The translations under genes and the position numbers were made by a program. Below are positions 1-44,053 of a stretch of 44,053 nt of DNA, piece after piece (the stretch's first letter is position 1; every line of letters begins with the position of its first letter). The stretch covers positions 1-44,053 of the forward strand of contig CAMDOT010000022.1 of assembly GCA_945903635.1 (NCBI GenBank). The letters run 5' to 3'. The stretch is from Rhizobium sp. Q54 (GTDB lineage Bacteria > Pseudomonadota > Alphaproteobacteria > Reyranellales > Reyranellaceae). Under the pieces are notes generated by a model. The model was not told the origin of the DNA. It ran no database searches and saw only the letters and a list, made by a program, of their open reading frames with translations.

Positions 1-230
1 GGCACCAATTGCGGCGCGACATGCTCGATGATGATGCTCGATTCGACGACCGTAGTCCCGTCGTCGCGCAGCACTGGCATCAGCCCATGCGCCCAGAAGC
101 GCTTCAATTCGGCGAGGCCCCATTCACCTTCGGTGATTGCGAATATGAACGGCGTGTTGGTTTCGTTGAACGCAATCACCACCTTCTGGCAGTACGACGA
201 AAAGGGATGGCCGTGCAGGACCAGCGCCAT
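1..230 (-). CDS. Glutathione S-transferase, N-terminal part (cut by window edge)
   Basis: The first 76 codons read as the thioredoxin-fold half of a GST. The start MALVLHGHPFSSYCQKV carries the SSYC region where the catalytic Ser/Cys sits. It is followed by a proline in the LMPVL stretch (the usual cis-Pro that contacts glutathione) and VESSIIIEH, the gamma-glutamyl-binding ES motif. The C-terminal helical domain lies beyond position 1. The ATG is two bases after the stop of the reductase gene, and a GAGGGTG-like ribosome site lies inside that gene's end, so it is the last visible gene of a five-gene operon. GSTs conjugate glutathione to electrophiles or reduce them; the substrate cannot be read from this fragment. 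Confidence 0.85.
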   Translation of the reverse strand, partial: MALVLHGHPFSSYCQKVVIAFNETNTPFIFAITEGEWGLAELKRFWAHGLMPVLRDDGTTVVESSIIIEHVAPQLV

Positions 231-232
231 GG

Positions 233-1225
233 TCAGATCACCCTCACCGCCATCTTGCCGCGGTTCCTGCCTTCAAAGAGCCCGATCAGTGCCTCCGGCG
301 CCTTGTCGAGCCCGTCGACGACATCGACGATGGCCTTGATCTTCCCATCAGCGACCCAGCGCGCGAGGCGCTGCTCGGCCTCGGCGCGACGGTCGAAGAA
401 GTCCATGACGATGAAGCCTTCCATCCTGAGACGCTTGGTGACGACCAAGCCCGGCACCGCCATCGGCCCCGGCGCGGGCTTGTCGACATCGTATTGCGAG
501 ACGTTGCCGCAGCAGGCGATGCGGCCGCGCAAATTCATCAGCGACAGCGCGGCATCGAGCACCGGCCCGCCGGTATTGTCGAAATAGACGTCGATGCCAT
601 CAGGGCACGCCGCCGCCAGCGCGCGGCGGACGCCGCCAGCCTTGTAGTCGATCGCAGCATCGAAGCCGAGCTCGCGCACCAGCCAGTCGCACTTGTCCTG
701 GCCGCCGGCCGTGCCGACGACGCGGCAGCCCTGGAGCTTGGCGATCTGGCCCACCATGGTGCCGACCGCGCCGGCCGCCGCCGACACCAGCACCGTGTCG
801 CCGGGCTTGGGCTGGCCCACGTCCAGCAGGCCGAAATAGGCCGTGAGGCCGGTGACGCTGAGCGGGCCGATCAGCAGTTCGAGCGGCGCTTTGGTCGTGC
901 GCTTGGTGAGACGCCGCGACGGCAGTGCCGCGTAGTCCTGCCAGCCCCAGTCGCCTTCGACGATGTCGCCCTTCGCCAGGCCGGGCGCCTTCGAGTCGAC
1001 GACCTCGCCGATCGCAAAACCGCTCATCACCTGGCCCGGCTCCAGCGCGTCGCGATAGGTCTTGCCCATCATCCAGGCGCGGTTGGCGGGATCGAGCGAG
1101 AGCATGCGCGTGCGCACCAGCACCTCGCCGTCCTTCGGTACGGGAATCGCCGTCTCGGTCCATTCGAACGTGTCGGCGGCGATCTTGCCTTGCGGCTGCT
1201 TGGCGTAGAGCCATTGACGGTTCAT
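233..1225 (-). CDS. NADP-dependent zinc-free medium-chain dehydrogenase/reductase (PTGR/CurA-like)
   Basis: A 330-aa MDR-superfamily reductase. The N-terminal GroES-like domain includes the LSLDPANRAWM stretch typical of the leukotriene B4 dehydrogenase/CurA branch. The Rossmann domain has AAAGAVGTMVGQ at about residues 149-160 as the NADP-binding loop. No structural-zinc cysteine cluster is seen, as expected for this branch, which reduces the C=C bond of alpha,beta-unsaturated carbonyls. The start ATG has an AAGGA site 7 bases upstream, inside the end of the crotonase gene, with only 4 bases between the two genes. Being next to a crotonase and a GST suggests work on an enoyl or enone intermediate (inference). 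Confidence 0.9.
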   Translation of the reverse strand: MNRQWLYAKQPQGKIAADTFEWTETAIPVPKDGEVLVRTRMLSLDPANRAWMMGKTYRDALEPGQVMSGFAIGEVVDSKAPGLAKGDIVEGDWGWQDYAALPSRRLTKRTTKAPLELLIGPLSVTGLTAYFGLLDVGQPKPGDTVLVSAAAGAVGTMVGQIAKLQGCRVVGTAGGQDKCDWLVRELGFDAAIDYKAGGVRRALAAACPDGIDVYFDNTGGPVLDAALSLMNLRGRIACCGNVSQYDVDKPAPGPMAVPGLVVTKRLRMEGFIVMDFFDRRAEAEQRLARWVADGKIKAIVDVVDGLDKAPEALIGLFEGRNRGKMAVRVI

Positions 1226-1229
1226 GGCG

Positions 1230-2033
1230 TCAATCCTTGTAGTTGGCGGCGCGCTTCTGCAAGTTGGACATGATGGCTTCGAGCTGGTTGGGTGAGCCGA
1301 TCAGCTTCTGCTGCTCGACCGACTCCATCATCAGGCCCGACGCCGCATCGGTCGCGACCGCGGCATTGAGCAGCCGCTTGTTGGCCCGCATCGCATCGGG
1401 GCTCTTGGAGGCGATTTCCCTCGCCGTCTCGAAGGCCGCCGCGCGCGGATCATCGACGACACGCGTGACGAACCCCATCTGCTGCGCTTCGGTGCCGTTG
1501 AAGATGCGGCCGGTGTAGGTGAGCTCGCGCACCACGTCCTCACGCGCAAGGTGGCGCATGAGCTGGGTGCCGGCGAGATCGGGCACCAGGCCCCACTTGA
1601 TCTCCATCACCGAGAAGCGCGTATCCGCCGTGGCGTAGCGGATGTCGGGGCCCAGTGCGATCTGGAAGCCGCCGCCGAAGGCCACGCCATGGACGGCGGC
1701 GATCACCGGGACCGGCAGTTCGCGCCACAGCCAGGCGCATTGCTGCGGCCGGTTGGCGATACCGTGGGTCCGCTTGGTGAGGTCGCGCGACCCTGGCACC
1801 GCGGCATCGCCCTGGTTCATCGCGGCAAAGCTTGCCATGTCGAGGCCGGCACAGAATGCCTTGCCCTCGCCCGACAGCACGACGCACCTGAGGCCCTTCA
1901 TGTCGGCCAGCCTGGCGCCCGCCTCGATGATGCCCTCGAACATCGCCGGATCCAACGCGTTCATCTTGTCGGCACGGATCAGGCGGACGTCGGCCACGCC
2001 GTCCTTGAGATCGATCGAGACACGGTCCTTCAT
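1230..2033 (-). CDS. Crotonase-family protein (enoyl-CoA hydratase/isomerase)
   Basis: A 267-aa crotonase-fold protein. The oxyanion hole is formed by FCAGLD (near residue 63) and AFGGGFQIAL (near 121). The position of the first catalytic Glu of rat enoyl-CoA hydratase (E144, in GGGCEL) is Gln here (Q124). The second acid is kept as E144 in VMEIKWG, and an Asp follows eight residues later (D152, VPDLAG), matching the Glu/Asp spacing of dienoyl-CoA isomerases. It may therefore be an isomerase or another crotonase reaction and not a classic hydratase. The ATG overlaps the upstream 73-aa gene by four bases (ATGA) and is preceded by AGGACA. A longer reading frame upstream of this ATG is noise. 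Confidence 0.88.
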   Translation of the reverse strand: MKDRVSIDLKDGVADVRLIRADKMNALDPAMFEGIIEAGARLADMKGLRCVVLSGEGKAFCAGLDMASFAAMNQGDAAVPGSRDLTKRTHGIANRPQQCAWLWRELPVPVIAAVHGVAFGGGFQIALGPDIRYATADTRFSVMEIKWGLVPDLAGTQLMRHLAREDVVRELTYTGRIFNGTEAQQMGFVTRVVDDPRAAAFETAREIASKSPDAMRANKRLLNAAVATDAASGLMMESVEQQKLIGSPNQLEAIMSNLQKRAANYKD

Positions 2034-2251
2034 TTGTCCTTCTCCGACTCCGATTTCAGCCATTCGCGCAGGCGGCGCTTCACTTCTTCCGGTTCGAGCC
2101 GCTGCGGTGGCGCCAGCGAACCGTCGCCCTGTTTGGGCCACATCAACACGGCGATGCCGCGCTGCACATCGGCAAACGTGCAGTCGTCCGGCAGGCGATC
2201 GAGCAGCGCCCGCACTTCTGCCTTCACACTGGGTGCCTTCACGTCCGTCAT
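2030..2251 (-). CDS. 73-aa protein resembling a type II antitoxin subfamily
   Basis: A small acidic and basic helical protein. The stretch LLDRLPDDCTFADVQ followed later by EEVKRRLREWL recalls a family of short antitoxin-like proteins that carry a RLPDDCT..DVQ block and end in an EEV..RL..W helix. In between, the usual helix is replaced by a PKQGDGSLAPPQ loop. No toxin partner adjoins it. It overlaps the TSUP gene before it and the crotonase gene after it by four bases each (ATGA), so it is translationally locked into a metabolic operon. The function is unknown; the antitoxin likeness is pattern recognition only. Confidence 0.7.
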   Translation of the reverse strand: MTDVKAPSVKAEVRALLDRLPDDCTFADVQRGIAVLMWPKQGDGSLAPPQRLEPEEVKRRLREWLKSESEKDK

Positions 2252-3003
2252 CCGTGCACCATGCGCCAGACTCCTTGCGCAATATAGACCGCCCCCAGCG
2301 CCAGGATGACCCGCCGGGTCCAGTGATAAAACTGCTTGTCCGACATGCGATCGAGGAAGCGGCGCGAGAGCGTGGTGCCGGCGACGGCGAAGGCGGCGGC
2401 ATAGGCCATCACCAGCCATTGCTCAAGATCGCGCGCGGCCGGGTTGTCGATCAGGGCGCCGAAATAGACGACCTTGGTGAGATGGCCCAGCACCTGGGCC
2501 GCCGCCTTGGTGGCCACGTTGACCTGGCGCGTCATGCCGGTGCGGACATAGAAGATGTCGAGCAGCGGTCCGGTGACACCCGAGACGAGCTGGAGGGCGC
2601 CGCCGATGGCGCCCGCCAGGAATGCCTGGCCCGGCGCCTCGATGTCGGGTGCGATCCGCTGTGGCAGCGACAAGGCGATGAAGGGCGTGACGCCCACCGC
2701 CATCAGCACCAGCGCCTTGTCTGGCACGAAATCGAAGAAGGAGAATACGACCAGCGAGGCGGCGGCTCCGGCGCCGAATTGCAGCACGACACTCCATTTG
2801 ACGTGATGCCGCCACAGCCAGGCGCGCCAGCCGTTGGCCGCGATCTGGATGACGCCATGGAACACCATTGCGACCGGCACCGGCAGCAGGACCAGCAGGA
2901 AGCCGATCAGCAGCATCCCGCCCGCCATGCCGAAGATGCCGGAAATGAAGGAGGTCACGACGGCCACGGCCGCCAGCGCCACCAGGATGGACAGGGAGAA
3001 CAT
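2248..3003 (-). CDS. Sulfite exporter TauE/SafE (TSUP) family permease
   Basis: A 251-aa polytopic membrane protein with about eight hydrophobic segments. It begins [16 protein letters not shown], followed by [12 protein letters not shown], the first half-repeat signature of TSUP proteins. The second half has [21 protein letters not shown], the matching repeat. TSUP proteins move sulfite, sulfonates or small organic anions; the substrate here is not evident. It is the promoter-proximal gene of the minus-strand operon, and its start is 55 bases from the divergent amidase start. No clear Shine-Dalgarno precedes the ATG. Its stop overlaps the start of the 73-aa gene. Confidence 0.88.
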
Positions 3004-3058
3004 CGGCTGCGGCGTAGCGCAGCGTGCGGACGCTGTCGAGGATGGGCTAGGGTGCGCC

Positions 3059-4495
3059 ATGACCGACACCGATCTCTTGTTCACCCCGGCGGTAAAAGCC
3101 GCCGCCCTCATCCGCACCAAGAAGCTTTCGCCTGTCGAGTATGTCGACACTGTCCTGAAGGCAATCGAGCGCGCCCAGCCGAGGCTCAACTGCTTCCGCG
3201 AGGTCACGGCTGACGCGGCGCGGCGCGACGCAAAGAAAGCCGAGGAGGCGGTGATGGACGGCAAGCCGCTGGGGCCGCTGCACGGCGTGCCGGTCAGCAT
3301 CAAGGACCTGCTGGACGTGAAAGGCGTACCGACGCGGCATGGATCGGCGATCTTCGCAGACAACCCGCCCGCGGCGGCCGATGACGTTCTCGTGGAGCGC
3401 CTGCGCAAGGCCGGCGCCATCATCATCGGCAAGGCGAACTCGCCCGAGTTCGGCGTCAAGGGCCTGACCGACGGACCGTCCTTTGGCACGACGCGCAATC
3501 CCTGGAACCTCGAGCGCACGCCGGGCGGTTCGAGCGGTGGCGGCGCCTCGGCCGTAGCCGCTGGACTGGGACCGCTGTCGCTTGCAACGGATGGCGCGGG
3601 CTCGACGCGGGGCCCAGCCTCGTGCTCCGGCCTGGTCGGCCTCAAGGCGACACTCGGCATCGTGCCTTACGACACGGCGCGCGACGCCTACGGCAATAAC
3701 ATCTTTGCCGGTCCGCTTGCGCGCACCATCACCGACGCCGCGGTCATGCACGCGACGCTGATCGGCCCGACGGAGAAGGACCCGTGGGCACTGGGGGCTG
3801 CGCCGCCGCGGCCACTCTCGCCCAAGCTCTCGGGTGAGGACCTATCGGGTGTGCGCATCGGCTATATCGAGCTCTGCGCCAATCCACGCATCGCCACCGA
3901 TGTCCGCACCAACACGCGCGCGAGCCTCGCTGCGTGGGAGGAGATGGGTGCGACGGTCGAAGAGATCACCGAGAAGATCGACTGGATCGAATACGAGGGC
4001 CGCGTGCTCTACCAGGCGGGCTTCGCGGTGACCTGCGCGCAATACCTGCCGAAGTGGCAGAACCAGATGGACCCGGTGACGCTGGCCTTCATGCAGCGCG
4101 GCGAGAAGTTCACCCTGGCCGACTTCCGCAACGCCCAGTTCGCGCGCACCGTGCTGTTCCGCAAGATCCAGTCGCTGCTCGAGCGCTACGACTTCCTGGT
4201 GACACCGACCAACGCACGCACCGCGCTTGACGTCACTCATGATGCCGCCAACGACGAGGTCGTGATCGACGGCGTGAAATGCGGCATCACCCGCCAGGGC
4301 TGGACGTCCTACCAGTACCCTTTCAACCTGACCGGCCATCCAGCGCTCGCCTTGCCCTCGGGCTTCGGCACCGATGGGCTGCCGACCTCGGTCCAGATCG
4401 TGGGCAAATGGGGCGCCGAGACCGATGTGCTGCGGCTCGGTGCGCTCCTCGAAACGGCAAGGCCGTGGGCACAGCATCGGCCGCCGGCGCTGTAG
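3059..4495 (+). CDS. Amidase, amidase-signature family
   Basis: A 478-aa amidase-signature hydrolase. The Ser-cisSer-Lys triad can be placed: Lys82 in VSIKDLLD, cis-Ser158 in GGSSGGGAS, and nucleophile Ser182 in [12 protein letters not shown]. The spacings (76 and 24) match the family. These enzymes hydrolyse carboxamides to acid and ammonia; relatives include aspartyl/glutamyl-tRNA amidotransferase A and many catabolic amidases. With no GatB or GatC nearby and a solute-binding protein following, a catabolic role is likelier. The ATG at 3059 fits the start of family similarity; the frame stays open upstream but opposite the TSUP start. Its end is 70 bases before the binding-protein gene. Confidence 0.92.
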
Positions 4496-4531
4496 CCCAG
4501 CACTGTAGCGTTGCACAGCAAGTGAGCTAAT

Positions 4532-4557
4532 CTCCCTGTGAAAAGACTTACAGGGAG
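4532..4557 (+). promoter_or_regulatory. Hairpin enclosing the ribosome-binding site of the binding-protein gene
   Basis: CTCCCTGT and ACAGGGAG form a perfect 8-bp inverted repeat around a 10-base loop. The right arm contains GGGAG of the AGGGAGGA Shine-Dalgarno for the ATG at 4566. If the hairpin forms, it would hide the ribosome site. The gap is short (70 bases after the amidase stop) and I see no U-tract after the stem, so translational control is a better reading than a terminator. No experiment is implied. Confidence 0.5.
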
Positions 4558-4565
4558 GAAAAACA

Positions 4566-5531
4566 ATGCGTCTCATAGCGGTCTTGGCAGGCCTTTTGGC
4601 CGCCCTCGGCGGGTCCGGCACGACCCTCGCGCAGACCTTCGACAAGCCCATCAAGATCATGGCGCCCTATGCACCGGGCGGGAATATCGACGTCACCTCC
4701 CGCATCATCGCCGACAAGCTGAAGGACGTGCTGGGCGTTTCCGTCATCGTCGAGAACAAGGCCGGTGCCAGCGGCATGATCGGCAGCGACATCGTGGCCC
4801 GCTCCGCGCCCGACGGCACCACCCTGCTGGTCTCGGCGAATTCCCTGGTGGCGGTACCCGCGATCTACGGCAACGCGCCTTACGACTGGCGGACCGCCTT
4901 CACGCCGATCAGCCACATCCAGCGCGTGCCCGCTGTCCTGGTCGTGCCGCCCAACTCGCCGATCAAGACCATGGCCGACTTCATCGCGCTCGGCCGCGAC
5001 GGCAAGTTCCCGGTGGCCGATTCCGGCATCGGCACCACCAACCACATCGCCCTCGAGCTGATCGGCGACGCGACCAACACCAAGTACACGCTGATCCATT
5101 ACAAGGGGTCGGGCGCCGCCATGATCGACGTGATGGCGGGCCAGGTCCCCGCCCAGGTCGACCAGGTCAATGCCGCCATCGGCAACATCAAGGCGGGCAA
5201 GCTGCGGGCCATCGCCATTTCTTCCGACAAACGCCTGCCGGAACTGCCCGACGTGCCGACCATGAAGGAGTCGGGCGTGAAGGGTCTCGAGAATTTCACC
5301 TTCTCGACCTTCACCGGCCTGTTCGGCCCCGCCAAGATGCCGCCCGAGGTGGTGGCCAAGCTCAACGCGGCGATGGTCACGGTCCTGAAGGACCCGGCTG
5401 TCGTAAAACGCTTCGCCGACCTCACGGCCGAGGCCTTCCCGACCACGCCGCAGGAGACCGCGGCGATGTTCGACGCCGAGGACAAGATGGTCGTGCCACT
5501 GATCAAGAAGCTCGGAATCAAGCCGGAGTAG
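4566..5531 (+). CDS. Bug/TctC-family periplasmic solute-binding protein
   Basis: A 321-aa protein of the tripartite tricarboxylate transporter receptor (Bug) family. A Sec signal peptide (hydrophobic LIAVLAGLLAALGG, cleavage near ALAQ, residue 23) is followed by the family hallmarks KPIKIMAPYAPGGNIDVTSR, ENKAGASGMIGSD, and GTTNHIALELIG. Bug proteins bind carboxylates and other small organic anions in the periplasm. No TctA or TctB membrane subunit lies in the window, so it is an orphan receptor. The start has a strong AGGGAGGA ribosome site. It lies between an amidase and a DUF486 gene (8 bases downstream), suggesting it delivers or senses a compound related to the amidase product (inference). 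Confidence 0.92.
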   Translation: MRLIAVLAGLLAALGGSGTTLAQTFDKPIKIMAPYAPGGNIDVTSRIIADKLKDVLGVSVIVENKAGASGMIGSDIVARSAPDGTTLLVSANSLVAVPAIYGNAPYDWRTAFTPISHIQRVPAVLVVPPNSPIKTMADFIALGRDGKFPVADSGIGTTNHIALELIGDATNTKYTLIHYKGSGAAMIDVMAGQVPAQVDQVNAAIGNIKAGKLRAIAISSDKRLPELPDVPTMKESGVKGLENFTFSTFTGLFGPAKMPPEVVAKLNAAMVTVLKDPAVVKRFADLTAEAFPTTPQETAAMFDAEDKMVVPLIKKLGIKPE

Positions 5532-5539
5532 ACCCACCG

Positions 5540-5899
5540 ATGACCTGGCTGCCCCCCGCCGTTGCACCCATCGTCCTGTTGCTGATCTCCAACGTCTTCA
5601 TGACGTTCGCCTGGTACGGGCACCTGAAGTTCACCGACAGGCCGCTGTGGCTGGTGGTGGTGGCGAGCTGGGGCATCGCCTTCGTCGAATACTGCTTCGC
5701 GGTGCCGGCCAACCGCTGGGGCCACACGGTCTATTCCGCCGCCGAGCTCAAAACCATGCAGGAGGTGATCACGCTCACCGTGTTCGCCGTCTTCTCGGTG
5801 CTCTATCTCGGCGAGCGCGTCACGCTGAACCATTTCGTGGGCTTCGCCCTGATCTGCGCCGGGGCCTTCTTCGTCTTCAAGGGACCGATCCCGGCCTGA
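5540..5899 (+). CDS. DUF486 family small membrane protein (DMT-like)
   Basis: A 119-aa protein with four hydrophobic helices. The features VFMTFAWYGHL, WGIAFVEYCFAVPANRWG and a C-terminal LNHFVGFALICAGAFFVF helix match the DUF486 family, small relatives of drug/metabolite transporters. Length and helix count agree with that family. The ATG is 8 bases after the binding-protein stop, so the two are probably cotranscribed. Function is not established for the family; it probably acts as a dimer in the inner membrane, as other four-helix DMT proteins do (inference). Confidence 0.85.
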   Translation: MTWLPPAVAPIVLLLISNVFMTFAWYGHLKFTDRPLWLVVVASWGIAFVEYCFAVPANRWGHTVYSAAELKTMQEVITLTVFAVFSVLYLGERVTLNHFVGFALICAGAFFVFKGPIPA

Positions 5900-5956
5900 C
5901 ACGGGATGAAAACACCCTATCCTGCGTAGTCTCTTCCAGGGGAGAAACGGCGCTCG

Positions 5957-7735
5957 ATGGAACTGAAGGCACGGCGACGGCTCGAGGCGGCGGCACTTGG
6001 CGTCGTGCTGCTGCTCGCCGCTGTCCTGCGGCTGTGGCGCCTGGAAGACAACGGCTTCGGCACCGAGTATTACGCCGCCGGCGTTCGCAGCATGCTGCAG
6101 GGCGGCTGGCTTTTCTTCTACAACGCCTTCGACCCGGCGGGTTTCGTCTCCCTCGACAAACCACCGCTCGCCTTCTGGATCCAGACGCTCTTCGCCGCGG
6201 TCCTGGGTTTCAGCGGCTGGACGATCCACCTGCCGCAAGCACTGGCCGGCGTCGCTTCGGTCGCGATCCTGTATCGCCTAGTGCGCCGCCCGTTCGGCGC
6301 GGCGGCGGGCGTGATCGCGGCCCTTCTGTTGGCGACAGCGCCGATCGCCGTCGCGATCGACCGCTCCAACAACACCGACTCATGGCTCGTCCTGTTGCTG
6401 CTGCTGGCAGCCGGCATGGCCCAGCGCGGGCGCGGCCTTTCCTTCGTCCTGGCGATGGTCCTGCTCGGTCTCGCCTTCAACGTGAAGATGCTGGCGGCTC
6501 TCGTATGCGGACCCGCCCTCGTCGCCGTCTATCTCACCGTCGCCCCGTTCGACTGGCGCCGGCATCTGTTCTGGCTCGCCTGCGGCGGCGCGGCGCTCGT
6601 GGTCGTCGGCCTCTCCTGGGTCACCGCCTTCGACCTCACGCCCAAGGACCGCCGGCCCTACGCCGGCAGCAGCATCGGCAACTCCATGTTCGAGCTGGTC
6701 GTGATGCACAACGGTTGGGAACGCTTCGTGAGGCCCCAGCCCACGATCCCGGTGCCGGTGCCGACGCCGACGCAAGTGCCACGCTACGAGGCCTACGACG
6801 CCGTACCGGCAGGCCCGTTCAGGCTCGCCGAGCCGATGTTCGCGGGTCAATTCGCCTGGGCGCTACCGCTCGCCGTCCTCGGCGCGGTGTTGGCATGGCG
6901 GCGGCGGCGCGCCGCCGTGGTGCTGTGGGGCACCTGGGCCCTCACCTACGGCATCGTCTACAGCGCCGCCGGCGGCATCTTTCACATCTACTACCTCGCC
7001 ACCCTGGCGCCGCCGCTGGCCGCCCTCGGCGCCATCGGCTGCATCGAGTTGTGGCGCCACGGCTCCCGCCATCTGGCCTTGGGGCTTGCGGCCACGGCGC
7101 TCTGGCAAGGCTATATCGTGGAACTGTCGCTCGGCTGGACCACCCTCTGGATTGCCTTTCCCGTCGCTGCACTGCTGGTGGGTGCCGCCGTCCTGTGGCG
7201 TGACAAGCGACCGCCTGCCTTCATCGGCGGCATCGCCCTGCTGGTGCTGCCCGCCGCGTGGGCGATGAGTGCCGTCTTCGCGCCGGGCAATCTCATCCTG
7301 CCGTCCGCCAGCCTGCCGCGTTGGCTGGGCCTCGACGACGGCCGTGGCCCGCTGCTGTCGCGTTCCTACCAGCCGCTGACGGGAGATCCCAAGCTGCTGG
7401 CCTACCTGCAGGCCAATCGCGGCAAGGCGCGCTTCGTGGTTGCGGCGCCCAACGCCCTGCTGGCGGCACCCGTGATCGTCCGGACCGGCGAGCCGGCGAT
7501 GGCCTTCGGCGGCTTCATGGGCAGCGATCCGATCATGAACGTCGAGGACTTTGCCGAGCAGGTCGCAAACGGCGACGTGCGCTTCGTCATTCTCGGCACG
7601 GCACGCCGGTCGTCCGACTTCCAGACCTGGGTCCGCGCCCACGGCGTGCCGGTCGATCCGGCGCTGTGGCGCTCGCTGCCGCCCGAGCGCCGGCGCGCGA
7701 TCGAGCTCTACGACCTGATGCCGCCGCCACGTTAG
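5957..7735 (+). CDS. ArnT/PMT-like glycosyltransferase, GT39 family
   Basis: A 592-aa polytopic protein. The first periplasmic loop has GTEYYAAGVRSM and SLDKPPLAFWIQ, the acidic and DKPP motifs of protein-mannosyltransferase/ArnT-like GT-C enzymes. A DRSNNTDSWLVLLLLL segment follows, typical of the bacterial DxNN subgroup. About eleven or twelve membrane helices occupy the first 420 residues; the last 130 form a soluble periplasmic domain. GT-C enzymes transfer a sugar from a polyprenyl-phosphate donor to a lipid, glycan or protein outside the membrane; acceptor and donor are not visible here. The start ATG follows AGGGGAG at a slightly long spacing. It converges on feoB. Confidence 0.85.
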   Translation: MELKARRRLEAAALGVVLLLAAVLRLWRLEDNGFGTEYYAAGVRSMLQGGWLFFYNAFDPAGFVSLDKPPLAFWIQTLFAAVLGFSGWTIHLPQALAGVASVAILYRLVRRPFGAAAGVIAALLLATAPIAVAIDRSNNTDSWLVLLLLLAAGMAQRGRGLSFVLAMVLLGLAFNVKMLAALVCGPALVAVYLTVAPFDWRRHLFWLACGGAALVVVGLSWVTAFDLTPKDRRPYAGSSIGNSMFELVVMHNGWERFVRPQPTIPVPVPTPTQVPRYEAYDAVPAGPFRLAEPMFAGQFAWALPLAVLGAVLAWRRRRAAVVLWGTWALTYGIVYSAAGGIFHIYYLATLAPPLAALGAIGCIELWRHGSRHLALGLAATALWQGYIVELSLGWTTLWIAFPVAALLVGAAVLWRDKRPPAFIGGIALLVLPAAWAMSAVFAPGNLILPSASLPRWLGLDDGRGPLLSRSYQPLTGDPKLLAYLQANRGKARFVVAAPNALLAAPVIVRTGEPAMAFGGFMGSDPIMNVEDFAEQVANGDVRFVILGTARRSSDFQTWVRAHGVPVDPALWRSLPPERRRAIELYDLMPPPR

Positions 7736-7775
7736 TCGACGGCATTAGTCGGCGGCCTTGGAAGAACGGGTCGCG

Positions 7776-9032
7776 CTATCCCGCACCCAAGGCGCGGGCG
7801 ATCTGATAGGTGGCGAGCGCGGCCACATAGGCCAGCGCCAGCATGTAGAAGAAGGTGACCCACATCCATTTCCAGCTGCCGGTCTCGCGCCGGATGACGG
7901 CCAGGGTCGAGGCGCATTGCGGCGCGAAGACGTACCAGGCGAGCAGCGCCAGAGCCGTGCCGAGGCTCCATTGGCCGGCGATCGCCTGGCCGATTTTGTC
8001 GGCAGCCTCCTCGCCGCCGCTGATGGCGTAGATGGTGCCGAGCGAGCCGACCGCGACCTCGCGCGCCGCCATGCCGGGGATCAGCGCGACGTTGATCTGC
8101 CAGTTGAAGCCGAGCGGCTCGGTCAGCGGCTGGATCGCCGAGCCGATCATGGCGGCCAGGCTGTAACTGATGGCAGGTTCCGTGGCGCCTTCCGGCGGCT
8201 GCGGGAATGTCGCCAGAAGCCAGATCAACACCATCATGGCGAGGATAATGGTGCCGGCGCGCTTGACGAAAATTGCCGCGCGCGTCCACAGCCCGATGGC
8301 GAGGCTCTTCAACTGCGGGATCTTGTAGTCCGGCAACTCGAGCATGAAGGGCTCGCCCGGCGATCCGCGCCAGATCAGGCGCTTGATCACGAACGACACG
8401 CCGAGCGCGCCCGCGATGCCCGTTGCGTAGAGGCCGAACATCACCAGGCCCTGGAGGCCCACGAAACCCCAGACCTCACGGTCGGGGATGAAGGCGCCGA
8501 TGATCAGGGTGTAGACCGGGATGCGCGCCGAGCAGGTCATCAGCGGCGCCACCAAGATGGTGGTGAGGCGGTCGCGCTTATCGTCGATCACGCGCGTCGC
8601 CATGATTCCCGGAATGGCGCAGGCGAAGGACGACAGCAGCGGGATGAAGGCGCGTCCATGCAGGCCGGCGCCACCCATGATGCGGTCCATCAGGAACGCC
8701 GCGCGCGCCATGTAGCCCAGGTCCTCGAGCACCAGGATGAAGAAGAACAGGATCACGATCTGCGGCAGGAACACCAGCACGCTGCCGACACCGCCGATCA
8801 GCCCGTCCTTGAGGAAGCTCTTGAGCAGGTCGGGCAGCGGCAGCGTCTCGACGAGATCGCCCAGCCAGTGGAAGCCCGCCTCGATCGCGTCCATGCCCGG
8901 CTGCGCCCAGGCGAACACCGCCTGGAACATGACGAACAGGATGGCGAGCAGAATGACGAGCCCGGCCACGGGATGCAGCAGCACGGCATCCGCCCGCGAC
9001 GTGCCGACATCGCGCGCGCCGCTGCGGCGCAC
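7776..9032 (-). CDS. feoB: FeoB C-terminal permease half (separated from the GTPase by an in-frame stop)
   Basis: This is the membrane part of the ferrous-iron transporter FeoB. It has LLHPVAGLVILLAILF as the first helix, the Gate motifs LVFLPQIVILFFFILVLED and SFACAIPGIMATR (CxIPG), a second half with MTCSARIPVY and a C-terminal FAPQCASTLAVI. It lies in exactly the same frame as the GTPase half upstream. Only a TAA at 9078-9080 separates them, and the 45 bases after that TAA would be coding in an intact gene. The first in-frame start after the stop is a GTG at 9032 without a convincing ribosome site. The two halves and the linker total about 620 residues, the usual length of a complete alphaproteobacterial FeoB. 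It is either a real split, a recent nonsense mutation or a sequencing error. Confidence 0.85.
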   Translation of the reverse strand: MRRSGARDVGTSRADAVLLHPVAGLVILLAILFVMFQAVFAWAQPGMDAIEAGFHWLGDLVETLPLPDLLKSFLKDGLIGGVGSVLVFLPQIVILFFFILVLEDLGYMARAAFLMDRIMGGAGLHGRAFIPLLSSFACAIPGIMATRVIDDKRDRLTTILVAPLMTCSARIPVYTLIIGAFIPDREVWGFVGLQGLVMFGLYATGIAGALGVSFVIKRLIWRGSPGEPFMLELPDYKIPQLKSLAIGLWTRAAIFVKRAGTIILAMMVLIWLLATFPQPPEGATEPAISYSLAAMIGSAIQPLTEPLGFNWQINVALIPGMAAREVAVGSLGTIYAISGGEEAADKIGQAIAGQWSLGTALALLAWYVFAPQCASTLAVIRRETGSWKWMWVTFFYMLALAYVAALATYQIARALGAG

Positions 9033-9077
9033 GACGGTGCGCTGCAGCCGGTCGGCCTCGTGTTGGCCGCCGCGCAG

Positions 9078-9644
9078 TTAGCCGGCATCGGGGGCATGCC
9101 ACGAGGAGGTGCCGGCCTCCGGCAGGTTGGCGACGGCGCTATCGATCTCGGCCAGCAAGGCGTCGATGCCGCCGCGGCGCACCGCGACCGAACTCACCAC
9201 AGGTACGCCGAGCTCGCGCGCGAGACGGTCGGCGTCGATCTCGATGCCGCGCTTGCGCGCAATGTCCATCATGTTGAGCGACAGCATCACCGGACGGCCG
9301 ACACGCTTCAGCTCCAGCGCGAGGCGGAGCGCCAGGCGCAGGTTGGTGGCGTCGGCGACGCAGACGATCAGGTCGGGGGCGGCTTCGCCCTTGAGGCGCC
9401 CGAGCACGACATCGCGCGTGACCTCCTCGTCGGGCGAACGCGCGCGCAGCGAATAGGTGCCGGGCAGGTCGACGATCTGCAGTGTACGGCCGGCCGGCGT
9501 GGTGAGGCGGCCGGTCTTCTTCTCGACCGTGACGCCGGGATAGTTGGCGACCTTCTGGCGGCTGCCGGTGAGGGCGTTGAACAACGCCGTCTTGCCGCAG
9601 TTGGGATTGCCGACCAGTGCAATTGTCGGTGTGGCGGCACTCAT
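9078..9644 (-). CDS. feoB: FeoB N-terminal GTPase half (truncated by TAA)
   Basis: A 188-aa G domain. The P-loop GNPNCGKT is at residues 12-19, the G2 region VANYPGVTVEKK near 32-43, G3 DLPG at 59-62 and G4 NMMD at 124-127. FeoB uses this domain to gate Fe2+ uptake across the inner membrane. The frame ends at TAA where relatives usually continue with a Glu-Leu-Arg linker. The residues after the stop read LRGGQHEADRLQ, so GAA to TAA would explain it. The ATG overlaps the feoA stop by four bases (ATGA), confirming an operon. Alone, this half lacks the membrane pore. Confidence 0.88.
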   Translation of the reverse strand: MSAATPTIALVGNPNCGKTALFNALTGSRQKVANYPGVTVEKKTGRLTTPAGRTLQIVDLPGTYSLRARSPDEEVTRDVVLGRLKGEAAPDLIVCVADATNLRLALRLALELKRVGRPVMLSLNMMDIARKRGIEIDADRLARELGVPVVSSVAVRRGGIDALLAEIDSAVANLPEAGTSSWHAPDAG

Positions 9645-9919
9645 GACGGGACCTCGGTGCTCACCAGGATCGCCATGGCCTCGCGCCGGCGCAGCGCGAT
9701 AGTGGCATGCGCCACCCGAACCGCGATCGGATCGCTGCCGAACAGGCCCTGATGAAGAAGCTCGACATCGGCGCCTTCGACGAAGCCCAGTTCGATCAGC
9801 CGGCGCTCCAGCTCAGGTCCCGGCAAGCCGATCCCGGCACCCTCCACGGAGAGCGCCTCGATGCGACCACGAAAGCCCACACGCGCATTACCTAGTGCTA
9901 TGGTTGGTTTGTCAGACAT
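9641..9919 (-). CDS. feoA: FeoA, ferrous iron transport accessory protein
   Basis: A 92-aa SH3-like FeoA. The motif ERRLIELGFVEGADVELLHQ followed by DPIAVRVAHATIALRRREA is diagnostic: a bend of LxxLGF, then the A-x-R-x-x-x-A end in which the basic RRREA segment closes the barrel. FeoA is a small cytosolic partner of FeoB. No Shine-Dalgarno is seen upstream of the ATG; the leader is AT-rich and contains an imperfect dyad, so it may be translated from a very short leader. It is the first gene of the feoAB operon and diverges from an alpha/beta hydrolase. Confidence 0.9.
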   Translation of the reverse strand: MSDKPTIALGNARVGFRGRIEALSVEGAGIGLPGPELERRLIELGFVEGADVELLHQGLFGSDPIAVRVAHATIALRRREAMAILVSTEVPS

Positions 9920-9961
9920 TGCGACTAATTCGTAATAGCACTGGAAAAGAGGCTTTTCCAG
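9920..9961. promoter_or_regulatory. Divergent feoA/hydrolase control region with two dyads
   Basis: In the 58-base gap, two dyads lie side by side. An AT-rich imperfect dyad (9920-9940, ends TGC...GCA) abuts the feoA start. CTGGAAAAG and CTTTTCCAG (9941-9949 and 9953-9961) form a perfect 9-bp inverted repeat with a 3-base spacer. In iron-transport operons of alphaproteobacteria such sites are often bound by Fur/Mur, Irr or RirA, but neither dyad matches a consensus that I can claim. The right dyad could equally form a hairpin in the hydrolase leader. Confidence 0.4.
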
Positions 9962-9977
9962 CAGGGAGGTAGAGGGA

Positions 9978-10703
9978 ATGGCATCGATCGTTCTGGCGCA
10001 TGGCGCCTGGTCCGCGGCCTGGGCCTGGAAAAAAATGCGCCCCCGCTTCAGGGCCGCCGGTCACGAGTTCTTCTCGCCGACCTACACCGGGCTCGGCGAG
10101 CGCGCCCATCTCGCCCGCCCCGAGATCGATCTCGCGACCCATATCCAGGACGTGCTGGCGGTGCTGGAGTTCGAGGACCTGACCGACGTCACCCTGCTCG
10201 GCCATTCCTACGGCGGCATGGTCGCGACCGGTGTCGCCGACAAGGCGCGCGAGCGCATTGCACGCGTGGTCTATATCGACGCCTTCGCGCCCAAGGATGG
10301 CCAAAGCCTGTTCGACCTGGTGGGTCCCAAGGCCGAAGGCAACATGCGCGCCGGCGCCGCCAAGGACGGCGACGGCTGGCGGCTGCCCATCAATCCGATG
10401 CCGCCCGACACCGCGCCCGAGGATGTGGCGTGGGCCAGTCCGCGCCGCCGGCCGCAGCCGATCCGGACCTTCGAGCAGAAGATCCAGCTCACTTCGAAGG
10501 AACCGCCGCCGCCGCGTCACTATATCTATGCGACGCGCAACGGCCCGGGCGATGTGTTCCGCCAGTTCAGTGAGCGCGCCAAGAGCGAGGCGGGCTGGAA
10601 GTCCTACGAACTCGATTCCAGTCACAACCCCCACATCACCTGTCCCGATGCGCTGATGGCGTTGCTGACCCGGATCATGCCGAACACGTGGGCTGACAAA
10701 TGA
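9978..10703 (+). CDS. Alpha/beta hydrolase (esterase-like)
   Basis: A 241-aa alpha/beta hydrolase. The start IVLAHGAWSAAWAWKK holds the oxyanion HGA and the family's typical SAAWAW. The nucleophile elbow is GHSYGG, with Ser near residue 77. The acid Asp is in VVYIDAFAP and the His is the one in SSHNPHIT near the end. This is the EstC/salicylate-esterase/pyrethroid-hydrolase subgroup of small lidless esterases. The ATG has a strong GGGAGGTAGAGGG ribosome site. It is followed after 10 bases by a CoA-transferase gene, so the two are probably cotranscribed. The natural ester is unknown. Confidence 0.9.
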   Translation: MASIVLAHGAWSAAWAWKKMRPRFRAAGHEFFSPTYTGLGERAHLARPEIDLATHIQDVLAVLEFEDLTDVTLLGHSYGGMVATGVADKARERIARVVYIDAFAPKDGQSLFDLVGPKAEGNMRAGAAKDGDGWRLPINPMPPDTAPEDVAWASPRRRPQPIRTFEQKIQLTSKEPPPPRHYIYATRNGPGDVFRQFSERAKSEAGWKSYELDSSHNPHITCPDALMALLTRIMPNTWADK

Positions 10704-10713
10704 GGGCGGACAA

Positions 10714-12105
10714 ATGAGCGACGCGCTGGTCCACGACGTCCTTGGCCAGCTCGGCCGCAGCAAACGTGCCGACGATTCCCTCACGCTGACCGGCGGCAGC
10801 GATCCCGTCTTCCCGACACCGTGGCGAATCGGTCAGGCGGGTGCAGCCGCGCTCGGTGCCGTGGGTCTCGCTGTCTCTGATCTCTGGCGCCTGCGGACCG
10901 GCAAACCCCAGGGCGTCGGCATCGACCTGCGCGCCGCCGCGGCCTCGCTGCGCTCCAACACCTATGTCCGTCGCAACGGCGAGAAGCCGGTGTCGTGGGA
11001 TCCGTTGGCCGGCCACTACCCGACGCGCGACGGCCGGACGATGTTCCTGCACACCAATCACCCGCACCATCGCGCCGGCGCGCTCAGCATCTCGGGCGCC
11101 AAGGCCGAGACGCGCGAAGCGCTGGCCGAGGCGGTCGCCAAGTGGGACGGGCTCGCCATCGAGGAGGCGATCGCGGCCGGCAACTGCGTCGGCGGCCTCG
11201 TGCGCAGCCGCGACGAATGGAACGCCCATCCTCACGGCATCGCCGTCGCCAGGCTGCCGCTGATCGACATGATCAAGATCGGCGAAGCGCCGGCGCGGCC
11301 GCTGCCGCCCCTCAAGAAGGATGGCGGTGACCGGCCGCTGAGTGGTGTGCGCGCCCTCGATCTCACGCGCGTGCTGGCCGGCCCGACCAGCGGTCGCGTG
11401 CTGGCCGAGAACGGCGCCGAGGTCTTGCACATCGCCGCACAGCACCTGCCCTACCAGACCGAAATCCTGATGGACACCGCGCACGGCAAACACTGCGCCT
11501 GGCTCGACCTGCGCGAGCCATCCGGCATCGAGACGCTGACCGGACTGGTGCGCGAAGCCGACGTCTTCACGCAAGGCTACCGGCCCGGCACGCTCGCGGC
11601 GCGCGGCTTCTCGCCTGAGCGGCTGGCCGAACTGCGGCCCGGCATCGTCTGCGTCAGCATCTGCGCCTATGGCCACGAAGGCCCCTGGGCCTCGCGGCGC
11701 GGCTTCGATTCGATCGTGCAGAACGTCACCGGCCTTTCCGCGACACAGGGCACCCTGGAAAAGCCGCGCAACATGCCGGTGCAGGCCAACGACTACGTCG
11801 CGGGCTATCTCGCAGCACTCGGCGCCATGGTGGGCCTCGCCCGCCGCACCGAACAGGGCGGCTCGTGGCTGGTGCGCGTCTCGCTGGTCCAGGTCGCGCA
11901 CTGGATCGCGAACCTCGGCACCGTCGATGCCTCGAAAGGCGCGGCCGAACTCGGCGACGACGAACTGGCCGGCCTCATCACCGAAAGCATCGGGCCGTTT
12001 GGTCGCCTGAACCATCTCCGCCCGATCGTGCAGTTGAGCGAGACGCCCGCCTTCTACGCCCGACCGGCAGAGCCGCTCGGCAGCTCGCCGGCGCGGTGGA
12101 CTTGA
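10714..12105 (+). CDS. Class III (CaiB/BaiF) CoA-transferase with an extra N-terminal half domain
   Basis: A 463-aa CoA-transferase. The standard N-terminal CaiB start appears only at about residue 209 (LSGVRALDLTRVLAGPTSGR). It is followed by LRPGIVCVSICAYG and QANDYVAGYLAALG, whose Asp360 aligns with the catalytic Asp of formyl-CoA transferase. Residues 38-90 (AAALGAVGLAVSDLWRLRTG...GIDLRAAAASL) look like a second copy of the segment that follows the catalytic Asp, so the first 200 residues resemble a repeated C-terminal half. CaiB enzymes move CoA between carboxylates. A GAGGGCGGA ribosome site precedes the ATG. Confidence 0.88.
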   Translation: MSDALVHDVLGQLGRSKRADDSLTLTGGSDPVFPTPWRIGQAGAAALGAVGLAVSDLWRLRTGKPQGVGIDLRAAAASLRSNTYVRRNGEKPVSWDPLAGHYPTRDGRTMFLHTNHPHHRAGALSISGAKAETREALAEAVAKWDGLAIEEAIAAGNCVGGLVRSRDEWNAHPHGIAVARLPLIDMIKIGEAPARPLPPLKKDGGDRPLSGVRALDLTRVLAGPTSGRVLAENGAEVLHIAAQHLPYQTEILMDTAHGKHCAWLDLREPSGIETLTGLVREADVFTQGYRPGTLAARGFSPERLAELRPGIVCVSICAYGHEGPWASRRGFDSIVQNVTGLSATQGTLEKPRNMPVQANDYVAGYLAALGAMVGLARRTEQGGSWLVRVSLVQVAHWIANLGTVDASKGAAELGDDELAGLITESIGPFGRLNHLRPIVQLSETPAFYARPAEPLGSSPARWT

Positions 12106-12106
12106 G

Positions 12107-12127
12107 TTAGCTAAGACAATTAGCTAA
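12107..12127. promoter_or_regulatory. Twin palindromic operator before the Phd/PIN toxin-antitoxin pair
   Basis: Two identical copies of the self-complementary octamer TTAGCTAA lie at 12107-12114 and 12120-12127, separated by GACAA, so their centres are 13 bases apart. They start one base after the CoA-transferase stop and end 9 bases before the antitoxin ATG. Phd/YefM antitoxins typically bind paired palindromes of this kind and repress their own operon. The antitoxin identity, the position and the perfect repetition support an autoregulatory operator. Confidence 0.7.
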
Positions 12128-12136
12128 TCTAAATCC

Positions 12137-12364
12137 ATGCCTACCTACACGATCCATGCCGCCAAGACGAACCTCTCCAAGCTCGTCGCTCGCGCCGAGG
12201 CGGGTGAGGAGATCGTGCTCGCACGTGGCAAGGAGCCCGTTGTGAAAATCGTGCCGGTCGCGCCGAAGCCCAAGCGCAAGTTCGGCCGCTTGAAGGGCAA
12301 GGGCTCGGTCGGTCCGGCGTTCTTCGAGCCACTGCCCGAGGACGAACTCAAGCTCTGGGAATGA
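12137..12364 (+). CDS. Type II antitoxin, Phd/YefM family
   Basis: A 75-aa antitoxin. The beginning TYTIHAAKTNLSKLVARAEAGEEIVLARGKEPVVKIVP is the conserved Phd/YefM N-terminal DNA-binding fold (prevent-host-death). The acidic tail FFEPLPEDELKLWE is the toxin-blocking segment seen in antitoxins paired with PIN toxins. It lies three bases before the PIN gene and directly behind a twin palindromic operator. It is AT-richer at its upstream edge than its neighbours, which is common for acquired TA loci. Confidence 0.93.
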   Translation: MPTYTIHAAKTNLSKLVARAEAGEEIVLARGKEPVVKIVPVAPKPKRKFGRLKGKGSVGPAFFEPLPEDELKLWE

Positions 12365-12367
12365 CGC

Positions 12368-12757
12368 GTGCGGCTTCTCCTTGATACACACGCATTCCTC
12401 TGGTGGGTGTTTGCCGACCCCAAACTCTCCCGCCGTGCCCGCATCGCGATCGACAATGACAGTGAGAACGAAGTTTTCGTAAGTGCCGCCTCCGCCTGGG
12501 AAATCGCCACCAAACACAGGATTGGCAAATTGCCCGATGCGCGTGTCGTTGCAGATGACATCCCCGCCACGGTCGCCGCCGAAGGATTCGCCGAACTCAG
12601 CATTTCAGTTCGCCATGCCCAACATGCCGGCAATCTGGGCGGACGCCACAAAGATCCATTCGATCGAATGCTGATCGCTCAAGCCATGCTCGAAGATCTG
12701 ACACTCGTGTCGAACGAGCGGACCTTCGACGCCTATGGCGTTAAGCGACTGTGGTAA
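12368..12757 (+). CDS. Type II toxin, PIN-domain ribonuclease (VapC-like)
   Basis: A 129-aa PIN-domain protein starting with GTG. The acidic metal site can be traced as Asp6 (LLLDTHAFLW), Glu45 (ASAWEIATKHRIGK) and Asp96/Asp99 (HKDPFDRMLIAQA). The WEIATK...GKL stretch marks the subgroup that pairs with Phd-type antitoxins. Such toxins cleave RNA (tRNA or rRNA sites) when the antitoxin is lost. The gene looks intact. Its stop is immediately followed by the stop of the convergent DUF6429 gene. Confidence 0.93.
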   Translation: MRLLLDTHAFLWWVFADPKLSRRARIAIDNDSENEVFVSAASAWEIATKHRIGKLPDARVVADDIPATVAAEGFAELSISVRHAQHAGNLGGRHKDPFDRMLIAQAMLEDLTLVSNERTFDAYGVKRLW

Positions 12758-12994
12758 TCACCCGTCCGCCCGGGCGCCGAACAATGCGCGGCACCGATCT
12801 TCCGCCAGCTTCAGGCCTTCCTCACTGAAGGCGACTGACTTCGCCTTCCCTTTGGGGTTGGAGATCAGGCCCTTTCCATGCAGACGATCCATCGCGTCCC
12901 AATCGAAGCCTTTCCACGCGCGATCTTCGTTGTGTAGGCCGAGATACAGCAACGCCAGAATTGCATCGTCGATTCGGTCTTCGTCCAAAATCAT
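12758..12994 (-). CDS. DUF6429 family small protein
   Basis: A 78-aa protein with DRIDDAILALLYLGLH, then AWKGFDWDAMDRLHGKGLI and GKAKSVAFSEEGLKLAE. This pattern is shared with short conserved proteins grouped as DUF6429, which look like a winged-helix-sized module. The ATG has a GGAGGGC site close upstream. The open frame extends a further 23 codons, but the internal ATG starts the conserved block. Function is unknown. It ends base-to-base against the PIN toxin gene. Confidence 0.8.
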   Translation of the reverse strand: MILDEDRIDDAILALLYLGLHNEDRAWKGFDWDAMDRLHGKGLISNPKGKAKSVAFSEEGLKLAEDRCRALFGARADG

Positions 12995-13043
12995 GGCGCC
13001 CTCCAAGCCGGTCACGTAGATAGCGAACGACAGGAGTTGCCCA

Positions 13044-13127
13044 ATGTCTACCCTCACCACCATTCGTGTCGGCGGCGAGACCTACGACCGCGAATGGTCG
13101 GGCCGCGCCGCCAAGACGATGTGGTAG
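13044..13127 (+). CDS. Possible 27-aa small ORF or gene remnant
   Basis: A short frame of 27 codons begins at ATG with an AGGAG site seven bases upstream and ends with TAG inside a 17-bp tandem repeat. The product contains TIRVGGETYDREWSGR and ends KTMW. It could be a genuine small protein or the start of a gene truncated by a rearrangement at the repeat. I recognise no family. It is divergent from the DUF6429 gene. Confidence 0.3.
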   Translation: MSTLTTIRVGGETYDREWSGRAAKTMW

Positions 13128-13155
13128 AGACTGCTGGGTGGTAGAGGCTGCTAGG
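13122..13155. repeat. 17-bp imperfect tandem repeat at the otsA 3' end
   Basis: TGGTAGAGACTGCTGGG (13122-13138) is followed directly by TGGTAGAGGCTGCTAGG (13139-13155), two mismatches in 17 bases. The second copy contains the otsA stop codon (CTA at 13151-13153 on the plus strand) and the first contains the stop of the 27-aa frame. It looks like a local duplication. Confidence 0.6.
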
Positions 13156-14536
13156 CCGCCGCCCGCACCAGGGGCCGCGCTGCCAGCGCGTCGAGGAAGC
13201 GGCGACAATAGAGCTGGGCCGTGGTCCGGAACACCTTGGCCTTCAGCGCCGCATGCCGCTGCTTGCGTTCGCCGATCGGCATCGTGAGCGCCAGGTGCAT
13301 GGCGTCAGCGATGGCGTCGGGGTCGAAGGGATTGACGATCAGCGCCTCGGTGAGTTCGTGTGCGGCACCCGCGAACCGCGAGAGTATCAGGACGCCCGGG
13401 TCCTCGTCCGACTGGGCGGCAACGAACTCCTTGGCGACCAGGTTCATGCCGTCGCGCAGCGGCGTCACCACGCCGATCCGGCCGAGGCGGTAGAGGCCGG
13501 CCAGCGTCGCGCGCGGCGCCGCCCGCGCGCTGTAGCGCAACGGCGTCCAGTCGAACTCGGAGAACTTGCCGTTGATCCGGCCCGCCAGACGATCGAGATC
13601 GATGCGCAGCCTTCGATATTCGTCGACCTCCTCGCGCGACCTCGGGCAGATCTGCAGATAGTGGATCTTGCGACGGTGCTCGGGATGCTTCTCGATCAGT
13701 TGGCCGAAGGCCTCGAAGCGCTGCGGCAGTCCCTTGGAATAATCCATGCGGTCGACGCCGATGATGAGCGCGCGCCCGACCATGCTCTCGGCCACCCGCC
13801 GCACCAGCTTGTCGCCGGCCGCGCGCTCGGCTTCCTGGGCAAAGGCTTCGGCGTCGATGCCGATCGGGTCGGCAAAGGCCCGCATCCGGCGGCCGTTCAG
13901 CCGGACCCATTCGCCGTCGACCGTGGCCCCCAACATGCGCTGCGCGCAGTCGCGGAAGTCGCGGGCATGCTCCTCGGTCTGGAAGCCGACCAGGTCGTAG
14001 GCGCAGAGATCGGCCACCAGCTCGCGCGCCACCGGCATGGCTTCCAGCATCGAGGGCGGCACGAAGGGAACATGAAGGAAGAAGCCGATCGGACCACCGA
14101 AGCCCTGCGCTCGCAGCATGCGGCCGAACGGGATCAGGTGGTAATCGTGCACCCACACCGTGTCGTCGGGCTGCAGCACCGGTTCCAGCGACTGAGCGAA
14201 GGTCTGGTTGACGGCGAGGTAGCCCTCGTAGTCGTCGCGGCGGAAATGCATCAGGCCGAGGCGGAAGTGCAGCAGCGGCCACAACGCCCCGTTGGCAAAG
14301 CCGACATAGAAGCTGCGATGCGCCTCGGGCGTGAGATCGATCGTGGCATAGGTGACGCCGCGCGCCTCGACGAGCGACGGTTGCGCCGCAGGCTCGGCGG
14401 TGAGCCGCCCGCTCCAACCGAACCACACCGAGCCCGGTATCAGCAGGTCGCGCAGCGCCACGGCAAGTCCGCCCGCCGTCGCGCCGCGGGATTTGGGGAT
14501 CGGCACCCGGTTAGAAACGATCACGAGGCGTGCCAT
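13151..14536 (-). CDS. otsA: Trehalose-6-phosphate synthase (OtsA)
   Basis: A 461-aa GT20 enzyme that makes trehalose-6-phosphate from a nucleoside-diphosphate glucose and glucose-6-phosphate. Active-site residues known for E. coli OtsA are present with a one-residue shift: Arg10 (VSNRVP), Trp41 (WFGWSG), Tyr77 (RSFYVG), Trp86 (GALWPLLH), Asp131 ([11 protein letters not shown]), and Arg263/Lys268 ([13 protein letters not shown]). It lacks a fused phosphatase domain; the phosphatase is a separate gene in the same operon. The start has GGGAGGAGGG just upstream and overlaps the end of the GH15 gene by 16 bases. Cytosolic, osmotic and desiccation protection is the usual role. Confidence 0.96.
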
Positions 14537-16320
14537 AGTCCCTCCTCCCAGCTTCTCGACAGGCGCATGGCCGACAGGATCAGCCCGACCTGCGAATAGG
14601 TTTGCGGAAAATTCCCCCACAATTCGCCAGTGAGGGGATCGATGTCCTCCGAGAGCAGTCCGAGGTGGTTGCGCCGGCCGAGCAGGTTGTTGAACAGCTC
14701 GAGCGCCTCGTCGCGGCGGCCGACGCTCACGAGGGCGTCGATGTACCAGAAGGTGCAGAGCAGGAAGGCGTTCGACGGCTTGCCGAAGTCGTCGGCCTCG
14801 CGATAACGCATCATGAAGCCATTCTTCATCAGGTGCTTGCCGGCCACGTCGATCGTGGCGTGGAAGCGCGGATCGTCGGAACGCAGCAGGCCGATCTCGG
14901 GCAGCACCAGGCTCGAGGCGTCGAGCATGTCGCGGTCGAGCACGCCCGACAGCCAGCCCTCCGACGTCGTGCCGCGCTTCAGGATCTCCTGGCGCAGCAC
15001 GCCGGCGCGCGCCAGCCACTCGCGCGATTCGGCATCGAGGCGAACCCGCTTGGCGATCATGCCGAGGCGGTGCTGGGCGGCCCAGCACATCGCCGCCGAG
15101 AAAGTGTGCACCTCCTCGCGGTCGCGGTACTCCCACAGGCCGGCGTCGGGCGTGAGTGCCGCGCGATGGGCCTCGTTGCCGACGACGCAGAGCTGACGAT
15201 AGAGCTCGACATCGCCCTGGCGCGGCAGCCGTTCGTCCCAGAACATCTGCGCCGCCGTCAGCACCATCGACCCGTAGGTGTCGTTCTGGCGCTGCCCGAC
15301 CGCGGCATTGCCGACGCGCACCGGCCCGAAGCCGCGATAGCCCGGCAGCGAATCGATCAGGCGCTCGGTCGTGTCGGTCCCGGGCGCGATGGGAAACAGC
15401 GGCGCGATCTCATGGACCTCGCCGCGCGTGCTGCCGGCCTCGACGATGTCGACGATGAAGCGCACATAACTTTCCATCGTCAACGTCGCCGACAGGCGAT
15501 TGAGCGCCGACACCGTGAAGAAGGCGTCGCGCAGCCAGGTGAAGCGATAGTCCCAGTTGCGCGGCGTGCCCGCCGCCTCGGGTATCGACGTCGTGAGGGC
15601 CGCGAGCACGGCGCCGGTGTCCTCGAAGCTGCACAGCTTCAGCGTGATCGCCGCGCGGATCACCGCGACCTGCCAGTCGAACGGTATGTTGAGATCGCGC
15701 ACCCAGGTCTGCCAGTAACCCTCGGTCTCGGCGAGGAAGGAGCGCGCGAGCGTGTCGGGAGTGTCGGTGACGCTTTCGTCGGCGCCGACCAGCAGCGTGA
15801 TCGGCCGGTCGAGCGAGAATTCGGTCTCATGGAGCACGTAGTTGATCGAGGCGTCGGTCGTCAGTCGCAGGACCGAGGCGTCGCCGTAGTAGCGTATGTG
15901 ATTGCTGCCGGCCGTCACCTGCGCCCGGCGGGCGCCATAATCGAAGGTCGGCCGAAGCCGCACGGCAACCCGAGGTCGCCCGGCGACCGGCTCCATCCGC
16001 CGCACCAGCATGGGCGGCCGGAACATGCGGCCGAAGCGGCGGAAGCGCGGCGCGAAGTCGATGATGCGGACCGTGCCGTCCGCGCCGTCGATCGTGGTCT
16101 CGAGGACGGCGGAATTGTGCAGGTAGCGCTGGCGCGTCTCCTTGGCCCCGGCCACGACGACGTCCATGAAGCCGCTCTGCGGATCGTTGCCGCCCAGCAG
16201 CGCATTGAACACCGGATCGCCGTCGAGCCTGCCCAACCCATGCCACACGTGCCGCCCGTTGCGATCGATCAGGCTCGCGATCGCGCAGTTGCCGACGACA
16301 CCGAGATCGAGAGTGCTCAT
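14521..16320 (-). CDS. Glycoside hydrolase family 15 protein (glucoamylase/trehalase-like)
   Basis: A 599-aa GH15 enzyme with an N-terminal beta-sandwich (residues 1-220) and the (alpha/alpha)6 barrel. The hallmark RNWDYRFTWLRDAFF lies at 254-268. The general acid is probably Glu397 (GLWEYRDREEVHTFS) and the general base Glu566 (TGELWGNFPQTYSQ). No signal peptide is present, so it acts in the cytoplasm. GH15 covers glucoamylases and some trehalases; its position between otsB and otsA argues for trehalose or short alpha-glucan turnover. It overlaps otsB by four bases (ATGA) and otsA by 16. Confidence 0.93.
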   Translation of the reverse strand: MSTLDLGVVGNCAIASLIDRNGRHVWHGLGRLDGDPVFNALLGGNDPQSGFMDVVVAGAKETRQRYLHNSAVLETTIDGADGTVRIIDFAPRFRRFGRMFRPPMLVRRMEPVAGRPRVAVRLRPTFDYGARRAQVTAGSNHIRYYGDASVLRLTTDASINYVLHETEFSLDRPITLLVGADESVTDTPDTLARSFLAETEGYWQTWVRDLNIPFDWQVAVIRAAITLKLCSFEDTGAVLAALTTSIPEAAGTPRNWDYRFTWLRDAFFTVSALNRLSATLTMESYVRFIVDIVEAGSTRGEVHEIAPLFPIAPGTDTTERLIDSLPGYRGFGPVRVGNAAVGQRQNDTYGSMVLTAAQMFWDERLPRQGDVELYRQLCVVGNEAHRAALTPDAGLWEYRDREEVHTFSAAMCWAAQHRLGMIAKRVRLDAESREWLARAGVLRQEILKRGTTSEGWLSGVLDRDMLDASSLVLPEIGLLRSDDPRFHATIDVAGKHLMKNGFMMRYREADDFGKPSNAFLLCTFWYIDALVSVGRRDEALELFNNLLGRRNHLGLLSEDIDPLTGELWGNFPQTYSQVGLILSAMRLSRSWEEGLWHAS

Positions 16321-17075
16321 GGTGAGACCTCCGCCCGTACCGGGCTCGTGGCCGGACAGCCGTCGAGACGCTCCACGCCGCGCTTCAGCCAGGCGCGCAC
16401 GTTGGCGGGGTCACCGCCGAAGAACTCGGCAACGCGCAGGCCCTGGCCGCCGAAAGTGCGCGCGGCATTCATGCCCGCCTCGTCGGTGAAATCGTCGCCG
16501 ATGAAGATCGGACAACGACCGGCAAACGGCGCCTGTGTCATCAGGCGTTCGACCGCGTGTCCCTTGGAGGCGGCGCGAGGTCCGATCTCGACCGCCTCGC
16601 GCGCCGGGATCAGCTTGAACCAGGGATGATCGTCGGCGACCAGCGCGCGTACCAGCCGCCAGACATCGTCGCCGTGCTCCGGGGCCAGACGATAGTGAAC
16701 GGCACAGCCGTGCGGCTTGGGCTCGACCAGAACGCCGGGCCAACGCTCGGCCGCGGCGACCAACGAATCGCGCCAGGCCTCGGGCACGGCAAGACCCGCC
16801 GGCATCTCTTCCAGAGTACCGTCGGCGTATCGCAACACGACGCCATGCTCGCCCGCCGCGGCGGCAGCGAAAGGCGCGAGCAGACCGTCCGCCACGGCGA
16901 GGGACCGGCCGGTCACGATGGCGAGCGCACCCTGCAGAAAATGATGAAGATGCGAGAGCAGGACCGGCAGGCCGGTCGGTACGACGACAAGCTCCGGGGT
17001 CGCGGCGATCTCGAGCAGCGTGCCGTCGAGATCGAGAAACAGCGCGGACATCCTGTCGAGTTCCGGCGGCGTCAT
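16317..17075 (-). CDS. otsB: Trehalose-6-phosphate phosphatase (OtsB)
   Basis: A 252-aa HAD-family phosphatase that removes phosphate from trehalose-6-phosphate. The nucleophile motif LDLDGTL has Asp15 and Asp17, VTGRS gives the second HAD motif, a Lys follows in ASKGHAVERL, and GDDFTDEAGM is the metal-binding fourth motif. The ATG at 17075 has GGGGGGA at a normal distance. A TTG eight codons upstream is an alternative start without its own good site. It is the first gene of otsB-GH15-otsA, with translational coupling throughout. Confidence 0.94.
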   Translation of the reverse strand: MTPPELDRMSALFLDLDGTLLEIAATPELVVVPTGLPVLLSHLHHFLQGALAIVTGRSLAVADGLLAPFAAAAAGEHGVVLRYADGTLEEMPAGLAVPEAWRDSLVAAAERWPGVLVEPKPHGCAVHYRLAPEHGDDVWRLVRALVADDHPWFKLIPAREAVEIGPRAASKGHAVERLMTQAPFAGRCPIFIGDDFTDEAGMNAARTFGGQGLRVAEFFGGDPANVRAWLKRGVERLDGCPATSPVRAEVSP

Positions 17076-17284
17076 CCTGAACGTCCCCCCTTGCGCCAAG
17101 GTTGATCATCGAGGCGCGAAGGGACCACCACCACAACGCGCCGACGACAGCGCGCGCAGACCTCTCTCGTCAGCGTCCACGCCTTACACGTGGAAATTCA
17201 ACCACGCGGAAATTCAACGTCCTCTGGCGACCGGGGTTCCGCGAAAAAGCCGCGGAGATGTGACGATCCTGTGGCGAAACCCGC

Positions 17285-17542
17285 CTAGCGCAACCCACCC
17301 ATGCCCTGCCAGAACGGCTTGCCCGATTCGTAGGCAGCGGCGGCGGGTGAAATGCCGGCATCGCGCAGGCTGCGCGCATCCATCTGGGCGAGACAGCGCC
17401 GGGCCATCGTGCGCTCGCGCCACACCGCGATGGTGAGGGCGAGACGTTTGCGCAACGACGGCGGCACGGCGACCTCCGCGGCGACTGGCGTCACAAACAG
17501 ATCCTGCTCGATGGTGAGACGGTTGCGGGACTGAAAGCTCAT
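17285..17542 (-). CDS. DUF1127 domain protein
   Basis: An 85-aa basic protein. The C-terminal region RRCLAQMDARSLRDAGIS, ending in ESGKPFWQG, is the YjiS-like DUF1127 motif (arginine-rich helix, LxDxGI, KPFW). In alphaproteobacteria small DUF1127 proteins have been tied to RNA metabolism and to phosphate or carbon control, but those are mostly shorter; the first 35 residues here are extra. An AAGGAGGGAG ribosome site is very strong. It stands alone, 209 bases before otsB. The gap 17076-17284 holds no other gene that I can see. Confidence 0.85.
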   Translation of the reverse strand: MSFQSRNRLTIEQDLFVTPVAAEVAVPPSLRKRLALTIAVWRERTMARRCLAQMDARSLRDAGISPAAAAYESGKPFWQGMGGLR

Positions 17543-17652
17543 CTCTCCCTCCTTGGGTTGATGAGCCGAACGTGGTCCTCGCGCAGTGACCTCTCAATGA
17601 TGTGCCAGGTAATCAGGCGCACGAGTCATCCTCATGCCAGCCCCGCCGAAAT

Positions 17653-18429
17653 TTATCTCAGAGCCGCTCTGATCGCGTCCAGCCCGTCGGTCAGCGCCGC
17701 GGGGCCAGGCTGCAGGATCAGCGTCGACTTGATCTCGACGATGCGGCCGTTGGCGACGGCCGGCACGGTGGACCAGCCGGGCCGCTCGACGATCTGGCGC
17801 GGCACGACTTTCTTGCCGCACCATGATGCCAGGATCACATCGGGCTGGGCCGCGATCACCGCCGCCGATGTGACGATGCGCTCCCGGGCGCCCGATGCGG
17901 CGCTGAGATGCCGGAACACCTCCTCGCCACCCGCGATCTCGATCAGCTCCGACACCCAGCCGATGGCCGAGATCATCGGATCGTTCCACTCCTCGAAGTA
18001 GACTTTTAGCCGGCGCGTGGCCGCACCAGTCTCGCTCGCCACCGTGGCCACGCGCTCCTCGAGGCTCCGCGCCAACGCTTCGGCCTTTTCATTCTCGCCG
18101 ATCAGCGCCCCCACGGTCCGGATCATGGCGAAGATGCCGGCAAGGTCGCGCTGGTTGAACAGATGCACCGCCACGCCCGCCTTGGCGAGATCGCTCACGA
18201 TGTCGGCCTGCAGGTCGGAAAAGGCCAGCACCAGGTCGGGCTTCAGCGCCAGTATCTTGTCGAGACGCGCCGAGGTGAAGGCACTGACCCGCGGCTTCTG
18301 CCGCACCTCCGGTGGTCGCACGGCATAGCCCGAGACGCCGACGATGCGGTCCTGCTCGCCCAGCAGATAGAGCGTCTCGACCGTTTCCTCGGTGAGGCAG
18401 ATCAGGCGACGCGGCGGGAAGTGGCGCAT
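17653..18429 (-). CDS. BtuF/TroA-like ABC-type binding protein without a signal peptide
   Basis: A 258-aa two-lobed periplasmic-binding fold of the cobalamin/iron-chelate group. RRLICLTEETVETLYLLGEQ and VSGYAVRPPEV lead the first lobe. LALKPDLVLAFSDLQADI and NQRDLAGIFAMIRTVGALIG follow, then PDVILASWCGKK in the second lobe. It begins directly in the fold with no signal peptide or lipobox, so it either stays in the cytoplasm or has lost its export signal. Relatives are annotated as cobalamin-binding proteins. No permease or ATPase adjoins it. It diverges from an aminotransferase gene. Confidence 0.82.
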   Translation of the reverse strand: MRHFPPRRLICLTEETVETLYLLGEQDRIVGVSGYAVRPPEVRQKPRVSAFTSARLDKILALKPDLVLAFSDLQADIVSDLAKAGVAVHLFNQRDLAGIFAMIRTVGALIGENEKAEALARSLEERVATVASETGAATRRLKVYFEEWNDPMISAIGWVSELIEIAGGEEVFRHLSAASGARERIVTSAAVIAAQPDVILASWCGKKVVPRQIVERPGWSTVPAVANGRIVEIKSTLILQPGPAALTDGLDAIRAALR

Positions 18430-18468
18430 GCAGGGCAGCCTATACCTTTTTTATTGCCGGTATCGACG

Positions 18469-18482
18469 CTAGCGCGCGCTAG
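18469..18482. promoter_or_regulatory. 14-bp perfect palindrome in a divergent gap
   Basis: CTAGCGCGCGCTAG is perfectly self-complementary. It lies 34 bases before the aminotransferase ATG and 39 bases before the divergent BtuF-like start, inside an 87-base gap that must hold both promoters. A repressor or activator site is the likeliest reading. A T-rich run (18446-18452) lies beside it. No regulator gene is adjacent. Confidence 0.4.
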
Positions 18483-18516
18483 TCTCCCGATCGCACCGAT
18501 CGATGGAGACCGAAAC

Positions 18517-19665
18517 ATGCTGCCCTCCCAACGCGCGTTGTTCGACATGCCGCGCGACGTTTGCTACCTCAACGCCGCCTCTTGGAGCCCGCTGCCGCTG
18601 GCCGTGCAAGAGGCCGGCCGCGCCGCGATGGGCCGCAAGGGCCAGCCATGGAAACTAGAAGCCGGCTTCCAGTCGCAGCAGTACGAACGCGCGCGCAAGG
18701 CCGCTGCCGCCCTGATCGGCGCCGATCCTGTCGACGTGGCGCTCATCCCCTCGGTCGGCTACGGCGTGTCGACGGCTGGCAAGGTTCTATCGATCCCGCG
18801 CGGCAGCCGAGTGGTGGTGCTGAAGAACGACCATACCTCGCCAGTGCTGGAGTGGATGAGCCGCGCCGAAGCCGGTGGCTTCAGCGTCGAGCAGGTGAAG
18901 CAGCCGGCCGACGGCGACTGGACCACCGCTGTCATGAACGCCGTCGAGCGCACAGGTGCCGCACCTCTGGCGCTGGTCTCGATCTCCTCCGTGCACTGGT
19001 CTGACGGTGGCGCGCTCGACATGGCGCGCATTTCCGCAGCCGCCAAGAAGCACGGCGCCGCGCTGCTGGTCGACGCCACGCACGATGCCGGCGTGCGCAA
19101 GATCGATGTAAAAACCCTCGATCCCGATTTCCTGATCTTCCCGACCTACAAGTGGGTGCTGGGCCCCTATGGCCGCGCCTTCATGTATGTCGCCCGGCGC
19201 CACCAGAACGGCGTGCCGCTGGAGCAGACCGCCGGCGCGCGCCGCGCCGTGTCGGCCGAGGACACGCTCTATTTCCGCGACGTTTCCTACACCGACGGCG
19301 CCAAGCGCTACGACATGGGCGAGCGCGACCATTTCGTCTCGATGGAGATGGCGGCGATCGGCATGGAGATGATGGCGGCATGGGGCAACGAGCCGATCGT
19401 GGCCCGGCTCGCCATGCTCACCGACCGTCTGGCTGACGGCCTCGCCAACACGGGCGTCCAGGTGATCGACAAGAAGCTGCGCGCACCGCATGTGCTCAGC
19501 CTCGCCTTCCCCAAAGGCATGGCGACCGACCTGCCCAAACGGCTGGCGGCGGAGAACGTCCACGCCGCACCGCGGCTCGGCCGCCTCAGGATCAGCCCGC
19601 ACGTCTACAACGACGAGGAAGACGTCGATCGCTTCGTCGAGGTGTTCAAGCGCGTTGCCTTGTAG
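18517..19665 (+). CDS. PLP-dependent class V aminotransferase/cysteine-desulfurase-fold protein
   Basis: A 382-aa fold-type I PLP enzyme. The N-terminal CYLNAASWSPLP is typical of this group. LVSISSVHWSDGG (His160 stacks on PLP), LLVDATHDAG (Asp186, pyridine N) and PTYKWVLGPYG (Lys212, Schiff base) mark the cofactor site. Class V members include cysteine desulfurases, kynureninase-like enzymes and isopenicillin-N epimerase relatives; the conserved active-loop Cys of desulfurases is not evident, so another amino-acid reaction is likelier. GGAGA precedes the ATG. It is followed by a binding protein and hyuAB, which suggests amino-acid or hydantoin catabolism (inference). Confidence 0.85.
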   Translation: MLPSQRALFDMPRDVCYLNAASWSPLPLAVQEAGRAAMGRKGQPWKLEAGFQSQQYERARKAAAALIGADPVDVALIPSVGYGVSTAGKVLSIPRGSRVVVLKNDHTSPVLEWMSRAEAGGFSVEQVKQPADGDWTTAVMNAVERTGAAPLALVSISSVHWSDGGALDMARISAAAKKHGAALLVDATHDAGVRKIDVKTLDPDFLIFPTYKWVLGPYGRAFMYVARRHQNGVPLEQTAGARRAVSAEDTLYFRDVSYTDGAKRYDMGERDHFVSMEMAAIGMEMMAAWGNEPIVARLAMLTDRLADGLANTGVQVIDKKLRAPHVLSLAFPKGMATDLPKRLAAENVHAAPRLGRLRISPHVYNDEEDVDRFVEVFKRVAL

Positions 19666-19689
19666 CCCGCCCTATTCATGAGCCATGAC

Positions 19690-19728
19690 CGCGCCACTGG
19701 AGTGGCGCGCCCCCAGCGCAGAGCTGGG
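19690..19728. repeat. Pair of adjacent hairpin-forming inverted repeats (REP-like)
   Basis: Two stem-loops lie end to end in the gap after the aminotransferase. CGCGCCACT/AGTGGCGCG is a perfect 9-bp repeat with a 2-base spacer (19690-19709). CCCAGC/GCTGGG is a 6-bp stem with a 5-base loop (19712-19728). There is no U-tract. The double stem suggests a dispersed REP-type element, though it could also act as a terminator or mRNA-end stabiliser. Confidence 0.5.
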
Positions 19729-19788
19729 ATCGTTTCCCTCGCAAGCGATGTCCATTACGCTACCGCCGGGAAGTATTGGGGGATTGCC

Positions 19789-20745
19789 TTGAGTATCAGT
19801 CGTCGAACCTTGCTTGTTGCAACTTTGGCCACGCCCTTTGCGGCACATGCCCAGGGCAAATTTCCCGACAAGCCGATCAAGATCATCGTGCCCTTCCCGC
19901 CCGGCGGCGGCGTCGACCTGACCGCGCGCCTGCTGATGGAGCCGCTCTCGAAAGAGCTCGGCCAGCCGATCGTGATCGAGAACAAGGGCGGCGCCGGCGG
20001 CATCATCGGCGTCGAGGCGATGTCGCATGCCCCGCCCGACGGCTATACGCTCAGCCTCACCGGCGTCGGCACGCTCACCGCGGGACCGCACCTGCGCAAG
20101 ATGCCCTACGATCCGATGGCGCTGTCGCACATCACGCGGCTGGTGCGCATGCCCTTCATCGTGGCGGTACGCAACGACCTGCCGGCCAAGACGCTGCCCG
20201 AGTTCATGGAGCTGGCGAAGCGCCAGGAGCTGCGCTGGGCGTCGGGCGGCATCGGCACCAGCCAGCATCTCGCGGGCGAGCTCTTCACGCAGATGTCGGG
20301 CCTGAAAATGATCCACGTGCCCTATCGCGGCACCGGGCCGGCGCTGAACGATCTCGCGGCCGGCATCGTCGATGCCTATTTCGGCGATCCCGCCACGCTC
20401 GGCCTGATCCGCGGCGGCAAGGTGCGCGCCATGGCCGTGACCTCGCCCGAGCGCTGGCCGGTGCTGCCCGAGACGCCCACGATCGCCGAAGTGGTGCCGG
20501 GCTACCAGGCCGAGAACTGGTACGCGATCGCGGCCCCGCCCAAGACGCCCGAGCCGGTGATCGCCGTGCTGACGGCCGCCATCCTGAAAGTCATGGCCGA
20601 TCCGGCGGTGCGGGCGAAATTCGATGAGCAGGGCCTGCATCCCGCGACCATGCCGCGCGCCGAGTACATCGCCTATCTGCAGCGCGACCTCAAAACCTGG
20701 GGCGATGTCGTCGCCAAGGGCAACATCAAGATCAACGAGAACTGA
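19789..20745 (+). CDS. Bug/TctC-family solute-binding protein with Tat-type signal
   Basis: A 318-aa Bug protein. The start is taken as TTG, because the signal SISRRTLLVATLATPFAAHA begins there and GGGGG stands six bases before it; an upstream ATG would add 37 non-conserved residues. SRRTLL is twin-arginine-like. Family blocks follow: KPIKIIVPFPPGGGVDLTAR, ENKGGAGGIIGVEAM, and MIHVPYRGTGPALNDL. It binds an organic anion in the periplasm. No TctAB subunits are near. It sits 5 bases before hyuA, so its ligand may be the substrate or product of HyuAB (inference). Confidence 0.9.
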   Translation: MSISRRTLLVATLATPFAAHAQGKFPDKPIKIIVPFPPGGGVDLTARLLMEPLSKELGQPIVIENKGGAGGIIGVEAMSHAPPDGYTLSLTGVGTLTAGPHLRKMPYDPMALSHITRLVRMPFIVAVRNDLPAKTLPEFMELAKRQELRWASGGIGTSQHLAGELFTQMSGLKMIHVPYRGTGPALNDLAAGIVDAYFGDPATLGLIRGGKVRAMAVTSPERWPVLPETPTIAEVVPGYQAENWYAIAAPPKTPEPVIAVLTAAILKVMADPAVRAKFDEQGLHPATMPRAEYIAYLQRDLKTWGDVVAKGNIKINEN

Positions 20746-20750
20746 AAATC

Positions 20751-22817
20751 ATGTCAGCGCGTTTGGCCGTCGATATCGGCGGTACGTTCACCGATGTTGT
20801 CCTCGAAACATCCGACCGGGCCCATTCCATAAAGCTGCTGACCACACCTGACGCACCCGAGCGCGCGGTGCTGGACGGCGTCCGCACCATCCTGGCCGAG
20901 GCCAAGGTCGCAGCGTCCGACGTCACCCTGGTGGTACACGGCACGACGCTGGCCACCAACGCGCTGATCGAGCGCAAGGGCGCGCGCACGGCGTTGGTCA
21001 CGACGGAAGGCTTCCGCGATTCTGTCGAGATCGCCTGGGAGCACCGCTTCGAGCAGTACGACATCTACATGGAGCGGCCCGACCCGCTGGTGCCGCGCGA
21101 CCTGCGTTACGGTGTGCCCGAGCGCGTGGCGGCCGATGGCGCGGTGCTGCTGGCGCTCGACGAGGCGGCCGTGCGGGCCGTCGCGATCGAGCTGCGCCAG
21201 CGCAAGATCGAGGCAGTGGCCGTCTGTTTCCTCCCCAGCTTCACCCACGAGGCGCACGAGCGCCGCGCCGGCCAGATCCTGGCCGAGGAACTGCCGGGCA
21301 TCGCCATCTCGCTCTCCTGCGAGGTTTGTCCGGAGATCCGCGAGTACGAGCGCACCTCGACCACCATCGCCAACGCCTACGTGCTGCCGCGCATGGCGGG
21401 CTATCTCGGCCAGCTCGAGCGCGACCTCGAGAAGGAGGGCATCGCCGGCCCGCTGCTGCTGATGATGTCGTCGGGCGGCATCACCACGGTCGACACGGCG
21501 CGGCGTTATCCCGTGCGCCTGGTCGAATCGGGCCCGGCCGGCGGCGCCATCCTGGCGCTCACGGTCGCGGCGGAAAACGGATTGGCCAAGGCCGTCGCCT
21601 TCGACATGGGCGGCACCACGGCCAAGCTCACGCTGCTCGACGATCTCGAGTTGCAGCGCTCGCGCCAGTTCGAGGTCGCGCGCGCCTATCGCTTCGTCCA
21701 GGGCAGCGGCCTTCCGGTGCGTATCCCGGTGATCGAACTGGTCGAGATCGGCGCCGGTGGCGGCTCGATCGCCAGGCTCGACGCGCTGGGCCGCATCCAG
21801 GTCGGCCCCGATTCGGCCGGCAGCGTTCCCGGCCCCGCCTGCTACGGCAATGGCGGCACCGAGCCCACGGTGACCGACGCCGACACCGCGCTCGGCCGTC
21901 TCGATCCCGCGCGGTTTGCGGGCGGCGCCATCCCGCTTTATCCGAACAAGGCCAACACTGCCCTTCAGGCGCTGGCCAGCGCGCTGAAAACCGATCCGCA
22001 GGGTGCTGCGGCAGGCGTTACGGAAATCGTCGACGAGACCATGGCGAGTGCGGCCCGCGTGCACGCCGTCGAGAACGGCAAGGACACCGCCGACCGCACC
22101 CTCATCGCTTTTGGTGGCGCCGCACCGCTCCATGCCGCCCGCCTCGCCCGCAAGCTCGGCATGAAGCGCGTCGTGGTGCCGGTCGGCGCCGGCGTCGGCT
22201 CCGCCTTCGGCTTCCTGCGGGCGCCCATCGCCTACGAGGTCGTGCGCACGCGCCATGTCAGGCTCGACATGTTCGACGCCAAGATGCTGAACGAGCTGTT
22301 CGCCACCATGCGCGCCGAGGCCGAGGCCGTCGTGCGGCCAGCGGCGCCCGGCGAGGAACTGGTCGAGACGCGCCACGCCTTCATGCGCTACCGCGGCCAG
22401 GGCCATGAGATCGCGGTGCCCCTGCCCAACAGTGCCTTCGCAGCCGATGCCGCGCCTGACCTGCGCCGCCGCTTCGAGGCGACTTATGAAACGGTGTTCA
22501 GCCGCGCCATCCCCAAGCTCGAGGTCGAGGCGCTGACCTGGACGCTCTCGATCGCCACCGCGCGGCCACTGCCCAAGCCGGTGAAGGATCCTGCGAAGAG
22601 TGCAGCCCCCGCACCGGTCGGCCATCGCGAGGTGCTGGATCCGGCGAGCGGCCGGCGCGAGAACGCCGCGATCCACGAGCGCATGGCGCTCAAACCCGGC
22701 ATGTCGCTCGACGGGCCGGCGCTGATCGTCGAGGATGGCACCACGACCGTGGTGCCGCAGGATTTCAGCGCCCGAATCAATGCCGTAGGCCAGATCGTCC
22801 TGGAGGATTTCGCATGA
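20751..22817 (+). CDS. hyuA: Hydantoinase/oxoprolinase subunit A (HyuA)
   Basis: A 688-aa subunit of the ATP-dependent hydantoinase/5-oxoprolinase family. The N-terminus LAVDIGGTFTDVVLE is the actin-like phosphate-binding loop, TTLATNALIERKGARTALVTT follows in the usual place, then AVAFDMGGTTAKLTLL as the second phosphate loop and HAARLARKLGMKRVVVPV near 460. Family members cleave cyclic amides such as 5-oxoproline or N-methylhydantoin using ATP, or act as carboxylase subunits (acetophenone or acetone carboxylase). Both subunits are complete here. It overlaps hyuB by four bases. Confidence 0.93.
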   Translation: MSARLAVDIGGTFTDVVLETSDRAHSIKLLTTPDAPERAVLDGVRTILAEAKVAASDVTLVVHGTTLATNALIERKGARTALVTTEGFRDSVEIAWEHRFEQYDIYMERPDPLVPRDLRYGVPERVAADGAVLLALDEAAVRAVAIELRQRKIEAVAVCFLPSFTHEAHERRAGQILAEELPGIAISLSCEVCPEIREYERTSTTIANAYVLPRMAGYLGQLERDLEKEGIAGPLLLMMSSGGITTVDTARRYPVRLVESGPAGGAILALTVAAENGLAKAVAFDMGGTTAKLTLLDDLELQRSRQFEVARAYRFVQGSGLPVRIPVIELVEIGAGGGSIARLDALGRIQVGPDSAGSVPGPACYGNGGTEPTVTDADTALGRLDPARFAGGAIPLYPNKANTALQALASALKTDPQGAAAGVTEIVDETMASAARVHAVENGKDTADRTLIAFGGAAPLHAARLARKLGMKRVVVPVGAGVGSAFGFLRAPIAYEVVRTRHVRLDMFDAKMLNELFATMRAEAEAVVRPAAPGEELVETRHAFMRYRGQGHEIAVPLPNSAFAADAAPDLRRRFEATYETVFSRAIPKLEVEALTWTLSIATARPLPKPVKDPAKSAAPAPVGHREVLDPASGRRENAAIHERMALKPGMSLDGPALIVEDGTTTVVPQDFSARINAVGQIVLEDFA

Positions 22818-24490
22818 GCACGGCCCCCAACGCCTCATTGGCCGACATCCGCCTGCAAGTGATGTGGAACCGGCTGCTGTCGGTGGTCGAGGAGCAGGCC
22901 CGCGCCCTGGTGCGCACCGCCTTCTCGACCAGCGCCCGCGAAGCGGGCGACATCTCGGCCGGCGTGTTCGACCTGAAAGGCCAGATGCTGGCGCAGGCCG
23001 TCACCGGCACGCCGGGCCACGTGAATTCGATGGCGCGCAGCGTCATCCACTTCATCCGCGAGTTCCCGGTCGAGACCATGAAGCCGGGCGACGCCTATGT
23101 GACCAACGACCCGTGGAAGGGCACCGGCCATCTCTACGACATCGTCGTCACCTCGCCCGCCTTCCACGACGGCAAGCTGGTGGCGCTGTTCTCCTGCACC
23201 ACGCACGTGGTCGACATCGGCGGACTGGGACAGTCGCCCGACGGAAGGCAGGTGTTCCACGAGGGCCTATTCCTGCCGCTGCTGCCGCTGATGCGCGAAG
23301 GCGTGATCGACGAGAGCGTGATGCGCATCGTGCGCGCCAACGTGCGCGAGCCGGTGCAGGTCGAGGGCGACCTCCATGCGCTGATCGGCTGCAACGGCAT
23401 CGGTGAGCGCCGCCTCTCGGCCATGATGGCCGAGCACGGCATCGACAATCTCGACGAGCTCGGCGCCCATATCATCGACAAGAGCCGCGCCGGCATGGTG
23501 GCGGCCATCTCCAAGCTGCCGCGCGGCACCTGGAAGGGCCATATGCGGATCGACGGCTACGATGCGCCGATCGACCTGCATGCCGCCGTCTCGATCCACG
23601 CCGACCATATCGCCGTCGACTACGCCGGGACGTCGGGTTCGTCGATCTACGGCATCAATTCGCCGATGTGCTACACCGAGGCCTACACCGCCTTCGGCAT
23701 CAAATGCGTCGTGGCGCCGACCATTCCCAACAATGCCGGCACGCTCGATTCGATCCTGGTGACGGCGCCCGAGAACACCATCGTCAACGCGCTGCATCCA
23801 GCGGCGGTGAACGCGCGCAGCACGATCGGCCACATGCTGCCCGACGTCTGCTTCGATGCGCTGCACCAGGTGATCCCCGGCCGCGTGCCGGCCGAGGGCA
23901 CCTCCAACCTGTGGAACCTGAAGCTCGGCGCCGGCCACGGCATGACCGGCACCATCGGCAACAGCCGGCCCTTCATGGTGACGACCTTCCATTCCGGCGG
24001 CACCGGCGCCAGGCCGACGCTCGACGGACTCTCGGCCACGCCCTTCCCCTCGGGGGTACGCAACGTGCCGGTCGAGATCACCGAGACCATCGCGCCCGTC
24101 GTGGTGTGGAAGAAGGAATACCGCCAGGACTCCGGCGGCGCCGGCCAGCACCGTGGCGGCCTCGGCCAGGTGATGGAGGTCGAGCATCGCGAGGGCGCGC
24201 CCTTCGGCATCTTCGCCACCTTCGAGCGGGTAAAGCATCCGGCGCGCGGCCGCGACGGCGGCAAGGCGGGCAGCAATGGCCGCCTCTCGCTCGCCTCGGG
24301 CCAGGAGCTGCGGGCCAAGGGCTTCCAGACCATCCCGGCCGGCGAGCGGCTGGTGGTCGAGATGCCGGGCGGCGGCGGCTTCGGCGACCCCGCCAAGCGC
24401 GACCGTCTCAAGGTCGAACGCGACGTGCGGCTGGGGCTGGTCAGCAAGGAAAGGGCAAAGGCCGACTACGGGGTCGAGGGCGACGACTGA
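22814..24490 (+). CDS. hyuB: Hydantoinase/oxoprolinase subunit B (HyuB)
   Basis: A 558-aa partner of HyuA. Typical blocks are SAREAGDISAGVFDLKGQML near residue 35, FPVETMKPGDAYVTNDPWKG, SCTTHVVDIGGLG, and the C-terminal MPGGGGFGDPAKR. The family binds metal through an Asp/His cluster in the TNDPW and THVVD region. The ATG overlaps the hyuA stop (ATGA), so the two are made in equal amounts. The substrate cannot be fixed from sequence; oxoproline, hydantoins and ketone carboxylation are all possible. Confidence 0.93.
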   Translation: MSTAPNASLADIRLQVMWNRLLSVVEEQARALVRTAFSTSAREAGDISAGVFDLKGQMLAQAVTGTPGHVNSMARSVIHFIREFPVETMKPGDAYVTNDPWKGTGHLYDIVVTSPAFHDGKLVALFSCTTHVVDIGGLGQSPDGRQVFHEGLFLPLLPLMREGVIDESVMRIVRANVREPVQVEGDLHALIGCNGIGERRLSAMMAEHGIDNLDELGAHIIDKSRAGMVAAISKLPRGTWKGHMRIDGYDAPIDLHAAVSIHADHIAVDYAGTSGSSIYGINSPMCYTEAYTAFGIKCVVAPTIPNNAGTLDSILVTAPENTIVNALHPAAVNARSTIGHMLPDVCFDALHQVIPGRVPAEGTSNLWNLKLGAGHGMTGTIGNSRPFMVTTFHSGGTGARPTLDGLSATPFPSGVRNVPVEITETIAPVVVWKKEYRQDSGGAGQHRGGLGQVMEVEHREGAPFGIFATFERVKHPARGRDGGKAGSNGRLSLASGQELRAKGFQTIPAGERLVVEMPGGGGFGDPAKRDRLKVERDVRLGLVSKERAKADYGVEGDD

Positions 24491-24494
24491 TCCC

Positions 24495-24686
24495 GTGAAC
24501 AAATCTTCCGAAGCCGAGAACGGCGCGCGCCTGAAAGCCCTACGCGACGCCACCCAGGTCGGGATCGACGACTTGAACAACGGCCGCTGCAAATCGTTCG
24601 AGTCCTTCGCCGACTTGGACACCCATCTCGGTAAGATCGCCGACAGGGCGATCGCCCGGCACCGCAACGGCCAGAAGCTAAGGTGA
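24495..24686 (+). CDS. Orphan ParD-like antitoxin fragment
   Basis: A 63-aa protein from a GTG. ARLKALRDATQVGIDDLNNGRCKSF resembles the second half of ParD/CopG-like antitoxins (LKALREAIQEGIDDLDAGR...), but the N-terminal ribbon-helix-helix that binds DNA is missing or reduced. No ParE toxin follows; the next 460 bases are non-coding. It starts 4 bases after hyuB, so it may simply ride on that transcript. It could also be a real small protein of unknown role. Confidence 0.6.
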   Translation: MNKSSEAENGARLKALRDATQVGIDDLNNGRCKSFESFADLDTHLGKIADRAIARHRNGQKLR

Positions 24687-24709
24687 CATCGACAAGCCGT
24701 CACATTCGC

Positions 24710-24738
24710 TTGACAGGTTAATTCCTATGTAGTAGGAA
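24710..24738 (+). promoter_or_regulatory. Promoter-like -35 with overlapping dyad
   Basis: TTGACA at 24710-24715 is a perfect -35 hexamer. Seventeen bases on, TAGGAA occupies the -10 position (three matches to TATAAT). TTCCTA and TAGGAA (24722-24727 and 24733-24738) form a 6-bp inverted repeat around TGTAG, so a repressor could sit over the -10. No gene with a good start follows closely; the next gene is 400 bases away. It may be a relic promoter. Confidence 0.35.
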
Positions 24739-24812
24739 ATAGCCGTTTCGAGGAAAGGTTTCCTGGAGCAGACTCTGACGGGATGTGACGTACGATATCC
24801 ATAACGCCAATG

Positions 24813-24882
24813 TGTCATCCCGAACGAAGTGAGGGATCTTTATCAGGCCACACGAAGGTCCCTCACTTCGTTCGGGATGACA
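24813..24882. repeat. 24-bp perfect inverted repeat (REP/MITE-like)
   Basis: Arms at 24813-24836 and 24859-24882 are perfectly complementary over 24 bases, with a 22-base loop. The left arm starts TGTCATCCCGAACGAAG, and the right arm ends TTCGTTCGGGATGACA. It lies in a 460-base non-coding gap between the ParD-like gene and the SMP-30 gene. An arm of this kind recurs between genes in various bacterial genomes, so it is probably a dispersed intergenic repeat. There is no transposase. Confidence 0.75.
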
Positions 24883-25146
24883 CCGTCTTCGAAACTACGA
24901 CCCTTTGTCTTCATTCTCCGGAAATCCAGCGACTTTAAATTCGACATCCGGTGTCCAACGGAACGATACCGTCCAACGGCTCATTTGCCAGACGAATCAA
25001 TAAGTTGAAGGCTGTGAGACACTCCCCGGACCGACGTGAGAGTGTGTCCAATCGACCCGGCAGCCATGACGAGAACGACGAGCACGGAAGGCTGCGGGCC
25101 TGTAGCATCCGCGCCAACGAATGAACGAAGTACCAACGAGGAAACG

Positions 25147-26094
25147 ATGATGTGGCAACCCAATGAGCGCTACCCCGATCCGGCGGTGCGCGTGCTCGAT
25201 CCCTCCTTCGGCCAGTATCGCCTGGCGCTGGCGTCGGTCGAACGGCTCTACACCGGCTGCCGCTGGGCCGAGGGCCCGGTCTATTTCGGCGACGGCCGCT
25301 ACCTGCTGTGGAGCGACATTCCCAACAACCGCGTGCTGCGCTGGGACGAGGAGAGCGGCGCGGTCTCGGTGTTCCGCAAGCCTTCCAACAACGCCAACGG
25401 CCACACCCGCGACCGCCGCGGCCGGCTGATCGCCTGCGAGCACGATGCCAGGCGCGTCGTGCGTTTCGAGTATGACGGCGCCATCACGGTGCTGGCCGAT
25501 TCCTACAACGGCAAGCCGCTCAACTCGCCCAACGACGTCGTGGTGAAGTCCGACGGCTCGGTGTGGTTCAGCGATCCGACCTTCGGCATCCTGGGCTACT
25601 ACGAGGGCCATAAGGCGGCGAGCGAGAACAAGCCCGCCGTCTATCGCCTCGATCCGGCGACCGGCAAGCTCACGATGATGGCCGACGACATTCCTGGCCC
25701 CAATGGCCTCGCCTTCTCGCCCGACGAGAAGAAGCTCTATGTCGTGGCCTCGCGCGCCGAGCCGCACCGCACGATCGTGAGCTATGACGTCTCGGCCGAC
25801 GGCATGAAGCTCGGCGGCGGCAAGGTGCTGATCGATGCCGGGCCGGGCGGCTCGCCCGACGGCTTCCGCGTCGATGTCGACGGCAACCTGTGGTGCGGCT
25901 GGGGCATGGGCAAGGCCGAGCTCGACGGCGTGCGCATCTTCAACAAGGACGGCAAGCCGATCGGCCATATCGACCTGCCCGAGCGCTGCGCCAACCTCTG
26001 TTTCGGCGGCCGGCATCGTAATCGCCTGTTCATGACGGCGAGCCACTCGCTCTACGCCCTCTACGTCAACACCCAGGGCGTGGCCGGCGGCTGA
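25147..26094 (+). CDS. SMP-30/gluconolactonase/LRE family lactonase
   Basis: A 315-aa six-bladed beta-propeller. The metal ligands of the SMP-30 group can be placed in RWAEGPVYFGDGRYLLWSDI (Glu), PLNSPNDVVVKSDGSVWFSD (Asn and Asp), and GGSPDGFRVDVDGNLW (Asp). It hydrolyses aldonolactones and related lactones. It begins with two ATGs; the first, behind GAGG, is used here. Eight bases on, an MFS gene begins, followed by a D-tartrate dehydratase, so a sugar-acid pathway is likely. There is no signal peptide, so it acts in the cytoplasm. Confidence 0.9.
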   Translation: MMWQPNERYPDPAVRVLDPSFGQYRLALASVERLYTGCRWAEGPVYFGDGRYLLWSDIPNNRVLRWDEESGAVSVFRKPSNNANGHTRDRRGRLIACEHDARRVVRFEYDGAITVLADSYNGKPLNSPNDVVVKSDGSVWFSDPTFGILGYYEGHKAASENKPAVYRLDPATGKLTMMADDIPGPNGLAFSPDEKKLYVVASRAEPHRTIVSYDVSADGMKLGGGKVLIDAGPGGSPDGFRVDVDGNLWCGWGMGKAELDGVRIFNKDGKPIGHIDLPERCANLCFGGRHRNRLFMTASHSLYALYVNTQGVAGG

Positions 26095-26101
26095 TCAATT
26101 C

Positions 26102-27313
26102 ATGTCCGGCGTAGATTCGAGTTATTCGTGGTGGCGTCTGGCCGCCAGCGTGACGCTGAGCACGGTGGGCGGTGTCGGCATGTGGTGCCTGGTCGTGGCG
26201 CTGCCCGCGCTGCAGCAGGATCTCGGCGTCAGCCGGGCAGACATCTCCTTCGCCTACACCACGAACACGCTGGGCTTTTTCGTCGGCGGCATCACCTGGG
26301 GATACGTGGTCGACAGACGCGGCATCGTCCTCACCGCGATCCTGAGCGCGACCGGCCTCGCGGCGGGCTTCGCGCTCGCGCCAACCGCGCACTCGCTGGC
26401 GCTGGTCGCCGCAGCCCAGGCCCTGATCGGCTTCAGCGCAGCGGCAACCTTTGCCCCGCTGGTCGCCGATATCTCGCACTGGTTCGAGAAGCGCCGCGGC
26501 ATGGCCGTCGCCATCGCCGCGTCGGGCAACTACCTTGCCGGCGCGGTCTGGCCGCCGATCATCGAACTGCTCATTCGCGACCATGGCTGGCGCGTCACCT
26601 ATTGGGTCGCGGGCGCTGTTTGTCTGGTGGCCATGGTGCCCCTGGCCCTGACGCTTCGCCGCAAGCCGCCGCAACATCACTCGGCGAACGGTGAAAGCAC
26701 GGCGGGTGTCGCGCCCTACTCGCCCCGGGCGCTTGGGCTTTCACCGAATGCCCTGCAGGCAGTCCTCATCGTGGCCGGCATCGCCTGCTGCGTCGCCATG
26801 TCGATGCCCCAGGTGCATATCGTGGCTTACTGCTCCGACCTCGGCTACGGCGTGGCGCAAGGTGCCACCATGCTGTCGCTGATGCTGGGCTTCGGCATCG
26901 TGAGCCGTATCGCCTCGGGCTGGATCGCCGACAAGGTCGGCGGCGTGAAAACCCTGCTGCTGGGCTCGACCCTGCAATGCCTCGCGCTCGTCATCTACAT
27001 GATCGATGACTCGCTCCATTCGCTCTACCTGGCGTCGGCACTGTTCGGGCTGTTCCAGGGCGGCATCGTGCCGTCCTATGCCATCATCGTGCGCGAGTAC
27101 TTCCCGCCCAAGGAGGCGGGCTTCCGCGTCAGCCTCGCCATATCCTCGACCCTGATCGGCATGGCGCTGGGCGGCTGGATGGGCGGCGTGCTGTTCGACA
27201 TGACCGGCTCCTACCGAGCCGCCTTCATCAACGGCATCGCCTGGAACGTGCTGAACGGCGCGGTGGCATTCTGGCTGCTGACGCGGCAAAACCGACGCAA
27301 CGTCTACGCCTGA
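26102..27313 (+). CDS. MFS transporter (organic-anion/sugar-acid type)
   Basis: A 403-aa major facilitator with twelve predicted helices. The A-loop motif appears as GGITWGYVVDRRGI and the second half repeats it in SGWIADKVGGVKTLL. GFSAAATFAPLVADISHWFEKRRGMAVAIAASGNY is the long conserved stretch of the monocarboxylate/organic-anion branch. The start has no clear Shine-Dalgarno and lies 7 bases after the lactonase stop, so it may depend on reinitiation. By context it probably imports tartrate or a related acid or lactone (inference). Confidence 0.9.
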   Translation: MSGVDSSYSWWRLAASVTLSTVGGVGMWCLVVALPALQQDLGVSRADISFAYTTNTLGFFVGGITWGYVVDRRGIVLTAILSATGLAAGFALAPTAHSLALVAAAQALIGFSAAATFAPLVADISHWFEKRRGMAVAIAASGNYLAGAVWPPIIELLIRDHGWRVTYWVAGAVCLVAMVPLALTLRRKPPQHHSANGESTAGVAPYSPRALGLSPNALQAVLIVAGIACCVAMSMPQVHIVAYCSDLGYGVAQGATMLSLMLGFGIVSRIASGWIADKVGGVKTLLLGSTLQCLALVIYMIDDSLHSLYLASALFGLFQGGIVPSYAIIVREYFPPKEAGFRVSLAISSTLIGMALGGWMGGVLFDMTGSYRAAFINGIAWNVLNGAVAFWLLTRQNRRNVYA

Positions 27314-27319
27314 GGTCCC

Positions 27320-28477
27320 ATGCGCATTACAGCCATCCGAGACATCGTCTCGCCCATCCGCTCCGACATCGCGAACGCCTACATCGACTTCAGCCAGATG
27401 ACGGCGAGCGTCGTGGCAGTGGAGACCGACCTCCGGGTCGATGGCAAACCGGTGGTCGGCTACGGCTTCAACTCCAACGGCCGCTATGCCCAGCACGGGC
27501 TTTTGGGCGAACGGTTCATCCCGCGACTGAAGGCCGCCAAGCCCGACATGCTGCTCGACGACGAGGGCTTCCTCGATCCGGCGCGCTGCTGGGCGGCGAT
27601 GATGGCCAACGAGAAGCCGGGCGGCCACGGCGAGCGCTCGGTGGCGGTGGGCGTGCTCGACATGGCGATATGGGACGCGCTGGCCAAGGCCCAGCGCGTG
27701 CCGCTGTGGAAGCTGCTGGCCGACCGCTACAACGGCGGTGCGCACGACGACAAGGCCTGGGTCTATGCCGCCGGCGGCTACTACTATCCCGGCAAGGGAC
27801 TCGAGGCGCTGCAGGACGAGATGAAGCATTATCTCGGCCTCGGCTATTCCTGCGTGAAGATGAAGGTGGGCGGCGTGCCGCTCGCCGAAGACCTCAAGCG
27901 CATCGAGGCGGTGCTGAAGATCGTGGGCAAGGGCGAGCGGCTGGCGGTCGACGTCAACGGCAAGTTCGACCTGCCGACGGCCATCGCCTTCGGCCGCGCG
28001 ATCGAGCCCTACGGGCTGCGCTGGTACGAGGAGCCGCTCGACCCGCTCGACTACCTGGCGCATGCAGCACTTGCGACCCAGTACGCGCCGCCGCTCGCGA
28101 CCGGCGAGAACCTCTTCTCCATGCAGGATGCCCGCAACCTGGTGCGGCACGGCGGGCTGCGGCCCGACCGCGACATCCTGCAGTACGATCCGGCGCTCAG
28201 TTACGGTCTGGTCGAATACCTGCGCACGCTCGACATGCTGAAGGCGCACGGCTGGTCGCCCAGGCGCTGCGTGCCGCACGGCGGCCACCAGTTCGCCCTC
28301 AACATCGCCGTCGGCCTGCAGTGCGGCGGCAATGAATCATATCCTCAGGTGTTCGCGCCGTTCGGCGGCTTCGCCGACGACTGTCCCGTCGTCGACGGCC
28401 GCGTGGCACTGCCCGACGCACCGGGCATCGGCTTCGAGCGCAAGGCCGATCTCTGGTCGGTCATGAAGGACGCCTGA
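27320..28477 (+). CDS. tarD: D-tartrate dehydratase-like enolase-superfamily enzyme (TarD)
   Basis: A 385-aa enolase-superfamily dehydratase, closely resembling Bradyrhizobium TarD along its whole length (VVGYGFNSNGRY, NEKPGGHGERSVAVG, VYAAGGYYYPGKG, CVPHGGHQ). Predicted metal ligands are Asp211, Glu237 and Glu263. The general bases are Lys182 in KMKVGG and His320 in CVPHGGHQ. All five sit two residues below the numbers known for the Bradyrhizobium enzyme (213, 239, 265, 184, 322). That enzyme converts D-tartrate to oxaloacetate, and the same substrate is inferred here. It is 6 bases after the MFS gene. Confidence 0.93.
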   Translation: MRITAIRDIVSPIRSDIANAYIDFSQMTASVVAVETDLRVDGKPVVGYGFNSNGRYAQHGLLGERFIPRLKAAKPDMLLDDEGFLDPARCWAAMMANEKPGGHGERSVAVGVLDMAIWDALAKAQRVPLWKLLADRYNGGAHDDKAWVYAAGGYYYPGKGLEALQDEMKHYLGLGYSCVKMKVGGVPLAEDLKRIEAVLKIVGKGERLAVDVNGKFDLPTAIAFGRAIEPYGLRWYEEPLDPLDYLAHAALATQYAPPLATGENLFSMQDARNLVRHGGLRPDRDILQYDPALSYGLVEYLRTLDMLKAHGWSPRRCVPHGGHQFALNIAVGLQCGGNESYPQVFAPFGGFADDCPVVDGRVALPDAPGIGFERKADLWSVMKDA

Positions 28478-28504
28478 GGACCAGAGAGCTAGAGACCTCA
28501 GGCG
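28471..28504. terminator. Convergent inverted repeat covering both stop codons
   Basis: CGCCTGAGG (28471-28479) and CCTCAGGCG (28496-28504) are perfectly complementary over 9 bases, with a 16-base loop. The left arm carries the tarD TGA and the right arm the TGA of the opposing lipoprotein gene. The layout suits a bidirectional terminator, although there is no U-tract. Confidence 0.5.
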
Positions 28505-28641
28505 CGGAAATTGTCCCAGCCGCCGCCGTGGGTCTGATACCGGCCATCTTGGGGAGTGCCTGACGAGACGCAGCCCGCCAGGGCGGCGACAGCACAAAGG
28601 GCCACGATCATCGCGAAGGCTCTGGATCGGCGTGTCATCAT
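28498..28641 (-). CDS. 47-aa lipoprotein
   Basis: Too short for most gene callers, but well supported. MMTRRSRAFAM leads into a hydrophobic signal (IVALCAVAALAG) and a lipobox LAGC at residues 21-24. The mature part is CVSSGTPQDGRYQTHGGGWDNFRA minus its first Cys lipid site, only 24 residues. Two ATGs stand in tandem, with GAGG just before. The gene is convergent with tarD and shares an inverted repeat with its end. The role is unknown; tiny lipoproteins of this kind are common in envelope stress and surface functions. Confidence 0.7.
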   Translation of the reverse strand: MMTRRSRAFAMIVALCAVAALAGCVSSGTPQDGRYQTHGGGWDNFRA

Positions 28642-28677
28642 GGCCTCGATATGGGACCGGCCTACTCTGGCTTCAAC

Positions 28678-29658
28678 CTATTCGGGCTTCAACAGGCCGA
28701 GCTTCAGCAGCTCGGACACATTTGCTTCATCGGCCTTCAGTGCCGCCGTGAATTGCTCGGGCGTCGAGGGCCGGACGATGGCGCCCAGTTCACGCAGCCG
28801 CTTGTTCGCCGCCTCGTCCTTGAGGCCGGCCACGACGCCCGCGTTGAGGCGGGCGATGGTGGCCTTGGGCGTGTCGATGTGGGCGAACACGCCGGCGGTC
28901 GTGGCGCCATCGAACGGCTTGATGCCGAGATCGCCCAAGGTCGGCACGTTGGGGAGTTCGGGAATGCGCTCGAGGCCGAAATTCGCGAGCGGCCGGAGCT
29001 TGCCGGACCGGATGTGCGGCATCGAGCTGGTGAGCTGATCGACGTAACAGTCGATATTGCCGGCGAGCAGGTCGGCGACACCCGGGCCCGAGCCGCGATA
29101 GGGGATGATGTTGAACTTGACGCTGTCGTTGAGTTGCAGGCGCAGGATGGCGATGTGATTGGTGGTGCCGTTGCCGGGCTGACCGACGCTGACCGTGCCG
29201 GGCTTGGCCTTGGCTTCCGCCAACACGCTCTTCATGTCGGGGAAACGGCTGTCAGCCCGCGTCACCATCAGGGTCGGCACCGTGGTGAGGATGCTGACCG
29301 GCGCGAACGAGGATAGCATCTCCTTCTTGCCGGCGAAAATCGGCGCCACGTAGCCCACGGTGAAGCTCGCCATGACGATGGTGTAGCCGTCGGCCGGCGC
29401 GTTGTAGGCGAGCTCGAGGCCGACCACGCCGCCGGCGCCGGGCTTGTTGTCGATCAGGATGCTCTGGCCGAGCTGCCGTCCCATCGGATCGGCCACGATG
29501 CGCGAGGTGACGTCGTAGTTGCCACCCGGCGCAAAGGGGATGATCCAGCGGATCTGCTTTGTGGGAAAGCCCTGGGCGAAGGCCGGCCTGCCGACTGCCG
29601 CCGTCACCCCCGCCATAATCCCCGCCCCGATCAGGCGACGCCGCGCGATCTCGATCAT
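28678..29658 (-). CDS. Bug/TctC-family solute-binding protein, third copy
   Basis: A 326-aa Bug protein. The signal MIEIARRRLIGAGIMAGVTA is followed by cleavage near AFAQ (residue 29), and ARRRLIG is Tat-like. Family blocks are IRWIIPFAPGGNYDVTSR, DNKPGAGGVVGLEL, and NIIPYRGSGPGVADLLAG. A GGGAGGA ribosome site precedes the ATG. It lies on the opposite strand to the tartrate dehydratase; a link to tartrate or another dicarboxylate is possible because Bug proteins often bind such acids, but the sequence does not settle it. No TctAB genes accompany it. Confidence 0.92.
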   Translation of the reverse strand: MIEIARRRLIGAGIMAGVTAAVGRPAFAQGFPTKQIRWIIPFAPGGNYDVTSRIVADPMGRQLGQSILIDNKPGAGGVVGLELAYNAPADGYTIVMASFTVGYVAPIFAGKKEMLSSFAPVSILTTVPTLMVTRADSRFPDMKSVLAEAKAKPGTVSVGQPGNGTTNHIAILRLQLNDSVKFNIIPYRGSGPGVADLLAGNIDCYVDQLTSSMPHIRSGKLRPLANFGLERIPELPNVPTLGDLGIKPFDGATTAGVFAHIDTPKATIARLNAGVVAGLKDEAANKRLRELGAIVRPSTPEQFTAALKADEANVSELLKLGLLKPE

Positions 29659-29823
29659 TTATTCCTCCCTATGCGAGGCGCAGAATAGCGAACGAGGCAC
29701 CGCCTGCCACGCCTTGAACAGTCATTTATATCTTGCCCCCAATCTCGCCCCAATTGCGGCTCAGGGGCAGTTTGCCGGCACGGAGAGAACGATCTATTGC
29801 CGGCACCAAGTGGGGATCAAGCA

Positions 29824-30276
29824 ATGTCGACGCGTCGCAGATTTCTGATGGTGATGGCATGTGCTGCCGTTGTCGGCAGCGCGGCAAAACCAATGAGTGC
29901 CTTGGCGCTGGAGCGCCTGGGATTGAAAGGTTACGACCCGGTGGCCTACTTCACTCTGTCCACGCCCACCCTGGGCGTCGTGGAGTACGAGTATGTTCTG
30001 GACGGCGTCCGCTACCGCTTCGCCAACGCCCGGCATCGCGACATGTTCAAGGCGAACCCCGACAAGTATGCGCCGCAGTTCGGCGGCTCGTGCGCCATGA
30101 ACATGGCCAACGGCACGAAGCGCGAATCCGACCCGACCATCTGGGTGATCTCCAATGGCAACCTCTACGTCTTCGCCGGAGCCGGCGGCGCCGAGCGGTT
30201 CCGCCAGGAGGTCGAGGCCAATGCCGCCAAGGCGGCCGCCAACTGGAAGAGCCTCAGGAACACGCCGAGCCAGTAG
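29824..30276 (+). CDS. Tat-exported YHS-domain protein
   Basis: A 150-aa protein. STRRRFLMVMACAAVVGSAA is a twin-arginine signal (TRRRFLM). The mature part carries the YHS pattern: LKGYDPVAYF, then GVRYRFANARHRDMFKANPDKYAPQFGGSCA. YHS domains bind metal or serve as accessory modules next to copper or heme functions; exported single-domain versions are usually of unknown role. GGGGA lies eight bases before the ATG. It ends in a convergent hairpin against the cyclase gene. No metal-transport gene adjoins it. Confidence 0.85.
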   Translation: MSTRRRFLMVMACAAVVGSAAKPMSALALERLGLKGYDPVAYFTLSTPTLGVVEYEYVLDGVRYRFANARHRDMFKANPDKYAPQFGGSCAMNMANGTKRESDPTIWVISNGNLYVFAGAGGAERFRQEVEANAAKAAANWKSLRNTPSQ

Positions 30277-30289
30277 ACGGTCCCGGTCA

Positions 30290-30305
30290 AGGCTCGTTCG
30301 AGCCT
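30290..30305. terminator. Hairpin between convergent genes
   Basis: AGGCTCG and CGAGCCT are complementary around a 2-base centre (effective GTTC tetraloop with a 6-bp stem). It stands 13 bases after the YHS stop and 3 bases before the cyclase gene's stop. A bidirectional terminator is plausible; no U-tract is present. Confidence 0.45.
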
Positions 30306-30308
30306 GGC

Positions 30309-32192
30309 TCAGTTCAGGCCGGCCTTGCGCAGGCTTGCCTCGATCCGCTGTTGCAGTGCCGGATCCTGAAAGCGCGAGCCGAAGCTCGTGAGGACGAAGT
30401 GCGGGTTCTTGCGCCGCCCCTGCTCGAGGGCATCCATCGCATCGGCGGTGCGGCCCAGTTCCGCATAGGCGCCAGCCAACGGAAAATCGAGGAGTGGATA
30501 GCCCGGGTACCGTATTCGCGCCGCCTCCAGCAGCTTGGCGGCATCGGCGTAGCGCCGGCTCAGCACATAGGCGAGACCAAGATTGAGCGCCGCCTCGGGG
30601 CCGATGTTGGGGTTGAGATGGACTGCAAACTCCGCGGCCGCGATCGAGTCGTCGATCCGGCCGGTCCACAGCAGCGCCGCGGCCCGGGCGAGCGATGCCT
30701 CGGCATCGCTGGGATTGATCTGTAGCGCGCGCTCGGACTCGGCCAGCCCCAGGTCGTACTTCTGCAGGGCCGCATAGGCCCGGGCGAGAACGCTATGGCC
30801 GAGGACGCACTCATCGTCGAGTTCAACCGCCTTCTGGGCGAGCCGGATGGCGGTGTCGACGTCCTGCTCTGGAAACTCCGACCAGCCGAATGTCGCGCGC
30901 TGGAAGGTAAGGTCGGCCATTTCGGCGTAGGCCTCGGCATAGGTCGGCGATAGCAGCGTCACCCGATCCAGGAGATCGCGCGCCGATCGATTGCCAGCCC
31001 GTGTCGAATCGGCGGCGAGCGCACGGCTTCGCAGCAGGAGATCGTAGGCATCGAGATTGTCGGTGGGCTTGCGCAGGCTCTGCTGCAGCGCGATCTGCTG
31101 CAAGCTGGACGCCAGCGTTCCGGCGACACGGCGGGCAATGCGCTCCTGGACTGCGAAAATGTCCGTCATTTCGTCGTCGTATTGCTCGGCCCAGAGCTGG
31201 GTGCCGTTGGTGGCATCGCTCAACTGGACGGTGACCCTGACCCGCGTACCCATGCGACGGACGCTGCCGCCCACGAGATAGCGCGCATTGAGCGCGTGGC
31301 CGATTTCCGACAGCGGCATCTCCTTGCCGCGGAACGGCAGCACCGCGCCGTAGGAGAGAACCGTGAGCTGCTTGAAGCGCCCAAGGGCGCGCGTGATGTC
31401 CTCGGTGAGACCGTCAGAAAAATAATCCTGGGCAGGATCGCCGCTTTGATTGATGAGGACGAGAATGGCGACCGACTGCCCACTCTCGGCCGGTGGACGG
31501 CCGAAGGCGCCGATCGCGTCTTGCGGCGGCGGCCCGCCCGACCGATAGGCAATTGTCACACCGAGCGCGATCAGGGCGACGGCAACGCCGGCCACGATGA
31601 ACGACCGCCGCTTGCCGGCGAAGGAACCTGTGGGACGTGGCGGCACATCGGCCTCGGCGAGGGCCGCCCCGTCGAGCGAATACATTCGGATCGGCCGGTC
31701 GATGTTCTTGACCGTCCGCCGGCCGAGATCACGGAACGGCAGGGCAAGCTTGTCGCGGACCTGCTCGTAGACGCTGTCCGACAGCACGATCGAACCCGGC
31801 TCGGCTTGAGCCTCGAGGCGGGCGGCAACATTGACGGTGTCGCCGAACACGTCGTCTTCATAGGCGATGATATCGCCCAGGTGCAGGCCGATGCGGAAAG
31901 CCTGGCGTCGTTCCGGAACGGTTCCGACATTGCGCTCGACCATGCCGCGCTGAAGTTCGACGGCCGATCGGATCGCCTCGACCGCGCTGCTGAACTCGAC
32001 GAGAACGCCATCTCCGACCGTCTTGACGATGCGCCCGTGGAAGCGCTCGACGACTGGTGCCACCAGCTCCGCCAGGTGGGCGCGCAAGTCGATGAGGGTC
32101 TGCTCCTCGTCGGCCCGCATCAGGCGGCTGTAACCGCCGACGTCGGCAAACAAGATGGTCGCAAGCCGACGATTGGTGCCGGTATTGGACAT
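30309..32192 (-). CDS. Class III adenylate/guanylate cyclase domain with TPR region
   Basis: A 627-aa protein. Residues 10-175 are a class III cyclase: RRLATILFADVGGYSRLM supplies Asp17, VKTVGDGVLVEF gives Asp61, and FGDTVNVAARLEAQ gives the Asn121/Arg125 transition-state pair. A single membrane helix follows (about 197-216), then a FlgO/TolB-like domain (VAILVLINQSGDPAQDYFSDGL..., common in these proteins) and TPR-like repeats from about 430 to the end. The product is presumably cAMP or cGMP; the sensor input is unknown. It lies 21 bases after uspA on the same strand, without a clear ribosome site. Confidence 0.9.
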   Translation of the reverse strand: MSNTGTNRRLATILFADVGGYSRLMRADEEQTLIDLRAHLAELVAPVVERFHGRIVKTVGDGVLVEFSSAVEAIRSAVELQRGMVERNVGTVPERRQAFRIGLHLGDIIAYEDDVFGDTVNVAARLEAQAEPGSIVLSDSVYEQVRDKLALPFRDLGRRTVKNIDRPIRMYSLDGAALAEADVPPRPTGSFAGKRRSFIVAGVAVALIALGVTIAYRSGGPPPQDAIGAFGRPPAESGQSVAILVLINQSGDPAQDYFSDGLTEDITRALGRFKQLTVLSYGAVLPFRGKEMPLSEIGHALNARYLVGGSVRRMGTRVRVTVQLSDATNGTQLWAEQYDDEMTDIFAVQERIARRVAGTLASSLQQIALQQSLRKPTDNLDAYDLLLRSRALAADSTRAGNRSARDLLDRVTLLSPTYAEAYAEMADLTFQRATFGWSEFPEQDVDTAIRLAQKAVELDDECVLGHSVLARAYAALQKYDLGLAESERALQINPSDAEASLARAAALLWTGRIDDSIAAAEFAVHLNPNIGPEAALNLGLAYVLSRRYADAAKLLEAARIRYPGYPLLDFPLAGAYAELGRTADAMDALEQGRRKNPHFVLTSFGSRFQDPALQQRIEASLRKAGLN

Positions 32193-32213
32193 CGTGCGGC
32201 CGTGCCGCGTGTC

Positions 32214-32651
32214 TCAGCGATAGACGAGAACGGGCATCGTGCTGTGGGTCAGCACCTTCATGGTCTCGCTGCCGAGCACGAGAGCGGAGATACCGCGCCG
32301 GCCGTGCGACGCCATGGCGATCAGGTCGCATCCGCTCTTCGCCGCAGTCTCGATGATCGCCTGGTAGGGGTGATCGTGGTCGACCTGGACGGTCTCGCAG
32401 GCAACGCCCGCCGCTTTGGCCTTGGCCAGGGCCTCACCAAGATGTCGGGCCGCCTGCTCCGCGGCATGCTGGTGGTACCGGTTTTGCTGTTCGGTGAGTT
32501 GGACCATTGCCATCATCACCATAGGAGCGGGCTCGATGGTCATCATCACGGTGACTTTGGCGCCGATCTCCCGGGCGAACGCCAGGCCCTTGTCCACCGC
32601 CGTGTCCGACAGCGTGGTGCCGTCCGTCGGAATGAGAATGTGCTTGTACAT
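32214..32651 (-). CDS. Universal stress protein (UspA family)
   Basis: A 145-aa UspA-fold protein starting MYKHILIPTDGTTLSDTAV. The ATP loop near the C-terminus reads ASHGRRGISALVLGSETMK; the expected G-2x-G-9x-G(S/T) motif has Ala in place of its first Gly. It therefore probably belongs to the nucleotide-binding group, with a weakened first position. GAGGGGAGA is a strong ribosome site. The cyclase gene follows directly, so stress protein and cyclic-nucleotide signalling may be co-regulated (inference). Confidence 0.93.
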   Translation of the reverse strand: MYKHILIPTDGTTLSDTAVDKGLAFAREIGAKVTVMMTIEPAPMVMMAMVQLTEQQNRYHQHAAEQAARHLGEALAKAKAAGVACETVQVDHDHPYQAIIETAAKSGCDLIAMASHGRRGISALVLGSETMKVLTHSTMPVLVYR

Positions 32652-32739
32652 CTTGTCTCCCCTCGTCCAGCCGAGACGGCGGGACTGACCGTCAATCGAC
32701 TACGCCCGACGTTGATGGGCGTCAAATATCGACACGTCC

Positions 32740-33741
32740 CTAGAGATAGACGGCCTTCATCGCCGCCTCGGGATAGCGCGTGCCTGCTGCCGACCCGGGC
32801 GGCAGGGCCGCGTCGAGCCGCGCGATCTCGTCGGCCGACAAGGCAACGTCGAGTGCAGCCAGATTCTCGTCGACGCGCTCGGAACGCTTGGTGCCCGGGA
32901 TCGGCACGATGTCGTGGCCCTGCGCCAGCAGCCAGGCGAGCGCTACCTGCCCCGGCTTGCATCCCTTGGCCTGCGCGACCGCTTCGATCGCGGCGACCTT
33001 CAGAAGGTTGCGCGCGAGATTGTCGGCAGCAAAGCGCGGATGGCGGCCGCGGCCGTCGCCTTCCGGAATGTCGGCGACCTGGCGCACGGCCCCCGTCAGC
33101 AGGCTGCGGCCGAGCGGCGAATAGGCGACGAAGGAGATGCCGAGCGCCCGCGTCGTCTCGAGCGTCTTCTCGGCATCGACCCGGAAGAGCAGGGAATATT
33201 CGCTCTGCACCGCAGCGATCGGATGGACTGCATGCGCCCGGCGGATCGTCTCCGGCCGCGCTTCGCTGAGACCCAGCGCCCTCACCTTGCCCGCCTTCAC
33301 CAGGTCGGCCATAGCGCCCACCGTCTCCTCGATCGCCACAGAGGGATCGACGCGATGCTGGTAGTAGAGATCGATCACCTCGACTCCCAGCCGCTTGAGG
33401 CTGGCCTCACAGGCAGACTTTACGTATTCCGGCCGGCCGTCGACGCCGTTCTGCGTCTGCCCAAACTTGGTCGCGAGAACTGCCTTGGTGCGCCGTCCAC
33501 CGGCCAGCGCCTTGCCCAGCAGGGTCTCGTTATGGCCCCAGCCGTACATATCAGAGCTGTCGAGCAGGGTGACGCCGCGGTCGAGCGCGTGGTGAATGAC
33601 CCGGATCGCTTCTGCGTCGTCGCTCTTGCCGTAGGCGCCCGAGAGCGACATCAGGCCGAGCCCGACCGGAAAGACCGAGAGGTCGCTGCTGCCGAGCCGG
33701 CGGGGTGTTGCGGTGCCTGTGGTCGCGGTGCCTGTGGTCAT
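32740..33741 (-). CDS. Aldo/keto reductase
   Basis: A 333-aa AKR. The catalytic tetrad is visible: Asp and Tyr in [12 protein letters not shown], Lys in VLATKFGQ and His in [10 protein letters not shown]. The sequence [22 protein letters not shown] gives the NADPH-binding end. The gene reduces aldehydes or ketones in the cytosol. The ATG at 33741 has GAGGACACC before it; an upstream ATG nine codons earlier is less likely. The first codons are a perfect 15-bp duplication that encodes TTGTA twice. Confidence 0.94.
33710..33739. repeat. 15-bp perfect tandem duplication in the reductase N-terminus
   Basis: GCGGTGCCTGTGGTC occurs twice in direct succession (33710-33724 and 33725-33739), immediately inside the start codon of the aldo/keto reductase. 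It adds five residues in frame to a flexible N-terminus, so it is likely neutral. Such units expand or contract by slippage. Confidence 0.75.
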
Positions 33742-33841
33742 GGTGTCCTCCTCGGCCGACGCTAGCATGCGCCGGGGCGGCGGGGGCCAGCGGGATTGTC
33801 AAATTGGTGTCGAATCGCGGCCCATCTGGTAGGTACTCCGG

Positions 33842-34597
33842 GTGCCAAAAGCCTGGGCCGACAAGATCAGCCTGATCATTCCGGTGTTCAACGAAGCGCC
33901 GCACCTCGCGGAACTTCTCGCCGCGCTCGACCGTGTCCAGCTTCCCCGGCCGTGCGAACTCGTGATCGTGAACGATGGTTCCGCCGACCAGTCCAGCCAG
34001 ATCATCCGGCAGTTCCCATTCAGGAACGACGTGCTGATCATCGACCAGCCGGCCAATCGCGGCAAAGGCGCCGCGGTGGCGGCCGGCATTGCCCGCGCGA
34101 CCGGGGTCATCATCGGCATCCAGGACGCCGACTTCGAATACCGGTTCGATGAGATCGCCCGACTCGTCGACCCCATCATCGCGGGCGAGGCCGACGTCGT
34201 GTACGGCTCGCGCTTCAGGCCGGGGGCGTCGCCGCCATCGCGGGGGATCCACTATCTGGCCAACCGGATGCTGACCTGCTTGAGCAACCTTTGCAGCGGC
34301 CTTCGCCTCACGGACATGGAGACCTGTTACAAGTTCTTCCGGGCGGACATCATCAAGAACGTCCGCCTGGAATCGCGCCGCTATGGCTTCGAGCCGGAAG
34401 TGACGGCCAAGATCGCCCGCCTAAAAGTGCGCCTCGTCGAACTGCCGGTCTCCTATGCACCGCGCGGCCGGGGAGACGGCAAGAAGATCGGCTGGCGCGA
34501 CGGCGTCGCCGCGATCTGGCACATTCTCTACTTCAATCTGCTGGCCCGCCGAGCCGCCTGGTTCGGCAAGGACCTGCCCACGGCCTTCCGTCCTTGA
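33842..34597 (+). CDS. Glycosyltransferase family 2 (dolichyl-phosphate-sugar synthase-like)
   Basis: A 251-aa GT2 enzyme from a GTG. ISLIIPVFNEAPHLAELLAAL and ELVIVNDGSADQSSQII form the nucleotide-sugar site, IGIQDADFEYRFDEI carries the DxD metal motif, and DVVYGSRFRPG with METCYKFFRAD resembles polyprenyl-phosphate mannose/glucose synthases. There are no membrane helices at the C-terminus, so the sugar lipid would be handed to a separate partner. The stop overlaps the start of the next gene by three bases (TTGA), which couples it to a GT-C-like protein. Confidence 0.9.
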   Translation: MPKAWADKISLIIPVFNEAPHLAELLAALDRVQLPRPCELVIVNDGSADQSSQIIRQFPFRNDVLIIDQPANRGKGAAVAAGIARATGVIIGIQDADFEYRFDEIARLVDPIIAGEADVVYGSRFRPGASPPSRGIHYLANRMLTCLSNLCSGLRLTDMETCYKFFRADIIKNVRLESRRYGFEPEVTAKIARLKVRLVELPVSYAPRGRGDGKKIGWRDGVAAIWHILYFNLLARRAAWFGKDLPTAFRP

Positions 34598-36387
34598 CCT
34601 CGTTCCTCTCCCAGAACGCCTATTCGGCGCCCATCGTCCTGCTGCTCGGCCTGTCGACATTCGCGGGCTGCATGGGCCTTGGCCTGCTGCTTCTGCGGCT
34701 GCTGCGCACCGAGTTACCGGCACCGTTTTGCCAGATCGTCGCCGTGCTGCTGGGCATTCAGACAACCAGCCTCGCCGTCCAACTCGTCGCGATGGCACAG
34801 GCCGCGACTCCGGCCGTCCTGATCACCCTCTGGGGTGTCTCGCTTGCCCTTGGCGCCGCGGGCTGGATCTTTTGCCGGCCGATCCGGGACGCCGGCGCTC
34901 TCCCCACAATCCCCCGGTTCGCCATCGTCATTGCGGCGGTGGCCGCCGGCCTCAATCTCCTGGCGGCCGTCGTTCCCTCCAGCAAGATCGACGAACTCTA
35001 CTATCATATGCTGTTGCCGGCCCGCGTCGTGGCCGACCACGGCCTCGCGATCTATCGCGCACCGATCGAGTCGGCGGTGCTGCCACAGATGGCCTACGCC
35101 TTCTTTGCCGCCCCCCTGCACGCGCTAGGCTATCCCGACGCGCCGAACATCGTGAGCTGGATGCTGAGCCTGACGCTGGTCTGGCTGGGCTGGACTCTGC
35201 TGCGCCAGCGCGGCATCGGCGACCCCGTCGCCTACTGCCTGGTAGCGGCGTTGCTTGTCGGCGCCTATCCGATGGTCTTCCACGTGACCGGCGGCAGTCA
35301 CGCGTTCGGCGACCTGTCGCTGGCGACCGCCGTGGTTGCTCTGGCGCTCGCGGACAAACTGCTGGCCGCCTGCGGTCCCGCGCGCTTTGCCTTCATGGTG
35401 TCGCTGCTGGCGTGGAGTGCGGCTTCCGCCAAGGTCTCTCTCATTCCCGTCGCCGGTGCGGTGGCACTGCTCGCGATCTTCTTCGCCCTCCGTGCGTCGG
35501 GGAGCGGCGGCGCGCGGGTTCGCATCCTCGGCGCGGCTGTCGCGCCCTGGCTGATTCTAGGTGCGCCCCTGATGGTCTGGACCTATCTCGGGACAGGCTC
35601 GCCCTTCGGCCCGCTGCTGGCCGGGTTGTTCGGCGAGAGCCTCTTCCGTCCTGAGGTCTTCGCTGATTTTGCCGAGTCGACGCGGACCGCGAACAGGTCA
35701 CCGCTGAGCGCGGTATTATTCGACAATCTCGCCGGCTACTCGCCTCTCGTCTGGGTGGGTGCCATCGGTGCGTTGATATCCGGCACGACACCGTTGGCGG
35801 TTCGCCGGTGGGGCGCGGCCCTCCTGCTCGGGCAATGCCTGCTCATCGCCTGGCTGCTGCCGTATCACGCGCGGTTCCTGGGTGGGCTTCAGTACGGGCT
35901 GGCGATCTGCTTTGCGCTTTACCTGCCGCCGCAGCTCGCCTCCTGGAAGCGGACGACGACGGTTGCTATCGCCATCGCCATCCTGCCCTGGATGGCGGGA
36001 CAGGCCGCCTACACCCAGCAGTTCGCCGCGATGGCCTTCGGTCTCGAGGACCGGAGCGCCTTCTATCGTCGCTACGTTGCCTTCTTCGATGACTTCACCA
36101 AGCTCGACCGCCTGCTGCCGGCAAACGCCGTCTTGCTGGCGACGGACGGTCGATCACCCGCCGTCTACGCGCCGCGCCCCATGGTGTTCGACCTGGCCGA
36201 CGTGCCGCCGGGCCGCGAGGTCTATGTCTTCAGTGTCGGCCTGCCGAATGCCTCGGACTATCCGGCGCCCTACAGGCTGGGCGCGGAGATCTATGCCAAC
36301 CCCGCCGCGCGGCAGGCCGTGTTCAGACGTGCCTGGGCCGCGCCACAGCTAGGCGACCTCCACGTCGTTCGTCTCGCTCATCCGTAG
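34594..36387 (+). CDS. GT-C-like polytopic membrane protein
   Basis: A 597-aa protein with about twelve hydrophobic helices and a soluble tail of about 100 residues. The start is taken as TTG overlapping the GT2 stop (TTGA); the next in-frame ATG would remove the first helix. A first loop with SSKIDELYYHMLLPARVVADHGL contains the acidic Asp-Glu expected of GT-C glycosyltransferases that use polyprenyl-phosphate sugars. Together with the GT2 gene it forms a two-gene module: sugar lipid made inside, sugar transferred outside (inference). It ends within the convergent monooxygenase gene (10-base overlap). Confidence 0.72.
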   Translation: MTSFLSQNAYSAPIVLLLGLSTFAGCMGLGLLLLRLLRTELPAPFCQIVAVLLGIQTTSLAVQLVAMAQAATPAVLITLWGVSLALGAAGWIFCRPIRDAGALPTIPRFAIVIAAVAAGLNLLAAVVPSSKIDELYYHMLLPARVVADHGLAIYRAPIESAVLPQMAYAFFAAPLHALGYPDAPNIVSWMLSLTLVWLGWTLLRQRGIGDPVAYCLVAALLVGAYPMVFHVTGGSHAFGDLSLATAVVALALADKLLAACGPARFAFMVSLLAWSAASAKVSLIPVAGAVALLAIFFALRASGSGGARVRILGAAVAPWLILGAPLMVWTYLGTGSPFGPLLAGLFGESLFRPEVFADFAESTRTANRSPLSAVLFDNLAGYSPLVWVGAIGALISGTTPLAVRRWGAALLLGQCLLIAWLLPYHARFLGGLQYGLAICFALYLPPQLASWKRTTTVAIAIAILPWMAGQAAYTQQFAAMAFGLEDRSAFYRRYVAFFDDFTKLDRLLPANAVLLATDGRSPAVYAPRPMVFDLADVPPGREVYVFSVGLPNASDYPAPYRLGAEIYANPAARQAVFRRAWAAPQLGDLHVVRLAHP

Positions 36388-37880
36388 GCAAATATCCGGT
36401 CGTCGAGATCGATCGCCGGCCACTGGTCCTTCTCGGTCCAGTAGTCCTGGGTGTGCTGCCATTCGGGCTTGTCGCCGCGCTTGGGCAGCAGGTGCATGCC
36501 GCGCATGAGATAGCCCGGATTGAAATTGGTCGGATCGATCCACGGCAGCAGCGGCATGTCCTTGTCCTCGGGCCGGAGCGCCACGGCGACCTTCTTCGCC
36601 TGCTTCTCTTTCATATGTCCGAGCAAGCGGCACACGAAGTCAGCGACCAGGTCGGCGCGGAGCGTCCAGCTCGCCCGGAAATATCCGAACACCCACACCA
36701 TGTTGGGCACGCCGGTGAACATCATGCCGCGGTAGGTGACCGTGTCGGCGAAATCGAGCGGCTTGCCATCGATCGTGAAGTCGATGTCGCCCAGCACGTT
36801 GAGATGGAAGCCCGTGGCGGTGACGACGATGTCGGCCTCGAGGTCCTTGCCGGATTTCAGGCGAATGCCGGTCTCGGTGAATTTCTCGATCTCGTCGGTG
36901 ACGACTGACGCGTGGCCGGCACGGATGCCTCTGAAGAGGTCGCCGTCGGGAACATAGGCGATGCGCTGCCGCCACGGCCGATAGGTCGGCGTGAAGTGGG
37001 TCGCCACGTCGTAGTCGGGGCCGAGGTAGGCGCGCACGCCGCCCAGCAGCTCCTTGGTCACGACCTCCGGTTCCTCGAAGGCGCGGCGCGTAAAGACCGC
37101 CTGATCGTGCAGGATCTTGCGGCGCACGATCTCGTGGATCCAGCTTTCGTCGATCTGCAGCTGGCGCAACGTGTCGGCGAGGTCGTTCACGTTGCGCGCC
37201 GGAATGAAATAGGTCGGCGAGCGCTGCAGCAGCGTGACGTGGCCGCACTCACTCGCAATTGCCGGCACGAGAGTAGCGGCTGTGGCGCCGGAGCCGATGA
37301 CGACGACTTTCTTGCCGGCGTAGGCGAGATCCTCCGGCCAGGTCTGCGGATGGACGATCCGGCCCTTGAAGCTCTGCATCCCTTCCCACTCGGGCGTATA
37401 GCCTTCCGAGTGCCGGTAGTAGCCCTGGCACATCCAGAGGAAGTTCGCCGTGAACCGGACGGCCTCGCCCGTGTCGGCGCGCGTGGCGGCGATCGTCCAG
37501 CGATTATCCTGGCTCGACCAGCGGGCCGTGGAAATCCTGTGGCCATAGCGGATGTGGCGGCCGAGGTCGTTCTCCTCGATGACCTCGCCCATGTAGGTGA
37601 GGATTTCGGCCGCCGTCGCGATCGGCGCGCTGGTCCAGGGCTTGAAGCGGTAGCCGAAGGTGTAGAGGTCGCTGTCGGACCGGATGCCGGGATAGCGGTG
37701 GGTGAGCCAGGTCCCGCCGAAGCTCTCTTGCGATTCGAGCACGACAAAGCTCGTGCCGGGGAGCTGCTTGGTGAGGTGATAGGCACCGCCGACACCGGAG
37801 ATGCCGGCACCGACGATCAGGACGTCGAAATGCTCGGTCTTCTGAGTGGCGGATGCCGGAAGGACGGCTGTGTCGGGCAT
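36378..37880 (-). CDS. Flavin-dependent monooxygenase, Baeyer-Villiger type
   Basis: A 500-aa FAD/NADPH monooxygenase. The first Rossmann motif GAGISG is at residues 24-29 and the second is VVVIGSGATAATL near 200. Between them the sequence FKGRIVHPQTWP satisfies the Baeyer-Villiger fingerprint F-x-G-x3-H-x3-W-P, as opposed to the N-oxide FMO form. SFGGTWLTHRYPGIRSDSDLYTF is typical of the cyclohexanone/arylacetone subgroup. Such enzymes insert oxygen next to a ketone to give esters or lactones. It lies 29 bases after the C26 amidohydrolase gene on the same strand. Confidence 0.9.
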   Translation of the reverse strand: MPDTAVLPASATQKTEHFDVLIVGAGISGVGGAYHLTKQLPGTSFVVLESQESFGGTWLTHRYPGIRSDSDLYTFGYRFKPWTSAPIATAAEILTYMGEVIEENDLGRHIRYGHRISTARWSSQDNRWTIAATRADTGEAVRFTANFLWMCQGYYRHSEGYTPEWEGMQSFKGRIVHPQTWPEDLAYAGKKVVVIGSGATAATLVPAIASECGHVTLLQRSPTYFIPARNVNDLADTLRQLQIDESWIHEIVRRKILHDQAVFTRRAFEEPEVVTKELLGGVRAYLGPDYDVATHFTPTYRPWRQRIAYVPDGDLFRGIRAGHASVVTDEIEKFTETGIRLKSGKDLEADIVVTATGFHLNVLGDIDFTIDGKPLDFADTVTYRGMMFTGVPNMVWVFGYFRASWTLRADLVADFVCRLLGHMKEKQAKKVAVALRPEDKDMPLLPWIDPTNFNPGYLMRGMHLLPKRGDKPEWQHTQDYWTEKDQWPAIDLDDRIFAYG

Positions 37881-37909
37881 GGGCTGGGCTCGTTCGTCAG
37901 GTAGCGGGG

Positions 37910-38698
37910 CTATCGATTGCCGGCGTCCCGCCTGTGTTCCACAAGCGCTGCGCCAAACGCCTGGAACAAGGCGCGATTGATCGGGTTGGACTGCGGATCG
38001 TATTCGGCATGCCACTGGACACCCAGGGCGAACGAGGGCGCGTCGGCGATGCGGATCGCCTCGATCGTGCCGTCCTCCGCCACTCCCTCGATGACGACCC
38101 GCCCGCCGGGTTCGAGAATGCCCTGACCATGCAGGGAATTGACGCGGATCGACTCGCAGCCGAGCAGCCTGGCGAACGATCCCTCCGCAGCCAGCCGCAC
38201 TTCATGGCGATCGGCAAACACCACTTCGGGATCAGGATGAACCTCGCCGTTCTCCAGTCGAGGCATGCGATGGTTCATGCGTCCCGGAATATCCCGGATC
38301 TCCGGATGCAGCGAGCCGCCGAACGCCACGTTCATCTCCTGGAACCCCCGACAGATGCCGAACAGGGGAATGCCGCGGTCGACGCAGGCGCGGATCAATC
38401 CCAGGGCCATGGCGTCGCGATCATGGTCATAGGGTTCATGCCGGGGATCGGGCTCGACCCCGAAGTGCGTCGGATGGACATTGGCACGTGCGCCGGTCAG
38501 CAGGATCCCGTCGACCGCCTCCAGCAGCGCCTCGACGTCGGTGATGTCCGGCGTGCCGGCAAACATCAACGGCAATGCCCCGGACACTTCCGCGATCGCG
38601 CGCAGATTGCGCTGACCCACGAGCTGCACATTGTGCCGGTCGTTCACGACATGGGCGTTCCCGATCACGCCGACTACCGGTTTCGTCATACTGGACAT
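37910..38698 (-). CDS. Class I glutamine-amidotransferase-like hydrolase, peptidase C26/PuuD type
   Basis: A 262-aa enzyme with the glutamine-amidotransferase triad: Cys116 in FGICRGFQEMN, His230 and Glu232 in GVQWHAEYDP. NSLHGQG and LTGARANVHP are further marks of the gamma-glutamyl-GABA hydrolase (PuuD) group, which frees GABA or another amine from a gamma-glutamyl conjugate. The start is not certain: ATG at 38698 is preferred, with another at 38689. It is followed by a flavin monooxygenase, a combination with no textbook pathway that I can name. Confidence 0.88.
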   Translation of the reverse strand: MSSMTKPVVGVIGNAHVVNDRHNVQLVGQRNLRAIAEVSGALPLMFAGTPDITDVEALLEAVDGILLTGARANVHPTHFGVEPDPRHEPYDHDRDAMALGLIRACVDRGIPLFGICRGFQEMNVAFGGSLHPEIRDIPGRMNHRMPRLENGEVHPDPEVVFADRHEVRLAAEGSFARLLGCESIRVNSLHGQGILEPGGRVVIEGVAEDGTIEAIRIADAPSFALGVQWHAEYDPQSNPINRALFQAFGAALVEHRRDAGNR

Positions 38699-38873
38699 TC
38701 TTACTCGCCGTTGAACCACGCACCTGAAACGCGATCCTTGGGGATTAGCCTACCTCATCCCACTCCCCACGCCAGCGCGGATCGAGTATTCCGTGAAGAC
38801 AACAGCCGTGGCGCAGAATTCGCTACACTGTGCGGCCTTTCGACGTCCCTAGCCAGACCACGGAGCCCACCCG

Positions 38874-39815
38874 ATGCGCTACGGCTTCTACCTCCCCACC
38901 CGCGGCCCTACCGCCACGCGCGAGGGCATTCTGGCCTTGGCGCGTGAAGGCGAGCGGCTGGGCCTGCACTCCGCCATGATCGCCGACCACATCGTCTTCC
39001 CGGTCGAAAGCGAATCAGCCTATCCCTACACCGTGGACCGCAAGCACCCCGGCGGCGGCGACGCGCTGGAGACTTTCTCCATCCTGGGCGTGGTCGCCGG
39101 CGCGACCGAAAGGCTGCGCCTCGTCACTTCCGTGCTGGTTCTGCCCTATCGCAACCCGGTCCTCACGGCAAAGATGGTGGCATCGCTGGATGTCCTGTCC
39201 GGCGGACGTGTCACGCTGGGGGTAGGCGTCGGCTGGCTGAAGGAGGAATTCGAGGCCCTGGGCAGCCCCGATTTCGACCGGCGCGGGGCCGTGACCGACG
39301 AATGGTTGGCGGTCTTCAAGCAGCTCTGGAGCCAGTCGCCCGCCAGCTTCACCGGTCAGTTCTACAACTATGCCAACATTCGCTCCGAGCCCTTCCCGCT
39401 GCAGAAGCCACATCCGCCCATTTGGGTCGGCGGCCACTCTCGCGCCGCGCTCCGCCGCACCGCGCGGCACGGCGACGGCTGGCATCCGGTCGGCGCCATC
39501 GCCGCCTCGCCGCTGCCGCCCCAGGAAATGCGGGCACACCTGCAGACACTGAAGCAGATGACGGAAGCGGAGGGGCGCGATTTCTCGGCAATCACCATCT
39601 CCTACAAGGCCCCGCTCTACGACACCGGCATTCCGGATCGCGACGGAACCCGCCGCAGCTTCTCCGGCAGCGCCCACGACATTGCCGGCGACATCCGATC
39701 GTTCAGCGCCATCGGCGTGCACGAGCTGATCTTCGATTTCCGGGGCGAGACCATCGCGCAGAGCATCGAGCGCCTGCAACGCTTCGCTGCCGAGGTGATG
39801 CCGCTGGTGGATTGA
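38874..39815 (+). CDS. LLM-class flavin-dependent oxidoreductase (F420-type subgroup)
   Basis: A 313-aa luciferase-like (TIM-barrel) oxidoreductase. [47 protein letters not shown] and [25 protein letters not shown] match the TIGR03619-type subfamily, often annotated F420-dependent. Whether the organism uses F420 or FMN cannot be read here. The gene is monocistronic, converging after 9 bases on the GMC oxidoreductase. The substrate is unknown. Confidence 0.9.
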
Positions 39816-39824
39816 GTTCGGCCG

Positions 39825-41456
39825 CTACGCGGCTTTACGCGCCGCCGCGGCAGCCAGCACCATTTCAGCGCACTTCTCGCCGATCATGATGGTGGGCGCA
39901 TTGGTGTTGCCGCTGGTCAATGTCGGCATGATGGAGGCGTCGGCGACGCGCAGGCCTTTTATGCCGTGGACCCGGAGCTCAGAATCCACCACGGCCAGGG
40001 GATCCGCGCCCATCCTGCAGGTGCCGATCGGGTGATAGGTGGTCTCGGCGTTCTTGGCGATCCAGTCGAGCAGCTCGTCGTCCTTCTGCAGGTGCGCGCC
40101 CGGCGCGATCTCCTCTCCTGTGACCTCTTTCATCGGCGACGTTGCCATCAGTTCCCGTCCCTTGCGGATGGCGGCCAGGACGCCGGTACGATCGTGTTCG
40201 GTCGACAGGAAATTGAACCGGATCGCCGGCGGCTCGGCAGGGTCGGAAGACTTGATATGGATCGAGCCCGTGCTTTCGGAGCGCAGCACGTTCACGTTCA
40301 TGGTGATGCCCTTCGTCTTCGAGACGCGCCGCTCGTGGCCCACCATCTCGTACAGGAAGGGCGCAATCGAGACCGTCGCATCGGGCGTTTCCAGTCCTAC
40401 CCGCGTACGGAAATACAGGCGGATCGGCACGGAGGTCGAGGCCAGGAACCCCTCGCGGAACAGCGCGTACTTGATCGCCTCGCGCGCCAGTCGCCAGCCG
40501 CGGGCGTTGTCGTTGAAGGTGAGGTTCTTCTCCTTGATCGCGAATTTTACGCGCGGTGAGTAATGATCGCGCAGATTTTCGCCGACGCCGCGCAGTTCGT
40601 GCACCGGCGTGATGCCCCTGCTGCGCAGCAGGTCCGCCTGGCCGATGCCGGAAAGTTCCAGGAGCTTCGGTGAGTTGATCGAGCCGCCCGAGACGATCAC
40701 TTCGCGCGTGGCCCTCGCTTCGCGCTTTACGCCGCCCACGGAATAGCGAACGCCGACGCAGCGCTTGCCGTCCAGGATCAGCGCTTCGGCCATCGCCCCG
40801 CGATCGATCGTGAGATTCGATCGCGAGCGAGCCGGGTCGAGATAGCAATAGGCGGTGCTCTGGCGACGGCCCTTGGCGATCGTCACCTGCGACATGCCAA
40901 TGCCTTCCTGCGTCTCTCCGTTCAGATCAGGATTGAAGGGCAGGCCCATGCGCTCTGCCGCCGCGATCATCTTCTCGAGCAGTGGCACCTTGTGGCGCGG
41001 CGTGTCGGTGACCCGCAGCAGGCCGTTGCGGCCGCGAAACTCGTCGGAGCCGCCGTCGTAGCGTTCCATGCGCTTGAAGACCGGCAGCACGTCCTGGTAG
41101 CTCCAGCCCCGGTTGCCGAGCTGCGCCCAGTGATCGTAGTCCTGCGCCTGGCCGCGGATATAGACCATGCCGTTGATCGAGCTCGAACCGCCCAGCATCT
41201 TGCCGCGTGGAACGTCGATACGCCGCCCGCCCGAGCCCTCGTCCGGCTCCGACGAGTAGCACCAGTTGACCGCCGGATCGTCGATCATCTTGGCGACGCC
41301 GACGGGCACCCGCGACCAGAAGAAGTTCGAACCCTCGGTCCCCGCTTCCAGCAACAGCACTCGGTGTGCACCGCTCTCCGTCAGTCGACTTGCCACCACC
41401 GCGCCTGCCGAACCTGCACCGACGACGATGTAGTCATAGGTGGAATCGTTCGGCAT
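39825..41456 (-). CDS. GMC-family FAD oxidoreductase (choline dehydrogenase-like)
   Basis: A 543-aa GMC flavoprotein. The ADP-binding motif [15 protein letters not shown] lies at 11-25, the GMC signature [15 protein letters not shown] near 85, and the second signature [24 protein letters not shown] near 265. The C-terminal [11 protein letters not shown] and [12 protein letters not shown] carry the catalytic His/Asn pair. These enzymes oxidise alcohols to aldehydes. AAGGAG stands at a long spacing before the ATG. It diverges from the LivJ-like gene, 194 bases away. Confidence 0.93.
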
Positions 41457-41650
41457 CGCGCAGGCACTCCTTGTTCTTCGGGAGGGCGAGGATTGGACCT
41501 TCGCCAAGGGCAAAGAAGACCAGCGCCCAGGCGGGGTGGCAAGGTTGAGGCAGGGCTGGACCGCCCCCCCTTTCGCTGACTGGAACCAACTCCCGCGACG
41601 GCAGCCGCCGTGATAGACTTGCCGAAAAGAAGTTCAACAGGGAGGAAACG

Positions 41651-42859
41651 ATGCGATACATGAAGGTTGTTGCGACAGCGTTGCTATCCTGCTGCCTGCT
41701 CAGCGCCACGGCGCTGGCCCAGAACAAGGCCGTGAAGATCGGCGTTCTGGACGACATGTCCGGCCTCTACGCCGACAACACCGGCCCGGGCGACGTCGCC
41801 TCGGTCAAGTTCGCCATCGCCGATTTCGGCGGGTCGGTGCTCGGCAAGCCAATCGAGCTGGTGACCTCCGATTTCCAGAACAAGGTCGATGTCGGCGCCG
41901 GCATCGCCAAGCGCTGGTACGACGAAGAGAACGTCGACATGATCCTCGGCATTCCCAATTCGGCGCTGGCGCTCGCGCTCGTGAGGGTGGCGGAGGAAAA
42001 GAACCGCATCGTCATGCCGACCGCGGCGGCGACCTCGGAGCTGACCGGCAAATCCTGCAGCTCGCACAGCGTCCACTGGATCTACGACACCTACGGCCAG
42101 GGCAAGACCATCGTCAATGCGCTGAGCAAGATGGGCGGCGATACCTGGTTCTTCATCACCGTGGACTACGCCTTCGGCCTGGCGGTGGAAGCGGATGCCA
42201 CCACTTTCATCAAGGCGGCCGGTGGCAAGGTGCTCGGTTCGGTGCGCCATCCGCTGAACACGGCGGACTTCTCCTCCTATGTCCTGCAGGCACAGGCCTC
42301 CAAGGCCAAGGGGCTGATGTTCGCCAACGGCGGCGGTGACATCGTGAACGGCATCAAGCAGGCGTCCGAGTTCGGCCTCATGAAGCAGGGGGTGCGGATC
42401 AGCGCACCGCTGGCGCAGTTCCCTGACATCCACGGCATCGGGCTGAAGATCGCCCAGGGCACGTTGATCTCGAGTCCGTTCTACTACGACATGACTCCGG
42501 AGGCGCGCACCTTCACCGACCGCTTCACCAAGGAGCGGGGCCGTCCGCCCAGCTTCATCCAGGCCGGCACCTACGGCGCGGTCATGCACTACCTGAAGGC
42601 CGTGCAGGCCGCCGGCACCGACGAGGCCAAGGCCGTGATGGCCCAGATGAAGAAGCTGCCGATCAACGACTTCATGACCAAGAACGGCCGCGTTCGAGAG
42701 GACGGGCGCGTCATCCGCGATATGTACCTGATGCAGGCCAAGACACCCGAGGAGTCGAAGGGCGGATGGGATCTGGTGAAAATGGTCGCCACGGTGCCGG
42801 GCAACGAGGCCTTCCGGCCGCTGAACGAAGGCGGCTGCCCGCTGGTGACGAAGAACTAG
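41651..42859 (+). CDS. Branched-chain amino-acid ABC transporter-type binding protein (LivJ-like)
   Basis: A 402-aa periplasmic protein. A Sec signal (VVATALLSCCLLSATALAQ, cleaved near residue 24) leads into KIGVLDDMSGLYADNTGPGD, the type I PBP start for the HAAT family. FQNKVDVGAGIAKRWYDEENVDMILG and TYGAVMHYLKAVQAAGTDEAKA are the second-lobe marks. Many relatives bind aromatic acids or other carboxylates and not leucine. No permease or ATPase adjoins it. A GGGAGGA ribosome site is strong. A GC-rich hairpin follows the stop. Confidence 0.92.
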   Translation: MRYMKVVATALLSCCLLSATALAQNKAVKIGVLDDMSGLYADNTGPGDVASVKFAIADFGGSVLGKPIELVTSDFQNKVDVGAGIAKRWYDEENVDMILGIPNSALALALVRVAEEKNRIVMPTAAATSELTGKSCSSHSVHWIYDTYGQGKTIVNALSKMGGDTWFFITVDYAFGLAVEADATTFIKAAGGKVLGSVRHPLNTADFSSYVLQAQASKAKGLMFANGGGDIVNGIKQASEFGLMKQGVRISAPLAQFPDIHGIGLKIAQGTLISSPFYYDMTPEARTFTDRFTKERGRPPSFIQAGTYGAVMHYLKAVQAAGTDEAKAVMAQMKKLPINDFMTKNGRVREDGRVIRDMYLMQAKTPEESKGGWDLVKMVATVPGNEAFRPLNEGGCPLVTKN

Positions 42860-42876
42860 ACCGCTGCGTGCAATTT

Positions 42877-42908
42877 CCGGCGGGTCGTCGCGTCCGGGGA
42901 CCCGCCGG
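42877..42908 (+). terminator. Stem-loop after the LivJ-like gene
   Basis: CCGGCGGGTC (42877-42886) and GACCCGCCGG (42899-42908) are perfectly complementary over 10 bases around a 12-base loop. The stem is strong but is not followed by a U-run, so it may be a Rho-independent-like or mRNA-protective hairpin. The next gene starts at 43001. Confidence 0.5.
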
Positions 42909-43000
42909 GCAGACTGTGTCTCATTGTGTTCTGCCGCACCTTCGCCTAGCGCTTGGGGCGAGGGTGTTTCGATCCCGCGCTTTCTCCGGACCAGGTGCCA

Positions 43001-43375
43001 ATGTCACTTCAATGGAAGGTGTCCCATCTCGATCACATGGTGATCTGTGTGTCCGAGGGCATCGTCACTCTCGAGGACTTCCGGGAATATCTGGCCGCAC
43101 TCAAGCAGGAAAAGGCCTTGGCCTTTCGCAAGATATTCATCGCGACGGAAGGCAGATCCGGCATGAGCGCTGAGGACAGAGTGGAACTCGCGGCGCTGCT
43201 GACCGGGTTCCTCGAGATCGATGGCCTCGGCCCATTCGCCGTGGTCGCGGGCGCGGAAAGGAACGATGGACTGGCCACGATCTTCAAGTCGCTCGCCACC
43301 GTCAGAAGGCCAATGCGCCTGTTCCCGGACATTCACGCCGCCCGGAAATGGCTGAGCACGAGGTCGACGGCCTGA
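43001..43375 (+). CDS. Small STAS/SpoIIAA-like conserved protein
   Basis: A 124-aa protein of alternating strands and helices. LQWKVSHLDHMVICVSEGIVTLEDF and RPMRLFPDIHAARKWL resemble short STAS-like or SpoIIAA-like proteins found in rhizobia and relatives, but I cannot place it in a named family. The conserved region starts at the ATG at 43001, behind an AGGTG site; the frame stays open 16 codons further upstream. Its role is unknown. It stands alone after the LivJ-like gene. Confidence 0.65.
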   Translation: MSLQWKVSHLDHMVICVSEGIVTLEDFREYLAALKQEKALAFRKIFIATEGRSGMSAEDRVELAALLTGFLEIDGLGPFAVVAGAERNDGLATIFKSLATVRRPMRLFPDIHAARKWLSTRSTA

Positions 43376-43403
43376 AGCCGAGCTTCCCCGAGCGTCGTGC
43401 CGA

Positions 43404-43668
43404 TCAGATCATGGCGTCGTAGTCGGCGTGAGAGCCGATCCAGAACCATAAAAGGCCTTCGTCGACCTCCAGAGCCAGCGCGCGATAACGCGCCCCGACA
43501 CGAACCGACCAGAAGCGGCCGACCTTCTTCAATTGGAGGGAGGGATGGCGCGGATTCTCTTTGAGCAACGCGTAGTTCTTGTCAGCAAGGACCCGGACGT
43601 TTTCTGGCAGTATTGTGTAGGATCGCCAGAATGCCGGACCAGAATGCCTGACTGGCGAAATGCCTCAC
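43404..43668 (-). pseudogene. RelE/HigB-like toxin gene broken by a 13-bp tandem duplication
   Basis: Read from a GTG that overlaps the antitoxin stop (GTGA), the frame runs RHFASQAFW and then breaks. After deleting one copy of a 13-base direct repeat (CCAGAATGCC at 43626-43635 and 43639-43648, plus GGA between), it continues as RSYTILPENVRVLADKNYAL, PRHPSLQLKKVGRFWSVRVG and WFWIGSHADYDAMI to a TGA at 43404. That rebuilt product is 83 residues and matches the RelE/HigB-like toxin pattern (KKVG.FWSVRVG.RYRA, WFWIG.H..YD). The second half is open in its own frame but has no start codon. The toxin is probably dead while the antitoxin is whole. Confidence 0.85.
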
Positions 43669-43865
43669 AGTTCGCGCGCTAGACCGGCCTGGAAATCCGA
43701 AAGCGCCTGCTCGGCCAGCCTGTCGAGCCTGCCTGTCGCGGCGTCACGCTCGATCTTCTGATCGAAGCGGGTCGCCTCGAATTCCTCGAACCAGGCTCTG
43801 AAACGCGCGAGCTGATCGATCGGCAATTCGGTTACGGCTTTTTCGATGTCTTCGAGGTTCGCCAT
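43665..43865 (-). CDS. Type II antitoxin, short helical family paired with HigB/RelE-like toxin
   Basis: A 66-aa protein: ANLEDIEKAVTELPIDQLARF, then AWFEEFEATRFDQKIERD and the acidic tail RLDRLAEQALSDFQAG. This is the usual partner of the toxin described at 43404-43668; the family has a helix with W-F-x-E-F and a conserved D(F/Y)xAG tail. The ATG at 43865 is preferred; the frame stays open upstream with no family likeness. Its stop overlaps the toxin's GTG. It is intact, so it could now act only as an antitoxin or repressor. From 43866 to the window end I see no gene. Confidence 0.82.
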   Translation of the reverse strand: MANLEDIEKAVTELPIDQLARFRAWFEEFEATRFDQKIERDAATGRLDRLAEQALSDFQAGLAREL

Positions 43866-44053
43866 GGCAGGTCCAAGGATAGCATTTGGCCGGACATCCG
43901 CGTCACGCCAAAATGCACAGCAAGATGGCGGAGGGAAAGGCGCTGGCTTCAAACTCTCTCTGCGTGGTGGGGAGGGCTGGTGCGGGGACCTGCGCGGGCG
44001 CAATTAACGTCTCGGCGTCGACAGCTTCAATCGACCTTTCAGCTGGACCTTCA

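Follow-up and report, generated by a model that had tools for sequence, protein, structure and literature searches.

A single in-frame stop between the two halves of FeoB

The feoB gene described here is most probably a recent nonsense allele with loss of function, and its state resembles the ordinary decay of a gene rather than a new two-part transporter. The gene lies on contig C22, which belongs to a 6.38-Mb draft genome (384 contigs, 91.1% complete, 3.29% contamination); this contig is the whole stretch of 44,053 nucleotides that we have analysed and call the window. Among named relatives, the closest for feoB was L010, a Reyranella assembly from a metagenome with 91% identity, and the named relatives would place the source bacterium as Reyranella-like.

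On the minus strand of the window, one shared reading frame opens with an ATG at 9644, is interrupted by a TAA at 9078-9080 and continues to the next stop at 7776-7778. Apart from the TAA, which is codon 189 of 623, feoB (9644-7776) reads as a single FeoB of 622 residues, with 188 codons before the interruption and 433 after it. An initial annotation of the same DNA had reported exactly this arrangement, a lone TAA separating an intact GTPase from an intact permease in the same frame, and our results agreed with it. The 5′ half (9081-9644, minus strand) starts at the ATG and encodes a G domain of 188 aa, which matched Pfam FeoB_N (2.5e-56) and, over residues 7-173, solved FeoB G-domain structures. 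The half after the TAA matched Gate (2.4e-40) and FeoB_C (5.2e-16), the membrane permease. Its first in-frame ATG, GTG or TTG is a GTG (9030-9032), the 16th codon past the stop, from which the permease would measure 418 aa (7776-9032, minus strand). The bases between the two (9033-9077, codons 190-204) had been annotated as still reading as a FeoB linker, and this held, with seven residues (L, R, Q, E, A, D, R) being invariant in 120/120 homologues. The same codons fall in a helix (residues 187-204) predicted in the model of an intact relative (P0122, mean pLDDT 76.9).

The two halves covered the NCBIfam feoB model TIGR00437 in order (model positions 1-152, then 246-594). Scored singly, the first stayed below the cut-off (185.7 vs. 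315.65 bits) and the second came just above it (318.6 bits). The G domain and the Gate/FeoB_C membrane part of a FeoB are both present, and it is the uninterrupted polypeptide joining them that fails, at codon 189. Compared with the FeoB transporter (FeoB_N, Gate, FeoB_C; TIGR00437), the window copy has the same halves, order, frame, linker and adjoining feoA, and differs by one stop codon in the linker. The feoA gene, commonly but not strictly a companion of FeoB, is uninterrupted (9641-9919, minus strand; Pfam FeoA, 4e-15) and overlaps the feoB start by 4 bases. The pair sits between two plus-strand genes that we have used as synteny markers, a PMT_2/YkcB-like glycosyltransferase on the left (5957-7735) and an alpha/beta hydrolase on the right (9978-10703). 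Further along the window, at 12137-12757, a Phd/YefM-type antitoxin gene precedes one for a PIN-domain protein, and by their Pfam matches the two form a type II toxin-antitoxin pair.

The draft genome (91.1% complete) yielded no second FeoB. The permease half matched only itself, and the next best FeoB_N match reached 54.6 bits, vs. 189.9 bits for the window protein. A weak FeoB_C match is present on contig C82 (855-995; 25.7 bits, below the cut-off of 26.6), and similar weak second FeoB_C-like matches, below or just at the cut-off, occur in three other genomes (G016, G031 and G393), so that the match recurs in several members of the genus.

The stop is private to the window among the relatives compared

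FeoB was searched across 61 genomes, the source genome included. Among the 36 other genomes of the same genus, 27 carried a near-full-length FeoB with no stop and one (G034) only part of the permease, while eight (G006, G007, G009, G017, G018, G019, G020 and G023) gave no FeoB hit better than E = 4.7e-9. We have cut out the FeoB stretches of 33 relatives (these 27 and the named L010-L015; the two sets may contain one genome twice), and none had a stop in the matched part. The stop check among the 80 listed loci covered L010-L015 plus those added to a later alignment. The codon alignment comprised the window and 28 of the 33 relatives (L011-L015 left out), and all 28 had a sense codon at the position of the TAA. 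Comparison of the same site in related genomes, as had been proposed, thus showed the stop to be private to the window among those compared. The suggestion that a one-base change would explain the TAA agrees with the codons of the relatives, which fit a single substitution. The 120 listed protein homologues all extend past the stop position, with six different residues there; being predicted open frames, they are by nature unable to show a stop.

One intact homologue, P0142, matched the window protein at 188/188 residues before the stop and at 40/41 linker residues after it. The two are identical through residue 296, bar two positions, and about 50 differences begin at residue 297. This mosaic pattern suggests a recombination event within the gene.

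Selection after the stop resembles that on intact relatives

The dN/dS ratios were calculated by the Nei-Gojobori method for the window against six of the 28 relatives, and likewise for these six in their 15 pairwise combinations. For the permease, the window comparisons gave 0.10-0.15 and the pairs among the six 0.06-0.15; the G domain gave 0.14-0.26 and 0.12-0.23, respectively. At sites invariant in the other 28 sequences, the window copy has no change before the stop and two after it (L201Q and R356K), and the relatives have from 0 to 4 changes of their own at otherwise invariant sites in the latter region. Relaxed constraint past the stop, as would be looked for in a nonsense pseudogene, was therefore not seen by either measure, and there was no sign of decay beyond the stop itself.

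Because the downstream dN/dS is as low as that between intact relatives, the stop would be young, an error or tolerated. Unrelaxed ratios are equally expected from an error or from a still-working gene, and a young lesion would not show relaxation. Nonsense pseudogenes are a known general kind in bacteria, and the window copy shares with them a single in-frame stop, domains that are otherwise intact and restriction to one compared lineage; it differs in that no second lesion was seen and that its stop may yet be an error.

False stops appear uncommon in the assembly

A codon model was trained on 235 long open frames taken from 844 kb of the 6378-kb genome, which comprised the window plus the opening 40 kb of each of contigs C1-C20. 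In this DNA we have counted the in-frame stops having coding signal in the 50 codons on each side. There were 23 such stops, of which 22 were followed by a start codon 1-11 codons later, like ordinary gene junctions. The feoB TAA was the only one with no start within that distance, its first being the 16th codon. As the sole start-less in-frame stop of the 23, the feoB interruption is more than a chance occurrence.

In a second control, 81 of 194 open frames from the stretches of five relatives matched the window, and 20 were initially flagged for stops. Many flagged frames looked to be in the wrong frame, the genome being GC-rich, so we have kept only the 63 that fall in the window's best coding frame. 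Stops remained in four, three of them being feoB as matched from three relatives. The fourth, at 41546, precedes the gene that starts at 41651. Both controls are blind to frameshifts and to nonsense stops with a chance start close behind. Within that range, false stops seem uncommon in the assembly, and this favours, without proving, a real mutation.

In the protein clusters, the 188-aa product represents a cluster (P0002) with 5 members, for which one contig is listed. Four FeoB entries related to the window protein (P0003, P0005, P0017 and P0019) pass partway into unrelated tails; their contigs measure from 14 kb to 1.7 Mb. These tails may be frameshifts, assembly errors or further decaying copies.

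Competing explanations for the interrupted gene

The initial annotation had left three options: a very recent nonsense mutation, a sequencing error, or a true two-protein FeoB using the GTG at 9032. The first gained from the private stop, the one-substitution codons and the unrelaxed selection downstream, the second is still in play, and the third found little support. That the true gene is intact and the TAA an erroneous base in the draft assembly, either miscalled or due to mixed strains in the bin, is in our view unlikely, yet it is the most serious competitor of a real mutation. A draft in 384 contigs with 3.29% contamination would leave room for it, a private stop and unrelaxed constraint are what it predicts too, and the FeoB entries with non-FeoB tails show up even on long contigs. 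Against it, there was no other start-less in-frame stop among the 23 junctions in 844 kb and no stop inside the other matched genes of the window, and an erroneous stop would a priori rarely strike one given gene.

A gene that still works, through either a split or readthrough, seems very improbable even when both routes are taken together. Such a product could be a just-born two-protein FeoB, in which the GTPase is free and the permease arises from reinitiation at GTG 9032 or through a leaky UAA, both under normal selection, and we give this a still smaller chance. Narrower again is the case for a G domain that ends at the TAA and a permease restarted at GTG 9032, the two parts cooperating. 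Both halves do keep their domains and normal constraint, and the GTG lies only 16 codons downstream of the TAA. In addition, one FeoB permease entry (P0244, 439 aa, 89% identical, on a 7962-base contig) begins in the linker and is thus a second FeoB interrupted close to the site of the break in the window; it may reflect an actual split, a frameshift or merely the way the gene was called. Apart from this one permease-only entry, no split conserved in relatives was seen. However, the sole ribosome-binding word found in the 30 nt upstream of the GTG is a GAGG at 23 nt, out of range. This observation is weak when taken alone, given that the feoB start has a GAGG at 7 nt but the feoA start has no such word either. 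A restart would also omit codons 190-204, which carry the seven invariant residues and lie within the predicted helix. A survey of 385 genomes of the class found 51 with an FeoB_C match, the source genome included, and the only above-cut-off match in an open frame shorter than 550 aa was that of the window (433 aa; the next was 554 aa). The cluster of the 418-aa product contains the window protein alone. Finally, a search for GTPase hits, which admitted short proteins only, listed 120, of which 16 end at residues 178-199 and only that of the window at 188; a recurrent split site was not seen among them.

Least probable of all, we consider, is that readthrough or recoding of the UAA yields some full-length FeoB. 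Low background readthrough exists in bacteria, and both the frame and the constraint continue past the stop. Nevertheless, we found no UUA or CUA anticodon, and hence no suppressor tRNA for UAA, among 39 tRNA hits (the tRNA set of the draft is incomplete), the selenocysteine tRNA that was found reads UGA, and in this genome 36 of the 235 open frames used for training end in TAA. This selenocysteine tRNA (anticodon tca) is encoded at G000:C18:7182-7278, and because of its presence UGA recoding is likely somewhere in the genome.

The literature was consulted for split forms of the protein. The part of PMC8980893 drawn on here describes FeoB as a G domain, a GDI domain and a membrane domain, reports FeoA-FeoB fusion as a variation, and treats rare FeoAB entries with no membrane part as possible sequencing errors. 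The window product resembles these rare truncated entries in having a G domain with no membrane part; it differs from the FeoAB fusions of that source in that FeoA here has a gene of its own and the permease half follows immediately in the same frame. The corresponding part of PMC10353542 deals with the separation of feoA from feoB, not with a split FeoB. We found no recognisable description of a split FeoB in the open-licence literature, which is no proof of absence, and the earlier statement that FeoB occurs as separate domains in some prokaryotes found no backing there. Nothing was found in the same literature on readthrough in assembled genomes.

The preferred explanation is hence a young nonsense mutation that inactivates feoB in the short linker between G domain and permease. 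The ribosome would make a soluble GTPase of 188 residues and then halt, little or no permease would be made, and FeoB transport would be lost in this strain.

Remnants and absence of feo in sister species

The window feoB would stand at an early step of decay, with sister species having probably advanced to feo remnants or to absence of the genes. In G006, the same glycosyltransferase and hydrolase enclose a scar with 47 codons of FeoB linker, 61.7% identical (L120, G006:C80:20000-31595, about 6040-6253). By eye, this piece is preceded in frame by an apparent FeoA start, which the FeoA search did not report. A 19-residue FeoA remnant, 78.9% identical, lies between the same flanks in G020 (L134, 3458-3514, G020:C176). 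Since the two remnants differ, they suggest separate deletions; alternatively, one may show the other at a later stage. The two flanking genes adjoin in G009 and G019, with no feo match between them; of the glycosyltransferase, G009 has only a part and G019 two separate pieces. G018 and G023 carry the hydrolase and the CoA-transferase gene next to it, and no FeoB match was detected within 1.5 kb beside them; the same 1.5 kb in G018 held one weak FeoA-like match (25.7%). Two further genomes with no FeoB hit (G007 and G017) are less than 80% complete and were left out of this assessment.

An Nramp-type metal transporter encoded elsewhere might partly stand in for FeoB. The source genome gave one Nramp match and no match to FTR1, which was dropped as a candidate back-up. 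Of six Feo-less genomes searched, only G018 showed Nramp and only G019 and G020 showed FTR1; neither was seen in G006, G009 and G023. Because half of these sister genomes gave no match to either, the idea of an Nramp back-up is a weak one, and we put it forward as something that might hold.

Implications for FeoB and for the genus

Were a just-born split to be real after all, it would let one ask if the FeoB GTPase must be tethered to the pore. The case also cautions against annotating a FeoB that is split at the linker in a draft genome as a two-component transporter. The single stop seen here, beside the feo remnants of sister species, suggests that feo has been lost more than once in the genus, with stages of loss that would span from one stop codon to a scar some tens of codons long.
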